In this document: positions 1 to 64,000 of the stretch, piece by piece | Numbering within the stretch: the first letter of the stretch is position 1 | How the letters are laid out: the number at the start of each line of letters is the position of its first letter | Origin: Rhodococcus sp. KRD162 | Lineage (GTDB): Bacteria > Actinomycetota > Actinomycetes > Mycobacteriales > Mycobacteriaceae | Direction: 5' to 3' | DNA: 64,000 bases | NCBI RefSeq assembly: GCF_017168335.1 | Contig: NZ_JABFAU010000003.1 | Span: 709,561 to 773,560 of the forward strand | Program-made: the position numbers and the translations under genes | Notes under the pieces: generated by a model | What the model was told of the DNA's origin: nothing | Database searches by the model: none | The model's input: only the letters and a program-made list of their open reading frames with translations

Positions 1-432
1 ATTCGAAGCTCTCCGCGATCGTTCCGATGCCTTTCTCGCCGAGCACGATTGCCGCCCCACAGTGCTACTGATACCGCTGGGGAGCGTCGCCGAACACAAC
101 GTTCGAACCACGTTCGCGTCGAACCTGTTGGCGTCCGGCGGAATCGAGGCCGTGAACCCCGGGCCGTTGACCGTGGACGCCATCGCCGGATCGGTCGAGG
201 CCTCCGGAGCCTCCGTCGCCGTGGTGTGCGGCACCGACAGCAGATACACCGAGGAGGCCGCCACAGCCGTGGATGCACTGCGCGCGGCGGGTGTTTCACA
301 GGTACTGCTTGCCGGACCGGAGAAGATCTTCGCCGGCATCGAAGGCGCGTCACGCCCCGATGGCTTCCTGACCGCGAAGGTCGATGCCGTCGCCGTGCTG
401 ACCGAACTTCTCGACACGCTGGGAGCGAAGAA

Positions 433-436
<4 letters not shown>
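1..436 (+). CDS. mutA: Methylmalonyl-CoA mutase small subunit, 3' end (5' truncated)
   Basis: Only the C-terminal part is in the window; the open frame enters from the left edge with its first full codon at base 2. The visible residues look like the B12-binding-type Rossmann domain that ends the non-catalytic small subunit (segments such as [15 protein letters not shown] and [11 protein letters not shown]). In this family the small subunit has lost the cobalamin-binding DxHxxG and stabilises the large subunit. No DxHxxG is seen here, which fits. The stop overlaps the GTG of the next gene (GTGA), as expected for the mutAB pair of the methylmalonyl-CoA/succinyl-CoA interconversion used in propionate and odd-chain fatty acid metabolism. 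Confidence 0.85.
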
Positions 437-2703
<2,267 letters not shown>

Positions 2704-2705
2704 AC

Positions 2706-3740
2706 ATGGGTGCTCCGAACAAAGGCCTGGGTTCTCCCGACGGTGCGGGGTCCAACCGTGGCCGCAGCATCGACATCGACGCGGTTGCCGAATCGGTCCG
2801 AGCGAACGAGCGATCCGGTCTGGCCAGAGCCATCACGCTGGTCGAATCGACACGATCGGACCATCGGGACCTGGCGCAGCAATTGCTGCTGCGCGTACTG
2901 CCGGATGCGGGCGGCTCCCACCGGGTCGGGATCACGGGAGTGCCGGGGGTCGGCAAGTCGACGTTCATCGATGCGCTCGGTATGCGCTTGATCGAGAACG
3001 GGCACCGCGTCGCGGTGCTGGCAGTCGACCCGTCGTCGACGCGAACCGGCGGCTCGATTCTGGGTGACAAGACCAGGATGTCACGCCTGGCAGTGCAGGA
3101 GAACGCCTACATTCGGCCGTCTCCTACCTCCGGCACTCTGGGCGGAGTGGCGCGGGCGACCCGAGAGACGATCGTCCTGCTCGAAGCCGCCGGTTTCGAC
3201 GTCATTCTCGTCGAGACGGTTGGCGTCGGTCAGTCCGAGGTCACCGTGGCCAACATGGTGGACTGCTTCACGTTCCTCACCCTTGCACGCACCGGAGATC
3301 AATTGCAGGGCATCAAGAAAGGCGTTCTGGAACTCGCGGATCTGGTAGCGGTCAACAAGGCAGACGGCAAACACGCGACCGATGCGAAGAACGCTGCGCG
3401 GGAGTTGGCGGGTGCTCTGCGACTGATCTATCCACACGACGCGGTCTGGAAGCCGCCCGTATTGACGATGAGTGCCATCGAGGGCACCGGACTCGACGAG
3501 TACTGGGATACTGTGCTGCGGCACCGGCAAGTGCTCACCGACGCAGGGGAATTCGCGGAGAAGCGTCGCAGGCAGCAGGTCGATTGGACGTGGACGATGG
3601 TCAATGATCAACTGCTGCGTCGGCTGGCCCGGAATCCATCGGTCGAGGCAATTCGCGGCGACGTCGAATCCCGTGTGCGCGACGGTTCCTTGACCGCCGC
3701 GCTTGCGGCCCAGCAGTTACTCGACGCGTTCGATTCCTGA
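2706..3740 (+). CDS. meaB: MeaB/ArgK-type P-loop GTPase, methylmalonyl-CoA mutase chaperone
   Basis: 344 aa, ATG two bases after the mutB stop. The G domain has a P-loop GVPGVGKS at residues 78-85, a DPSS switch region typical of the SIMIBI/G3E class, and the guanine-recognition NKAD. Family members gate adenosylcobalamin delivery to methylmalonyl-CoA mutase and protect or reactivate it. The older name 'LAO/AO transport system ATPase ArgK' is a misannotation. Position immediately after mutB supports the mutase role. The last 24 bases overlap the 3' end of the convergent nucleoside hydrolase gene. Confidence 0.94.
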   Translation: MGAPNKGLGSPDGAGSNRGRSIDIDAVAESVRANERSGLARAITLVESTRSDHRDLAQQLLLRVLPDAGGSHRVGITGVPGVGKSTFIDALGMRLIENGHRVAVLAVDPSSTRTGGSILGDKTRMSRLAVQENAYIRPSPTSGTLGGVARATRETIVLLEAAGFDVILVETVGVGQSEVTVANMVDCFTFLTLARTGDQLQGIKKGVLELADLVAVNKADGKHATDAKNAARELAGALRLIYPHDAVWKPPVLTMSAIEGTGLDEYWDTVLRHRQVLTDAGEFAEKRRRQQVDWTWTMVNDQLLRRLARNPSVEAIRGDVESRVRDGSLTAALAAQQLLDAFDS

Positions 3741-4781
3741 GTCTCGTGCTGCGGGATACAGCCGTGCTGCGAGCGCTCCGACCCGTTCGATCAGCTCGTC
3801 GAAGAATGCCTGCGGATCGGTGTGGGTTGCGATCGCGGCATTGGGCTCCTTACCCCACATTCCGCGCCAGTCCGCGACTGTCGTTCCGCGCGTGAGGGTT
3901 CCGGTGAGTTCGACATCGACGGTGGCATGTCGATAGGTGGCGATGCCGGGTTCCACGGCAACTGCGGCCGCAAACGGATCGTGCATGTGCGCCAAGAATC
4001 CCTGATCGTGATCGCGATGGAATTCCATGTAGAACCGCACTGCATCGGAGAAGTGCCGCACGATCGGATTCGGCGCGGTCGATCGAATGTGCGGCGCGTC
4101 GGCCGGCGAGATGACCTCCGGCACCGGGCTTCCGGCGCGTACGGCAAGTCGTCGGATGTGTTCGGGCGTCATCTCGATGGTTTCGGTGATGTCGAGCGCA
4201 CACACGATCGGTCGTCGTTCCGGCGGCAGTCCGGAAAAGGCGGCGAACACCTCGGCGGCAGCCTCGGGGTCGACCGCAATGTTCCATTCGCTCGTCGGCG
4301 TGGTGTTGCCCTGGTGCTGGAACGCCCCGCCCATCAGCACCAACCGATTCAGCAGTCGAGGCAGTTCGGGATCACGGCGAATCGCCAGTGCGAGATTGGT
4401 CAGCGGCCCGGTGACGAGGCCGGTGATCTCGCCCGGTCGTGAACGCACCAGTTCGATCCACATCCTCGTGGCGTCTCGCGAGGACAGTGAGCGCTGTGAG
4501 ACCGGCAGTTCGGCGTAGCCGATGCCCTGCGGTCCGTGGGTGTCTTCGGTGGTCATCAGTGGTGCCACCAACGGAACTTGTGCGCCGAGTGCGACTTCGA
4601 TGTCGTCCGCTCGGCACAGATCCAGCCAGGCCAGGTTGTTCGCGGCAACCTGATCGACCGGCACGTTTCCGGCGGTGGAGGCGATTCCGAGTATCTCCGC
4701 GTCTTCGGTCGCGAGCAGGTAGAGCAGCGCGAGCGAGTCGTCGATGCCGGTGTCGACGTCGACGATCAAGGGGGTGTTCAC
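3717..4781 (-). CDS. Nucleoside hydrolase (inosine/uridine-preferring family)
   Basis: 354 aa from a GTG at 4781. The open frame continues far upstream, but recognisable protein begins at VNTPLIVDVDTGIDDS. The calcium-binding DVDTGIDD signature is at residues 8-15, followed by the GPLTNLALA and late-domain segments usual for this fold. Enzymes of the family hydrolyse the N-glycosidic bond of ribonucleosides for salvage. Substrate preference cannot be read from sequence alone. The start overlaps the stop of the upstream OsmC-like gene by four bases (GTGA), so the two are translationally coupled. Confidence 0.9.
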   Translation of the reverse strand: MNTPLIVDVDTGIDDSLALLYLLATEDAEILGIASTAGNVPVDQVAANNLAWLDLCRADDIEVALGAQVPLVAPLMTTEDTHGPQGIGYAELPVSQRSLSSRDATRMWIELVRSRPGEITGLVTGPLTNLALAIRRDPELPRLLNRLVLMGGAFQHQGNTTPTSEWNIAVDPEAAAEVFAAFSGLPPERRPIVCALDITETIEMTPEHIRRLAVRAGSPVPEVISPADAPHIRSTAPNPIVRHFSDAVRFYMEFHRDHDQGFLAHMHDPFAAAVAVEPGIATYRHATVDVELTGTLTRGTTVADWRGMWGKEPNAAIATHTDPQAFFDELIERVGALAARLYPAARDSGIERVE

Positions 4782-5248
4782 GACGCTACTTCGGTGGTCG
4801 GGACGTGCCGGACCGGAAAATTGACCGATCGTGCGATGAAGCACTTGGCCGACGCGGCGGCGTGCAGTTCCTCGGCGCGGTGGGTCATCGACGGATCGGC
4901 GATCGTGACGGTCGGGGCGAGCGTGACCTCGACGAACTGCCCGGATCCGTCGGATTGCTCGGTCATCACACCGGTGGGGGAGTCGACGTAGTCGGTGACG
5001 GTCACGCCGGAGGCCGCGGCAAGTCCGAGGTACCACAGCATGTGACAGCTCGACAGTGACGCCACGAGCAGCTCTTCCGGATTCCACCGTTGCGGATCGC
5101 CGCGAAAGCTCGGATCGGAACTCGCGTGGAGATCCGGTTTGCCTGGAGCAGTCACGAGGTGATCGCGGTCGTAGGTCGTGAGGCCGGACGTTCCTTCGCC
5201 GCGGTTGCCCGTCCAGTGCACAGTCAGCCCGTAGTTGTGGTTCGGCAC
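4778..5248 (-). CDS. OsmC/Ohr family protein
   Basis: 156 aa, GTG start. It contains the OsmC-like arrangement: an N-terminal beta region, a WNPEELLVASLSSCHM segment with the first reactive Cys in SSCHM, and a second Cys near residue 136 in AKCFIARS. OsmC and Ohr proteins are thiol peroxidases that reduce organic hydroperoxides in the cytoplasm. This one resembles the general OsmC branch rather than classical Ohr, so substrate is open. It precedes and overlaps the nucleoside hydrolase gene; no functional link is known to me. No clear promoter was identified in the 200 bp shared with the divergent transporter gene. Confidence 0.85.
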   Translation of the reverse strand: MPNHNYGLTVHWTGNRGEGTSGLTTYDRDHLVTAPGKPDLHASSDPSFRGDPQRWNPEELLVASLSSCHMLWYLGLAAASGVTVTDYVDSPTGVMTEQSDGSGQFVEVTLAPTVTIADPSMTHRAEELHAAASAKCFIARSVNFPVRHVPTTEVAS

Positions 5249-5412
5249 AGGCCCATACTGCCAGCTCCGAGCTGAACGGGTCCGCTGCGGCCCAGCCGTC
5301 TATGTCCGCATTGACTCAATTGCCCCAATTATCAACGTGCTGTGGCATATTCGTCGATCGGTAACTCACCTGGGCCGATGCTGCCCGAGTGTCGCGGACT
5401 TGCCGGCGGGCA

Positions 5413-5442
5413 TTGTGATCGTGTCGTTTTACTGGCTAACGT
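5413..5442 (+). promoter_or_regulatory. Candidate promoter of the ProP-like gene (leaderless)
   Basis: TTGTGA (5413-5418), an 18-bp spacer and TAACGT (5437-5442). Six bases then separate the -10 from the ATG at 5449, so transcription would begin at or next to the start codon. This supports the upstream ATG over the internal ATG at 5545. Confidence 0.5.
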
Positions 5443-5448
5443 TGATGA

Positions 5449-6954
5449 ATGACGGTAGCGCAAGGACCTGACACAGCCCCACCCCGGAAGCGGTGGGGAC
5501 GGCGACACGTCCAGCATCTTCGGCGCAATGCGTTCTCCGAGCGCATGCGGCACAAGCCTGCACTGTCAGAGGAGAGCATCACCGTCGTAGATCAGCCGAT
5601 GCTCAAGCGTGCTGTGTCGGCCGCCGCCCTCGGCAACACGATGGAGTGGTTCGACTTCGGCGTCTACGGCTATTTGGCAGCAACTCTGGGCAAGGTGTTC
5701 TATCCCGATGCCACCCCTGCGGTCCAGCTGATTTCGACGTTCGCAACGTTCGCCGCGGCATTCGTGGTGCGGCCGCTCGGCGGACTGTTCTTCGGACCGT
5801 TGGGGGACCGGATCGGTCGACAGAAGGTTCTCGCCGCCACGATGATCATGATGTCGATCGGCACCCTTGCCGTCGGGCTCATCCCCAGCTACGCCAGCAT
5901 CGGGATCTGGGCACCGATCCTGCTCCTCGTCGCACGGTTGGTTCAAGGGTTCTCCACCGGCGGCGAGTACGGCGGCGCAACGACATTCATCGCTGAGTAT
6001 TCACCGGACAAGCGGCGTGGATTTCTCGGTAGCTGGCTCGATTTCGGGACCTTCGTCGGATACGCCATGGGATCCGGCTTGGTGACGATACTCAACGCCG
6101 TCCTGGGGGACTCCACGATGGTCGAATGGGGCTGGCGCATACCGTTCTTCGTTGCCGGGCCGATGGGCATCGTCGGCCTGTACCTGCGGCTGAAACTCGA
6201 GGACACCCCTGCGTTCCGCAAGCAACTCGACGAGCACGACAGCAAGGTCAAGGCGCAGGAGAGTGGCCGGAAATCGATCGGGAAGATCTTCACCGATCAC
6301 TGGCGGGCTCTGCTGATCTGCATGGGAATCGTGTTGTTGTACAACGTGACCAACTACATGGTGACCTCGTACCTGCCGACGTACTTCACCGAGGTGATCG
6401 GACGCAGTCAACTCAGTGCCGACCTGCTGGTGCTCTCGGCGATGATCGTGGTGGTGTCCATCATCGTCTTCGTGGGCAGGCTCACCGACAGAATAGGCCG
6501 CAAGCCGGTGTTCGTGTTCGGGGCCGTCGGCCAGATAGTTCTGGCCGTGCCCTGCTTCCTGCTGTTACGTGGAAGTGGGTGGGTCGGCCCACTGGTTGCC
6601 TGCCTGGTGCTCGGCATCGTCCTGGCGTGCTTTGCCGCCCCGAGCGCGTCCACGCTGCCGGCGTTGTTCCCCACCCGGATTCGCTACGCAGCGCTCTCGA
6701 TCGGATTCAATCTGTCGGTCTCGATCTTCGGTGGAACGACTCCGCTGGTGACCTCTGCTCTGGTCAGCGCAACCGGGAGCGCGATGGTTCCCGCGTACTA
6801 TCTCATCGTCAGCGGCGTCGTCGGTCTCATCGCACTCGGATTCCTGCGTGAGTCCGCCACCCAACCTCTCGACGGGTCGCCACCCCAAGTGGATTCGGCC
6901 ACGGAAGCAGCCGAGCTCTACAGCGAGGTATCGGCGGTCACCGCCCGCCCGTGA
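5449..6954 (+). CDS. MFS transporter of the ProP (metabolite:H+ symporter) family
   Basis: 501 aa. From about residue 50 the sequence follows Escherichia coli ProP closely: ALGNTMEWFDFGVYGY in TM1, RPLGGLFFGPLGDRIGRQK as the A-motif loop, SIGTLAVGLIPSYASIGIWA, then FSTGGEYGGATTFIAEYS and STLPALFPTRIRY. This indicates twelve transmembrane segments. ProP takes up proline, glycine betaine and ectoine with protons under hyperosmotic stress; the exact substrate here is inferred. The C-terminus lacks the long coiled coil of E. coli ProP. The roughly 55-residue basic N-terminal tail is longer than usual; an internal ATG at 5545 is an alternative start. Confidence 0.88.
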   Translation: MTVAQGPDTAPPRKRWGRRHVQHLRRNAFSERMRHKPALSEESITVVDQPMLKRAVSAAALGNTMEWFDFGVYGYLAATLGKVFYPDATPAVQLISTFATFAAAFVVRPLGGLFFGPLGDRIGRQKVLAATMIMMSIGTLAVGLIPSYASIGIWAPILLLVARLVQGFSTGGEYGGATTFIAEYSPDKRRGFLGSWLDFGTFVGYAMGSGLVTILNAVLGDSTMVEWGWRIPFFVAGPMGIVGLYLRLKLEDTPAFRKQLDEHDSKVKAQESGRKSIGKIFTDHWRALLICMGIVLLYNVTNYMVTSYLPTYFTEVIGRSQLSADLLVLSAMIVVVSIIVFVGRLTDRIGRKPVFVFGAVGQIVLAVPCFLLLRGSGWVGPLVACLVLGIVLACFAAPSASTLPALFPTRIRYAALSIGFNLSVSIFGGTTPLVTSALVSATGSAMVPAYYLIVSGVVGLIALGFLRESATQPLDGSPPQVDSATEAAELYSEVSAVTARP

Positions 6955-6990
6955 TTCGCCGGGACCACCCCGCACCGAGGCTGCTTCACC

Positions 6991-8292
6991 TCACAACCAG
7001 GTTGCCTCGTCGGCTCCCCAAGGGCGTGCCGGAAACGGGTAGTCGGGATACTCGTCGAACACCGGCCTCGCCGCAGTGATACGTCCGTTGGTCACGACGC
7101 AGTCCGGCGGCGGCGTTCGACGCGGACCGTGATGTCGTTCTCGCCCGGGTAGTTGGAGTAGCCATGCTGCTGTTCGGGCCAACGACACCTCGATCGAGGC
7201 GCTCGACCCTGTCCCGCTCGCACGGTCGGCCAGTTCGCCGACGATTCCGGCGGCAAGGAGGTACCCGCTCGCATGGTCGAGCGCCTGAGCCGGGAGTCGC
7301 CCGAGTTCTCCGCCGCTGCCTTCGAGCACCGCGATGCCGGAAGCGGCTTGAACGAGGCTGTCGAAACCCCGCCGCCCGGACCACGGCCCGTGAGTACCCC
7401 AGGCGCTCACCCGCCCGTGCACGACGTCCGCTCGGTGCTCGAGGCCGAAACGTTCGAGAGCGCCCGGTCGGTACCCGGTCACCAGAACGTCTGCGGAGTC
7501 GAGCAATCGCTGGACGCGCGCACTTCCGTCGCGGGTATCCAGATCCACCGAGGCCGAACGTTTGCCCTGCCCGTTCTCCAGGTGCTGCCACTCGATTTCG
7601 GGACGGTGCGGCGAATCGATGCGCAGCACCTCGGCACCGAACAGTGCCAGCGCACGGGTGGCCACCGGGCCGGCGATCACCCGCGTGAGATCGAGTACGC
7701 GGACTCCTGCCAGCGGAGCGGCAGCAGTGCAGCCCCGGAACTCGGGCATGCGGTAGCCGGCGGTGTCGGTGGCGTCTGTGCGCGAGATCAACGGTCCAAG
7801 GCGTGCCGCTGCACCGGCCGGGTGCGCGCGCCACTGCTCCTCCGTTCGAACCTGCACCGCAAGGGCGCCGTGCCGAGCACCTGCCCGTTCGAGTTCGGCA
7901 CCGGTCATTCCCGCCACTCGGTCAGCGAATCGATCTGCGCCGCAGTCGGTGTCGAGTCCGACAGCATCGAGCAGCGCCGTTCGGTGATGGGGATAGTTCG
8001 CGTGTGTTCGGACCCAGCCATCGGACACCGGGAAGAAACCGGACAGATCGGCGAACGGCTGCACCGGTGCACCGCCGATCCGCAGCACCGAGTCGCCCAT
8101 GAACGAGGTGGCTATCCGATCGGGTGACGCACTCGGTGCAGCTGCGCGCGTGTCCGTTCCGCCGGCCGGACGACGACCGAGAGCAGTGCGCATTCTGCCA
8201 ATTTCGGCCGCGAGGGCTCCGACCGACTCCGCCGCGACACGGCCCACCGGCAGTGTCGCGGCGAGAAGATCAGCGCCCGGTCGATGCTTCAT
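6991..8292 (-). CDS. CaiB/BaiF family (class III) CoA-transferase with unusual domain order
   Basis: 433 aa from the ATG at 8292, chosen because it lies just after the upstream gene's stop; a GTG/ATG further upstream (to 8349) would overlap that gene. Residues about 70-130 (DLSGFFPVSDGWVRTHANYP and following) resemble the middle or C-terminal part of CaiB proteins. The usual N-terminal Rossmann start (AGVRVLDLTRVIAGP) appears only near residue 195, followed by the GFDSLVQAASG segment. Class III enzymes transfer CoA between carboxylic acids. Either this is one domain preceded by a half domain, or it is permuted. The substrate is unknown. Confidence 0.8.
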   Translation of the reverse strand: MKHRPGADLLAATLPVGRVAAESVGALAAEIGRMRTALGRRPAGGTDTRAAAPSASPDRIATSFMGDSVLRIGGAPVQPFADLSGFFPVSDGWVRTHANYPHHRTALLDAVGLDTDCGADRFADRVAGMTGAELERAGARHGALAVQVRTEEQWRAHPAGAAARLGPLISRTDATDTAGYRMPEFRGCTAAAPLAGVRVLDLTRVIAGPVATRALALFGAEVLRIDSPHRPEIEWQHLENGQGKRSASVDLDTRDGSARVQRLLDSADVLVTGYRPGALERFGLEHRADVVHGRVSAWGTHGPWSGRRGFDSLVQAASGIAVLEGSGGELGRLPAQALDHASGYLLAAGIVGELADRASGTGSSASIEVSLARTAAWLLQLPGRERHHGPRRTPPPDCVVTNGRITAARPVFDEYPDYPFPARPWGADEATWL

Positions 8293-8311
8293 GACCACTA
8301 CTGACTGCGGG

Positions 8312-9577
8312 TCAGTTGCGCTTGGCCCAGATCTCCATCCCGGCTGCATTCAGGCGATCGATGAGCACGTCTCCGATCGCGGTGGCAGGCGTGAGAACAC
8401 CGCTCGCTTTCGGTAGGGCATCGCCTCCGAACACCAGCGCCAATGCCGACTCCGCGAGCATGACGGCCGTCGCCTTGTACCCCGGATCGCCCGAGGCCTT
8501 GACGCGGGCTCGGTAGCGGGCACCAGAGGTGGTGAGGGTGTACAGGTCGACGGTGAAATGCCCTTTCTCACGGACTTTTTCGCTGGGTCCGGTACCTGGC
8601 TTGGGGAGAACGCGGTCCAGTATCTTTCCCGGCAGAATGGTCATGGCGGACACGCCGACGAACAGTCCGACCGACAACGCACCGGCGAAAAGGAGACTGG
8701 CGAAAGACGATCCGACGCTCATCACTTCGCTGTAGCGAAACTGCTTCCCGTAGGCCCAATCGCGAAGGGCGTTGCTGCGCCGCACCACGCGTGTGTTGTA
8801 CGAGGCCATCACGAAGGGCGCTTTCCAGCCGCGCACACTCGGGTCGATTTTCTTACCGTCGATCAGCACGGTGTCGAGTTGACGACCGAGCTGTGGCTCT
8901 AGTCCACGATCCGGGCTGAGCGAGTACGGCCGAGCGGCGATGCGCCGGGCCTGTTTGTTCTTCTTCATCGCTTCGATCTGCCCGCGCAGGGAGTCGATGG
9001 TGCCGCCGCTGACCCCGCCGGACATCGAGGTGACCACCAGAGTCGTGTCGGTCAGTTCGCCCGCGTTGTCTGCGGTGACAGCCTCGTACAGCGCATGTAC
9101 GCCGATGTCGGACGGGACGGAATCGAATCCACACGAGTGGACGATGCGGGCACCGGTGCGTTGCGCGATCTCGTGGTTGGCGTCGATGCTCGCGCGCGCG
9201 AACAGGACCTCGCCGGTCAGATCGACGTAGTCCGTCCCAGCCTCGGCGCAGGCGGTGGCCAGCGCCAACCCGTACTTCGCGTACGGGCCGACCGTCGTGA
9301 TGACCACACGCGTCGAGCGGGCCATGGCTTCGACGGACGCGATGTCGGTGGCGTCGGCCTCGATCACGGACCACTGTGCGGCCTTCGGGCCGAGTTCTTT
9401 CTGCGTGGCCTGTACCCGAGCGGTCGAGCGTCCGGCCAGCGCGATGCGTGTCTCGGCCGGAGCGTGCTCGGCGAGGTACTTCGCAGTCAGTCGTCCGACG
9501 AAGCCGGTGACACCGTAGACGACGATGTCGTAGGTGCGATCGGGGCCGGTGGTCGAGTCCGAAGCAGGCGAATTCAT
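8312..9577 (-). CDS. Saccharopine dehydrogenase-like NAD(P)-binding protein (trans-acting enoyl reductase family)
   Basis: 421 aa, ATG at 9577. The N-terminus is a Rossmann fold (YDIVVYGVTGFVGRLTAKYL) followed by ALAGRS, a motif shared by the actinobacterial family that includes the trans-acting enoyl reductases of phthiocerol lipid synthesis and Rv2449c-like proteins. Around residues 280-300 is a hydrophobic stretch (FASLLFAGALSVGLFVGVSA) seen in the family and compatible with membrane association. A lipid-modifying reductase role is inferred. No polyketide synthase is nearby, so assignment to a specific lipid is not possible. The CoA-transferase gene follows after 19 bases and may be co-transcribed. 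Confidence 0.82.
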   Translation of the reverse strand: MNSPASDSTTGPDRTYDIVVYGVTGFVGRLTAKYLAEHAPAETRIALAGRSTARVQATQKELGPKAAQWSVIEADATDIASVEAMARSTRVVITTVGPYAKYGLALATACAEAGTDYVDLTGEVLFARASIDANHEIAQRTGARIVHSCGFDSVPSDIGVHALYEAVTADNAGELTDTTLVVTSMSGGVSGGTIDSLRGQIEAMKKNKQARRIAARPYSLSPDRGLEPQLGRQLDTVLIDGKKIDPSVRGWKAPFVMASYNTRVVRRSNALRDWAYGKQFRYSEVMSVGSSFASLLFAGALSVGLFVGVSAMTILPGKILDRVLPKPGTGPSEKVREKGHFTVDLYTLTTSGARYRARVKASGDPGYKATAVMLAESALALVFGGDALPKASGVLTPATAIGDVLIDRLNAAGMEIWAKRN

Positions 9578-9584
9578 AACAGCG

Positions 9585-9613
9585 ACACTAACGCGGTTGC
9601 CGAGGTGAGTCGA
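9585..9613 (-). promoter_or_regulatory. Candidate leaderless promoter of the saccharopine-dehydrogenase-like gene
   Basis: On the minus strand: TCGACT (9613-9608), a 17-bp spacer and TAGTGT (9590-9585), then seven bases to the ATG at 9577. One of the better -35/-10 pairs in the window. Confidence 0.55.
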
Positions 9614-9620
9614 CGTGCCC

Positions 9621-11117
9621 TCAGTTGCTCCAGCTGTGCACCGGCTCTCCGGAGTTCATCAGCGTGACGTAATCGCCCAACATCCCGGCCAGAGCCCGAT
9701 CACGCTTCTCGCCTGCGCGTTCCCGGGCGACCACTGCATTTCTCTGCCAGACCGAGCCGGACTGTTTGGCCAGGCACCGGGCTTCGATCACGCCGAGATA
9801 CCGGGCGCGGACATTCGCATCCACGCCGTAAGCGGTCAACCCGGCGTCGGCCATCGGTAGCAGCCGACGCAACACCAGCTCCTGCGGGCTCACCCAGCCG
9901 ACCTCGGGCCAGTACAGCATCGAATCGAAACCGCCCCGCGCAGCCGAATGGACGTTCTCCTCGGCAGCGTCGAAGGACATCTGGGACCACAGCGGTCGGT
10001 CGGCATCGGCCAACGCGCGCACCGTCCCGTAATAGAACGCCGCATCGGCGAGCGTATCGACCACCGATGGTCCGGCCGGCAGTACGCGGTTCTCGAGCCG
10101 GATGTGGTGGCCGTCGCCCGATCGGTCGTAGATCGGCCGGTTCCATCGATACACGGTTCCGTTGTGCATGCGTAGCTCGGACAGCGACGGCGTCTTACCG
10201 TCGGCGAGAGCGGCCTTGGGGTCCTCGTCGTTGCAGACGGGAAGCAGGGCAGGGAAGTAGCGCGAGTTCTCCTCGAACAGATCGAAGATCGACGTGATCC
10301 ATCGCTCGCCGAACCACACCCGCGGCCGAACACCCTGGTTCTTGAGCTCCTGGGGGCGGGTATCGGTGGCCTGCTCGAACAGTGGAATGCGCGTTTCGTG
10401 CCATAGTGCGCGTCCGGCGAAAAACGGTGAATTTGCGGCCAGTGCCACCTGCACACCCGAGAGTGCCTGTGCCGCATTCCAATACGACGCGAACTCATCC
10501 GGGGCAACCTGCAGGTGCAACTGCACCGACGTGCACGCGGCCTCGGGGAGGATGGTGTCGGTGACGATGTCGAGGTCTTCGGTGTCGCCGGAACCGGGGA
10601 GCCGAACGCCGCCGATCTTCAGCTCGATGTCCTCGCCTCGCGCGGCGAAGATCTGTTGATTGAGCAGGTCGTATCGCGGATTCGCCGAGAGCCATCGATG
10701 CTCGAAGTGCTCCTCGTCCAGTGTCGGAAGCATTCCGATCATGGCAAGGTGGCTGCCCGAGGTACGCGCACGTTCGTCGGCCGCATTCAGCGACCGCCGC
10801 AGATCCGTCTCGAGCTGGGCGATGGATTCGCCTCGCAACGGCCGCGGTTCGACATTGATCTCGATGTTGAACTGGCCCAGTTCTGTCTGATAATCGGGAT
10901 CGGCAATGGCGTCGAGCACCTCGGCATTGGCCATCGACGGTGCCATGTCGTCGTCGACGAGATTGAGCTCGATCTCCATGCCGATCTGAGGTTCCCCGAC
11001 GTGAAAGGTCTCGTCGGCCAACATCATCGCCAGGGCGTCGAGACAATCCTGTACTTTCTGGCGAAATTCGTGCCTGTCCTGCCGGGTGAATTTGCGACGC
11101 TCGACGTCCTCGCCCAT
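9621..11117 (-). CDS. Glutamate-cysteine ligase family (GCS2-type) ATP-dependent ligase
   Basis: 498 aa, ATG at 11117. It shows the carboxylate-amine ligase fold of the GCS2 class: GMEIELNLVDD near residues 45-55, the NIEINVEPR strand, an HLQV metal/ATP segment near the middle, and HIRLENRVLP later. Automatic pipelines call such proteins glutamate-cysteine ligase. Because this organism has mycothiol ligase (mshC) and I see no glutathione synthetase nearby, a true role in glutathione synthesis is doubtful. A different amine or amino-acid acceptor is plausible. It stands alone, 131 bases from the upstream SDR gene. The gap shows no convincing ORF. Confidence 0.8.
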   Translation of the reverse strand: MGEDVERRKFTRQDRHEFRQKVQDCLDALAMMLADETFHVGEPQIGMEIELNLVDDDMAPSMANAEVLDAIADPDYQTELGQFNIEINVEPRPLRGESIAQLETDLRRSLNAADERARTSGSHLAMIGMLPTLDEEHFEHRWLSANPRYDLLNQQIFAARGEDIELKIGGVRLPGSGDTEDLDIVTDTILPEAACTSVQLHLQVAPDEFASYWNAAQALSGVQVALAANSPFFAGRALWHETRIPLFEQATDTRPQELKNQGVRPRVWFGERWITSIFDLFEENSRYFPALLPVCNDEDPKAALADGKTPSLSELRMHNGTVYRWNRPIYDRSGDGHHIRLENRVLPAGPSVVDTLADAAFYYGTVRALADADRPLWSQMSFDAAEENVHSAARGGFDSMLYWPEVGWVSPQELVLRRLLPMADAGLTAYGVDANVRARYLGVIEARCLAKQSGSVWQRNAVVARERAGEKRDRALAGMLGDYVTLMNSGEPVHSWSN

Positions 11118-11248
11118 GGTGACCGCCTATCGGTGCGTCTGAAGGGCCGCCCGCTCACGCAAGACGGCTTCGGCTTCCCGAGTATCGCAGCCTGCGTTCA
11201 TCCGAGGGCGACCCACGGGCGAAATCTTCTTCCCGGCGCGCGTCGGGT

Positions 11249-12709
11249 TCACCACGGGGACGGTCGATAGTCCTTGAGAAAGGCACCGTACAGATCTGTT
11301 CCGAGTTCTCCTTGCACGATCGGGTCGTAGACCCGAGCCGCCCCGTCCACCAGGTCGAGGGGGGCGTGGAATCCCTCGTCGGCCAGACGCATCTTGGTCG
11401 GATGCGGGCGTTCGTCGGTGATCCAGCCGGTGTCGACGGCAGTCATCAGAATTCCGCTGTCCAGCATTTCCTTCGCACTGGTTCGTGTGAGCATGTTCAG
11501 TGCGGCCTTGGCCATGTTGGTGTGTGGATGTCCTGGCCCCTTGTACGCGCGGCCGAACTGGCCTTCCATCGCCGAAACATTGACAACGTATTTGCGCCGA
11601 GCGTTCGAGGCCTCCATCGCCGGGCGAAGACGCGAGACGAGGATGAACGGAGCAACGGAATTGCACAGTTGTACCTCGAGCAGTTCGACCGGATCGACCT
11701 GCTCGACGGTGTGGATCCAGCTGTTCGTCTCGGCAAGATCGGGTACCAGACCGCCTGCGTCGATCGCGAGGCCGCTCTCGATTCTCTCGGCCGTGACCGA
11801 ACCCGCGACCATGGCGAGCGAGGCCACGTCCTGAGCGCTGAGTGCGGCGGCAGGTTGCCCGCCCAAGGCAGTGGTCGGTAGGGAGCTCGCCAAGGATGCC
11901 GGGTGGGCATCGCTGGTCTTGCCGAAGGTGATGCGTTCGGGGCCCGCCCCTTCCGTCAGAGCGGCGGGGAGGGGTTCGGTCTCGGCATCGGCCAGTGCAC
12001 TGTAGGAGCCGGGGGAGCGCTTGACCGTTTGCGCGGCGTTGTTGATCAGAATGTCGAGCGGACCCTCGGCTGCGACCGAATCTGCCAGCGCCACGACCTG
12101 AGCCGGATCCCGCAGATCGATTCCGACGACACGCAGTCGATGCAGCCACTGATCGCTGTCGTCCATGGCGGCGAATCGCCGTACCGCATCGTTGGGGAAT
12201 CGGGTGGTGATCGTCGTGTGCGCACCGTCGCGGAGCAGTCGAAGTGCGATGTACATCCCGATCTTCGCGCGACCTCCCGTCAGCAGGGCGCGTCGGCCCG
12301 ACAGGTCGGTGCGAGCATTGCGCTTACCGCGGTTGAGCGCGGCGCACTGCGGGCACAGCTGGTGATAGAACGCGTCCACATCGGTGTACCGCTGCTTGCA
12401 GATGTAGCAGGGGCGAGCCTTGATCAGTGTGCCTGCGATCTCGCCCTCGGCGCGAGAGGTCAGCGACAACCCCGCCGTCTCGTCGTCGATCCGGTCCGGT
12501 GAACCCGTTGCGGTCGCAGCCACGACGGCACGGTCGGCGGCGTTGACGGCATTGCGCGCGGCGATGCGTCGAGCACGCTTGAGATCTTTGAACATGGCAC
12601 CGGAGGCGCGCTGAACGGCGATCGAATCAGGGTGATTCTTGTCCAGTTCCGCGGCCTGCTTCAGTACCCGAAGGCACGTTTCGAGCTCGGTGGGGTCGAT
12701 CGAGTCCAT
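11249..12709 (-). CDS. SDR-superfamily protein with N-terminal zinc-ribbon-like motif and altered active site
   Basis: 486 aa, ATG at 12709 behind an AGGAG ribosome site. Residues 1-95 are charged and helical. Residues 101-122 contain CYIC and CPQC, a 2+2 cysteine arrangement likely to bind zinc. The SDR domain starts near 138 with TGGRAKIG (144-151), where the usual middle glycine is replaced, then LINNAAQ (221-227) and a serine at 379 in NVSAMEG. The position of the catalytic Tyr (four before Lys401) is Thr397, in HPHTNMAKAALNM. A normal YxxxK dehydrogenase is therefore unlikely. The function is not known to me. The family seems widespread, so this is probably not decay. Confidence 0.8.
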   Translation of the reverse strand: MDSIDPTELETCLRVLKQAAELDKNHPDSIAVQRASGAMFKDLKRARRIAARNAVNAADRAVVAATATGSPDRIDDETAGLSLTSRAEGEIAGTLIKARPCYICKQRYTDVDAFYHQLCPQCAALNRGKRNARTDLSGRRALLTGGRAKIGMYIALRLLRDGAHTTITTRFPNDAVRRFAAMDDSDQWLHRLRVVGIDLRDPAQVVALADSVAAEGPLDILINNAAQTVKRSPGSYSALADAETEPLPAALTEGAGPERITFGKTSDAHPASLASSLPTTALGGQPAAALSAQDVASLAMVAGSVTAERIESGLAIDAGGLVPDLAETNSWIHTVEQVDPVELLEVQLCNSVAPFILVSRLRPAMEASNARRKYVVNVSAMEGQFGRAYKGPGHPHTNMAKAALNMLTRTSAKEMLDSGILMTAVDTGWITDERPHPTKMRLADEGFHAPLDLVDGAARVYDPIVQGELGTDLYGAFLKDYRPSPW

Positions 12710-12758
12710 CGTCAGTCTCCTAGCATCGGCCCGGTCGAGCCGTCGAAGCGAACCAACG

Positions 12759-12789
12759 AAAAAGACCCCGATTCCGAAGAATCAGGGTC
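12759..12789 (-). terminator. Intrinsic terminator of tRNA-Leu
   Basis: Read on the minus strand: an 11-bp stem (one G-T wobble) closed by a TTCG tetraloop, followed at once by five T residues. It lies 61 bases downstream of the tRNA and is a textbook Rho-independent terminator. Confidence 0.85.
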
Positions 12790-12850
12790 CGTTTCGTCTG
12801 TCTCAACTCAGATCCGTGAAAATCTTTGTCTGTCAGTAACTTTCAGACGG

Positions 12851-12936
12851 TGTCCGAGGGGGGACTTGAACCCCCACGTCCGTTAATAGGACACTAGCAC
12901 CTCAAGCTAGCGCGTCTGCCATTCCGCCACTCGGAC
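12851..12936 (-). tRNA. tRNA-Leu, anticodon GAG
   Basis: 86 nt including the discriminator A at 12851. The acceptor stem is GTCCGAG/CTCGGAC. The anticodon stem CTAGC/GCTAG closes the loop TTGAGGT, giving anticodon GAG for CUC/CUU leucine codons. A long variable arm, as in class II tRNAs, is followed by a GGGGG/CCCCC T stem with TTCAAGT loop. CCA is not encoded. Transcribed on the minus strand and followed by its own terminator. Confidence 0.96.
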
Positions 12937-13103
12937 AAGTGCAACTACTGTCGCATGTTCTGTTCCCGCACTCACAGCCGGCCGCTGTGCGCTGCGTAAG
13001 ATTATCCGACGGGTTCACGATAACCCAAATCCCCACGTCAGTTGGTGCGCGAGGCCATCGCCGAGTAGTGCCGGCGGCCGATTCGGATGGTAGGAACAAG
13101 GGT

Positions 13104-14474
13104 GTGCCCAACGATGTGAGCAACCCCGGAAACAGCACCGAGCCGAACCCAACGGTCGCTCTCGACGAAGTCGTCGACCTGGTCAGTTCCCTCATCCGGT
13201 TCGACACCTCCAACACCGGAGAACTCGACACCACGGTCGGTGAGAAGGAATGTGCCGAGTGGGTGGCCGGAAAACTCGAGGAGGTCGGTTACGAGACCGA
13301 GTACGTCGAGTCCGGCGCACCCGGCCGAGGCAATGTCTTCGCCTGGTTGCGCGGTGCCGACCCCGCCCGAGGCGCTCTGCTTGTGCACGGACACCTCGAC
13401 GTCGTCCCCGCCGAACCCGCCGACTGGAGTGTGCATCCGTTCTCCGGTGCCGTCGAGGACGGATACGTGTGGGGCCGCGGCGCGGTCGACATGAAAGACA
13501 TGGTGGGCATGGCGCTGGCGCTGGCTCGGCAGTTCAAGTCGAACGGAACCGTCCCACCCCGCGACATTCTGTTCGCGTTCCTCGCCGACGAGGAGGCAGG
13601 CGGTAAGTACGGATCACACTGGTTGGTCGAGAACCGACCCGATCTGTTCGAAGGGGTCACCGAGGCGGTGGGCGAGGTGGGCGGATTCTCGCTGACCGTT
13701 GCGCGCCCGGACGGCACCGAAAAACGCCTCTACATGGTCGAGACCGCGGAGAAGAGCCTGGCCTGGATGCGGCTCACGGCGAAGGCGCGAGCAGGGCATG
13801 GGTCGTTTCTGCACGAGGACAACGCCGTGACCTACCTGGCCGAGGCCGTCGCAAGGCTCGGCAATCACACGTTTCCGTTGGTCCTCACCGAGTCCGTCTC
13901 GCAGTTCCTGCACGCGGTATCAGAGGAGTCGGGTCTCGATTTCGACCCGGAGTCGCCGGACATCGACGGCACTCTGCTCAAGCTCGGAAGCATCGCCCGC
14001 ATCGTCGGAGCGACCCTACGAGACACAGCGAACCCCACGATGCTCTCCGCCGGCTACAAGGCCAACGTGATCCCGCAGACGGCCACTGCGGTGGTGGATT
14101 GCCGGGTGCTGCCCGGTAGACAGGCAGCATTCGAGAAGGAGGTCGACGAGTTGATCGGCCCCGATGTCGAGCGGGAGTGGATCACGAAACTCGAGCCGTA
14201 CGAAACCACCTTCGACGGCGATCTCGTCGACGCGATGAACGAGGCCGTCCTGGCGCACGATCCGAACGGTCGAACCGTTCCCTACATGCTGTCCGGAGGA
14301 ACCGATGCGAAAGCGTTCGCCCGCATCGGTATTCGCTGCTTCGGTTTCGCTCCGCTGAAGCTCCCGCCGGAGCTCGATTTCGCGGCGTTGTTTCACGGCA
14401 TCGACGAACGAGTACCCGTGGAGTCGTTGGAGTTCGGTACACAGGTACTGGAACACTTCTTGATGCACAGCTGA
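13104..14474 (+). CDS. M20/M25/M40 family metallopeptidase
   Basis: 456 aa from the GTG at 13104; the open frame runs back into the tRNA and is not coding there. GTG 13116 is a possible alternative. Metal-binding landmarks are [11 protein letters not shown] (first His and Asp), [10 protein letters not shown] and the catalytic FLADEEAGG, with a dimerisation domain in between and a late His in LFHGIDE. Members of this ArgE/DapE/carboxypeptidase-like family hydrolyse amide or peptide bonds with two zinc or cobalt ions. The actinobacterial orthologues are usually annotated only as M20 peptidase; the substrate is unknown. The next gene starts 16 bases downstream. Confidence 0.9.
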
Positions 14475-14490
14475 GACGAAAGGAAACACT

Positions 14491-15018
14491 GTGGCGTACA
14501 ACCCATACGACTCGCTTCCAGATCTACCATCCTTCGAGCTGACGTCCGAGGACGTCGAGGACGGCAAGGCTCTGGCCACTGCGCAGGCCAGCGGGATCAT
14601 GGGAGCCGGTGGTCACGACACCTCTCCGCAGCTGTCCTGGTCGGGATTTCCCGAGGGCACCAAGAGCTTCGCTGTCACCGTCTACGACCCGGACGCACCG
14701 ACGGCATCGGGGTTCTGGCACTGGGCTGTGGCGAACATCCCGGTGGAGACGACCTCGCTGGTCTCGGGCGCAGGTGACGACGGCGGTACCGGAGTTCCCA
14801 GTACCGCGGTGACGCTGAAGAACGACGCGGGCCTGTTCCGCTACATCGGTGCCGCTCCGCCGGAAGGTCATGGACCGCACCGGTACTTCATCGTGGTTCA
14901 CGCAGTGGACGTCGAACGTCTCGAAGTGGACGAGACGGCCACTCCCGCGTACCTCGGCTTCAATCTGTTCTCGCATGCCATCGGCCGTGCGGTGATCACG
15001 GGCACCTACGAAGCCTGA
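14491..15018 (+). CDS. YbhB/YbcL family PEBP-like protein
   Basis: 175 aa, GTG at 14491 preceded by AAAGGAAA. It carries the phosphatidylethanolamine-binding-protein signature [13 protein letters not shown] around residues 69-81 and the [13 protein letters not shown] strand towards the C-terminus. Bacterial YbhB/YbcL proteins are cytoplasmic or periplasmic homologues of the eukaryotic Raf kinase inhibitor protein; their role is undefined and 'Raf kinase inhibitor-like' should not be read literally. No signal peptide is visible. It is probably co-transcribed with the M20 peptidase gene and is followed by a strong hairpin shared with convergent pyrD. Confidence 0.9.
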
Positions 15019-15025
15019 CCCACCC

Positions 15026-15075
15026 CTGTCGTGCGCCTTTTGCGTACCTCTGGGTACGCAAAAGGCGCACGACAG
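15026..15075. terminator. Perfect 23-bp inverted repeat between convergent genes
   Basis: Left arm 15026-15048, loop TCTG at 15049-15052, right arm 15053-15075, all 23 pairs perfect. It starts eight bases after the PEBP gene stop and ends eleven bases before the pyrD stop, so it can act in both directions. There is no T tract on either side. Confidence 0.8.
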
Positions 15076-15085
15076 ATGGGGCCGG

Positions 15086-16168
15086 TCAGGCTTTGTTCGC
15101 CGAACCCACGGCCTCGGCGATCGTGGCGAAGCCGTTCCGGGCGAGCCGCGCCGACAGTCCCCGGTGAATGTTCCTGATCCACAGCGGGCCGCCGTAGATG
15201 AAACCGGTGTACCCCTGCACCAGGGACGCCCCTGCCGTGATGCGTTCCCACGCCTGTGCCTCGGTCTCGATTCCCCCGACCGAGATCAACGCGAGCTCGG
15301 TTCCCACCCGGCGGTACAGACGACGCAGCACCTCGAGCGAACGGTCGGCAAGTGGCGCACCGGACAGGCCACCGGCACCGAGGGCGGCGACCGACTGCGC
15401 ATCGGTCCGCAGACCGTCCCGCGAGATCGTCGTATTGGTGGCCACGATGCCCGCGAGACCGAGTTCGACGGCCAGATCGGCAACGGCATCGATATCGTCG
15501 TCGGACAGGTCCGGAGCAATCTTGACCAGTACCGGAACCGAAACCACCTCCTGTACTGCGACCAGAATCGGCCGCAAGGATTCGACGGCCTGCAAGTCAC
15601 GAAGCCCCGGAGTATTGGGCGAGCTGACATTCACGACCACGAAATCCGCCAGAGGGCCGAGCAGTTCGGCGCTGGCAGTGTAGTCCGCAGCTGCCTCGGC
15701 AGGCTCGACTGTCTTGGTCTTGCCGATATTCGCGCCGATCGGTATGCGGGTACGCCTGCCACGCAACCGCTCCGCGGCATGCTCGGCACCATGGTTGTTG
15801 AAGCCCATCCGATTGACGATCGCGCGATCGAGTGGCAACCGAAACAGGCGCGGCGTGGGATTTCCTGGTTGGCTCTGCGCCGTCACGGTGCCGATCTCGG
15901 CGAATCCGAACCCGATGGGCTCCCAGGCGTCTATGCCGTCCGCGTTCTTGTCGAAGCCGGCGGCAAGGCCGAGCGGACCCGGAAAATCGACACCGAACAC
16001 CGTCGACCGGAGCCGCGGGTCGTCGGCCACGAACATCGCGGCGGCCAGGCGGCGGAACGGCGGGACGGCAGCCACGGCTCGGAGCACCCCGAACGCCAGG
16101 TGATGAATCCGCTCCGGTGGTACGAGGAACATCAAGCGCAACAGGGCGCGGTACAGACGGTCTCCCAC
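15086..16168 (-). CDS. pyrD: Dihydroorotate dehydrogenase (quinone), class 2
   Basis: 360 aa, GTG at 16168 with GGAAAG upstream. The N-terminal helix pair ([19 protein letters not shown]) is the membrane-associating extension that distinguishes class 2 enzymes. [16 protein letters not shown] and NRMGFNNHG follow, then [14 protein letters not shown] containing the expected catalytic serine, and the FMN phosphate-binding ISVGGIE region. It oxidises dihydroorotate to orotate with FMN and passes electrons to menaquinone, the fourth step of pyrimidine synthesis. It stands apart from other pyr genes, as is common in actinobacteria. Confidence 0.96.
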
Positions 16169-16231
16169 GGTCTTCTTTCCGATCGATCCTGGTCGTCGAA
16201 CATTCTGCGCTCGAACAGTACTGCGAGCAGG

Positions 16232-16492
16232 TCAGATTCCGGGCTCCGGGATGTGATGGGCGCTCTTCTTCCGCTTGAGCAGCACTCGCCGGCTGCCGTC
16301 GGTGTAGAGGCGAACACGCGACAGTTCCCAGCCGCCGAATTCTGCTTGAATCGCGAGCCTCATCGATGCCGTCACCCGAGTGACGTCAGGCGGAAGCCGC
16401 AGCGGAACGTACTCCCAGTCGTCAGCGGGCGACACCTCCCAGCCGACGGGCATCTTCGCTCGCCCCGGCTTCGAATTCTCCTGCGCGCTCAC
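16232..16492 (-). CDS. DUF5703 family small protein
   Basis: 86 aa, GTG at 16492 behind a strong GAGGAGG. No signal peptide or transmembrane helix. The sequence has a central WEYVPLRLPPDVTR segment and a basic RRVLLKRKK near the end, which I associate with the actinobacterial DUF5703 family. The function is unknown. It lies 63 bases upstream of pyrD on the same strand and 40 bases downstream of the lipoprotein gene, so it may share a transcript with either. Confidence 0.75.
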   Translation of the reverse strand: MSAQENSKPGRAKMPVGWEVSPADDWEYVPLRLPPDVTRVTASMRLAIQAEFGGWELSRVRLYTDGSRRVLLKRKKSAHHIPEPGI

Positions 16493-16532
16493 GTGCCTCC
16501 TCGGTCTGCGCTCCCCGGTCTGCGCTCCATGG

Positions 16533-17558
16533 TCAACGGGCTGCAGCGGGGATCCGTTGTAGCCCGTCTCCGGTCGCCGATCCCACGTACAGGTCGCCGG
16601 TGTCGGCGTCGACGGTCACCGAATCCGGCTGCCGCACAGTAGCGAACCGATCGACCTCGACCGGAATTCCGGTGTCGAGTGTGTATCCGGCCACCTCGTT
16701 GACGGCGGGCAGAGTTACCCACACGACGCCGGACTGTTCATCGTAGGCCACTGCCCAGGGTTGTGACCCGACCGGAAAACGTTGCCGCATCAGCAGATCG
16801 TGGGAGGTGAAGACGAGTAGCTCGGTCCCGGTCGAATCGGTGACCAGCAGGCGACCGTATTCGTCGCTGGTCATCTCGGCTGCGCCTTCACCTGCACGGA
16901 GGGCGACGCCGAGCGTGCCGTTATCGAGATCGAGATCGGTGACCGATGTCTGTCGACGATCGAGAACCGAGACGCCGTCCGGTGTGCTGGCCAGGGCATC
17001 TGCCGAGGTGACGCTACCTCCAGAGACCGTGGTGACGACCTGCCCGTCCGCGCCGAAGACGCGGACCTTGCCGCTGTCGTCACCGACAGCGGTGGTGCCG
17101 TCGGGTAGATCGGCAGCCGAGAGGGCGTTGGAATCGACGTCGAGATCGGTGCGGTTTCCATCGGCCACGTCGAGTCTCGCGACGGATCCGTCCATGGGGA
17201 TCAGTACGGTCGAATCTCGCCCGGCGACCAGAGACGCCGCAGTGGCGCCGAGGTCGATCACCCGCGTATCGGCCGGGTCGCCGTCACGGAGCAGGCTCAC
17301 CGTTGTCGACCCGTCGGTCAGTGCCACCAGCGTGCGGGTGACAGGATCGAAGGTCAGTGCGTTCACGGGCGCGAATTCGGTGACGGTTCCTGCAGGTGTC
17401 ACGGACGTGACCGGGGACTGGGCAGCAGGCAAGGGCTCGACGGATATTTCGTCCTGGGGTGCGTCGTCGCTCGAGCACCCGCTCACCGACAATACGATGA
17501 CGACGGCGAGCGCGGACGCAACTGCCGCTCGGGCCGTACGAGCCGACGATGTTCGCAT
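16533..17558 (-). CDS. Beta-propeller-like lipoprotein
   Basis: 341 aa, ATG at 17558. An Arg-rich N-terminus and hydrophobic segment end in a lipobox VSGC with the lipidated Cys at residue 28, so the mature protein should be anchored outside the membrane. The remainder consists of repeated short strands with patterns such as GSVARLDVADG and GSQPWAVAYDEQSGVVWVTLP, resembling YncE/NHL-type propeller blades. No enzyme motif is seen; a binding or scaffold role is an inference. Confidence 0.8.
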   Translation of the reverse strand: MRTSSARTARAAVASALAVVIVLSVSGCSSDDAPQDEISVEPLPAAQSPVTSVTPAGTVTEFAPVNALTFDPVTRTLVALTDGSTTVSLLRDGDPADTRVIDLGATAASLVAGRDSTVLIPMDGSVARLDVADGNRTDLDVDSNALSAADLPDGTTAVGDDSGKVRVFGADGQVVTTVSGGSVTSADALASTPDGVSVLDRRQTSVTDLDLDNGTLGVALRAGEGAAEMTSDEYGRLLVTDSTGTELLVFTSHDLLMRQRFPVGSQPWAVAYDEQSGVVWVTLPAVNEVAGYTLDTGIPVEVDRFATVRQPDSVTVDADTGDLYVGSATGDGLQRIPAAAR

Positions 17559-17565
17559 GGGACCG

Positions 17566-17571
17566 AACCTA
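17566..17571 (-). promoter_or_regulatory. Candidate -10 of the lipoprotein gene (leaderless)
   Basis: Minus-strand TAGGTT, then seven bases to the ATG at 17558. No matching -35. Confidence 0.45.
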
Positions 17572-17783
17572 CTTCCCTCTGGTGACGCTGCCCGGTGACG
17601 GCGTTGTCCTGTTCTCTAGCTGCCACATCTGTACCAGCGTGCGTGGTCTCGGCGAAATCGGCCGGTCCGAATCGACCGAGGTCCTCTCGCGCCGAGAGAA
17701 GCGGTAGCGTGTTTTTTCGACGTGGATCGGGCGCGAGAGGGTGGAGCAACTGCTGGCTACGGCCGCACGAACGGGGAGTGGAC

Positions 17784-18137
17784 GTGGAATCCGAGGAAAC
17801 GCAATTCGTCGTCGAGGAAGTGAACGCAGGAACGCATCCGAATGGCTTCGGCCGGACCGATGACGGCCGGGCGTTCGCTTTTCGAGTGCACGGGCGCACC
17901 CTGTACGTGGAGATCTACCGGGCCGACGTGAGATCGCCGGTACCGGATCGATCGGAGATCGAGGCGGTGGCCGAGCAATCGGTCACCGAAGTCGATCTGA
18001 CGGACGAACGCAGCATCATCGGCCTCGTGCGTGATGCGGTCGCTCATGCCCAGCAGTTGTCCGATGCATCACAACGGGACACCACCGCAGTGCGTGCCTT
18101 CTTCAATCGGGTCAACTCCGTCCTGGAGGGATTCTGA
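17784..18137 (+). CDS. Hypothetical protein
   Basis: About 117 aa if started at the GTG at 17784, which has GGGGAG five bases upstream. GTG 17778 is also possible, and the frame is open further 5' but there looks non-coding. Acidic, no transmembrane segment or signal. Recognisable elements are GFGRTDDGRAFAFRVHG, a YVEIYRAD strand, and a C-terminal helix ending FFNRVNSVLEGF. I do not recognise the family. It lies between the divergent lipoprotein gene and the convergent aldo/keto reductase gene, so it is probably monocistronic. Confidence 0.65.
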   Translation: MESEETQFVVEEVNAGTHPNGFGRTDDGRAFAFRVHGRTLYVEIYRADVRSPVPDRSEIEAVAEQSVTEVDLTDERSIIGLVRDAVAHAQQLSDASQRDTTAVRAFFNRVNSVLEGF

Positions 18138-18164
18138 CACCGACGAAAGAGCTCCTCGACCGAT

Positions 18165-19097
18165 CTAGGCGCTGACGTCGTCGAGGGCCGATGTGATGGC
18201 CGACGGTAACTCGAGTTCCTCGGCCATCAATGCGCCCATCAGCTGAGCGAGGTCGCGAGCTCCCACGATTGCGCTGCTCACGCCCGGCCGATCCCGAGCC
18301 CACGCGAGAGCAACCACCAACGGTGAGGTGGCGAGCCCATCGGCAGCGGTCACGGCGGCGTCGACGATGCTGACGGCGGAATCGGTCAGATAGGCGAGCA
18401 CGGACTCGGCGTGCAGCTCGTCGGCACCGCGGGAGTCGGCGGGTATTCCGTTGCGATACTTACCCGTCAACACCCCGCCGGCGAGGGGCACTGCGGCGAG
18501 TACACCTATGCCGTGGTGATGCGCAGCAGGGATCAGTTCGTCTTCGATCCCGCGTGCCAGCAGCGAATACTCCGCCTGCGTGGCGACGATGTGCCCGGTG
18601 CCTGCAGCGCCTGCGGCCGTCGCCAGCTGCCAGCCGAGGTAGCCACGAGCACCCGTGTATCGGACCCGTCCACTGGTCACCGCATAGTCGAGAGTGGCTG
18701 CGATCTCGTCGACGGGCGTCATCGGATCCCAGGCAGCGACCTGCCACAGATCGAGATAGTCGGTGCCGAGTTCACGCAGGGTCGCGTCCAGCTGACCGAG
18801 TAGTCCCCGTCGGGAACAGTCGACCTGATACCGGCCGTAGTGCGCGCTCAGACCCGCTGCGCTGCTGATCACCAGCTCGTGGCGGGGGACCACGTCGTCG
18901 AGCAACTCCGCGAGAACCCGTTGCGCGCGCCCGTCCCCGTACGCGGGTGAGGTGTCGACGAGGGTTCCGCCTGCCTCGGCGAACGCGGACAACTGTGCGG
19001 CGGCGTCGTCACCGTCGGTTCCGCTACCCCATCCGAGGGTGCCCAGGCCGAGTCTGGAGACTCGAAGCCCGCTGGTGCCGACCGATCTCTGCTTCAT
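18165..19097 (-). CDS. Aldo/keto reductase
   Basis: 310 aa, ATG at 19097. It has the AKR barrel landmarks: GLGTLGWGSGTD near the start, the catalytic Asp-Tyr pair in VDTSPAYGDG, DYLDLWQVAAWDP where the usual catalytic His of (L/M)xxxH is replaced, and the C-terminal IVGARDLAQL nucleotide-binding motif. NADPH-dependent reduction of an aldehyde or ketone is the family reaction; the substrate is unknown. The absence of a clear catalytic His (Q-V-A in its place) may alter activity. It is divergent from uppP across about 200 bases. Confidence 0.85.
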   Translation of the reverse strand: MKQRSVGTSGLRVSRLGLGTLGWGSGTDGDDAAAQLSAFAEAGGTLVDTSPAYGDGRAQRVLAELLDDVVPRHELVISSAAGLSAHYGRYQVDCSRRGLLGQLDATLRELGTDYLDLWQVAAWDPMTPVDEIAATLDYAVTSGRVRYTGARGYLGWQLATAAGAAGTGHIVATQAEYSLLARGIEDELIPAAHHHGIGVLAAVPLAGGVLTGKYRNGIPADSRGADELHAESVLAYLTDSAVSIVDAAVTAADGLATSPLVVALAWARDRPGVSSAIVGARDLAQLMGALMAEELELPSAITSALDDVSA

Positions 19098-19298
19098 ATA
19101 TGCCGAATGTCCTTTTACGCTTGGTCGTCGGTGTCGAACTGCACTGCCGCCAGTGCACAGTAGTGCGCTACGTCGTCGTGTGTGAACCTGCCGCGCCGGG
19201 TACGGTCATGCCGTGAATCGCCAATGCAGAGTGCGGGCCGTCGCCCGTGCATCAGTCGTGAACAGTCCAGCCCTCGCGATGTCCGGCCGGAGTGCCGC

Positions 19299-20138
19299 AT
19301 GATCGACATGACCTGGCTGCAGGCGATCGTGCTCGGTGCCGTGCAGGGATTGACCGAGTTTCTGCCCATTTCCTCGTCCGGCCATCTGCGCATCGTCTCC
19401 GGGGTGTTCTGGAACGAAGATGCCGGTGCCTCGTTCACCGCGGTGACCCAGCTCGGTACCGAAGCTGCTGTGCTGCTGTTCTTCTGGCGCGACATCGTCA
19501 GAATCGTCAAGGCCTGGTTCATCGGCCTGACGAGGAAGGACGAGCGCGGTCTCGACTACCGAATGGGGTGGTATGTGATCATCGCCACCATTCCCATCGG
19601 TGTCCTCGGTCTGCTGTTCAAGGATCAGATCCGGACGGGTGCGCGCAATCTGTATCTCATCGCGTTCATGCTGATCGCCTTTGCGATCGTCATCGCGATC
19701 GCGGAGAAGGTCGGCCGCAAAGCACGGCCGATCGAGAAGCTGACCACCCGCGACGGCATCGTCATGGGTCTGGCGCAGTGCTTGGCCTTGGTTCCCGGGG
19801 TGTCCCGCTCGGGCGCGACGACCAGCGCCGGGCTGTTCCTCGGGCTCGAGCGTGAAGCAGCGGTGCGTTTTTCGTTCCTGCTGGCCATCCCGGCAGTCAC
19901 CGCATCCGGTCTGTTCTCGCTTCCCGACGCCTTCGAGCCGGTCGGCTCAGGCCTCGCGGCGTCCGGGGCGCAATTGCTGGTGGCCACCGTCATTGCCTTC
20001 GGCTTGGGTTATGCCTCGATCGCCTGGCTGTTGAAGTTCGTCACGAATCACTCGCTGTACTGGTTCGTCGGTTACCGCATTGCTCTGGGCGTCGTGGTGC
20101 TCGGATTGCTGGCCGGCGGGGTCGTATCCGCCACCTGA
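19299..20138 (+). CDS. uppP: Undecaprenyl-diphosphatase
   Basis: 279 aa from ATG 19299 (MIDMTWLQ); ATG 19308 is equally typical of the family. The frame upstream is not homologous. Diagnostic motifs are [14 protein letters not shown] near residues 17-30 and [16 protein letters not shown] in the second half, which build the phosphatase active site in the membrane. It removes the terminal phosphate of undecaprenyl diphosphate to recycle the peptidoglycan lipid carrier and gives bacitracin resistance when abundant. The phosphomutase-like gene starts 25 bases downstream, as in the M. tuberculosis Rv2136c-Rv2135c pair. Confidence 0.95.
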
Positions 20139-20150
20139 CGCAGGTCTGGT

Positions 20151-20156
20151 TAGGCT
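20151..20156 (+). promoter_or_regulatory. Candidate -10 of the phosphomutase-like gene (leaderless)
   Basis: TAGGCT followed by seven bases and the ATG at 20164. Suggests transcription independent of uppP. Confidence 0.5.
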
Positions 20157-20163
20157 CGGAGCA

Positions 20164-20871
20164 ATGACAGTCATTCTGCTTCGTCACGGTCGTTCGACAT
20201 CGAACACCGCAGGCACTCTGGCGGGGCGCGGTGAAGGGATCGCGCTCGACGAGCGCGGACGTGAACAGGCGCAGGCCGTCGCGGATCGGCTCGGCGACCT
20301 TCCGATTGCCGAGATCGTGCGGTCGCCGCTGCTGCGATGCGAGCAGACCGTGGAGCCGCTGGCAGCCCAGCTCGGGCTGGCGCCGATCGTCGAGGAGCGT
20401 CTGGTCGAGGTCGACTACGGGCAGTGGACGGGCCGGACCATCAAGGAACTGTCGACCGAGCCGCTGTGGAAAGTGGTGCAGCAGCATCCGTCGGCGGCGG
20501 TGTTCCCCGGCGGCGAGGGTCTGGCTACGGTGCAGCAACGGGCGGTTCAGGCGGTGCGGGAACACGACGCCAGGCTTGCCGCCCACCATGGCCGCGATGT
20601 GTTGTGGGTGGCCTGCTCACATGGCGATGTCATCAAATCGGTGATCTCGGATGCGATGGGTGCCCACCTCGATTCCTTTCAGCGCATCGTTGCCGACCCC
20701 GCGTCGATCAGTGTCGTTCGGTACACCTCGACGCGGCCGTTCGTACTGCGGACCAACGACACCGGGACGGATCTGACCGGATTCGTCCCGAAAGCCGAGG
20801 ATCCGAATCCTCCCGAAACCGAGGCCGCGGACTCTTCCGACGCGGTCGTCGGTGGCGGGGCAGGTAGCTAG
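20164..20871 (+). CDS. Histidine phosphatase superfamily protein (MSMEG_4193-type putative phosphomutase)
   Basis: 235 aa from ATG 20164, chosen because the family begins MTVILLRHGRST and a -10 lies just upstream. The RHG motif at residues 7-9 supplies the phospho-accepting His; a second His occurs in LWVACSHGDVIKS. The C-terminal tail of about 40 residues is acidic and likely disordered. The biochemical substrate is unknown; 'phosphomutase' is a family label only. The conserved neighbourhood uppP, this gene, DUF3090, SCO1664-type and mshC recurs in actinobacteria. Confidence 0.88.
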   Translation: MTVILLRHGRSTSNTAGTLAGRGEGIALDERGREQAQAVADRLGDLPIAEIVRSPLLRCEQTVEPLAAQLGLAPIVEERLVEVDYGQWTGRTIKELSTEPLWKVVQQHPSAAVFPGGEGLATVQQRAVQAVREHDARLAAHHGRDVLWVACSHGDVIKSVISDAMGAHLDSFQRIVADPASISVVRYTSTRPFVLRTNDTGTDLTGFVPKAEDPNPPETEAADSSDAVVGGGAGS

Positions 20872-21007
20872 ATCGGCAGTTTCGCTGCCGAAATTCCGAT
20901 CGATGGCAGGCTGGAGAGCAAGCAATACAGTCCGCGATCGATCTGTGGTCGATAATGAAGATTCGACGATGTGCTTCGTGGAGTTGTTCGAGTTGTGAGG
21001 AGGTGCA

Positions 21008-21598
21008 ATGCCGCGCGCAATACACGTTTTTCGCACCCCTGATCGTTTCGTTGCCGGCACCGTAGGTGAACCGGGCGACCGAACGTTCTTCCTGCAGGCG
21101 GTGCACGACGCCCGAGTGGTATCGGTCGCTCTGGAGAAGCAGCAGGTGCAGGTGCTGGCCGATCGGATGGGTCTGCTGCTCGAAGAAGTGCACCGCCGGT
21201 TCGGAGCCGACGTGCCTGCGGAGGAGACCGACACCGTCGACACCAGTCCGCTGCTGACTCCGATCGACACCGAGTTCCGCGTCGGCACGATGGGCCTGGG
21301 CTGGGACGCCGACGCCAACGCAGTCGTGGTGGAGTTGTTGGCCGTCAGCGAGGCGGAAGTGGACGAATCCGTCGTTCTCGATGACACAGACGAAGGCCCC
21401 GACGCTGTTCGGGTCTTTCTCACTCCGGTTCAGGCTCGTGAGTTCGCAGTCCGGTCCGAACGGGTGATCGCTGCGGGCCGCGCGCCGTGTCCGTTGTGTG
21501 GCCAGCCCCTGGCCCCCGAAGGGCACGTCTGTATCAGAACCAATGGCTACCGCCGCGGTGCGACGTTCGGTCCGGTGACCGAAGTAGACGAGTCTTGA
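21008..21598 (+). CDS. DUF3090 domain-containing protein
   Basis: 196 aa, ATG at 21008 with a strong GAGGAGGT. The core (REFAVRSERVI and the HVFRTPDRFVAGTVGEPGDR start) matches the actinobacteria-restricted DUF3090 family. The C-terminal part contains CPLCGQPLAPEGHVC, a possible metal-binding knuckle. The function is unknown. It overlaps the next gene's TTG start (TTGA), so the two are translationally coupled. That pairing is conserved in M. tuberculosis (Rv2134c-Rv2133c), which suggests a shared complex or pathway. Confidence 0.88.
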   Translation: MPRAIHVFRTPDRFVAGTVGEPGDRTFFLQAVHDARVVSVALEKQQVQVLADRMGLLLEEVHRRFGADVPAEETDTVDTSPLLTPIDTEFRVGTMGLGWDADANAVVVELLAVSEAEVDESVVLDDTDEGPDAVRVFLTPVQAREFAVRSERVIAAGRAPCPLCGQPLAPEGHVCIRTNGYRRGATFGPVTEVDES

Positions 21599-22407
21599 CC
21601 GTCGAACTTCCGCCGTTCGAGGGCCGCGAAACGATGGAGACCGGCGATCTCACCGTCGTCGGACGAGTGGTTTCGGCCAGCAACGCCACACTGGTCTGCG
21701 AGGCAGGCGAGGGGGAGGCGTCGGTCCGGTGCGTCTACAAACCGGTCCGCGGTGAAGTACCGCTCTGGGACTTTCCCGACGGCACTCTCGCTGGACGGGA
21801 GGTGGCGTCGTACGAGATTTCCGAGGCGCTGGGCTGGGGCGTGATTCCCCCGACAATTCTGCGGGACGGGCCGTTCGGCCCCGGCATGGTGCAGAAGTGG
21901 ATCGACACGCCCGATGATCACGCCGAGGGACGCGTCGATCTCGTGGACATCTGTCGTCCGGATCTCGTTCCACGGGGGTGGATTCCGGTGTTGCAGGCGT
22001 ACGACGGCGACGGAGAGGAAATTGCGTTGATCCACGCCGACGATCCGCGTCTGCAGCGGATGGCGGTGCTCGACGTGATCCTCAACAATGCCGATCGGAA
22101 GGGTGGCCATGCGCTCGAAGGTCTCGACGGATACGTCTACGGAGTCGATCACGGCATCTGTCTGCACTCCGAGAACAAGTTGCGCACGGTGCTGTGGGGC
22201 TGGGCCGGCCAAGCGGTGGACGACGCCTTGATGACCGATGTCGTTCGGTTCGTCGACACTTTCGATGCGGTCACCGCTCCGCGCCTGGTGGACAAGATCA
22301 CTCTCGCCGAAACGGTGGCAGTTCTCGACCGGGCACAGGAATTGATCGCACGACCGGTCATGCCCGAGCCGCGCTCGAGCAGACCGATACCGTGGCCCGC
22401 CTTCTGA
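21595..22407 (+). CDS. SCO1664 family protein
   Basis: 270 aa if started at TTG 21595, which overlaps the DUF3090 stop; ATG 21634 is the alternative. Motifs include LTVVGRVVSASNATLVCE, RCVYKPVRGEVPLWDFPDG and HGICLHSENKLRTVLWGW. They recall the phosphatidylinositol-kinase-like/HipA-like kinase fold: a Lys in VYKP, and ILNNADRKGGH with D-x-x-x-N-like catalytic residues. Kinase activity is an inference. Function unknown, and conserved next to mshC. Confidence 0.85.
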   Translation: MTVELPPFEGRETMETGDLTVVGRVVSASNATLVCEAGEGEASVRCVYKPVRGEVPLWDFPDGTLAGREVASYEISEALGWGVIPPTILRDGPFGPGMVQKWIDTPDDHAEGRVDLVDICRPDLVPRGWIPVLQAYDGDGEEIALIHADDPRLQRMAVLDVILNNADRKGGHALEGLDGYVYGVDHGICLHSENKLRTVLWGWAGQAVDDALMTDVVRFVDTFDAVTAPRLVDKITLAETVAVLDRAQELIARPVMPEPRSSRPIPWPAF

Positions 22408-22418
22408 TTCGACTCGGA

Positions 22419-22424
22419 TAGGCT
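22419..22424 (+). promoter_or_regulatory. Candidate -10 of mshC (leaderless)
   Basis: TAGGCT followed by seven bases and the ATG at 22432. Same hexamer and spacing as before the phosphomutase-like gene and dop. Confidence 0.5.
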
Positions 22425-22431
22425 CGACTGC

Positions 22432-23673
22432 ATGCATTCTTGGTCGAGCCCTGAGATCCCGACAATCCCCGGACAGGGTCCAGCGCTTCGATTGTTCGAC
22501 ACCGCAGACCGTCGGGTTCGTCCCGTCACCCCGGGTTCGACTGCTTCGATGTACGTGTGCGGCATCACCCCGTACGACGCCACCCACCTCGGCCATGCCG
22601 CCACGTATCTCACGTTCGACCTGATCAACCGGTTGTGGCGGGACGCGGGCACGGACGTGCACTACGTACAGAACGTCACCGATGTCGACGATCCACTGTT
22701 CGAGCGCGCCGATCGCGACGGTGAGGACTGGCGTGATCTCGGCGCCCGTGAGATCGAACTCTTCCGCGCCGATATGGAAGCGCTGCGGGTGATCGCACCG
22801 CGCGACTACATCGGTGCCGTCGAGTCCGTGAACGAGGTCGTCGAACTGGTGGAGAAACTGGTTGCGGCCGGTGCCGCCTATGTCGTCGACGATGCTGAAT
22901 ACCCGGACGTGTACTTCAGCGCCGCCGCGACCGAGCAGTTCGGCTACGAGTCCGGTTACGACCGGCCCACGATGGACAGGTTCTTCGCCGAACGCGGCGG
23001 CGATCCGGATCGGGCGGGTAAGCGTGATTCCCTCGATGCGCTGCTCTGGCGTTCGGTGCGACCGGGTGAGCCGTCGTGGCCGTCGCCGTGGGGTCCAGGT
23101 CGGCCTGGCTGGCACATCGAGTGCGCGGCGATCGCGCTCAACCGGATCGGGTCCGGGTTCGATATTCAGGGCGGTGGAAGCGATCTGATCTTCCCGCACC
23201 ACGAATTCTCGGCCGCGCACGCCGAGGCTGCTACCGGTGATGCCCGCTTCGCCCGGCACTACGTGCACACCGGAATGATCGGACTCGACGGCGAGAAGAT
23301 GTCCAAGAGTCGCGGCAACCTGGTGTTCGTCTCGAAACTACGCGCGGAGAACGTCGACCCGGCCGCTGTGCGACTCGGTCTGCTCGCCGGCCACTATCGG
23401 CAGGATCGGCCGTGGTCCGACGAGGTCCTCGAACGCGCCCACACCCGCCTGGCACTGTGGCGTCGGGCGGCGGCACTCGAGAGCGCGGCATCGGCCGAGG
23501 ACGTGATCAACCGGTTGCGGCAACATCTTGCCGATGACCTGGACACTCCGAAGGCACTCGACGCGCTCGATGCGTGGGCGAGTTTCGCGGTAGAACGCGG
23601 CGGGTCGGACGCGAGCGCACCCGGAGGCTTCGCCGATGCCGTGGATGCTCTGCTCGGAGTCCGTTTGCGCTAG
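22432..23673 (+). CDS. mshC: Cysteine:1D-myo-inosityl 2-amino-2-deoxy-alpha-D-glucopyranoside ligase
   Basis: 413 aa. A class I cysteinyl-tRNA-synthetase-like catalytic domain without the tRNA anticodon-binding module. [14 protein letters not shown] at residues 43-56 contains zinc ligand Cys43 and the HxGH-type signature; KMSKS is at 289-293. MshC adenylates cysteine and joins it to GlcN-Ins, the penultimate step of mycothiol synthesis, so this organism uses mycothiol as its main low-molecular thiol. The length and the [11 protein letters not shown] variant separate it from CysS. The stop overlaps by four bases the stop of the convergent jetD gene. Confidence 0.95.
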
Positions 23674-24941
23674 GCCTCGGGGCCGAGGCGTAGATCCGCC
23701 AGCAGGTCGGCTATCAGTCGCTCCTCCATGACTGCTCTACCTGAATCACGCAGGGCAGCAGCCAATTCCGGGGCCCATCGGCTTTCCGTCGGATGTCCCT
23801 TCAACGGTTCGGAGTAGCGTGCGTCGAGCGCGTGGCGATAGGCGTCGACGTCCATCCGCCACGGCACCGCGTCGTATCGGGAGACCGCTCGGGTCACCAT
23901 GTGCACTCCGGCCCAGTCGAAATCGGCACGCCAGCGGACGGTGGTTCCCGGCGCGCGGAAAGCGAGCAGTCGGTGTACCGCGGCGGAGGGCTGACCATCG
24001 GTGCAGATCAGGCTCGCGCAGTTCGACCCGAGGGTGCGGGCTGCGGCGGCGAGAACCGCCACGTTCTCGCAGACGAACACCGTGGACGAGCTGTTGGTGA
24101 GCGAACCGCGCATGAGCATGTCCACCGTGACCGGAAAGGGAACGCCCTCGTCGGCTGCCTCGTTCAGCCACCGTGCCACTGTGTGGGTTTCCTCGACGCG
24201 GTAGCCGAGCACCAGCACGCGGCTGGACAACGCATCGACCGACACGCCCGCGGTTTCCCACAGCGCTCGGATGCCCACCGGATCGGCGGGGCGAGGAACG
24301 TTCTCGCGCAGAGACAATGCGTCGAGGACGAGTTTCGGGGCACCGCCGCCGGAGAGCGCCTTGGTGTCTCCGCAGGCCAGTTCCGCGAGCTCGGTCAAAG
24401 ACATTCCGTCCACCGGGAGCTGGGCGAGGACCTGCGTGGCGATCGCCAACGCGTCGACGGCGACGCGGCCGCCGAGGGTGCCGTCCTGGTTGAGCAGCGA
24501 GGCGATCCAGTGCTCGATCCATTCGCGGTCGGTGCCGCCGCCGAGAACCGCCCTGGTCCGATCGAGGGCATCGGCACGCACCTGCGCCTTGTCGGCAGCG
24601 ATCCGTTTCTTGTCCTGCAACGGCGCCTGCCGAGTGAGAGTGTCGATCAGTCCGAGGCCACCGTTGAGCGGATGTCGCAGCCACGCGTCGAACCGTTCCA
24701 GGTCGAGCCTGGTACTTCGTGCCCGCGAATGCAGGCTGGAGTTGGACCGCGAGATAGCACTGCACAGGCGCCACAGTTCCGGGGCATCGCTCAGATCCAC
24801 CGTGATGTTGCCCCCTACACGAAGCCAGTTGGACTCCAACTTCTTTCGCGCAGCGTCCAGCAAGGCCCCCAGTTCGGGGCTGCCTCGCCAGTCGCTGTTA
24901 CCGGTCAAACTCCAGCCCACCTTCGGTTCGGGTCGGGACAC
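23670..24941 (-). CDS. jetD: Wadjet JetD-like TOPRIM protein (DUF3323/DUF2399, TIGR02679 type)
   Basis: 423 aa, GTG at 24941. The N-terminal half (to about 260) is helical and matches DUF3323-type proteins. The C-terminal DUF2399 part is a TOPRIM fold: catalytic Glu292 in [10 protein letters not shown] and the DxD pair Asp340/Asp342 in [12 protein letters not shown]. In Wadjet systems JetD is the nuclease subunit that cuts plasmid DNA extruded by the SMC complex. Its start lies 44 bases inside jetC, so translation is coupled. Family identity is from recall of the domain architecture and from the four-gene context. Confidence 0.87.
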
Positions 24942-27900
24942 GCCGCGTCAACGGCGAACCGAGTGCGGCGGCAAGGTCGGTTCCGTCGTGCTCGGCGAAC
25001 AGTTCGCCGTTCTCCCACACCAGAAGTGCTGCGCTCACGGTGTTCTCGGCGGTCGAGTGGGCCAGATCGTAGTGCGCACAGCCTGGAACATCCGCGTAGG
25101 TGATCCACAGGTCGTACCCGGTCATGAACAGATCCAGATCGAACTGCACACTGAGACCGAGCAATTCGCTTCGACCGTTGTCGTCGACACCGGCGAACGC
25201 CTCGTCGAGCGCAAGCAGACGGGGTGAGTGCGGATCTGCGGACGAGAGCATCACGTGCGCTGCGGCGAACAGTGGGAGATGCAGCGACACCGACTGCTCG
25301 CCGCCCGAGAGGGCGCTGTGTCGTGCGACGGTGAGTCGATCCTCGTTCCCGTCACCGCTGATCAGTGTGAAGGCGAACACGCGCCAGCGCCGATAGTCCA
25401 ACGTGGCCGACAGGATCTCGGGGTACGACCGCTCCGGATGCGCCGCGCGAGCGATCCTGATCTCCGAGGCGAAATGAGCTCGCATGGCAGCGAGATCGTC
25501 CTGGCTCAACGCCGATGCATCACGATCGAGCAGCTTGGACACCGCTCGAGCGCCGTCGTCGAGATTGTCGGCCAGCACCCAGTGCACACCGATCGTGTTA
25601 CCCGAGGACATCCGGCGTTGCTTCATCTCGGCGGACATCTGCGCGATCAATTCCCGCGCGTCGACCGTGCGTTCGTGAATCTGCTGCGCAAGACCGGTCA
25701 GCAAAGCATCCTCGAGAATGCGCCGTTCCTGCTCGGTCAGCAACAGCTCCTGATCCGATCTCGCGGCGCCGATTCGCTCGGCGAACTCGCCGACCGAGGA
25801 GTACCCCTGCTCGTCTTGTACTCGAACAACGGTCAGACCGTCCGGTGCGTCCCATTGCAGGCGGTAGTCCTGTCCCGAGGCGGCGAGCTGCGAGTCGAAT
25901 TCCTGCAACGCACTCGTCAGAGCGGTCCGGGTCGACTTTCGGCTCGAATCACTGACTTTCACCGAGGCCGTCGCCGTGTCCAGCGCAGCATGCAGCGCGC
26001 GCACCACCGGCGGAAGCACAGGCACCTCGTCGTCGGGACCGTCGGCCTGCTGTACTCGATACAGAATCTGCTCGACGGTCAGCCAGGCCGACTCGCTGGC
26101 TGGCCACGCGTATCCATCGTGCACGCCGAGGATTGCGAGCAGGTCCTTGCGGGCGTACGGAGCGAGCCGCCCCGCATCACCGAGCGTTTCGGTGACGGCC
26201 GCACGTAGGCTCTCCATCGCCGTGTTGCGCGCACCCTCGGCCTTACCGATCGCTTCGCCGGCTTCCTTGTCCGCCTTGCGTGCGGCCCGCTGCTCGGCGC
26301 GGCATTTCTCGATGCGCACCCGGGCGTTCTCGAGATCGGTATCGATCTGTTCGGCGGTCGCGCCGAGCTTCTCGCTCAGTAGCTCCAGGCGTTGGACCTG
26401 TTGCCGGTAGCTTTCGTCTGCGATCGCCGCTTCCTCGGCCAGTTCCTCCGCCAGGCCGGATGCTTCTTCGAGTCGGTTGGTCGCCTCGCGGGCGCGTTCG
26501 GCCTCGCGGGTGTGGTCGGCACGTTTGCGAATCACGGCCGACCCCTGGTTCTCGAAATGCCGAATCGCCGCCGCGAGGGCATCGATGTCTCGGCCGATGT
26601 GTGGGGTGCGGTGTGCCACGGCCGCGGTGCGCAGCTGTTTTTCCTTCGCTGACAGGTCTGCGATCGCCTGGTCGAATTCGCGGTCGGCGGCCGCAGAGCT
26701 GTCTGTGGAGGTGCGCAGCGCGCCGGCGGCGGCGGTGACCACCCGCAGCGCCTTCGTGATCGCAGTAGTACGCGGAAGCTGCTTGGCGGCAGCTCCGAGC
26801 GACTGCAGGAGTTCACGCGCGCCCTGTTCCGCCGCGGTTGCGGTGTCCAGGGCTGCGGCGGCGGCGTCGATGGCTGCATCGAGTTCGGCGACACGTTGCT
26901 GACGTCGACGTGCCCGCGCCGTGGCACCGATGTACTCGGCATCGGATTTAGTGTGGCGTCCCTGCTGCACACCCTGGAAATATCGGCCTTCGACGCCCAC
27001 CGAGACAGCGCTGCCCGATGGCTCGTCCTGATCTTGCTGCAGTGCAACCGATTCGAGCAGCTCGAGGATTCGTGCTTCCGGTACGGAAGTGCCTGCCTCC
27101 GGTTCGAGCACGGAGGCCAAGGTCGCCCCGGTCGGTCGGGCGGCTCGAGGCAGCGGCGACAGATACTGCTCGGAGCTCGACTCGTCGGGGAAGTCTGCGG
27201 TCGGGTGGATCCATCCGTCGAGCACATTGGCCGCCTGCAATGCCGACTCGATGCCGGCAGCGTCGGCGGCGGAGACGGTGTCGGCGAACCGCACCAACTT
27301 CCACAGTGGTGCACCCGACAGGCCGTCGCGAGAGTCGCTTCGTGCCGCGAACGGCGGTGGCGCGTCGTCGCGTTCGGCCTGCACCAGCGCCAATTCCTCA
27401 CGCAGCGTGTTCAATTCGGTCGCACGTGCGCTCACGTCGACGCGGGCCTGCGCCTGCCGGGCCCGGATCGAATCTATTCCGTCGGCGGTGTGCTCGGCGA
27501 GGACGGATTCCAGACTCACGGCGTCGTCGTCGCCGATCTCTGCCAGCGCCGCGTCGAGAGCATCGAAGACAGCGGAGGTGATCCCGGCGGAGGAATACAG
27601 TGCCGAGTTGGTCGACCACCACGCGCGGAGGCCGGTGGCGAAGTTCGCCTTCTCGACGTCGACGGCTGCCTCCGCCTCGGTGACCGCTGCGGTAGCCGTC
27701 TCGAGCAGCTCCCGCCCTTTCGATGCGGCCTTCTCGGCACGTGCGCGTTCGGTCGAGGCCTTCTCGACGGTTCCCAGCGCCTCGCGGACCGCGCGTACGT
27801 CACCGTCGCGTTCCTCGGCGTGGCCGCGCAGTGCGGTGCTGAGTTGATCGCTTCGAGCCGATCCCGGCAGCGGAGTCCAGACGATTCCTGCATCTTCTGC

Positions 27901-29082
27901 GGCGGTCTGCAACTCTTCTTCGGCGCGGGTCACCGCGGCGACGGAATCACGTAGGGCAGCTTCGGCTCGGGTGGCCTCGGCAGTGCGCTGCTCGAGATCT
28001 GCCTGGGCCTTGCGTGCGCGCTCGGCTTGCTGGGCTGTCGAGGTCTCGAGCTTGGCGGCCGATTCGGCCAGGTCGTCCAGTTGCTGCTTGCCCTCGTATG
28101 CGCTCGAACGCTGCAGGGTCTCGCGGTCGGCGACCGCCTGGTCGAGAGCGCGTTCTGCCTCGTCGAATCGAGTCTCCGCAGCGGCTCGTTCCAGTAGACG
28201 ACGGTGCTCGAGGGCCGCAGCCGCGAAGTGCGCGGTGGTCGCATGGGTCACTGATTCGAGTCGACGTGAGACCTGCTCGACATCGGAACGAGCCTGCACG
28301 CGAAGGTATTTGGAATACACGGAAACGAAGCTCTTGGCTGCATGGTCGGCTTGGGCAAGGCCTTCCAACGCGCGGCCCACTTCTTCCATGTCGCTGAAGG
28401 AACGTGCGGCCTCGAGCACCAACTGTTCGTCGAGGGGGCGTAGACCGTCGGTCAACGCCTGCGAGAGTCCTTTGGGGTCCAGATTCTTGGCCAACTGCGG
28501 ACGGCGAAGGGTCAGAATCAAGTTGATGAGCTGGTCGTAGCGTTGTGCACCGAGCCCGAACATGCGCGCGTCGATCGCGGCGCGGTAGTCCACCGGTCGA
28601 TCCGTCAACGCATCGGTGCCCAACTGTTCGCCGAGTTGCTTCTTCGTCAGCGGCCGGTCGTCGGAACCCAACAGCGAAAAGTCCACGCCCACGCGGCCGT
28701 CGGCGACGAAGTACCAGCGGGTCACCTTGTCGTTGTGCCGACTGGCCCGCATGCCGATTCCGACGGTGACCGATTCGGGATCTTCGCGCGAACCCCGTCC
28801 GAACTCCATCCACACATACGAGTGCGCGCTTTCCTGCCCTCGGTAGAGCAGGTTGGATTTCATCGTTCGCTCTTCTCCGGCAAAGGGATTGAGTCGGCGC
28901 GGTTCGATGCGGCCGTCGAGAACGAATGGAAACAGCACTTCGAGTGCTTTGGTCTTGCCCGAGCCATTCGGGCCACGCAGCACCAGGCGACCGTCGGCGA
29001 ACGAGAACTCCTGATCGCGGTAGTCCCAGAGGTTGACGATTCCTGCTCGCATCGGCCGAAAGCGAGTCGAGTGTGCGGTCAT
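24898..29082 (-). CDS. jetC: Wadjet JetC-like SMC/MukB-type ATPase (TIGR02680 type)
   Basis: 1394 aa. The N-terminal ATPase lobe begins RFRPMRAGIVNLWDYRDQEF and has Walker A GPNGSGKT at residues 37-44. A long Ala/Glu/Arg-rich coiled coil (about 250-560) leads to a small hinge-like domain (about 575-700, with WKLVRFADTVSAADAAGIE) and a second coiled-coil arm to about 1010. The C-terminal lobe has LSGGEQ at 1258-1263 and Walker B RLLALDEAFAG from 1288 (Asp1293, Glu1294). It is the loop-extruding motor of a condensin-like defence complex. The ATG follows the jetB TAG with no gap. Intact, with no frameshift. Confidence 0.92.
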   Translation of the reverse strand: MTAHSTRFRPMRAGIVNLWDYRDQEFSFADGRLVLRGPNGSGKTKALEVLFPFVLDGRIEPRRLNPFAGEERTMKSNLLYRGQESAHSYVWMEFGRGSREDPESVTVGIGMRASRHNDKVTRWYFVADGRVGVDFSLLGSDDRPLTKKQLGEQLGTDALTDRPVDYRAAIDARMFGLGAQRYDQLINLILTLRRPQLAKNLDPKGLSQALTDGLRPLDEQLVLEAARSFSDMEEVGRALEGLAQADHAAKSFVSVYSKYLRVQARSDVEQVSRRLESVTHATTAHFAAAALEHRRLLERAAAETRFDEAERALDQAVADRETLQRSSAYEGKQQLDDLAESAAKLETSTAQQAERARKAQADLEQRTAEATRAEAALRDSVAAVTRAEEELQTAAEDAGIVWTPLPGSARSDQLSTALRGHAEERDGDVRAVREALGTVEKASTERARAEKAASKGRELLETATAAVTEAEAAVDVEKANFATGLRAWWSTNSALYSSAGITSAVFDALDAALAEIGDDDAVSLESVLAEHTADGIDSIRARQAQARVDVSARATELNTLREELALVQAERDDAPPPFAARSDSRDGLSGAPLWKLVRFADTVSAADAAGIESALQAANVLDGWIHPTADFPDESSSEQYLSPLPRAARPTGATLASVLEPEAGTSVPEARILELLESVALQQDQDEPSGSAVSVGVEGRYFQGVQQGRHTKSDAEYIGATARARRRQQRVAELDAAIDAAAAALDTATAAEQGARELLQSLGAAAKQLPRTTAITKALRVVTAAAGALRTSTDSSAAADREFDQAIADLSAKEKQLRTAAVAHRTPHIGRDIDALAAAIRHFENQGSAVIRKRADHTREAERAREATNRLEEASGLAEELAEEAAIADESYRQQVQRLELLSEKLGATAEQIDTDLENARVRIEKCRAEQRAARKADKEAGEAIGKAEGARNTAMESLRAAVTETLGDAGRLAPYARKDLLAILGVHDGYAWPASESAWLTVEQILYRVQQADGPDDEVPVLPPVVRALHAALDTATASVKVSDSSRKSTRTALTSALQEFDSQLAASGQDYRLQWDAPDGLTVVRVQDEQGYSSVGEFAERIGAARSDQELLLTEQERRILEDALLTGLAQQIHERTVDARELIAQMSAEMKQRRMSSGNTIGVHWVLADNLDDGARAVSKLLDRDASALSQDDLAAMRAHFASEIRIARAAHPERSYPEILSATLDYRRWRVFAFTLISGDGNEDRLTVARHSALSGGEQSVSLHLPLFAAAHVMLSSADPHSPRLLALDEAFAGVDDNGRSELLGLSVQFDLDLFMTGYDLWITYADVPGCAHYDLAHSTAENTVSAALLVWENGELFAEHDGTDLAAALGSPLTRRVPTRTEGGLEFDR

Positions 29083-30519
29083 CTACTGAGCCTCTGCTTC
29101 GGGGAATTCGGTACTGGCGGTCTGTTCGGTGCTGGCGGGTTGCTCGGTGCCGAACAACGAATCCTGCGGGGTTCGATCACGCACGCTGACCATCACGTCT
29201 CGGTAGCGCGCGATAACCGGAAGCACCAGCACGCCGCCGGACACGCTGTGTACGAGGCGAAGTCGATGAAGCAGAGCAAGTGCCCGCAACCGGAGACCAT
29301 TCTTGTCGGTCTGCCACTGTGCTGCGAAGGTTCGGCCGAATCGCTCGACGAGATCATCGACGACCGACGCCAGCCAGCTGTCCTCGATCAGTGGATACTG
29401 TTGCCTTGCCGGGTTTCGGTCGACTGTCCTCGGTTCGGAAGACAATCCGAATTCGGCGAGATCGCCGAAGATCCCGCCGTCCGGGATTGCTGTGTCCAGC
29501 TGTTCGATCAGGGCGTCTGCGTCCGGAAGCGGATAGGTTGGCAGCTTCGGTGCATCCGGATCGATCACGCGGTCCGAGATTTCACCCGCGATCAGTAGCG
29601 CGACCTGAGCAATGGTGCCCGTACTGGGGAATCGGTAGTCGGACAGCCGCCCCGAGCTGTCGATGAGCGCCACCCCCTCGGAGCGACGCTCGGCGGTCAG
29701 GCCGGTGAGAAGTTCGACTTCGCCGACCGTGCGAGAGGCGGCAAGTGCTGCTTTTCCGTCCGAATCCAGGTCGTCCAGATAGACCACCGGCTGTTCCACC
29801 AATGCTCGTCGTACCGCGCGCAGCGTTTCCTTCGGGTCGACGGGTCGCTCGGGATCGGGACGCTCCGGATCGGCTTCGTCGGAGTCGATCGGGGCATCCG
29901 GGCCTGCCAGCAACCCTCGAACGGACCGTAGATGTTGTACGGCGCGGGGCGGCCGGAACATCGCCACGATGACGGGGCGGTCGATGTCGTAGAGCGCTTC
30001 GCCAGCGGACGGATTGTGGGCCCAGCCGGTCGCATCACCGTCTGCCAACGCGATCGCGCCGCGGGTCGCCAGCCAGCCGATCGCATCGACGAAGGCGTCG
30101 CGGTCGCTCGCACGATCGGTGGTGAGCTCGACTCCGTCGACCTGGCTTGCTTCTACCGCAACGTGATCGGCGAGTTCGGAGAGGGTGATCTGGTTGCCGG
30201 CTCGACCGAGGGCCGCCAGTGCCAGCGACAGGTACGCGTATCGACGACGGTCGAAGATTCGCTCGGTGGACGTCCGTGCGGGTTGGCTGTCGTCGAGTCG
30301 GTCGATCACCGGGAACAGTCGTGCAGTGGTCTCGGTGACCTCGAGTCGATACCCGAACAACTCGAGCAGATCCTCGCGCAGCTCGGTGGCCCATCTGCGC
30401 AGCAGTGGCAGAGCGATTCGATCGGGGTATGTCGCGGTGACCAGGTGATTCGACAGGGCCACCCGCGCAGCGCGCTGGTAGGAATCCAAGGCGAGCGACG
30501 AGATTTCGCGAGCTCTCAT
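29083..30519 (-). CDS. jetB: Wadjet JetB-like protein (DUF2398, TIGR02678 type)
   Basis: 478 aa from ATG 30519, which overlaps the jetA stop by four bases (ATGA); the longer open frame upstream is jetA antiphase. The N-terminus has MRAREISSLALDSYQRAARVA, then winged-helix-like segments (LSLALAALGRAGNQITLSEL). The C-terminus ends in an acidic, Thr/Glu-rich tail after residue 450. In this family the protein is the KITE-like (MukE-like) accessory subunit; which of the two accessory proteins is kleisin and which is KITE is inferred from gene order. The jetC start abuts its stop. Confidence 0.85.
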   Translation of the reverse strand: MRAREISSLALDSYQRAARVALSNHLVTATYPDRIALPLLRRWATELREDLLELFGYRLEVTETTARLFPVIDRLDDSQPARTSTERIFDRRRYAYLSLALAALGRAGNQITLSELADHVAVEASQVDGVELTTDRASDRDAFVDAIGWLATRGAIALADGDATGWAHNPSAGEALYDIDRPVIVAMFRPPRAVQHLRSVRGLLAGPDAPIDSDEADPERPDPERPVDPKETLRAVRRALVEQPVVYLDDLDSDGKAALAASRTVGEVELLTGLTAERRSEGVALIDSSGRLSDYRFPSTGTIAQVALLIAGEISDRVIDPDAPKLPTYPLPDADALIEQLDTAIPDGGIFGDLAEFGLSSEPRTVDRNPARQQYPLIEDSWLASVVDDLVERFGRTFAAQWQTDKNGLRLRALALLHRLRLVHSVSGGVLVLPVIARYRDVMVSVRDRTPQDSLFGTEQPASTEQTASTEFPEAEAQ

Positions 30520-32039
30520 CGGCGAGCTACCTCGCTGACGTCGAGCGAGAGGCGATCGAGATGCAGTCGCCCTCGGGTGGTCTGCACGATGGTCGAGCGG
30601 TCGCTGTCGCTGAGGGTCAGTCGCACGCCACTGTCCGATCCGGACGAGTCGGAGGTGCGTCCGCTCACCCGGACCCGCGCGGTCAGTGCGGCGTTCAACA
30701 GGCTCAAGAGCACCTCGGTTTCCTGCTCGTCGAGCACTCGGTCGTGGATTCCGGCCGAGGCCAGCGACTGCGCCGCGGCACTGCGTGAACGCTGCGCCTC
30801 CAGCTGCTGTTCTCGCAGTCGTCTGATGCCACCGTCGTTGCGCTGTACTCGGCCCGGTACACCGGGAGTCGGAGTGCGGCCGGTCTCGGCCAAGGTCCGC
30901 GATATCTCGACCGGAGCTGCCTCCCACCACGATCGCGATGTCGAGATGATGTCCGCGTCGGGGTGGACCATGGACAGATGTCGTGGTTTACCGAGGCCGA
31001 ACACGGCGTGGAACAGGGCGTGGGCACTATCTTCGGTGGGTGCAGCAGCGAACCATCCGGCGAGGTGGCGTAGTTGGCTTTCGCGACTGACACCGCCCTT
31101 GCGGGTTTCGGTGACCCGACGCAGCAGCGACAGCACGGCGGCGATTGCGCTCATCGTGCCTTCGCGGAGGCGGTCGGACTCACTGAGTTCGGACTCGGCC
31201 GAGACGAACCAGTGCGAGAGCCCCGCCCAGCGGTCGGTCCAGTCGGCGCGACGTTCGGCCACGGTGAGAAACACTCGTTCGTCGCTGACGGCGGCGCGCT
31301 CGATCAGATCCTCGATGCCGGTGGCCTCGACGAGTGCGATCGCGTCGGCGAGTTTCGGTGCATAGCGTGTGAGGTCGGAGCTGAACTCGCGCATGTGTGA
31401 GAGCAGCGCATCCTTGTGGACCAGGAAGGACTCGGGTGTGATCTCGGTGGTGCGCACCAGATCGCCGAGCACCAGGTAGAAGTGTGCCGCGCGGCTCGCC
31501 ATCTCGGACAACGTCGAGTCGAGCCGACTGAGCTTTCGATAGATGCGATCGCCGTCGCCCTGACGGTTGGCCTCGGCGAGCTCGTGCATGTCGGCGAGCA
31601 GCTCGGGCAGCACCAGCCGCGACAGCGAGGCGTCGTCCAGGCGTGCGCCGAGCACATCCTCGACGGCGCGATACGCCTTGTATCCGGCTTGCCCGAATTG
31701 GTACACGAAGTGGCGATTGCGGTACTCGGCGAGAGTCGCGGCTCGGGTGCCGTCGTAGCTGCGTTCGAGCAGGCCCCAGGCGTGTAGCTGGTCGAGCAGA
31801 GGGGCGATGTCGAGTGCCGTCATACCCTCGTGCCGAACGGGGCCGCGGGCGAGGAGTTCGGCCACGTCGCCCGAATGCAGCAGGACCACGTAGTTGGCGC
31901 GAGCAGTGTCGAAAGCACGCAGAACCGAAAGGTATTCGGATCGCTTCTCGGCGACGGCGAAGGAGAAGAGACCGAGCCGATCTTCCTCCACGAAGGCGTT
32001 CGCGACTCCCAGCCGCGTGTCCTCACCTGAATCGCTCAC
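30516..32039 (-). CDS. jetA: Wadjet JetA-like protein (DUF2397, TIGR02677 type)
   Basis: 507 aa, GTG at 32039. It starts LGLFSFAVAEKRSEYLSVLRAF and contains ALDIAPLLDQLHAWGLLERS, which reads as a winged helix, then long helices (ADMHELAEANRQGDGDRIYR). I match it to the TIGR02677/DUF2397 family, always found as the first gene of this four-gene unit and inferred to be the kleisin-like (MukF-like) bridge of the SMC complex. Six bases upstream is a TACCCT hexamer and, just beyond, four 33-bp repeats. No Shine-Dalgarno is seen, consistent with a leaderless start. Confidence 0.86.
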   Translation of the reverse strand: MSDSGEDTRLGVANAFVEEDRLGLFSFAVAEKRSEYLSVLRAFDTARANYVVLLHSGDVAELLARGPVRHEGMTALDIAPLLDQLHAWGLLERSYDGTRAATLAEYRNRHFVYQFGQAGYKAYRAVEDVLGARLDDASLSRLVLPELLADMHELAEANRQGDGDRIYRKLSRLDSTLSEMASRAAHFYLVLGDLVRTTEITPESFLVHKDALLSHMREFSSDLTRYAPKLADAIALVEATGIEDLIERAAVSDERVFLTVAERRADWTDRWAGLSHWFVSAESELSESDRLREGTMSAIAAVLSLLRRVTETRKGGVSRESQLRHLAGWFAAAPTEDSAHALFHAVFGLGKPRHLSMVHPDADIISTSRSWWEAAPVEISRTLAETGRTPTPGVPGRVQRNDGGIRRLREQQLEAQRSRSAAAQSLASAGIHDRVLDEQETEVLLSLLNAALTARVRVSGRTSDSSGSDSGVRLTLSDSDRSTIVQTTRGRLHLDRLSLDVSEVARR

Positions 32040-32045
32040 TGGAAC

Positions 32046-32051
32046 AGGGTA
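32046..32051 (-). promoter_or_regulatory. Candidate -10 of the jetABCD operon (leaderless)
   Basis: Minus-strand TACCCT (32051-32046) and six bases to the GTG of jetA. The -35 position falls at the edge of the first 33-bp repeat copy; a TTCCGC within that copy is 20 bases away, so no good -35 is seen. Confidence 0.45.
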
Positions 32052-32058
32052 GGGGGTC

Positions 32059-32190
32059 AGGAGAGGAGCCTGCGGAACGACCCAAGGGAACAGCAGAGGA
32101 GCCTGCGGAACGACCCGGGGGAACAGGAGAGGAGCCTGCGGAACGACCCGGGGGAACAGGAGAGGAGCTTGCGGAACGACCCGGCGACAC
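32059..32190. repeat. Four tandem 33-bp direct repeats upstream of jetA
   Basis: Copies at 32059-32091, 32092-32124, 32125-32157 and 32158-32190, head to tail without spacers. The core of each is GAGGAGCCTGCGGAACGACC (plus strand). Copies 2 and 3 differ at one base; copy 1 differs from copy 3 at two bases (AA for GG after the ACCC); copy 4 diverges at its last bases and has a T for C. They fill most of the 182-base gap between the nirD stop and the jetA start. The frame through them on the plus strand is open but has no homology support. Confidence 0.95.
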
Positions 32191-32221
32191 GGCCTCGGCT
32201 GCGTCGGTCGCTGGTCCCCGT

Positions 32222-32521
32222 CTACAACTCCACGGTCACTTTCCCGTCCACCAGGTTCGCGGGGTATGTGCGCACCGGGGCGATGCCGCTGGGGCAGCTG
32301 CCGTCGTCGAGCGAGAAGGTGTACTGGTGCAGCGGGCAGACCACGATGGCCCCGTCGATCTGACCGTCGGCAAGGGGCCCGCCCTTGTGTGGACAGACGG
32401 CGTCCATCGCGCGTACCGAACCATCGCTGAGCAGAAATACGGCGATCTGTTTGCCGTCCACCACGTATGCCCGTCCTTCGCCGGGTGTGAGGTCATCGAC
32501 CGTCCCGACCTGCACGCTCAT
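32222..32521 (-). CDS. nirD: Nitrite reductase small subunit, Rieske type
   Basis: 99 aa from ATG 32521, which overlaps the nirB stop (ATGA); the longer frame upstream is nirB antiphase. The Rieske [2Fe-2S] ligands are Cys43-His45 in VCPHKGG and Cys62-His65 in VCPLHQY, with a 16-residue gap. Together with NirB it forms the cytoplasmic NADH-dependent assimilatory nitrite reductase that yields ammonium. No terminator is visible after its stop, so readthrough towards jetA is possible. Confidence 0.95.
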   Translation of the reverse strand: MSVQVGTVDDLTPGEGRAYVVDGKQIAVFLLSDGSVRAMDAVCPHKGGPLADGQIDGAIVVCPLHQYTFSLDDGSCPSGIAPVRTYPANLVDGKVTVEL

Positions 32522-35007
32522 CGGACCGGAACCTGAGGGAGCGGAAGCAGCGGTAGCGACGGGCTGAACTGGGCGGGTGACTTCGGCGCCGCGCGGTCCT
32601 GCCACGGATCCACGTATCCCTCCACTGCGGTCTGCATCCGCTCGTCGAGTCCTGACACGATGCCGTCGCGGTCCTCGACAAGGACGCTCTGCAGTTCTTC
32701 CAGACCGATGCGGGGGACCCAGGCGTACGTGCGCTCCAACCATTGGGCGTTCTCTCGGTAGTGCTGAATGAACCGGCCCGCCAAGATCAGGACCTCCTCG
32801 ACCCCTGTCACGGTCGCCAGTAGATCGCCCTTGCGGATGTGTGCTCCGGCCGCACCGCCGACGTAGATTTCCCATCTGCCGTCGCCCACCGAGACGACGC
32901 CGAGGTCTTTGCACAGTGCCTCCGAGCAGTTGCGTGGGCAGCCGGCGACCGCAAGTTTCAACTTCGCCGGACTTTCCAAGCCTTGAAAACGCTCTTCGAG
33001 GGCGATGCCAAGGGCCGTCGAGTCGCCGAGGCCGAAGCGACAGAAGTCGCTACCCACGCAGGTCTTCACCGTGCGCATGCTCTTGCCGTAGGCGAAGCCC
33101 GAGGGCATGTCCAGATCTCCCCAGACCTTCGGCAGGTCCTCCTTCTGAATGCCGAGAAGGTCGATGCGTTGGCCGCCGGTGACCTTGACCAGCGGTACGT
33201 GGTATCTGTCCGCGACGTCGGCGATCTTGCGTAGCTGATCGGGGGTGGTCACGCCGCCCTTCATCTGCGGCACCACCGAGAACGTGCCGTCGCGTTGAAT
33301 GTTGGCGTGGACTCGGTCGTTGATGAACAGTGCGCCGCGCTCGTCCACCCATTTCGGGCCCCACACCGTCCGCAACAACGACGCCAACGGCATCTTGGCG
33401 GCGGCATCCTCCGCTCCGCCGGGTGCCAGTGCCGCGAATACGGCGGACACCGCCCTGAGATTCTGCGCTCGAATCGCGCCGATCAGTTCCTGTTTGGTCA
33501 TCGGGATGCACGGCACGTACCAGTCCGCAGTGGGATCGGCCTCGACGGCACCGCCTGCTGTGCAGGCCATGATGTCCTCGACCAGGCCCTTGCACGATCC
33601 GCATCCTTTGCCCGCCCGAGTTCTCGCGGTCACGTCGCCGAGGTTCTTCGCGCCCGCGTGGACGCAGGCCACGATCGCAGCTTTGGTGATGCCGTTGCAG
33701 TTGCAGACCTGTGCGTCGTCTGCCAGTTCGGCGGCTCCTGTTGCTGCAGAGGGTGTTCCCATGTCGAAGAGCATGCTGATGCGTTCGTCGGGCAGGGGTA
33801 CTTTCTCGTCGAACGCCTGGCTCAGAAAGTTGGCCTTGGAGATGTCGCCGAGCAGTGTGGCCCCGACGAGCTTGTTGCCTCGCACGATCACCGACTTGTA
33901 TGTGCCACTGCGCGGTTCGTAGAACTGGACGAACTCGTCGTCGTCACGCTCGGGTGCGGTGATTCCCATCGAGGCGACGTCGACACCGGCCACCTTGAGC
34001 TTGGTGGTCAGGCGTGAACCGTGATACGCCGCAGCCGGATTCGTTCCGGTGAGAACATCTGCCAGCACCGTGGCCTGCTCCCACAACGGTGCAACGAGCC
34101 CGTAGACCTCACCGCGATGCTGGCAGCATTCACCGACGGCATAGATCGAACCCTCGTCCTCGCAACGTAATTGATCGTCGACGACGATTCCTCGCTCTAT
34201 CACCAGTCCGCCGCCGCGAGCGAAGTCGACATTGGGACGAATGCCCGCGGTGACCACGATCATGTCTGCGGCGAGGGAGGTGCCGTCGTTGAACCCCACA
34301 CCGGTGACGGCACCGTCTGCGGAGCGCAGCACCGAGGTGGTCCTCTTGGAGGTGTGCACTCCCACTCCGAGTGACTCGATCTTGTTTCGCAGTACGCGTC
34401 CACCACGCTCGTCGAGTTGCTGATTCATCAGGTGGCCGGGGGAGTGCACCACGCTGACCTCGAGACCTTGGGTGCGCAGGCCGTAGGCGGCTTCGAGTCC
34501 GAGCAGGCCGCCGCCGATGACGACAGCGGTGACGTCGTCACGTGACTGCGCCATCTGGAGCATTCCGTTGGTATCTGCGATGGTGCGGAACCCGAACACG
34601 CCGCGGGCGAGCTTGCCGTCGGGCTCGCGGAGGCCGTCCATGTTGGGAAAGAACGTGTTGCTACCGGTTGCGATGATCAGGACGTCGTAGTCGACGGACC
34701 TGCCGCTCTCGCACGCGACGGTCTTGGCGAACCGGTCGAGCGAGATCGCGCGGTCACCCACGTGCAGGGTGATGCCGTTCTCGGTGTACCAACTCATAGG
34801 ATTGAGGATCAGATCCTCGTCGTCGACGGCGGCCTCACCGGACAGCACGTGCGAGAGCATGATCCGGTTGTAGTTGCCGTACGGCTCGTCACCGATCATC
34901 GTGATGTCGAACAGGGTGCTGCCGCCGCGGTCGAGGATCTGCTCGACAGTGCGGGCACCTGCCATCCCGTTGCCGATGACCAGCAGTCGCTGCTTACCTG
35001 CGGTCAT
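32518..35007 (-). CDS. nirB: Nitrite reductase (NADH) large subunit
   Basis: 829 aa from ATG 35007, whose A is shared with the preceding gene's TGA. Domains in order: FAD/NAD(P)-binding reductase (LLVIGNGMAGARTVEQIL at the N-terminus), a BFD-like [2Fe-2S] domain near 430-480 with CNCNGITKAAI and GCGSCKG, a ferredoxin-like half domain, and the sirohaem/[4Fe-4S] domain with Cys650, Cys656, Cys690 and Cys694 (TCVGSDFC and GCPRNC). It passes electrons from NADH to nitrite for six-electron reduction to ammonium. The full-length arrangement is intact. Confidence 0.97.
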   Translation of the reverse strand: MTAGKQRLLVIGNGMAGARTVEQILDRGGSTLFDITMIGDEPYGNYNRIMLSHVLSGEAAVDDEDLILNPMSWYTENGITLHVGDRAISLDRFAKTVACESGRSVDYDVLIIATGSNTFFPNMDGLREPDGKLARGVFGFRTIADTNGMLQMAQSRDDVTAVVIGGGLLGLEAAYGLRTQGLEVSVVHSPGHLMNQQLDERGGRVLRNKIESLGVGVHTSKRTTSVLRSADGAVTGVGFNDGTSLAADMIVVTAGIRPNVDFARGGGLVIERGIVVDDQLRCEDEGSIYAVGECCQHRGEVYGLVAPLWEQATVLADVLTGTNPAAAYHGSRLTTKLKVAGVDVASMGITAPERDDDEFVQFYEPRSGTYKSVIVRGNKLVGATLLGDISKANFLSQAFDEKVPLPDERISMLFDMGTPSAATGAAELADDAQVCNCNGITKAAIVACVHAGAKNLGDVTARTRAGKGCGSCKGLVEDIMACTAGGAVEADPTADWYVPCIPMTKQELIGAIRAQNLRAVSAVFAALAPGGAEDAAAKMPLASLLRTVWGPKWVDERGALFINDRVHANIQRDGTFSVVPQMKGGVTTPDQLRKIADVADRYHVPLVKVTGGQRIDLLGIQKEDLPKVWGDLDMPSGFAYGKSMRTVKTCVGSDFCRFGLGDSTALGIALEERFQGLESPAKLKLAVAGCPRNCSEALCKDLGVVSVGDGRWEIYVGGAAGAHIRKGDLLATVTGVEEVLILAGRFIQHYRENAQWLERTYAWVPRIGLEELQSVLVEDRDGIVSGLDERMQTAVEGYVDPWQDRAAPKSPAQFSPSLPLLPLPQVPVR

Positions 35008-35354
35008 CAGATCAGCACCAGACCGAAATCGATGACGACGTCTCCGCTGGTGCCGCACGGGGCAGCGACGACGAGTTCGAGAACGGTATCCGGATCCACG
35101 TCCTCGACCACCCGCAACGGAATGTTGACTCCGCTCTTGGCTCCGATGGGGAAGATGCGCATCGGGCTACCGTCGCGCAGCAGGGTCACCACCACCAGCT
35201 CACCGCTCGAATTTCCGCCGCGAAAGTACAACGGCTGCGCCGTGGCACCCTCGGGGACGACGAAGATCGCGCTGGGGTCGATCGATTCGGGCTTGTCCAG
35301 GCCGTTGCCGGTGAAGGAGAAGACGCCCTGCAGAAAATGCGGTGTGCTGGCCAT
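35007..35354 (-). CDS. Hypothetical protein, first gene of the nir operon
   Basis: 115 aa from ATG 35354 (MASTPHFLQG). A GTG at 35387 would add 11 residues but sits inside a palindromic element. Predicted soluble and strand-rich: FSFTGNGLDKPESI, AIFVVPEGATAQPLYFRGGN and VVIDFGLVL. No cysteines able to hold a cluster; one Cys near the end. I do not recognise a family. Its stop overlaps the nirB ATG by one base, so it is co-translated with nitrite reductase; assembly, stability or regulation of NirBD are guesses. Confidence 0.75.
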   Translation of the reverse strand: MASTPHFLQGVFSFTGNGLDKPESIDPSAIFVVPEGATAQPLYFRGGNSSGELVVVTLLRDGSPMRIFPIGAKSGVNIPLRVVEDVDPDTVLELVVAAPCGTSGDVVIDFGLVLI

Positions 35355-35377
35355 ACCGACGAGGTTCCGGTGTCGGG

Positions 35378-35404
35378 GTGACGTCACCGCTGCCGTGACG
35401 TTAC
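35378..35404 (-). promoter_or_regulatory. Paired GTGACGTYAC palindromes in front of the nir operon
   Basis: GTGACGTCAC at 35378-35387 and GTGACGTTAC at 35395-35404 (plus strand), 17 bases apart. On the minus strand the outer copy contains TAACGT (35403-35398), the only convincing -10 in the region. On the minus strand GTAAC (from 35404) and GTCAC (from 35382) are 22 bases apart, the spacing of the two 'a' boxes in GlnR sites, with GCAGC at the intervening 'b' position. GlnR control of nirBD is known in related actinobacteria; binding here is inferred. Confidence 0.5.
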
Positions 35405-35455
35405 GTCGGCATCAGGAAGATCTCACCGGGCTCTGCCTGCCCCGGTGCGTTCGCG

Positions 35456-36487
35456 TCACAGTCCGAAGTTTCCTGGTCCGCGTCGCCTGAGGTACTTCTC
35501 GAACTCGGCCGCAATGGCGTCACCGTCGATCTTGGCGATCGCATCGGACATGTCTACCTCGGCATCGCCACGCTCTTCGAGACTGCGGACGTATTCGCTG
35601 ATCTCCTCGTCCTCTTTCGTCATCTCCGTCACCGCCTCTTCCCACTCCTCGGCCTGGGTGGGCAGCTCGCCGAGCGGCACTTCGATGTCCAGCACGTCCT
35701 CCACCCGCTGGAGGAGGGCGACAGTGGCCTTGGGGTTGGGCGGCTGCGAGACGTAGTGGGGAACGGCAGCCCAGAAGGACACCGCGGGCACTCCTGCCTT
35801 GACACACTCGTCCTGGAGAACGCCGGTGATTCCGGTCGGACCCTCGTAGCGTGTCTGCTCCAGGTTGAACTGCTCCGCCGATTCGGTGCTGTAGGCGGTG
35901 CCGGTGACCGGGACCGGCCTGGTGTGCGGGGTGTCGGCCAGCAATGCCCCCAGAATCACGACGGTCTCGACGCCGAGCTGTTCGACGAATTCGAGCAGGT
36001 CGTCGCAGAAACTGCGCCACCGCATGTTCGGCTCGATGCCGCGCAACAGCACCACGTCGCGTTCGCTTCCGGGGGGTGAACACACCGAGAGCCGGGTGGA
36101 CGGCCACTCGATCTCGCGGGTGACACCGTCGACCTGGCGCACGGTCGGACGATTGACCTGGTAGTCGTAGTAGTCCTCGGAATCGAGTTCGGCCAGTGGA
36201 CTGGCATCCCAGATCAACTCGAGGTGCTCGATGGCCCCGCTCGCCGCATCACCTGCGTCGTTCCAGCCCTCGAAGGCAGCCACCAGGATCGGCGAGCGCA
36301 ATTCCGGAACGACGCCTTCCACGTCGTCGACGTCCGATTCGGGAAAATCTGTGGCGTTGGCCACAGCGTCCTGCACGGCCTCGATCAATGCAGCGTCGAG
36401 AGGCGCATCCGGGCCGGCACCTGAAATGTCGGTATTTTCGGTACCGTCGTCGTCACGGGACTGGCCATCGAGGTTTCGGGGACTCAC
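35456..36487 (-). CDS. PAC2 family protein
   Basis: 343 aa from GTG 36487, preferred over the adjacent GTG 36490 because TAGGCT lies six bases upstream. Features are an acidic N-terminus (to about 55), SPILVAAFEGWNDAGDAASG, GIEPNMRWRSFC, VVILGALLADTPHTRPVPVTG, and a charged helical C-terminus. PAC2 proteins resemble proteasome-assembly chaperone 2 of eukaryotes in name and fold class; the bacterial role is not established. It is divergent from metH with 50 bases between starts, the order seen for Rv2125-Rv2124c. Confidence 0.88.
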   Translation of the reverse strand: MSPRNLDGQSRDDDGTENTDISGAGPDAPLDAALIEAVQDAVANATDFPESDVDDVEGVVPELRSPILVAAFEGWNDAGDAASGAIEHLELIWDASPLAELDSEDYYDYQVNRPTVRQVDGVTREIEWPSTRLSVCSPPGSERDVVLLRGIEPNMRWRSFCDDLLEFVEQLGVETVVILGALLADTPHTRPVPVTGTAYSTESAEQFNLEQTRYEGPTGITGVLQDECVKAGVPAVSFWAAVPHYVSQPPNPKATVALLQRVEDVLDIEVPLGELPTQAEEWEEAVTEMTKEDEEISEYVRSLEERGDAEVDMSDAIAKIDGDAIAAEFEKYLRRRGPGNFGL

Positions 36488-36493
36488 CACGAC

Positions 36494-36499
36494 AGCCTA
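36494..36499 (-). promoter_or_regulatory. Candidate -10 of the PAC2 gene (leaderless)
   Basis: Minus-strand TAGGCT, six bases before GTG 36487. Lies back to back with the metH -10 (36526-36531). Confidence 0.5.
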
Positions 36500-36525
36500 C
36501 GACCCGAGCTCGCTCCGGTGCCCAC

Positions 36526-36531
36526 TACTCT
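36526..36531 (+). promoter_or_regulatory. Candidate -10 of metH (leaderless)
   Basis: TACTCT, then six bases to the ATG at 36538. No room for a riboswitch or 5' leader. Confidence 0.45.
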
Positions 36532-36537
36532 GTAGTG

Positions 36538-40099
<3,562 letters not shown>

Positions 40100-40107
<8 letters not shown>

Positions 40108-40771
40108 TGCACTTCACCTGCAAGCCGTCCTGTGGGACATGGACGGAACACTGCTCGATTCCGAGAAGATCTGGGACGTGGCGATCGGTGAATACTCCCG
40201 GAGCCTGGGAACGGAACTCAGCTCGCAGGTGCGCGAGAGCACTCTCGGAAACTCGATGTACGACGCCCTGCGCAAGGTACTGGCCAACGCATCGGTCGAC
40301 ATCACCGACGACAGCTTGAGCCAGGGGCGCGAATGGTTGACAGCGCGCGTCGGTGACTTGTTCGCCGAGGGCATTCCCTGGCGCCCGGGGGCCAAGGATG
40401 CTCTCGCCCTGGTCCGCGAGATGGGACTGTCGACGGGCCTGGTCACCAACACCGAGCGCGAACTCGTCGAGCGTGCGCTGGACACATTGGGCCGTGAGTA
40501 CTTCGACATCACGGTCACCGGTGACGAGGTGGAGGCAGGCAAGCCGAATCCTGCGCCGTATCTGCGCGGAGCCGCCCTGCTCTCGGTGGACGTCGCCTCG
40601 TGCCTCGCAGTCGAGGATTCGCCGACCGGCTCGCTGTCGGCGCACTCTGCCGGATGTCCGGTGCTGGTCGTCCCCTCCGAGGTCGAGGTACCGGCCGCCC
40701 CCGGATACACGATTCGTGACGGTCTCGTCGGACTGACTGCGGACGACGTTCGGCAGGCGTGGGCGGGCTGA
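40100..40771 (+). CDS. HAD superfamily hydrolase (beta-phosphoglucomutase/phosphatase-like)
   Basis: 223 aa from ATG 40100, overlapping the metH stop. Motif [11 protein letters not shown] has the nucleophile Asp13; motif II is TGLVTNT; motif [22 protein letters not shown] and [10 protein letters not shown]. This is a subfamily I HAD phosphatase with a helical cap. The substrate cannot be predicted. Coupling to metH and proximity to hisE/hisG recur in mycobacteria, without a known functional link. Confidence 0.88.
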
Positions 40772-40833
40772 ATCGGATCCCCAGCCCGACCGAATGCGTG
40801 CTCCCGAGTGATGACGTGAAAGAATGTCCAGCC

Positions 40834-41097
40834 GTGAAGACTTTCGATTCCCTGTTCGCCGAACTCACCGATCGGGCGAAGACTCGCCCGGAGGGTTCGG
40901 GCACTGTCGCGGCGTTGGACGCCGGCGTTCATTTTCAGGGCAAGAAGGTTCTCGAAGAAGCCGGCGAGGTCTGGATCGCGGCTGAGCACGAGAGCGACGA
41001 GGCACTTTCCGAGGAGATCTCACAGCTGCTGTATTGGGTCCAGGTGATGATGGTGGGCCGGGGCATCGAGCTCGAGGACGTCTACCGACATCTGTGA
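40834..41097 (+). CDS. hisE: Phosphoribosyl-ATP pyrophosphohydrolase
   Basis: 87 aa from GTG 40834 ([11 protein letters not shown]), the usual actinobacterial length. It is an all-alpha MazG-like fold with [16 protein letters not shown] and the second acidic helix [15 protein letters not shown] providing the metal-binding glutamates. It hydrolyses PR-ATP to PR-AMP, the second step of histidine synthesis, and here is a separate protein rather than a HisI-HisE fusion. hisG follows after 47 bases. Confidence 0.94.
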
Positions 41098-41144
41098 GTT
41101 CTGCCCGTACCTCTCCCATGAACTCACCGAAGAAGGAAACCTCC

Positions 41145-41996
41145 GTGCTACGTGTAGCCGTACCCAACAAGGGCGCTCTGTCCGAGTCTGCCGCCGAAAT
41201 TCTCAGCGAGGCCGGCTACCGGCGTCGGAGTGACTCGAAAGATCTCACTGTTCTCGATCCGGCGAACGGTGTCGAGTTCTTCTTCCTCCGTCCCAAGGAC
41301 ATCGCGATCTACGTCGGGTCCGGCCAGTTGGATCTCGGTATAACCGGCCGCGATCTTGCACTCGATTCGGGCGCCGCGGTCGAGGAGCGCCTGGCGCTGG
41401 GATTCGGCCGCTCGACATTCCGTTATGCGGCCCCGGCAGGCAAGCAGTGGTCGACCGAGGATCTGGCCGGCCTGCGCATCGCAACGTCCTATCCCAACCT
41501 GGTACGCAAGGACCTGGCCGAGCGCGGTCTGGAAGCCACTGTCATTCGTCTCGACGGTGCCGTCGAGATCTCCATTCAGCTCGGCGTCGCCGACGCGATT
41601 GCCGACGTCGTCGAGTCGGGCCGCTCCCTTCGCCAGAACAATCTCGTGGCGTTCGGTGAGTCTCTGTGCGACTCGGAGGGCGTTCTGATCGAGCGTGCGG
41701 GCACGCCCGGCGCGGACTCTGCCCGCAAGCAACTCATCGCCCGCGTCCAGGGCGTCGTCTTCGCCCAGCAGTATCTGATGCTCGATTACGACTGCCCCAA
41801 GTCGATCCTCGACGAGGCCGTCAAGATCACCCCGGGAATCGAGTCACCGACGCTGGCACCGATGGTCGACGACAATTGGGTTGCCGTGCGTGCCATGGTT
41901 TCTCGCAAGGTCCACAACAATGTCATGGATCAGCTCGCCGAGCTGGGGGCCAAGGCCATTCTGGCTTCGGACATCAGGTCCTGCCGCGCCTTCTAG
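41145..41996 (+). CDS. hisG: ATP phosphoribosyltransferase, long form
   Basis: 283 aa from GTG 41145, which has AAGGAAA upstream and begins [13 protein letters not shown] as in the family. It contains [14 protein letters not shown], the PRPP-binding region [13 protein letters not shown], and the C-terminal ACT-like regulatory domain (from about 210) that marks the long form, which is feedback-inhibited by histidine and needs no HisZ. First step of histidine biosynthesis. The order hisE-hisG matches M. tuberculosis. Confidence 0.96.
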
Positions 41997-42113
41997 CGCG
42001 CTCGGTCGATCGAGCCTCACGTTCGCGAGGACGCCAAGGCGGCCCGATTTTCCTGATCCGCCGACGGGACGGGCTGCCGCACTTCCGGGCCACCGCAGAC
42101 TGTGAGACGCTCT

Positions 42114-42150
42114 CTTGCTCAGCAAGCTAGCAACCGCTACCTTGTTCAGC
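42114..42150 (+). promoter_or_regulatory. Candidate PadR promoter with repeated operator-like element
   Basis: TTGCTC (42115-42120), a 17-bp spacer and TACCTT (42138-42143), then seven bases to ATG 42151. The -35 lies inside the perfect palindrome CTTGCT-C-AGCAAG (42114-42126). CTTGCTCAGC (42114-42123) recurs as CTTGTTCAGC (42141-42150) ending at the start codon. The arrangement suits autorepression by the PadR protein. Confidence 0.6.
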
Positions 42151-42513
42151 ATGAGTGTTGTCGAGAGACGGAGCCTGGTGCTTCGCGGGGTCTTGGACCT
42201 ATGCCTGCTGGCATTGCTTCGAGAGCGCCCGGTGTACGGCTACGAGCTGACGGAGCGTTTGGCCGAACAAGACCTACTCGTGTCGGAGGGGTCTGCGTAT
42301 CCACTACTTGCCCGCCTGGAGAAGTCCGGTTTCGTGATGTCCACCAGGCAGTCATCGGCATCCGGACCTCCCCGAAAGTATTACTCGCTCAGTAAGTCCG
42401 GCGCCGAAGCGCTGCGCAGCGGAACACAGGAGTGGCTGGATGTGTCTACCAGTGTCACAGCGCTCCTCGCATCGTCGGATCTGTCCATCAGCAACGGATC
42501 GGAGCAGCAATGA
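42151..42513 (+). CDS. PadR family transcriptional regulator
   Basis: 120 aa from ATG 42151. The winged-helix core reads LDLCLLALLRERPVYGYELTERL, then GSAYPLLARLEKSGFV as recognition helix and ASGPPRKYYSLSKSG as the wing, all typical of PadR. The short C-terminal helix indicates the small subfamily-2 type. PadR-s2 regulators usually repress a linked membrane or efflux gene and themselves; the next gene overlaps by ATGA and fits. The effector is unknown. Confidence 0.92.
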   Translation: MSVVERRSLVLRGVLDLCLLALLRERPVYGYELTERLAEQDLLVSEGSAYPLLARLEKSGFVMSTRQSSASGPPRKYYSLSKSGAEALRSGTQEWLDVSTSVTALLASSDLSISNGSEQQ

Positions 42514-43166
42514 ACACCACGATGTCAGGCGGCCACAGCAGCGAACTGCGAGATATCCGGCGAGAAGCGAACCGCCTATGGCGTCGCGCCGGTGTCCGAA
42601 GCAGGGACCGACACGACTTGCTTGCGGAGCTGGAAGCCGAGGTCAGCGGTGCACGTCTGGACGGTCACAGCGTTACTACCGTGCTCGGGGATGACCGTTC
42701 ACACACCCTCGCCCGTTGGGCCGATGAACGAGAGTTAGCCGGACGGGCCATGCGTCTGGGTGTCGTACTTCCTGCGGCCCTTGTCGGAATACTGAGCGGG
42801 CTGTCCGTAGTACTCGGTGCGGTCATCGCGGGATTCACAGATCGACCGACGATCGATCCGGGCCCGTTCGTTCTGCCGTTGTACGCATCTGCGGGCCTCC
42901 TCGGATACCTCTGTGCGCTTGTATTCGTTCGATTCGCGCTGCGTCACGATCCGCGTGCGTCCAGGACCGTTCGTTGGCTGGCAATGCTGCTCCCCGGGGG
43001 TGCAGTGCTCAGCATCGGAGCCGGCGTCGCTGTTGCGTGGGCGATGAACTTCGAAACCAGCAAGACCGTCTTCTCGGTAGTTGTCGTGTTGGTCCTGGTC
43101 GTGCTCGCGACCACGGTCTACCTCGCTCGTTATCGTGCGGTGGTTGTGCTGTCCCACGCGCGCTAG
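42510..43166 (+). CDS. PadR-linked integral membrane protein
   Basis: 218 aa from ATG 42510 (overlap ATGA with the PadR stop). The N-terminal 75 residues are soluble and charged (IRREANRLWRRAG, ELEAEVSGARLDGHSV). Four hydrophobic helices follow at about 80-105, 120-145, 160-180 and 185-207. The arrangement resembles the DUF1700/DUF1129-type proteins that accompany PadR genes, though I cannot name the family. A role in a PadR-sensed envelope response is inferred. Confidence 0.78.
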   Translation: MNTTMSGGHSSELRDIRREANRLWRRAGVRSRDRHDLLAELEAEVSGARLDGHSVTTVLGDDRSHTLARWADERELAGRAMRLGVVLPAALVGILSGLSVVLGAVIAGFTDRPTIDPGPFVLPLYASAGLLGYLCALVFVRFALRHDPRASRTVRWLAMLLPGGAVLSIGAGVAVAWAMNFETSKTVFSVVVVLVLVVLATTVYLARYRAVVVLSHAR

Positions 43167-43259
43167 CCTCGATCGGTCGACACGGCAGCCACCGATAATT
43201 CCCACACTGCGCTGGTCCCGCCCAGGACCGTCCGCGTCGATCCGATGGAGAGGCGACCC

Positions 43260-43766
43260 ATGGCGGAAAATCAAGACAACAATCCGGATCGGCTGGCGCG
43301 GAGAATATTCGACGCCCAGCCGTTCACTCGATTGCTCGGTGCCGAGCTCACCTCCACGGACGCAGGCAATGTCGAGGTCCATCGACGCAACCGACCAGAA
43401 CTCCAGCAGCAACACGGTTTGGTGCACGGTGGCGTAATCAGCTACCTGGCCGACAACGCGGTGACCTTTGCCGGCGGAATAGAGCTCGGCGGCGACGCGG
43501 TGACAGCGCACTGCACCCTGAATTTCTCCAGACCGGCGACGGGTGCATACCTGGTGGCCCGCGCGCAGGCCGTGTCCACGACTCGAAATCAGGCCATCTG
43601 CCATTGCACTGTCTACTCGGTCCACGACGAGACCGAACGGATCGTAGCCGTAGCGCAGGGGACGGTGGTCAAGGCTCACCCGCCCACGCAGCCCGGAGCT
43701 GGACTCAGCGTCGCCGAACCAGCACGGTCTGAGCGATGCGGCCGACTGGGCCCAGTTCGTCGCTGA
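43260..43766 (+). CDS. PaaI family hotdog-fold thioesterase
   Basis: 168 aa from ATG 43260 with GGAGAGG upstream. It has the hotdog-fold active-site segment QQHGLVHGGVISYLADNA and the later strand TAHCTLNFSRPATG. Family members hydrolyse aryl- or acyl-CoA thioesters. The last 21 codons extend beyond the usual fold end and overlap the opposite-strand thioesterase gene by 62 bases, an unusually long convergent overlap. Confidence 0.87.
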   Translation: MAENQDNNPDRLARRIFDAQPFTRLLGAELTSTDAGNVEVHRRNRPELQQQHGLVHGGVISYLADNAVTFAGGIELGGDAVTAHCTLNFSRPATGAYLVARAQAVSTTRNQAICHCTVYSVHDETERIVAVAQGTVVKAHPPTQPGAGLSVAEPARSERCGRLGPVRR

Positions 43767-44514
43767 GGGTTCCGGCGCACATGGCGATACCGTCGGGTCC
43801 GGTGGAGGTTTCCGCCGCGACCCCAACCCATTCTCCCTGTGGCACACGGAACACGTGCACCGTGATATCGGTGTTCAGGAATGTCCACTCGTCGATCGGA
43901 AGCTTTGCGCCGATTCCGTTGGCGATATCGGCAATCGAGAACAATCGTTCCAACGGAGACATCGATTCGCCTTGCACCAGAACAGGCTTGGGGCGTGCCC
44001 AGACCTCGCCCGGCCCCTCGGCTCCGATATGGGTGAGGATCTTGAACTCGACCGCATCGAGGTAGCCAGAGGACCAGGTGCCACCGAAGGCGTAGTCTGC
44101 TCCGGCCTCGACCGGCCGCATCACCGAGTCGCCGACGTGTTCGACATCGCCTGTCGGTGTGGTGCGCATCCGCCACGCGCTGCCACGAGCCACCGCCCTG
44201 GCAGTGCCCGAGGAACTTTCTGCCCACAACTCCGCCACGACGAGTTCGACGTTGCCTCCCGGCCGTTCCGTCCATGCCCGAACCTCGATGTCCGCGACCG
44301 GAACCGGGCCGAGAATGTCGACAGCGACTCGGCTGATGCGGGTGTCCTGTCGAGCATCGACGCGCTCGAGTGCGCGGACGAGCAGAGCAGACGGCGGAGC
44401 GCCGTGCTGCATCGTCGGTGCCCACAGGCTGACGGTGTGCTCGGTGGCCGTGACTTTCTCGAAGCCGTCCTTGCTGACACCGGCGGGAACGAAGAAGGCA
44501 TCCGGGATCGTCAC
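43705..44514 (-). CDS. Thioesterase family protein (TesB-like double hotdog)
   Basis: 269 aa from GTG 44514, chosen because it overlaps the upstream nuclease stop (GTGA) and starts the homologous region (VTIPDAFFVPAG). An N-terminal hotdog with MQHGAPPSALLVRALER and a C-terminal half with LPIDEWTFLNTDITVHVFR and the late Asp-containing loop suggest an acyl-CoA thioesterase of the 4HBT_3 type. Translationally coupled to the RecB-like gene; no functional link is obvious. Confidence 0.82.
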   Translation of the reverse strand: MTIPDAFFVPAGVSKDGFEKVTATEHTVSLWAPTMQHGAPPSALLVRALERVDARQDTRISRVAVDILGPVPVADIEVRAWTERPGGNVELVVAELWAESSSGTARAVARGSAWRMRTTPTGDVEHVGDSVMRPVEAGADYAFGGTWSSGYLDAVEFKILTHIGAEGPGEVWARPKPVLVQGESMSPLERLFSIADIANGIGAKLPIDEWTFLNTDITVHVFRVPQGEWVGVAAETSTGPDGIAMCAGTLSDELGPVGRIAQTVLVRRR

Positions 44515-45437
44515 AGCTCGGGCTCCAGCTCTTGCGGTGCTGACTCGGGCCATCCGGGGTAGGGCGGGGGAGTACCACCGAACTCGGGACACAGAGATTG
44601 GTGGTCACACCACTTGCACAGTGCACCCCGCTTTGCTCGGAAGTCGCCGGTCTCGCCTGCCGCCAGAATCGCTTTCCAGATGGCGGACAGCATGCGCTCG
44701 AACCTGCGTAGTTCACCCTCGTCGGGGGCGTAGGTCAGTTCTTGCCTGTCGGCCAGATACATCAGCTTCAGTTGCGCCGGAACGACTCCGCGCATGCGCA
44801 TGATCATCAGCGCGTAGAACTTCATCTGGAACAGGGCCTTGGATTCGGTGAATTCGCGCGGCGCCCGACCGGTCTTGTAATCCACGACGCGAATCATCCC
44901 GTTGGGAGCGACATCGATCCGATCGATGAACCCGCGCAGCGGCGTCCCGTCCTCCAGATCGACCTCGACCCGCTGTTCACAGGACTCCGGGTCGAAATGG
45001 GTCGGGTCCTCCAGTTCGTAGTACCCCTCGACCAATGCACGAGCCCGATCCAGGAAGGCCGCTCGCGAGTCCTCCGGTATCAGTGACGCGATCTGCGGCG
45101 ACTGGGCCGACACGCGCTCCCACGCCGGATCCACCAACTCGCGCGCGGTGGTCGGTACTCGATCCTGCGCCGGCAATGCGTAGAGCGCCTCCAGGGCTGC
45201 GTGCACCACGGTGCCCTTGACCTGAGCTTCGGTGGAGACCTCGGGAATGCGGTCGACCGCACGGAAGCGATAGAGAAGCGGGCACTGTTTGAAATCGCCT
45301 GCGCGGGAGGGGGACAAGGCAGGCGAGCTGCGAGAGCTCGACTGCCCCGCAGTGTCGCCGAGATCGAGTAGTGGCAAGTCGATGGGCGTCGACACGGAAA
45401 TACTCACGACAGCGAGACTATGCCGCCGGTCCGACAT
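44511..45437 (-). CDS. RecB family (PD-(D/E)XK) exonuclease with iron-sulfur motif
   Basis: 308 aa, ATG at 45437; GTG starts slightly downstream remain possible. It begins with SRAGDFKQCPLLYRFRAVDR, followed by the nuclease core LRGFIDRID and VVDYKTGR (Asp and Glu/Lys of the motif), and closes with CKWCDHQSLC. The first Cys in KQCPLLY and the three at the end match the four-Cys [4Fe-4S] arrangement of AddB/RecB-like Cas4-type nucleases. Orthologous to Rv2119 by position. Likely DNA repair; the partner helicase is not in the window. Confidence 0.88.
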   Translation of the reverse strand: MSDRRHSLAVVSISVSTPIDLPLLDLGDTAGQSSSRSSPALSPSRAGDFKQCPLLYRFRAVDRIPEVSTEAQVKGTVVHAALEALYALPAQDRVPTTARELVDPAWERVSAQSPQIASLIPEDSRAAFLDRARALVEGYYELEDPTHFDPESCEQRVEVDLEDGTPLRGFIDRIDVAPNGMIRVVDYKTGRAPREFTESKALFQMKFYALMIMRMRGVVPAQLKLMYLADRQELTYAPDEGELRRFERMLSAIWKAILAAGETGDFRAKRGALCKWCDHQSLCPEFGGTPPPYPGWPESAPQELEPEL

Positions 45438-45455
45438 CTTGGGGTAGGGCCGTAG

Positions 45456-46544
<1,089 letters not shown>

Positions 46545-46830
46545 TCGATCTCGAATTGTGACCGTCGTGATCGGTGTCATCTCTCGATCACCACGTCTGT
46601 GTGCGCCTCGCACCATCGCGCGGCTCATCTCAGCCTCGAACTCGCATCGTCACTGGTGAGGCGGCCGATCGGGCAGTATCGGTGACGCGGTCGAGGGCCG
46701 GTGGCCGGATCGGCCACCCGTGCCACGCCGCGCCCGCACCACAGCCTGAACGTTCCCGATCGTGGTGTCGGTCCGCACATTCGGGCCGGTGCCGGTAGCG
46801 TTGATAGATCGTCACTGGGAGGAGTCGCTC

Positions 46831-48594
46831 ATGAGCTCAACAGACAATCCGGATGTGGCCGCGGCCCGAGCCGAACTGGACGCCGTGCGAGCCGAGGCCG
46901 CTGCACTACGCCGGCAGCTGGGGGAGTCCCCAGAACAAGTACGCGAGCTCGAAGGCCGTGTCGATTCGCTCTCGCTGCGCAACAGCAAGTTGATGGACAC
47001 TCTCAAAGAGGCACGGCAGCAACTCATCGCACTTCGCGAGGAAGTCGATCGACTCGGCCAACCACCGAGCGGTTACGGCGTTCTGCTCAGTGTGTTCGAT
47101 GACGGAACCGTCGACGTGTTCACCTCCGGTCGCAAGATGCGGCTGACGTGCTCGCCGAACATCGAGGCCGACTCGCTGGCACCGGGGCAGACCGTGCGCT
47201 TGAACGAGGCGCTGACCATCGTCGAAGCCTGCACTTTCGATCAGGTGGGTGAGATCAGCACTTTGCGTGAGCTGCTCGGTGACGGGTCGCGAGCTCTCGT
47301 CGTCGGACATGCCGACGAAGAACGCGTGGTGTGGCTGGCCAAGCCGCTGATCGACATGGTCAACGACGACGGGCCGGTCGACCCGGAAGAGCCCTCGCGC
47401 AAACTTCGTCCCGGCGACTCCCTGCTGGTCGACACCAAAGCCGGCTACGCCTTCGAGCGCGTGCCGAAGGCCGAGGTGGAAGATCTCGTTCTCGAAGAGG
47501 TCCCGGACGTCGGCTACGAGGACATCGGCGGTCTCGGTCGCCAGATCGAGCAGATTCGCGACGCCGTCGAGCTTCCGTTCCTGCACAAGGACCTGTTCCG
47601 CGAATACTCGCTGCGTCCGCCCAAGGGAGTTCTGCTCTACGGGCCTCCCGGCTGCGGTAAGACCTTGATCGCGAAGGCCGTGGCCAACTCGTTGGCCAAG
47701 AAGATCGCAGAGGCTCGTGGTCAGGATGCCAAGGAGGCGAAGTCCTTCTTCCTCAACATCAAGGGTCCCGAACTGCTGAACAAGTTCGTCGGAGAGACCG
47801 AACGTCACATCCGCATGATTTTCCAGCGCGCCAGGGAGAAGGCGTCCGAGGGCACCCCGGTGATCGTGTTCTTCGACGAGATGGACTCGATCTTCCGTAC
47901 TCGCGGGTCGGGTGTCTCCTCCGACGTCGAGACGACTGTCGTTCCGCAGTTGCTGGCCGAGATCGATGGTGTCGAAGGGCTGGAGAACGTCATCGTCATC
48001 GGTGCGTCCAATCGTGAAGACATGATCGATCCCGCGATCCTGCGACCCGGACGCTTGGACGTCAAGATCAAGATCGAACGTCCCGACGCCGAGTCGGCGC
48101 AGGACATCTTCTCGAAGTACCTCACCGATTCGCTTCCGGTCAACGCAGACGATGTCGCCGAGTTCGGTGGCGACCGCGCAGCATGCATCCACGCGATGAT
48201 CGACCGCGTGGTCGAGCGGATGTATGCCGAAAGCGACGACAACCGCTTCCTCGAGGTCACCTACGCCAACGGTGACAAAGAAGTTCTGTACTTCAAGGAC
48301 TTCAATTCCGGTGCCATGATCCAGAACATCGTGGACCGCGCGAAGAAGTACGCCATCAAGTCGGTGCTCGAGACCGGCAACTCAGGTCTGCGAATCCAGC
48401 ACCTGTTCGACTCCATCGTCGACGAGTTCGCCGAGAACGAAGATCTACCGAACACGACCAATCCGGACGACTGGGCTCGAATCTCCGGCAAGAAGGGCGA
48501 GCGGATCGTGTACATCCGCACGCTGGTCACCGGCAAGAACGCGAGCGCGAGCCGGGCCATCGACACCGAGGCCAACACCGGTCAGTACCTGTAG
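46831..48594 (+). CDS. arc: Proteasome-associated AAA ATPase (ARC/Mpa)
   Basis: 587 aa from ATG 46831 behind GGGAGGAG; the frame upstream is not homologous. The N-terminal coiled coil (about 10-75) captures Pup. The two OB domains follow, then the AAA domain with Walker A GPPGCGKT at 271-278 and Walker B FFDEMDSI (Asp349, Glu350). The C-terminus ends GQYL, the penultimate-Tyr motif that docks into the 20S proteasome and opens its gate. The hexamer unfolds pupylated substrates into PrcBA. A hairpin follows before dop. Confidence 0.97.
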
Positions 48595-48602
48595 GTCCAG
48601 CA

Positions 48603-48648
48603 CAGACCAGTCTCGGGGCGCGTCCGTACAGGGCGCGCCCTGATCTGT
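48603..48648 (+). terminator. Hairpin between arc and dop
   Basis: Outer arms CAGACCAG and CTGATCTG pair with one wobble; inner GGGCGCG (48616-48622) and CGCGCCC (48634-48640) pair perfectly (the two alternatives share bases). No T tract. It begins eight bases after the arc stop. Confidence 0.4.
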
Positions 48649-48662
48649 CGGTGCCCTCCGTC

Positions 48663-48668
48663 TAGGCT
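48663..48668 (+). promoter_or_regulatory. Candidate -10 of dop (leaderless)
   Basis: TAGGCT, then seven bases to ATG 48676. Identical hexamer and spacing to the mshC promoter. Confidence 0.5.
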
Positions 48669-48675
48669 CGAACGC

Positions 48676-50175
48676 ATGCAGCGCATCATCGGTATCGAAG
48701 TCGAGTACGGCATCTCTTCGCCTACCGAACCAACCGCCAACCCGATCCTGACGTCGACCCAGGCCGTGCTGGCCTACGCAGCCGCAGCAGGAGTACCTCG
48801 CGCCAAGCGCACGCGCTGGGACTACGAGGTCGAGTCGCCCCTGCGCGACGCCCGTGGCTTCGACCTCGGACGATTCAGCGGCCCGGCACCGGTCATCGAT
48901 GCCGACGAGATCGGCGCGGCCAACATGATTCTGACAAACGGAGCTCGCCTGTACGTCGATCATGCACACCCCGAATACTCCGCTCCCGAGGTTCGCGATC
49001 CGCTGGACGCGGTGATCTGGGACAAGGCAGGCGAACGCGTGATGGAGGCCGCCGCCCGCCACGCGTCGAGCGTGCCCGGTGCTCCGCGTTTGCAGCTGTA
49101 CAAAAACAATGTCGATGGAAAAGGCGCGTCGTACGGTACGCACGAGAACTACCTGATGTCGCGCGAGACTCCGTTCTCGTCGGTCGTCGCGGGTCTGTCC
49201 CCGTTCTTCGTGTCGAGGCAGGTCATCACCGGGTCGGGTCGCGTCGGAATCGGCCAGTCCGGCGACGATGCCGGATTCCAGCTGTCTCAGCGCGCGGACT
49301 ACATCGAGGTGGAGGTCGGGCTCGAGACCACACTCAAGCGCGGCATCATCAACACCAGAGACGAGCCGCATGCGGATGCGGACAAGTACCGACGATTGCA
49401 CTGCATCATCGGTGATGCGAACCTCGCCGAGATGTCGACCTACCTCAAGGTCGGTACCACCGCACTCGTCCTGGACCTCATCGAAGCGGGCGTCGATCTG
49501 TCCGATCTGCAATTGGCCAGGCCGGTGACGGCGGTGCACCAGATCAGCCACGATCCCACCCTGCGCAAAGCCGTAGCTCTCGCGGACGGACGCGAGCTGA
49601 CCGGCCTTGCGCTGCAGCGCATCTACCACCAGCGTGCAGCCAAATTCGTCGCGGCCGAGGGGAGCGACGATGCTCGTGCCCTCGACATTCTCGACAAGTG
49701 GGCCATGGTGCTCGATCTCCTCGAGCGTGACCCGATGGAATGTGCCCACCTGCTCGACTGGCCGGCCAAACTACGTCTGCTCGAGGGATTCCGCCAACGC
49801 GAAGGGCTGGGCTGGTCGGCTCCGCGTCTACATCTGGTGGATCTGCAGTACTCGGATGTTCGGCTGGACAAGGGCCTCTACAACAGACTCGTCGCACGCG
49901 GGTCGATGGATCGGTTGGTCACCGAACAGCAGGTACTCGATGCCGTCGGCACTCCACCGCCGGATACCAGGGCGTATTTTCGAGGTGAGTGCCTGCGCAA
50001 ATTCGGTGCTGACATCGCTGCGGCCAGCTGGGATTCGGTCATCTTCGACCTCGGCGGCGATTCACTGGTCCGCATCCCGACGCTCGAGCCGCTGCGCGGC
50101 ACCAAGGCGCACGTCGGTGCACTGCTCGAATCGGTCGACAGTGCCGCCGAGCTCGTCGATCAGCTCACCAACTGA
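48676..50175 (+). CDS. dop: Pup deamidase/depupylase
   Basis: 499 aa. A carboxylate-amine ligase fold beginning [13 protein letters not shown]. It has the Dop-specific loop (about 38-78, [17 protein letters not shown] and on) absent from PafA, and the catalytic Asp95 in [15 protein letters not shown]-site residues lie in [18 protein letters not shown]. Dop converts the C-terminal Gln of Pup to Glu, required here because Pup ends in GGQ, and also removes Pup from substrates. The pup gene lies 188 bases downstream. Confidence 0.96.
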
Positions 50176-50363
50176 CCAGTCCGGGCGATCGCCCGAGTAT
50201 TCGGTGGTGTCTCGACGTCCGGGCGACCCGGTCTGTCGGTAGGGTAAAGGTCCGTGCACTTTCGGCGGAACGTTCGGTTGCACATCCACGATGGTGCATC
50301 TCGGATGGATCGATGAGCGTGCAGTAGAACTGTTTTCTCGAAACACGGAGGAGGTCGGCGACT

Positions 50364-50558
50364 ATGGCACAGGAGCAGACACGGCGCTCTGGCGGCGGCG
50401 ACGACGATGAGGTCCCAGGCGACACCGGATCCGGTGGTCAGGAACGCCGCGAGAAGCTGGCCGAGGAGACCGACGATCTTCTGGACGAGATCGACGACGT
50501 CCTCGAGGAGAATGCAGAGGACTTCGTTCGCGCCTACGTTCAGAAGGGCGGCCAGTGA
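50364..50558 (+). CDS. pup: Prokaryotic ubiquitin-like protein Pup
   Basis: 64 aa, ATG at 50364 behind GGAGGAGG. Acidic and largely disordered, with a central helix region ([20 protein letters not shown]) that binds the Mpa coiled coil, and the C-terminal GGQ. The terminal Gln must be deamidated by Dop before PafA can attach it to substrate lysines. A TAGGGT hexamer (50236-50241) in the gap before the gene is a possible -10 with a leader of about 120 nt. The stop overlaps the prcB GTG (GTGA). Confidence 0.97.
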
Positions 50559-51496
50559 CGGTGGATCGTTCGGACCCCAGGTCGGCCGGCGACGCGGTGG
50601 CGATCCCGCTCGGATCGAGCAGTTCGTCGTTCTCGGACTACCTTCGGCAGCACGCCCCCCATCTGTTACCCGAGAGCGGTCTGGCCGCCGATCTGGCGTC
50701 GCACACTGCGAGCGGCAACTCCGACAAGTCCGGTATCGCTCCGCACGGCACGACGATCGTCGCCCTGACCTACGCGGGCGGGGTCCTGATCGCGGGTGAT
50801 CGCCGGGCCACACAGGGCAATCTGATCGCCAACCGCGACATGCAGAAGGTCTACGTCACCGACGAGTACTCGGCGGCAGGCATTGCCGGAACCGCAGGGA
50901 TCGCAATCGAGCTGGTACGACTGTTCGCTGTCGAACTGGAGCACTACGAGAAGATCGAGGGTGTTCCCCTCACGTTCAACGGCAAGGCCAACAAGCTGTC
51001 GTCGATGGTGCGGAGCAATCTCGGTGCCGCAATGCAGGGTCTCGCCGCTGTCCCTCTGCTCGTCGGATTCGACATCGACATCTCGGACCCGGATCGTGCC
51101 GGTCGCATCGTGTCCTACGACGTGGTCGGCGGGCGATACGAGGAGCGGTCGGGTTACCACGCCGTGGGGTCGGGATCACTGTTCGCCAAGTCTGCTCTCA
51201 AGAAGCTCTACCGGCCCGCGATGACCGAGGAAGAGGCGATTCGCGCAGCAGTCGAATCGCTCTATGACGCCGCGGACGACGACTCGGCCACCGGCGGACC
51301 GGACGTCACCAGAGGCATTTACCCGACGGCGGTCACGATCACCAGCATCGGTGCGCACGACGTCGCGCACGACCGCGTGTCGTCAGCAGCACGGACCGTT
51401 CTCGCGGAGCGGGCGGAAAGTTCCGCAGACGCGGGAGGTGCCGAGCATCGGACCCGCTCCGGCCAGGACGTGAACGAAGGGGATAGCGCACCATGA
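50555..51496 (+). CDS. prcB: Proteasome beta subunit
   Basis: 313 aa, GTG at 50555. The propeptide runs to Gly65; autocleavage in PHG|TTIVAL exposes Thr66 as the N-terminal nucleophile. [16 protein letters not shown] holds the conserved Asp and Lys-equivalent region, and [11 protein letters not shown] follows. It forms the inner heptameric rings of the 20S core. The C-terminal 45 residues (from about 270) are hydrophilic and longer than the fold needs. It overlaps prcA by ATGA. Confidence 0.97.
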
Positions 51497-52290
51497 CGAT
51501 GCCGTACTACGCATCTGCCGAACAGATCATGCGGGATCGTTCGGAGTTGGCGCGCAAGGGAATCGGTCGCGGCCGAAGCGTCATCGTATTGACGTACGCA
51601 GATGGTGTGCTGTTCGTGGCCGAGAACCGCTCCACGGCGTTGCACAAGGTGAGCGAACTCTACGACCGGATCGGTTTCGCAGCCGTGGGCAAGTACAACG
51701 AGTTCGAGAATCTGCGGAAGGCGGGCATTCAGCACGCAGACATCAAGGGGTACACCTACGACCGGCGTGACGTGACCGGTCGTTCGCTCGCGAAGACGTA
51801 CGCGCAGGCTCTCGGCACTATCTTCACCGAGCAGCTCAAGCCGTACGAGGTCGAAATCTGTGTCGCGGAGGTCTCGCATCAGGACGAGCCGATCGCGACT
51901 CAGCTCTACCGCATCACCTACGACGGGTCGATCGTCGACGAGCAGGATTTCGTCGTCATGGGTGGAACGACCGAGCCGATCGTGGCCGCGTTGAAAGACA
52001 CCTACCGGCCCGGGCTGGATCTGGCCGACGCTGTACGCGTGGCGGTCGATGCCCTCTCTGCAGGTCCGGCAACACCACCTGCCGCGGGCGGCGAGCCGGA
52101 GAAGAAGGTTCTCGAAGTATCGGCGCTCGAAGTGGCCGTGTTGGATCAGGGTCGGCCCCGCCGTGCGTTCCGACGTATTGCCGGATCGGCCTTGGAGGAG
52201 ATGTTGCCTGCTCCGGCGGTGGAGCCAGGGCCCGGTCCGTCGGACGGCAACCCCGCAGACGGCGCGTCCGAACCCCGAACGGCTCAGTAG
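51493..52290 (+). CDS. prcA: Proteasome alpha subunit
   Basis: 265 aa, ATG at 51493. It begins [31 protein letters not shown], the alpha-type N-terminal helix that gates the pore, and has no propeptide or catalytic Thr. The fold continues through [24 protein letters not shown]. The C-terminal tail (about 200-265) is Pro/Ala/Glu-rich and probably disordered. It builds the outer rings of the 20S proteasome to which Mpa docks. Confidence 0.97.
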
Positions 52291-52309
52291 GTTCCCCGAC
52301 TTGTGAGAT

Positions 52310-52347
52310 GGCCTCGCGCTCTACCGCTTCCGGTACAGTGCGAGGCC
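52310..52347. terminator. Nested hairpin between convergent prcA and PAP2/kinase gene
   Basis: Outer stem GGCCTCGC (52310-52317) with GCGAGGCC (52340-52347), inner stem TACCG/CGGTA (52322-52335) with CTTC loop. It covers the stop codon of the minus-strand gene and starts 20 bases after prcA, so it can terminate both. Confidence 0.6.
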
Positions 52348-53790
52348 GTTCTTGTCGCTGGTGAACTCGAATCGATTTCCCTCGCCTACTACTTCGCCGT
52401 CTGCCGCCAGTGCAACCGGAGCGCCCTCGACGGCCACCGTCAGCTCCTGCACCACTCGCCGGACATACGCCGGCGATGAGCCGAGCGTGCCGGTGACGGT
52501 TGCCCACAGCAGTCTGGTTCTCGACGCCTTCGGTTCCGAGGGGAGGAACCTGACGTCGAGGGTGCCGGTGTGAATACTGCTGCGCGACATCGGAACCTGA
52601 TCGGCCGGCGCATACTTTCCATTGCCGACGAACAGCATCCAGACCGAGTGCCCGGCACCATCGAGCCTGATGTTCAGTGGTTCCGCGGCCGCCAACACCC
52701 TCGCCATCGCGATGGCTGCGGCGGGCCACTTTCCGATGCGGTGCTCGAGTTTCTGGCGCAACCTCACCGAATCGGGATATCCACCGAACGTTGCGGTGTT
52801 GACGAAAGACACCCTGGCGCCATCGACGGACACTGCGGCGATGTCGACCAGTTCGGCAGTGCCCTGTTCGACGGCTGCAGCGGTGTCTGCGACGGCGGTC
52901 AGTCCGGTGTCGCGGGCGAAGTGATTGAGGGTGCCACCGGGGAACGCGGCGAGCGGTAGACCGTTGCGCACCGCCGACGCAGCGACGCCAACCACCGTTC
53001 CGTCGCCGCCGCATACGCCGAGGGCTCGCGGGGACGTGGTGAGGATTCTCCGATCGAGTTGCTCCACGAAATCGTGTTCCGGGTCCGGGACGAACAGTTC
53101 GGCGTCCGGTAGCGCTTCCCGAATCGCCTCCGGCACCGCGTCGGAGTCGTCGCCCGATCCCGGGTTGACGAGCACGAGCAGACCTCGCCCTCGCTCGAGA
53201 GGCTCCACCTCGAGCGGCGATCCGAGATCTGCGGGCACCTCCGAGCGCACAGCCCACCATCGCCGAGTCGACACGGCGATTGCCGAACCGAGAGCTGCGC
53301 CGGCGATGACGTCGGTGGGCCAGTGCACTCCGACATGGACGCGTGAGTAGCAGACCGCCGCCGCGACCGGGGCCAGCAGGGTCGCGGCAATCGGTGACTC
53401 GATTGCCACCGCGGTGACGAACGCCGCCGCCGATGCCGAATGTCCGGATGGAAAAGACGAGGACACCGGCGGTGCCAGCAGGCGGCGAAGTACCGGAACC
53501 AGCTCGGTGTCGGGGCGAGATCGTGGGAACAGTGGCTTGAGCAGACCGTTTGCTGTCGCGCTCGCCCCGGCCAGCGCAACCAGTCCTCGCACGCCGCCGC
53601 GACGGGCAGAACCGCCTGCGGCGACCAACAGAGCTGCAGCACCGAGCCACAATCGACCGTGATCGGCCGCAGTGCTCAGCGCACGCAGCCCGGCGTCCGC
53701 CCGGCTGGACCGCAGCTCCGCACTCCTGGTCACCAGGGACAGGTCCCACGCTCGAACGGCAGCCGAAACGGTGGTGTGCGCGGGCGTCAT
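52321..53790 (-). CDS. Bifunctional PAP2 phosphatase / diacylglycerol kinase-like fusion
   Basis: 489 aa from ATG 53790, supported by a -10 seven bases upstream. Residues about 30-190 are a membrane PAP2 domain with the three phosphatase motifs KPLFPRSRP, FPSGHS and SRVHVGVHWPTDV. Residues about 200-489 are a DAGK catalytic domain with LVLVNPGSGDD, GVCGGDGTV and a C-terminal beta sandwich. One half can dephosphorylate and the other phosphorylate a lipid, so it may convert polyprenyl or diacylglycerol phosphates. The fusion is known in Corynebacteriales. It breaks the proteasome cluster between prcA and pafA. Confidence 0.9.
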   Translation of the reverse strand: MTPAHTTVSAAVRAWDLSLVTRSAELRSSRADAGLRALSTAADHGRLWLGAAALLVAAGGSARRGGVRGLVALAGASATANGLLKPLFPRSRPDTELVPVLRRLLAPPVSSSFPSGHSASAAAFVTAVAIESPIAATLLAPVAAAVCYSRVHVGVHWPTDVIAGAALGSAIAVSTRRWWAVRSEVPADLGSPLEVEPLERGRGLLVLVNPGSGDDSDAVPEAIREALPDAELFVPDPEHDFVEQLDRRILTTSPRALGVCGGDGTVVGVAASAVRNGLPLAAFPGGTLNHFARDTGLTAVADTAAAVEQGTAELVDIAAVSVDGARVSFVNTATFGGYPDSVRLRQKLEHRIGKWPAAAIAMARVLAAAEPLNIRLDGAGHSVWMLFVGNGKYAPADQVPMSRSSIHTGTLDVRFLPSEPKASRTRLLWATVTGTLGSSPAYVRRVVQELTVAVEGAPVALAADGEVVGEGNRFEFTSDKNGLALYRKR

Positions 53791-53797
53791 GACAACC

Positions 53798-53803
53798 ACC
53801 CTA
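53798..53803 (-). promoter_or_regulatory. Candidate -10 of the PAP2/kinase gene (leaderless)
   Basis: Minus-strand TAGGGT, seven bases before ATG 53790. Confidence 0.5.
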
Positions 53804-53854
53804 GGCACGGACGACATCCGCGCGCTCCGACACATCGATTCCGAGGTTGCGTTG

Positions 53855-53860
53855 TAGTGT
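53855..53860 (+). promoter_or_regulatory. Candidate -10 of pafA (leaderless)
   Basis: TAGTGT followed by six bases and GTG 53867. Divergent from the PAP2/kinase -10 by about 50 bases. Confidence 0.45.
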
Positions 53861-53866
53861 CGAAGT

Positions 53867-55225
53867 GTGCAGCGACGAATTATGGGCATCGAGACAGAGT
53901 TCGGTGTCACGTGTACTTTCCACGGACACCGACGGCTCAGTCCGGACGAAGTGGCGCGCTATCTGTTCCGCCGGGTGGTTTCGTGGGGACGCAGCTCGAA
54001 TGTGTTCCTTCGCAACGGGGCTCGCTTGTACCTCGATGTGGGTTCGCATCCCGAGTACGCGACCGCCGAGTGTGACAGTCTGCTGCAGTTGGTCACCCAT
54101 GACAGGGCAGGCGAACGAGTCCTGGAAGACCTGTTGATCGACGCCGAGCAACGGCTCGCCGAAGAGGGTATCGGCGGCGATATCTACCTGTTCAAGAACA
54201 ACACGGACTCGGCAGGCAACTCCTACGGCTGCCACGAGAATTTCCTGGTACAGCGAGCGGGGGAGTTCTCCAGAATCTCGGACGTTCTGCTGCCGTTCCT
54301 GGTCACACGGCAGCTGATCTGCGGGGCGGGGAAGGTGCTTCAGACCCCGAAGGCAGCGACGTTCTGCCTGTCTCAGCGCGCCGAGCACATCTGGGAGGGC
54401 GTCTCCTCGGCCACCACGCGGTCGCGACCCATCATCAACACTCGCGACGAACCGCATGCCGATGCCGAGAAGTACCGCAGATTGCACGTCATCGTGGGCG
54501 ATTCGAACATGGCCGAGACGTCGACGATGCTCAAGGTCGGCACGGCCGCGCTCGTTCTGGAGATGATCGAGGCCGGCGTCTCGTTCCGAGATTTCGCGCT
54601 GGACAATCCGATTCGGGCTATCCGTGAGGTCAGTCACGATCTGACCGGTCGACGCCCGGTGCGACTGGCCGGGGGCCGTCAGGCCAGCGCCCTCGATATC
54701 CAACGCGAGTACCACGCCCGGGCCGTCGAGCACCTCAGAACGCGCGAGCCGAACACCCAGGTGGAACAGGTGGTCGACCTCTGGGGTCGTACGCTCGATG
54801 CGATCGAGGCGCAGGATTTCGCGAAGGTGGACACCGAGATCGATTGGGTCATCAAACGCAAGCTGTTCCAGCGATACCAGGATCGGTACTCGATGGAGCT
54901 GTCCGATCCCAAGATTGCCCAGCTGGACCTGGCGTATCACGACATCAAGCGTGGTCGTGGCGTGTTCGATCTGCTGCAACGCAAGGGATTGGCCAAGCGC
55001 GTCACCGAGGACGACCAGATCGACGAAGCAGTCGATCTACCGCCGCAGACCACCCGAGCGAAACTTCGAGGCGAGTTCATCACGGCTGCGCAAGAAGCCG
55101 GTCGCGACTTCACCGTGGACTGGGTGCACCTCAAGCTCAACGACCAAGCGCAGCGCACCGTGCTGTGCAAGGATCCCTTCCGCTCGGTCGACGAGCGAGT
55201 GGAAAGACTGATCGCGTCGATGTAG
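53867..55225 (+). CDS. pafA: Pup--protein ligase
   Basis: 452 aa, GTG at 53867. It is homologous to Dop but lacks the Dop loop. MGIETEFGV carries the ATP/Mg glutamate, Asp57 in [13 protein letters not shown] is the catalytic base, and [18 protein letters not shown] forms the nucleotide site. It phosphorylates the C-terminal Glu of deamidated Pup and joins it to a substrate lysine. pafB begins 58 bases downstream with its own -10. Confidence 0.97.
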
Positions 55226-55269
55226 CTCGTATGTTCGGGTCGCTACCGCTCCGGCCGTCGATGAGCTAC

Positions 55270-55275
55270 TAGGCT
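55270..55275 (+). promoter_or_regulatory. Candidate -10 of pafB (leaderless)
   Basis: TAGGCT, eight bases before GTG 55284. Confidence 0.45.
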
Positions 55276-55283
55276 CGACGGTC

Positions 55284-56276
55284 GTGGCCACCACCAAAGT
55301 CGAACGCCTGATGAACCTGGTCATCTGTCTGCTCTCGACGCGTCAGTTCCTGACCGCGGAATGGATCAGGGAGAGCGTTGCCGGGTACGACGACTCCACC
55401 AGCCACGAAGCGTTCAGCAGGATGTTCGAGCGGGACAAGAACGAACTGCGCGATCTCGGTGTCCCGTTGGAAACCGGTGCGGCCACCAGATTCGGTGGCG
55501 TCGAGGGCTATCGCATCAATCGCGACGCGTACGAGCTTCCCGATATCGACCTCACCAGCGAAGAATCGGCAGCGGTTGCTGTGGCTGTGAAACTGTGGGA
55601 GTCGCCCGAGCTCACGTCAGCGGCGCAGAGTGCATTGCTCAAACTGCGGGCGGCCGGTATCCAGGTCGACCAGAACGAGTCCGCAGCGGCGGTCACCGCG
55701 GTTCCGGCCAGGACCCGGGGCTCCGAGCCCGCACTGGGCGCTCTGCTCGCTGCCATCGATGCAGGAAAGTCGGTGCGGTTCGAGCATCGACCGTCGTTGA
55801 CGGAGCCGTACACCACCAGAACCGTCCAGCCGTGGGGCGTCGTGACATTTCGCGGACGCTGGTACCTGGTGGGACACGATGTCGATCGCGACGACACCCG
55901 AACCTTTCGCCTCTCCCGCATCGGCGACGACGTCAAGTCCTTCGGTGCACCCCAGAGCGTCCGCAAACCCGACGGTGTCGATCTGCAAGACATCGTTCGC
56001 CGGGTAGCGGGGACGTCCTCGGTCTCCGGTACGGCACGAGTGTGGCTGCACGACGGCAGAGCGCTCGAGTTGCGGAGGATGGGAACGGTCGTGGGCACGA
56101 AGAACGTGGGCGATCGCACCGGAACAGTCGTGGAGGTGCCCGTGCGCTCCTGGGATTGGATCTCACGTCTGATCGCTGGTCACGGCGCGGATGCGGTGGT
56201 GCTCGAACCCGCAGAATTGCGGGCCGACGTGATCTCGACGTTGCGGACTGCCGCGGACTCGGGGAGGCAGCGATGA
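55284..56276 (+). CDS. pafB: WYL-domain transcriptional regulator PafB
   Basis: 330 aa, GTG at 55284. An N-terminal winged helix (VERLMNLVICLLSTRQFLTAEWI), then a WYL domain with VRFEHRPSLTEPYTTRTVQPWGVV and GRWYLVGHDVDRDDTRTFRLSRI, and a C-terminal WCX extension. With PafC it forms a heterodimer that activates the mycobacterial LexA-independent DNA damage response on sensing single-stranded nucleic acid. Overlaps pafC by ATGA. Confidence 0.94.
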   Translation: MATTKVERLMNLVICLLSTRQFLTAEWIRESVAGYDDSTSHEAFSRMFERDKNELRDLGVPLETGAATRFGGVEGYRINRDAYELPDIDLTSEESAAVAVAVKLWESPELTSAAQSALLKLRAAGIQVDQNESAAAVTAVPARTRGSEPALGALLAAIDAGKSVRFEHRPSLTEPYTTRTVQPWGVVTFRGRWYLVGHDVDRDDTRTFRLSRIGDDVKSFGAPQSVRKPDGVDLQDIVRRVAGTSSVSGTARVWLHDGRALELRRMGTVVGTKNVGDRTGTVVEVPVRSWDWISRLIAGHGADAVVLEPAELRADVISTLRTAADSGRQR

Positions 56277-57268
56277 GCGCGCGATTGTCGACTCGGCTGG
56301 CACGGCTGCTGAACATGGTGCCGTTCTTCATGGCCAATCCGGGGCTGAGTGCCGAAGAGGCCGCACACGAACTGGGTGTGTCGACCGAGACTCTGATGGC
56401 CGATCTGAACCAACTGTGGATGTGTGGGTTGCCCGGCTACGGACCCGGTGACCTCATCGATCTCTCCTTCTCGGAGGAAAGTATCGATGTGACGTTCTCG
56501 GCCGGTATCGACCGTCCACTGCGCCTGACCTCGACCGAGGCCACGGCCTTGCTGGTTGCGCTGCGATCACTGACATCGATGCCCGGAATGGTCGATCCGT
56601 CCGCCACCCAGCGCGCGATTGCGAAGATCGAGACCGCGGCAGGATCGGCAGCGGCCAATGTCCCGCTCTCGTCCGATCACGAGAGCTCGGGCACCGAGGA
56701 GGGGCCGGTCTCGAGCACTGTGCGCTCTGCTCTGCGCAACCGGCATGCACTGGAGCTGACGTATTATTCGGCCTCGCGGGACGTCGTCACCGAGAGGACC
56801 GTCGATCCGATCAGGACCGTGGTCGTCGACGACCACAGTTATCTGCAGGCATGGTGCCGTGGAGCCGAGGGCGTTCGACTGTTTCGGTTCGACCGCATCG
56901 ACTCGGCGGCAGAACTCGACGAGCCCGCTGCGGCGCCGGAATCGGTCCAGGACGAGGATGCCTTCGAGATCTTCAACGACGATCCTTCGTTGTCGCAGGC
57001 ACGCCTGAAGGTGTCGCCCTCGTTCACCTGGATTCTCGACTACTACCCGATGACGCAGGTCGCCGCCGACGCCGACGGGTCGATAGAAGTGACGATGAGG
57101 TTCGCGACCCTGCAGTGGATGACCCGTCTGACGCTGGGTTTCGGGGGCGGCGTAGCGGTACTGTCACCTGAATCCTTGGTGAACTCCGTGCGCGAGCGTG
57201 CCCGTTCGGCGCTCGTTGCGTACGCCGAGCTCGACGCCACCAGCACAGACCGCACCGTGTCGAGATGA
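56273..57268 (+). CDS. pafC: WYL-domain transcriptional regulator PafC
   Basis: 331 aa from ATG 56273; the longer open frame upstream is antiphase to pafB. The winged helix LARLLNMVPFFMANPGLSAE with STETLMADLNQLWMCGLPG, then a WYL domain (LELTYYSASRDVVTERTVDP, YLQAWCRGAEGVRLFRFDRI) and WCX domain. It partners PafB. The gap of 85 bases to tatA carries the tatA promoter. Confidence 0.94.
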   Translation: MSARLSTRLARLLNMVPFFMANPGLSAEEAAHELGVSTETLMADLNQLWMCGLPGYGPGDLIDLSFSEESIDVTFSAGIDRPLRLTSTEATALLVALRSLTSMPGMVDPSATQRAIAKIETAAGSAAANVPLSSDHESSGTEEGPVSSTVRSALRNRHALELTYYSASRDVVTERTVDPIRTVVVDDHSYLQAWCRGAEGVRLFRFDRIDSAAELDEPAAAPESVQDEDAFEIFNDDPSLSQARLKVSPSFTWILDYYPMTQVAADADGSIEVTMRFATLQWMTRLTLGFGGGVAVLSPESLVNSVRERARSALVAYAELDATSTDRTVSR

Positions 57269-57353
57269 ACTACAGGCAAACCGGTGTGCGCCTCGTCCCT
57301 GGCCGTCACTCGTTGTCGGGTACGCTCGATTCATCTGATCTCAGGAGGTTCAC

Positions 57354-57623
57354 ATGGGATTCACCAGTCCCTGGCACTGGGCGATCGTTGCAGTGGTCGT
57401 CATCATTTTGTTCGGTTCCAAGAAGCTGCCCGACGCTGCTCGTGGGCTCGGCCGCTCGCTTCGTATCTTCAAGAGTGAGGTGAAAGAGATGCAGAACGAC
57501 GGCAAATCCGACACCGACACCACGGCGGCACAGCACCCCGCAGCCCCCGCTCAGCTGCCGTCGCCTGCTCCCGTTGCGCCGACCAACGTCGACGCGCAGC
57601 AGCACGACGCGAAGTCTGCCTGA
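57354..57623 (+). CDS. tatA: Sec-independent translocase subunit TatA
   Basis: 89 aa, ATG at 57354 with AGGAGG at 57343-57348. One transmembrane helix (about 5-21, [18 protein letters not shown]), the hinge and amphipathic helix [22 protein letters not shown], then a Pro/Ala-rich tail. It polymerises to form the conducting element for folded proteins. A -10-like TACGCT at 57321-57326 precedes it. A hairpin after the gene may separate it from tatC. Confidence 0.95.
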
Positions 57624-57641
57624 GCGCAGTCCGCTCAGCAC

Positions 57642-57670
57642 ACCTTCGGTGCCAGTTGGGCACCGAAGGT
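57642..57670 (+). terminator. Hairpin between tatA and tatC
   Basis: Perfect 12-bp stem ACCTTCGGTGCC/GGCACCGAAGGT with a five-base loop, starting 19 bases after the tatA stop. No T tract, so it may attenuate rather than stop transcription and set the TatA:TatC ratio. Confidence 0.6.
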
Positions 57671-57733
57671 TCACTGCTGTCGGTGACGGCAACGCGCAGT
57701 TGTCCGACCTGAGAAGGCTGACCGTAGAACACC

Positions 57734-58705
57734 ATGCGAATTCCGTTCGATCCGCGGCGTAGTAGGCGCCGAGTCAATCCCGACGGCACGATGTCGTTGG
57801 TCGACCATTTGTACGAGCTACGAACTCGGCTCCTGTGGTCCCTCGTGGCTGTCGCTGTCACCACCGCGTTCGGGTTCTTCTGGTACTCGCACACGATCTT
57901 CGGTGTCGAAAGTCTCGGCGACCTTCTTCGAGGCCCTTACTGCACGCTCGATCCCAGCCTCCGCGCCGACTTGAGCAACGACGATCAGTGTCGGCTGCTG
58001 GCGACCGGTCCGTTCGATCAATTCCTGCTCCGATTCAAGGTTGCGTTCACCGCCGGCGTCGTGTTGGCCTGCCCCATCTGGCTGTATCAGATCTGGGCGT
58101 TCATCACCCCGGGTCTGTACGCCAACGAACGTCGCTACGCCGTCTCGTTCGTCACCGCTGCCGCAGCGCTGTTCGTCACCGGTGCGGTCCTGGCCTACTT
58201 CGTGGTGGCCAAGGGACTGCATTTCCTGCTGTCGATCGGCGACAACGTTCAGATCACCGCCCTGAGCGGCGATCAGTATTTCGGATTCTTGATCAACCTC
58301 CTCATCATCTTCGGTGTCAGCTTCGAGATTCCGCTTCTCGTGGTGGCTCTGAACGTCGTCGGCGTGCTCACGTACGAACGACTGAGGGCGTGGCGCCGCG
58401 GGCTCATCTTCGGTCTGTTCGTCTTCGCTGCCATCGCGACTCCGGGACAGGACCCGTTCTCGATGTTGGCGTTGGCGTTGGCGTTGACGGTCCTCTTCGA
58501 AATGGCAGTGCAGATTGCGCGGATTCACGACAAGCGTAAGTTGCGCAAGAGAAGAGATGAATGGGGTGATGTGTCAGATGACGAAGCAACGCCACTCGAA
58601 GGCGCAGGTTCGATCGAGTCCCCACACGCTGTCGATCCGACACCGCCGCGCACCGGGTTCGGTTCGGCTACCCGCACCCACGCAGAGTACGACGACACGA
58701 TCTGA
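57734..58705 (+). CDS. tatC: Sec-independent translocase subunit TatC
   Basis: 323 aa, ATG at 57734. It begins [18 protein letters not shown], the family's conserved cytoplasmic start, and has six membrane helices with [18 protein letters not shown] and the late [16 protein letters not shown]. TatC recognises twin-arginine signal peptides. The C-terminal 55 residues after the last helix are charged and disordered. helY starts 27 bases downstream. Confidence 0.96.
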
Positions 58706-58732
58706 CCTCTGCCGAAGCGCTGGAGCCGGCGT

Positions 58733-61507
58733 ATGACAGAGACGACCGTGGACGTGCAACCGAGCACGAGCCCCTCCGAGTTGCAGAAATTTTCTGCCGA
58801 GCTCGGATTCCCCCTCGACAGATTTCAGGTCGATGCGTGTACGGCACTCGAGAACGGCCACGGCGTTCTGGTCTGTGCCCCCACCGGCGCGGGCAAGACG
58901 GTGATCGGCGAGTTTGCCGTGCACTTGGCCCTCGCTGCGGGACGCAAGTGTTTCTACACCACTCCGATCAAAGCGCTGAGCAACCAGAAGTTCGCGGAGC
59001 TGACCGCCCGGTACGGCCGAGACACCGTCGGTTTGCTCACCGGAGATTCGTCCGTCAACCCCGACGCCCCCATCGTCATCATGACGACGGAAGTGCTGCG
59101 CAACATGCTGTACGCATCCTCCGACGCCTTGCGTGGGCTGTCCCACGTCGTCATGGACGAGGTGCACTATCTGGCCGACCGCTTCCGCGGCGCGGTGTGG
59201 GAAGAGGTCATCCTGCATCTGTCCGACGATGTTCGTCTGGTCAGTCTCTCGGCCACCGTGAGCAACGCCGAGGAATTCGGGGCCTGGATGAGCACCGTTC
59301 GCGGTGACACCTCTGTCGTGGTGGACGAGAACCGTCCGGTGCCCCTGTCTCAGCACATCATGGTGGGCCGACGGTTGTTCGATCTGTTCGATACGAGAGC
59401 GCAGTCACGCGACGGTGACCAGAAGGTCGTCGTCGATCGCGAGCTCGTCCGCCATGTCAAACAACGCCAGTCTCTCGACTCGATGGACCGTTGGCACGCG
59501 CCACACAGCCGAGGTCGAGGTGGTCGAGCAGGCGGCGGAGGTCGTGGTGGTGGTCACGGCAGCGGGGCCAACAACCGCCCGCTGGCCCGGCCCGACGTGA
59601 TCGCAAAGCTCGACGAGGAAGGTCTGCTCCCCGCGATCACCTTCATCTTCAGCCGGGCCGGGTGCGACGGAGCCCTGAGCCAATGCATGCGGTCGCGCCT
59701 GGTGTTGACCACGCCGGAGCAGGCCGAAGAGATTCGGTACATCGTGGAAAAGCACACCTCCGAGCTCCCGCGGGAGGACCTGGAGGTGCTCGGCTTCTGG
59801 GAGTGGCGTGATGCACTCGAACGGGGGTTCGCGGCCCATCACGCCGGTATGTTGCCGGTCTTCCGGCATACCGTGGAGGAGTTGTTCGTCAAGGGTCTGG
59901 TCAGAGCGGTGTTCGCCACCGAGACCCTGGCCTTGGGCATCAACATGCCCGCCCGAACCGTGGTGCTCGAGAAGCTCGTCAAGTTCAACGGCGAAACGCA
60001 CGCCGAGTTGACGCCGGGGGAGTACACCCAGCTGACCGGCCGCGCCGGACGACGCGGCATCGATGTCGAAGGGCACGCCGTGGTGCTGTGGCAGCCGGGC
60101 ACCGAGCCGACCGAGGTCGCCGGGCTCGCGTCGACCAGAACCTTCCCGCTGCGCAGTTCGTTCGCACCGGCGTACAACATGTCGATCAATCTGATCGAAC
60201 AGTTCGGCGCGGCAGACTCTCGACTGCTGCTCGAACGGTCCTTTGCTCAGTTCCAGGCCGATCGCTCCGTGGTCGGCATGGTCCGGGGAATCGAAAAGAA
60301 CGTTCAGACTCTGGACACACTCGGTGCGCGACTCGGAGGTCCCGAGGGCGAGTACTTCGAATACGCGCGGCTGCGGGAGCGGCTGAAAGATCGCGAGAAG
60401 ACCCTCGCGCGTCAGAACAGATCGGATCGACGAGACAAGGCCGTCGATTCACTCCGGGCCTTGCGTCGCGGCGACGTCATCTCCGTGCCGACTGGGCGGC
60501 GCAGCGGTCTTGCCGTGGTGCTCGAGCCCGACGACGACCAGGCCGATCCGCGCCCGCTCGTCTTGACCGAGGACAAATGGGCGGGCCGGCTGTCGGCAGC
60601 GGACTTCCCGTCGCCTGCAACCTCTCTCGGCACGATGCGACTGCCGCGATTCGTCGATCATCGCACCGCGAAGACTCGACGTGATATCGCAGCGGCCCTC
60701 GTGACGCGTGGAATTTCGCAGCCGTCGGACCGGATTCGGCGGAAGTCGACAGCAGCGGACGACAAAGAGCTGGCAACTCTGCGCCGCGCCATTCGATCGC
60801 ACCCGGTCCACAACCGGCCCGACCGTGACGAGCTCGGACGTATCGGCGAGCGCTACAACCGGCTGGCCCGCGAGACGGAAACGATGCGTCAGAAGGTCTC
60901 GGCCACGACGAACTCCCTGGCCAGAACCTTCGACCGCATCCTTGCGTTGCTTGCGGATCGCGGCTACGTGACCGAGGGCAAAGATCCGAAGGTGACCGAC
61001 GACGGTGCCCGATTGAGCCGGATCTACTCCGAATCCGATCTCCTCGTCGCGGAATGTTTGCGGACCGGCCTGTGGCAGGGGCTCTCGCCCGCAGAATTGG
61101 CAGCGGTGGTCTCGGCAGTGGTCTACGAGTCACGATCGGAAGGAGACATCACCCCGCACGGTCCGACGGGGCCGATTCGGCACGCGTTGACCGAGACGGT
61201 ACGGGTGTGGCACGAACTACGTTCCGACGAAGTTCGCCACAAGCTCCCGCCCACGAGGGAACCCGACATGGGCTTCGTGAAGGCGATCTACAAGTGGGCA
61301 TCCGATCACTCGTTGGTCGACGCTCTGGTCACGGCGGGCGACAACGGTAGAGCGCTCTCGGGTGGAGACTTCGTCCGATGGTGTCGGCAGGTCATCGATC
61401 TGCTCGATCAGGTACGGCTCGCTGCCCCGGAGCCGGAACTCTCGCGCACTGCAGCCCGCGCCATCGCAGCCCTACGCCGGGGCGTGGTCGCGGTCGATGC
61501 CGCCTGA
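58733..61507 (+). CDS. helY: Ski2-like DEVH-box RNA helicase HelY
   Basis: 924 aa, ATG at 58733. Motif I APTGAGKT at 49-56, Ia TPIKALSNQKF, II MDEVH (Asp142-His145), III SATVSN, and later VFATETLALGINMPART and QLTGRAGRRGID for motifs V and VI. A Gly/Arg-rich low-complexity insert (about residues 257-283) sits between the RecA-like domains. The C-terminal part is the DSHCT/arch-like region of Ski2/Mtr4 relatives. Likely acts in RNA turnover with PNPase/RNase partners; that is inferred from the family. Confidence 0.94.
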   Translation: MTETTVDVQPSTSPSELQKFSAELGFPLDRFQVDACTALENGHGVLVCAPTGAGKTVIGEFAVHLALAAGRKCFYTTPIKALSNQKFAELTARYGRDTVGLLTGDSSVNPDAPIVIMTTEVLRNMLYASSDALRGLSHVVMDEVHYLADRFRGAVWEEVILHLSDDVRLVSLSATVSNAEEFGAWMSTVRGDTSVVVDENRPVPLSQHIMVGRRLFDLFDTRAQSRDGDQKVVVDRELVRHVKQRQSLDSMDRWHAPHSRGRGGRAGGGGRGGGHGSGANNRPLARPDVIAKLDEEGLLPAITFIFSRAGCDGALSQCMRSRLVLTTPEQAEEIRYIVEKHTSELPREDLEVLGFWEWRDALERGFAAHHAGMLPVFRHTVEELFVKGLVRAVFATETLALGINMPARTVVLEKLVKFNGETHAELTPGEYTQLTGRAGRRGIDVEGHAVVLWQPGTEPTEVAGLASTRTFPLRSSFAPAYNMSINLIEQFGAADSRLLLERSFAQFQADRSVVGMVRGIEKNVQTLDTLGARLGGPEGEYFEYARLRERLKDREKTLARQNRSDRRDKAVDSLRALRRGDVISVPTGRRSGLAVVLEPDDDQADPRPLVLTEDKWAGRLSAADFPSPATSLGTMRLPRFVDHRTAKTRRDIAAALVTRGISQPSDRIRRKSTAADDKELATLRRAIRSHPVHNRPDRDELGRIGERYNRLARETETMRQKVSATTNSLARTFDRILALLADRGYVTEGKDPKVTDDGARLSRIYSESDLLVAECLRTGLWQGLSPAELAAVVSAVVYESRSEGDITPHGPTGPIRHALTETVRVWHELRSDEVRHKLPPTREPDMGFVKAIYKWASDHSLVDALVTAGDNGRALSGGDFVRWCRQVIDLLDQVRLAAPEPELSRTAARAIAALRRGVVAVDAA

Positions 61508-61648
61508 CGAGCGCGTCGTCATCGAGACCGGAGCACAACGTCCGGCTCACGCTCCCGCCGTGAAGCGGACTGCCGGGTCGGTCCAGCGGGAGGTGGCAGG
61601 ATCGGGATACGGTACCCCCGACGAAACCGAATTTTCAGTGGAGGCGAG

Positions 61649-62617
61649 ATGAGCGGCCCAAACGGTCCGACCGATTCCGACAACAGTTGGTCGCGCAATC
61701 CCGACCAGCAGGACGGTACCGCGAAAGACACTCCGGAATCACCCGCGGCTCCGCCTTCGCATACCGGCTCCACTCCTGAGCAGGGTTCGCAGACCCCGGC
61801 ACCGTCCGCGTGGGGGCCGTACGCACAGCCGCCCGCAGCGCCGAACACGCCCTACGGTGAATCCGCGCCGGGTGGTTACGGGCAGAGTCCGCAACCACCC
61901 GGCAACCCGTACCCGCAGGGGCAGTATCCCTCTGCAGGCTATCCACAGGGCCAGTACCCGCAAGGCGGTTACCCACAGGGGCAGTACCCGCAAGGCCAGT
62001 ACCCGCAAGGCGGCTACCCCCAGGGCCAGTACCCGACCACGCAGAATCCCGCACCGCAGAATCCCGCACAGCAATACCCGGCCGGCCAGCAGTACGGCAC
62101 GCCGTATCCCGGGGCCGGTGCCCAGGGGCCCGGGGATCCGGCCTATCAGAATCCGTACGCCCCACAGCAATACGGCGGTGGTCAGTACGGTCCCGGTCAG
62201 TACGGTCAGCAGCCTCAGCAGCCGTGGAACCCCAACCAGCAGTATCCGAATCAGCAGTACCCGAATCAGCAGGGTCCAGGTCAGCAGGGGCCAGGTACCG
62301 CCGGGTCGCAGTCGAAGAAACCTCTGATCATCGTCGGTGCCGTCGTCGCTGTGGTCGCGGTGATCGCTCTGGTCTCGTTCTTTGCCTTCGGTCGGTCGAC
62401 CGTTCTGGATACTGCGGCCGCACAGGAGGGTGTCCGCAAGGTCGTCACCGAGTCCTACGGTGCTTCCGAGGTGTCCGGGGTGTCCTGCCCGCAGAACATC
62501 AGGGTCGAGAAGGGTGCGAGCGTCGACTGCACGCTGACGGTCGACGGAGCGTTCAAGAAGGTGACGTTGACCTTCCTGGACGACGACGCCAACTACGAGG
62601 TCTCGCTACCGAAATAG
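61649..62617 (+). CDS. DUF4333 membrane protein with Pro/Gln/Gly/Tyr-rich N-terminus
   Basis: 322 aa, ATG at 61649 behind GGAGGCG. Residues 1-222 are disordered and contain eight YPQGQ-type pentapeptides (88-127) and further NQQYP repeats. One transmembrane helix (about 227-249, [20 protein letters not shown]) exports a C-terminal DUF4333 domain of about 70 residues with two cysteines (SCPQNI and DCTLTV) that probably form a disulfide. Equivalent in position to Rv2091c. The role is unknown; a cell-envelope interaction is likely. Confidence 0.88.
61910..62029 (+). repeat. Eight in-frame 15-bp repeats encoding YPQGQ-like pentapeptides
   Basis: Units read [40 protein letters not shown]. Codons vary between copies, so the repeat is held at the protein level more than as DNA. 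Possible site of length variation. Confidence 0.9.
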
Positions 62618-62634
62618 CGCCCTCGGTTGTTCGG

Positions 62635-63603
62635 TCATGTCCGCTCTGCCGTGGCCGCCATCGCAGCGACGAGGCGTGCCACGGCGTTTTCCACCCCGAG
62701 GTTCTCGGCCAGAGCGTCGAGCGCGTTTCTGTCGGCAGGCTCGGCCGGAATCTCATCGGACTTCGACAGCACGACATCCGCATCGGTGACCACCCGCACG
62801 ACGGGAAGGGCAGCGTCGAGGTAGTCGCTGGCGTTGGCCAGCTTCGCGCGGATGCCCGTGGCCATGTCCGAGGACGGATCGAGCGCCGCGTCGCGCAGTG
62901 CTGCGACCGACTCGTACTGGAGCATCAGGGTCGATGCCGTCTTCTCACCGATGCCCTTCACTCCGGGCAGGCCGTCGGAGGCGTCGCCTCTGAGAAGTGC
63001 GAGTTCGGCGTATGCCGCGCCCGCGCGGTGCAGAGGAACGCCGTATCGTTCGGAAACCAATGCCGGACCGAACAATTCGGCCTTGGCCAATCCACGCCCC
63101 ACGTACAGAACCCGAACCTCGTTCGGCTCGTCGGCGGCGACCTGCAACAGGTCTCTGTCCCCGCTGACCACTACCACTGGGTTCCGGCGCTCGCGCGCAG
63201 CCAACGTGCCGAGCACGTCGTCGGCCTCCAGTCCGTCCGCGCCTGCGGTGGCGATCCCCAGTGCGGCGAGAACGTCCATGATCATGTCCACCTGCGGAGT
63301 AAGGGTCTCCGGAACCTCTTCGCTCTCGGCAACCTCCGGTGGTGCCTCGGCCACCCGGTGCGCCTTGTAGGTCGGCACCAGGTCCACTCGGAACTGCGGC
63401 CGCCAGTCCAGATCCAGGCAGACTGCCAATCGTGTGGGTTCGGTGCGCCCGATCAACGCCGAGATCATGTCGAGGAACCCACGCACGGCGTTGACCGGCC
63501 GGCCATCCGGTGCCGTAATCGACTCGGGCAGTGCGTAGTAGGCCCTGAACCACAGGCTCGCACCATCGAGGAGCAGCAACGGCGACTTTCCGGGTGCGGT
63601 CAT
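62635..63603 (-). CDS. 5'-3' exonuclease (FEN/DNA polymerase I N-terminal-like)
   Basis: 322 aa from ATG 63603 ([14 protein letters not shown]); upstream ATG 63612 and GTG 63627 are alternatives. It has the FEN metal-binding acidic clusters ([41 protein letters not shown]) and the helix-hairpin-helix [16 protein letters not shown]. There is no polymerase domain. A stand-alone nuclease for flap or RNA primer removal and repair. Positional equivalent of Rv2090. Converges with the DUF4333 gene, 17 bases apart. Confidence 0.93.
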
Positions 63604-63627
63604 GGGGCCCATCTTGCCAAACGGCAC

Positions 63628-63633
63628 TAGCCT
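63628..63633 (+). promoter_or_regulatory. Candidate -10 of the M24 peptidase gene (leaderless)
   Basis: TAGCCT, six bases before ATG 63640. The intervening GGAGGG abuts the start codon and is too close to work as a Shine-Dalgarno. Confidence 0.45.
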
Positions 63634-63639
63634 GGAGGG

Positions 63640-64000
63640 ATGAGTATCGATTCTTCGGCCAGTTCCTCACGTTTCTCGAGCGACGTATACGCATCCCGGC
63701 TCGCGCGGGCCGCGCGCCTGACATCGGATGCGGGGCTGGATGCACTGCTGATCACTCCGGGGCCGGATCTGCAGTACTTGATCGGTTCGAAGGCCAGTTC
63801 GTTCGAGCGTCTCATCGCTCTGGTCGTACCTGCCGACGGAAGTACACCCAGCATCGTGGTTCCGCGGCTCGAGCTTGCTGCACTGGGTGATTCCGCGGCC
63901 CAGGATCTGTCTCTGACGCTCGTCGACTGGGTCGACGGTGTCGATCCGTACGCGCTGGTCGCTTCCGCGGTACCGGCCGGGTCCAAGACTGCGGTTGCCG
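63640..64000 (+). CDS. M24 family aminopeptidase P / Xaa-Pro dipeptidase, 5' part (3' truncated)
   Basis: The first 120 codons are present; the gene runs off the window. The N-terminal creatinase-like domain is recognisable from [41 protein letters not shown] and [11 protein letters not shown]. The metal-binding catalytic domain lies outside. Position after the divergent 5'-3' exonuclease matches Rv2089c (pepE). It would cleave peptides with proline in second position. Confidence 0.88.

Follow-up and report, generated by a model that had tools for sequence, protein, structure and literature searches.

The window, a stretch of 64,000 nucleotides, originates from a Rhodococcus of the Rhodococcoides group and contains four tightly packed open reading frames on the minus strand. 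They encode a DUF2397 protein, a DUF2398 protein, a 1394-aa SMC ATPase and a TOPRIM protein with DUF3323 and DUF2399. The genes are adjacent and co-directional in the order A-B-C-D:

30516..32039, minus strand: jetA, type II subunit in the kleisin position (DUF2397/TIGR02677), 507 aa, GTG start
29083..30519, minus strand: jetB, type II subunit in the KITE position (DUF2398/TIGR02678), 478 aa, ATG start
24898..29082, minus strand: jetC, SMC ATPase (TIGR02680), 1394 aa, ATG start
23670..24908, minus strand: jetD, TOPRIM nuclease (DUF3323 and DUF2399), 412 aa from a conserved TTG
23670..24941, minus strand: alternative form of jetD, 423 aa, starting at the poorly conserved GTG (24941)

A first-pass annotation of this DNA had described four minus-strand genes, the first two joined by an ATGA overlap and the second and third with zero spacing between them. 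The coordinates confirm all of this: jetA and jetB overlap at 30516-30519, with the ATG of jetB lying inside the ATGA, and jetC follows jetB directly. The 44-base overlap between jetC and jetD that had been proposed alongside was not upheld, as it depends on a start at GTG 24941, and only three of 19 relatives having a codon there possess a start codon at this position, while 16 do not. Of 20 sequences, 11 share the GTG at 24920, and the TTG at 24908 occurs in 18 of the 19 with letters at that site, the window's included. Translation from this conserved TTG would yield a JetD of 412 aa and shorten the overlap with jetC to 11 bases, as also present in two annotated Streptomyces plasmid loci. 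A search for promoter-like sites returned none (0.5 expected).

In all three curated libraries searched, the best E-value of each of the four proteins was at most 1.6e-19, and the family matches are therefore not due to chance. The families expected from the first-pass annotation (PF09660, PF09661, PF09664, PF11796 and TIGR02680) were all matched. JetA scored 469 bits with PF09660, 229.9 with TIGR02677 (cut-off 165.85) and 605 bits with PADLOC JetA2; JetB 217.7 bits with PF09661, 126.8 with TIGR02678 (cut-off 124.65) and 705 bits with JetB2; JetC 722.9 with TIGR02680 (cut-off 462.85) and 1437 bits with JetC2; and JetD 137.6 bits with PF09664, 92.5 bits with PF11796 and 369 bits with JetD2. The proposed series TIGR02677/02678/02680/02679 was recovered, but the TIGR02679 score of JetD, 183.4 bits, lies under the curated cut-off of 196, which counts against the assignment.

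Since JetA2, JetB2, JetC2 and JetD2 were the best PADLOC models for the four proteins, the locus belongs to Wadjet type II and not to type III, and the combination of DUF2397, DUF2398, a type II SMC family and DUF2399 is likewise that of type II. The first-pass annotation had therefore recognized the Wadjet system correctly but misassigned its type. Nothing besides that label spoke for type III, none of the type III models in PADLOC was listed for any of the four proteins up to an E-value of 0.01, and Table 4 of PMC12915292 gives Wadjet_II for Rhodococcus erythropolis; provided that the type labels of PADLOC are correct, type III is accordingly very improbable. Among PDB sequences, significant relatives were found only for JetC (9qe0, E 3.4e-73) and JetA (9qe0, E 4.7e-15), 9qe0/9qe1 being presumably the entries for the Wadjet II structure of Neobacillus vireti; JetB had no match up to an E-value of 1 and JetD no credible one. 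A paper on the N. vireti Wadjet II structure is cited in PMC12647877. Overall, we are confident that this Rhodococcus carries a complete Wadjet type II system, arranged as jetABCD.

The catalytic motifs, previously claimed to be intact, are indeed so. JetC has an intact Walker A motif (GPNGSGKT, residues 37-44), signature motif (LSGGEQ, 1258-1263) and Walker B motif (LLALDEAF, 1289-1296). An alignment of 17 JetD proteins, that of the window among them, shows no variation at the acidic TOPRIM residues E292, D340 and D342 (counted from the GTG), which would be catalytic judging by the family. All four genes are under purifying selection, with median omega values in jetD-bearing pairs (eight for each gene) of 0.056 for jetA, 0.116 for jetB, 0.065 for jetC and 0.107 for jetD (range 0.085-0.155). 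The distances of jetD and jetC co-vary (Mantel r 0.986, 21 loci). From the intact motifs and purifying selection it is reasonable to consider the system functional, and the window locus is probably an ordinary, working Wadjet II.

The locus is like Wadjet type II (JetABCD-II, to which nvJET of N. vireti belongs) in its four families, its A-B-C-D order and its ATPase and TOPRIM motifs, but it is core in the genus, lies amid housekeeping genes and has same-locus relatives that often lack jetD. With Wadjet type I/MksBEFG of Corynebacterium glutamicum it shares the four-subunit logic and a TOPRIM nuclease, and the JetD of one relative (L101) just reaches the Pfam JetD_C cut-off at 22.0 bits, whereas the subunit families differ (DUF2397/2398/2399 in the window); JetC scored 38 bits with the type I JetC1 model, against 1437 with JetC2. 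MukBEF and MksBEF without MksG have a similar trio of SMC, kleisin and KITE-like subunits, and in 90 of the 131 JetA-bearing genomes of the family sample the trio occurs without DUF2399; the window copy, in contrast, has the nuclease in its operon. The libraries of PF and TIGR models contain a MukB model, and in these two of the three libraries no MukB model was listed for JetC up to an E-value of 0.01.

JetC was present in all 37 genomes of the genus. The window locus is located among housekeeping genes and its divergence follows that of its neighbours; the locus often adjoins mshC and PAC2. It therefore looks vertically inherited and core in the genus. A core locus in such surroundings is atypical for a patchy defence system, which was counted against the Wadjet reading. 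DUF2399 was found in 29 of the 37 genus genomes. In another genus, JetA occurred in 25 of 26 genomes and DUF2399 in two; outside the family, 20 of 21 JetA-bearing genomes had DUF2399. Only 24 of the 328 genomes of the phylum sample contained JetA. JetC matches were also obtained in 26 plasmid records, and the four plasmid-borne type II loci inspected were all in jetABCD order.

Of the 78 informative named loci, 58 lack jetD, which corresponds to at least six changes of state, or to 13 losses under a single-gain rule; the poorly resolved JetD tree was left out of the loss counting. After loss of jetD, JetABC retains its ATPase motifs. That jetD is often absent while JetABC is kept suggests a second, nuclease-independent role of JetABC in this lineage. 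Wadjet-group complexes without a nuclease are already known in general (PMC7617805).

By analogy with the family, two JetABC motor units in this host would be loaded onto DNA and use ATP to extrude loops. Where the DNA is a small closed circle, the motors would exhaust it and stall, and the stalled state would activate the JetD TOPRIM nuclease to cut the plasmid. nvJET, a type II complex, was reported to cut naked circular DNA (PMC12647877). We tentatively propose, at slightly less than even odds, that a type II Wadjet became domesticated in Rhodococcus and Nocardia after its capture at a chromosomal site, with JetABC turning into a core SMC machine independent of the nuclease and JetD being an optional cutter that was lost many times, once recently in the window's own group.

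The conservation of JetC and JetA in the two genera, the frequent position beside mshC and PAC2 and the repeated absence of jetD would fit a locus that is mainly a chromosomal condensin of the MukBEF/MksBEF kind, with JetD as a dispensable add-on of little defence value. In line with this, the constraint on jetC and jetA relative to mshC did not differ detectably between jetD-bearing and jetD-less groups. Raw jetC omega, however, was higher in jetD-less pairs (0.134, 28 pairs, versus 0.065, 8 pairs; p 0.0017), but mshC shows a shift as well (p 0.02), and many jetD-less pairs are distant. The JetA, JetB and JetC columns tracking jetD (1, 2 and 1) were not above those of random lineage sets (means 1.4, 1.5 and 3.7). 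Further points speak against a mainly condensin role: where present, jetD is under purifying selection with an invariant active site; a 1222-aa SMC_N frame elsewhere in the genome was read as the canonical SMC; and, as reported in PMC7083940, the type I relative MksBEFG of C. glutamicum plays no chromosomal role. We consider this explanation unlikely.

Even less probable, in our judgement, is a replacement of JetD, in which JetABC of jetD-less relatives would continue to restrict plasmids with the help of an unrelated nuclease from another locus. The searches used would miss a nuclease of this kind if it is non-homologous and acts in trans, and likewise a JetD that has diverged too far for PF09664. 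Yet the eight jetD-less genomes of the genus have no DUF2399 anywhere, and no gene common to jetD-less clades takes the place of jetD in the 2.5 kb after jetC: the ORF clusters there follow clades, and no shared nuclease-like gene was seen among the listed, clustered ORFs, few of which were run against a library. In seven loci the jetC match is followed by that of mshC within 55-67 bases. Where jetC stands without jetD, seven JetD queries detected no jetD relics in the 3 kb downstream of it (E 0.05). Long ORFs behind two accessory jetC copies (L096:7311-9083 and L097:7702-9090) had no family match, and their translations were judged antisense shadow frames.

Wadjet type II is a known kind of system; more interesting here are the core status of the locus within the genus and the frequent lack of jetD in relatives. 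Both were beyond the reach of the first-pass annotation, made from one sequence only. The R. erythropolis locus examined here is without jetD, and the table for this species in PMC12915292 lists three proteins under Wadjet_II, suggesting that loci without a nuclease can enter the counts of defence systems. As one syntenic locus carries the nuclease in some close relatives and lacks it in others, the role of JetABC after loss of JetD is directly testable. MukBEF and MksBEF may have been defence systems in the past, as a 2023 review speculates (PMC10586767). If the proposed domestication is true, the window would represent a living intermediate on the path proposed to lead from a plasmid-defence complex to a MukBEF-like condensin.

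Four minus-strand genes occupy positions 23670-32039:

30516-32039, minus strand, jetA
29083-30519, minus strand, jetB
24898-29082, minus strand, jetC
23670-24941, minus strand, jetD with a GTG start (24908 being the likelier start)

The ATGA overlap and zero spacing noted in the first-pass annotation were recovered: jetA and jetB share ATGA, and the first jetC base directly follows the jetB stop. Its 44-base overlap between jetC and jetD requires jetD to begin at the GTG at 24941; of the 19 relatives having a codon at that position, only 3 have a start codon there. A GTG at 24920 is conserved in 11 of 20 sequences, and a TTG at 24908 in 18 of the 19 with letters there. Starting at this TTG gives an overlap of 11 bases, which is also seen in L092 and L093, two annotated plasmid loci from Streptomyces; judged from sequence conservation, 24908 is the more likely jetD start. 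Immediately upstream of jetA lie four 33-base head-to-tail repeats (32052-32184). Because 32-34-base relatives occupy the same position in the close relatives L003, L004, L007 and L043, and matches occur elsewhere in loci L002, L004, L023 and L043, the sequence appears to be a dispersed intergenic repeat and not a jet operator. A search of the plasmid collection with this repeat gave no matches.

Profile searches of the four proteins matched, above cut-off, the families anticipated for the locus (PF09660, PF09661, PF09664, PF11796 and TIGR02680) together with SbcC_Walker_B, TIGR02677 and TIGR02678; the TIGR02679 score of JetD was 183.4, below the NCBIfam cut-off of 196. The earlier assignment to Wadjet type III was not upheld, as the best PADLOC model of every protein was type II (JetA2, JetB2, JetC2, JetD2); up to E 0.01, none of the four was listed against a type III model. 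A PDB sequence search matched JetC and JetA of 9qe0/9qe1, the former presumably being the Neobacillus vireti type II Wadjet complex; JetB gave no match and JetD nothing credible. PMC12647877 cites the N. vireti type II structure paper and describes this type II complex as lacking a donut-shaped hinge, cutting naked circular DNA and not bypassing obstacles. The motifs are intact, as previously read: JetC carries GPNGSGKT, LSGGEQ and LLALDEAF, and JetD E292, D340 and D342 are present in the window and invariant across 17 sequences. The omega of jetD is 0.085-0.155 (8 pairs). With each of the four components intact and evolving under purifying selection, the locus most likely constitutes a working Wadjet II.

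The host genome (5.90 Mb, 109 contigs) holds a single DUF2399 and also a 1222-aa SMC_N frame that we read as the canonical SMC. Neighbours of the jet locus look like housekeeping genes and include methylmalonyl-CoA mutase, MeaB, a Cys-tRNA-synthetase-like gene that we take to be mshC, nirB-like, Rieske (nirD-like) and PAC2 genes, B12-dependent methionine synthase, hisG, a PD-(D/E)XK nuclease, a proteasomal ATPase, two Pup-ligase family proteins, a PafC-domain protein and a DSHCT helicase. No transposase or integrase was found among the 24 other window ORFs searched against Pfam. ORF 61649-62617 contains 15-base tandem repeats (61909-62296), which apparently encode a low-complexity stretch.

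JetC was present in 37/37 genomes of the genus, the host's own counted, and JetA in 25/26 of g22, a genus of the same family; in an even phylum sample, JetA exceeded cut-off in 24/328 genomes. We compared 80 named loci, the best 80 of 367 found and thus biased towards close relatives; the named relatives include Rhodococcus and Rhodococcoides, with JetC identity up to 91%. Within the available DNA, which limits both counts, mshC was visible in 41 and PAC2 in 54 of them. Since JetC distances track those of mshC (Mantel r 0.863, 42 loci) and PAC2 (r 0.782, 55 loci; window included in both), and the JetABC tree mirrors taxonomy, we read the locus as vertically inherited across Rhodococcus and Nocardia. 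The jetA match has one in-frame stop in genome G031 and is shortened in L004; these are possibly broken copies or sequencing errors. The survey PMC10482375 describes Wadjet as unusually common in Actinobacteria and, in 73% of 97 Rhodococcus genomes, as present alongside other systems.

The nuclease gene is far less constant. It directly follows jetC in 20 of the 80 loci and not in 60, 2 of which end too early to judge, so that 58 of 78 informative loci are jetD-less. The jetC-mshC gap is 1231-1300 bases in 18 jetD-bearing loci; in 7 jetD-less loci the mshC match begins 55-67 bases past the jetC match, and for the 16 remaining jetD-less loci that show mshC, the gap is 567-7267 bases. DUF2399 occurred in 29/37 whole genomes of the genus and 2/26 of g22. 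In a family sample of 301 genomes, JetA exceeded cut-off in 131 and DUF2399 was found in 44; the two lists, crossed by hand, coincided in 41 of the 131, leaving 90 with JetA and no DUF2399, and the other three DUF2399 matches were weak and in JetA-less genomes. Outside the family, DUF2399 was found somewhere in 20/21 JetA-bearing genomes, in some of them (G350, G401, G482) with the two on different contigs or fragmentary; in the sole exception, G460, JetA is a fragment (Fisher p 1.9e-8 for the contrast, relatedness ignored). Among 151 genomes searched with JetC, 56 had a core JetC (>=53% identity); by match positions crossed by hand, DUF2399 adjoined it in 9, lay only near a second, distant copy in 4 and was nowhere in 43.

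On the JetABC tree (83 rows), jetD changes state at least 6 times, and assuming a single gain requires 13 losses. Gains may also have contributed, the JetD tree being poorly resolved; a single ancestry is nevertheless favoured because of the shared position and the co-divergence of JetD and JetC (r 0.986, 21 loci). The clearest case of loss, R. kyotonense KB10 (L010; L100 is the same locus), is jetD-less yet nested among jetD-bearing species, and its full-length jetC is followed by a strong hairpin (-37.6 kcal/mol, z -5.1) and mshC.

Distant JetABC copies, with JetC about 30-39% identical to that of the window, were seen in two other genera (L096 and L097 in g26; L098 and L099 in g13). Nine g26 genomes carry such a copy as their second JetABC and four g13 genomes as their only one, and in none of these genomes is there a DUF2399 that belongs to that copy; in G169, DUF2399 adjoins the core locus and not the distant copy. 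These may be further nuclease-less lineages. In genomes G095, G146, G157 and G167 of genus g21, the core JetABC is jetD-less and DUF2399 belongs to a second, distant locus, so that a core motor coexists with an accessory Wadjet. The plasmid-borne Wadjet II L094 (Alicyclobacillus dauci, 149-kb circular plasmid) adjoins a PemK/MazF-family toxin gene and two cas12b-annotated genes.

Neither ATPase motifs nor omega relative to mshC gave a sign of JetABC decay after nuclease loss in these small samples. With L073 excluded and L052, undecided for jetD, counted as jetD-less, Walker A and LSGGEQ were found in 59/59 jetD-less and 21/21 jetD-bearing rows; Walker B in the former reads LLALDEAF (49) or LLGLDEAF (10). 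Raw jetC omega was 0.134 without jetD (28 pairs) versus 0.065 with it (8 pairs; p 0.0017), but mshC shifts in the same direction (0.074, 9 pairs, versus 0.044, 8 pairs; p 0.02). Relative to mshC, jetC gave 1.72 (10 jetD-less pairs) versus 1.48 (8 jetD-bearing pairs; p 0.59), jetA showed no clear shift (p 0.27) and jetB was under stronger constraint without jetD (p 0.001); some pairs are distant and samples small, so mild relaxation could escape detection.

PMC7617805, which contains a genome survey, reports several Wadjet-group members without a nuclease, including MukBEF, and a table in PMC12915292 places three R. erythropolis NI86/21 proteins under Wadjet_II. In the open-licence literature we found no account of a core type II locus of Rhodococcus or Nocardia that had lost jetD repeatedly. 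The jetD-less relatives could conceivably be served by a non-homologous nuclease acting in trans or by a JetD whose divergence puts it beyond the reach of PF09664. The pattern indicates that retaining JetABC pays off even in the absence of JetD, and its simplest account is a nuclease-free SMC role of JetABC, on the chromosome or on plasmids.
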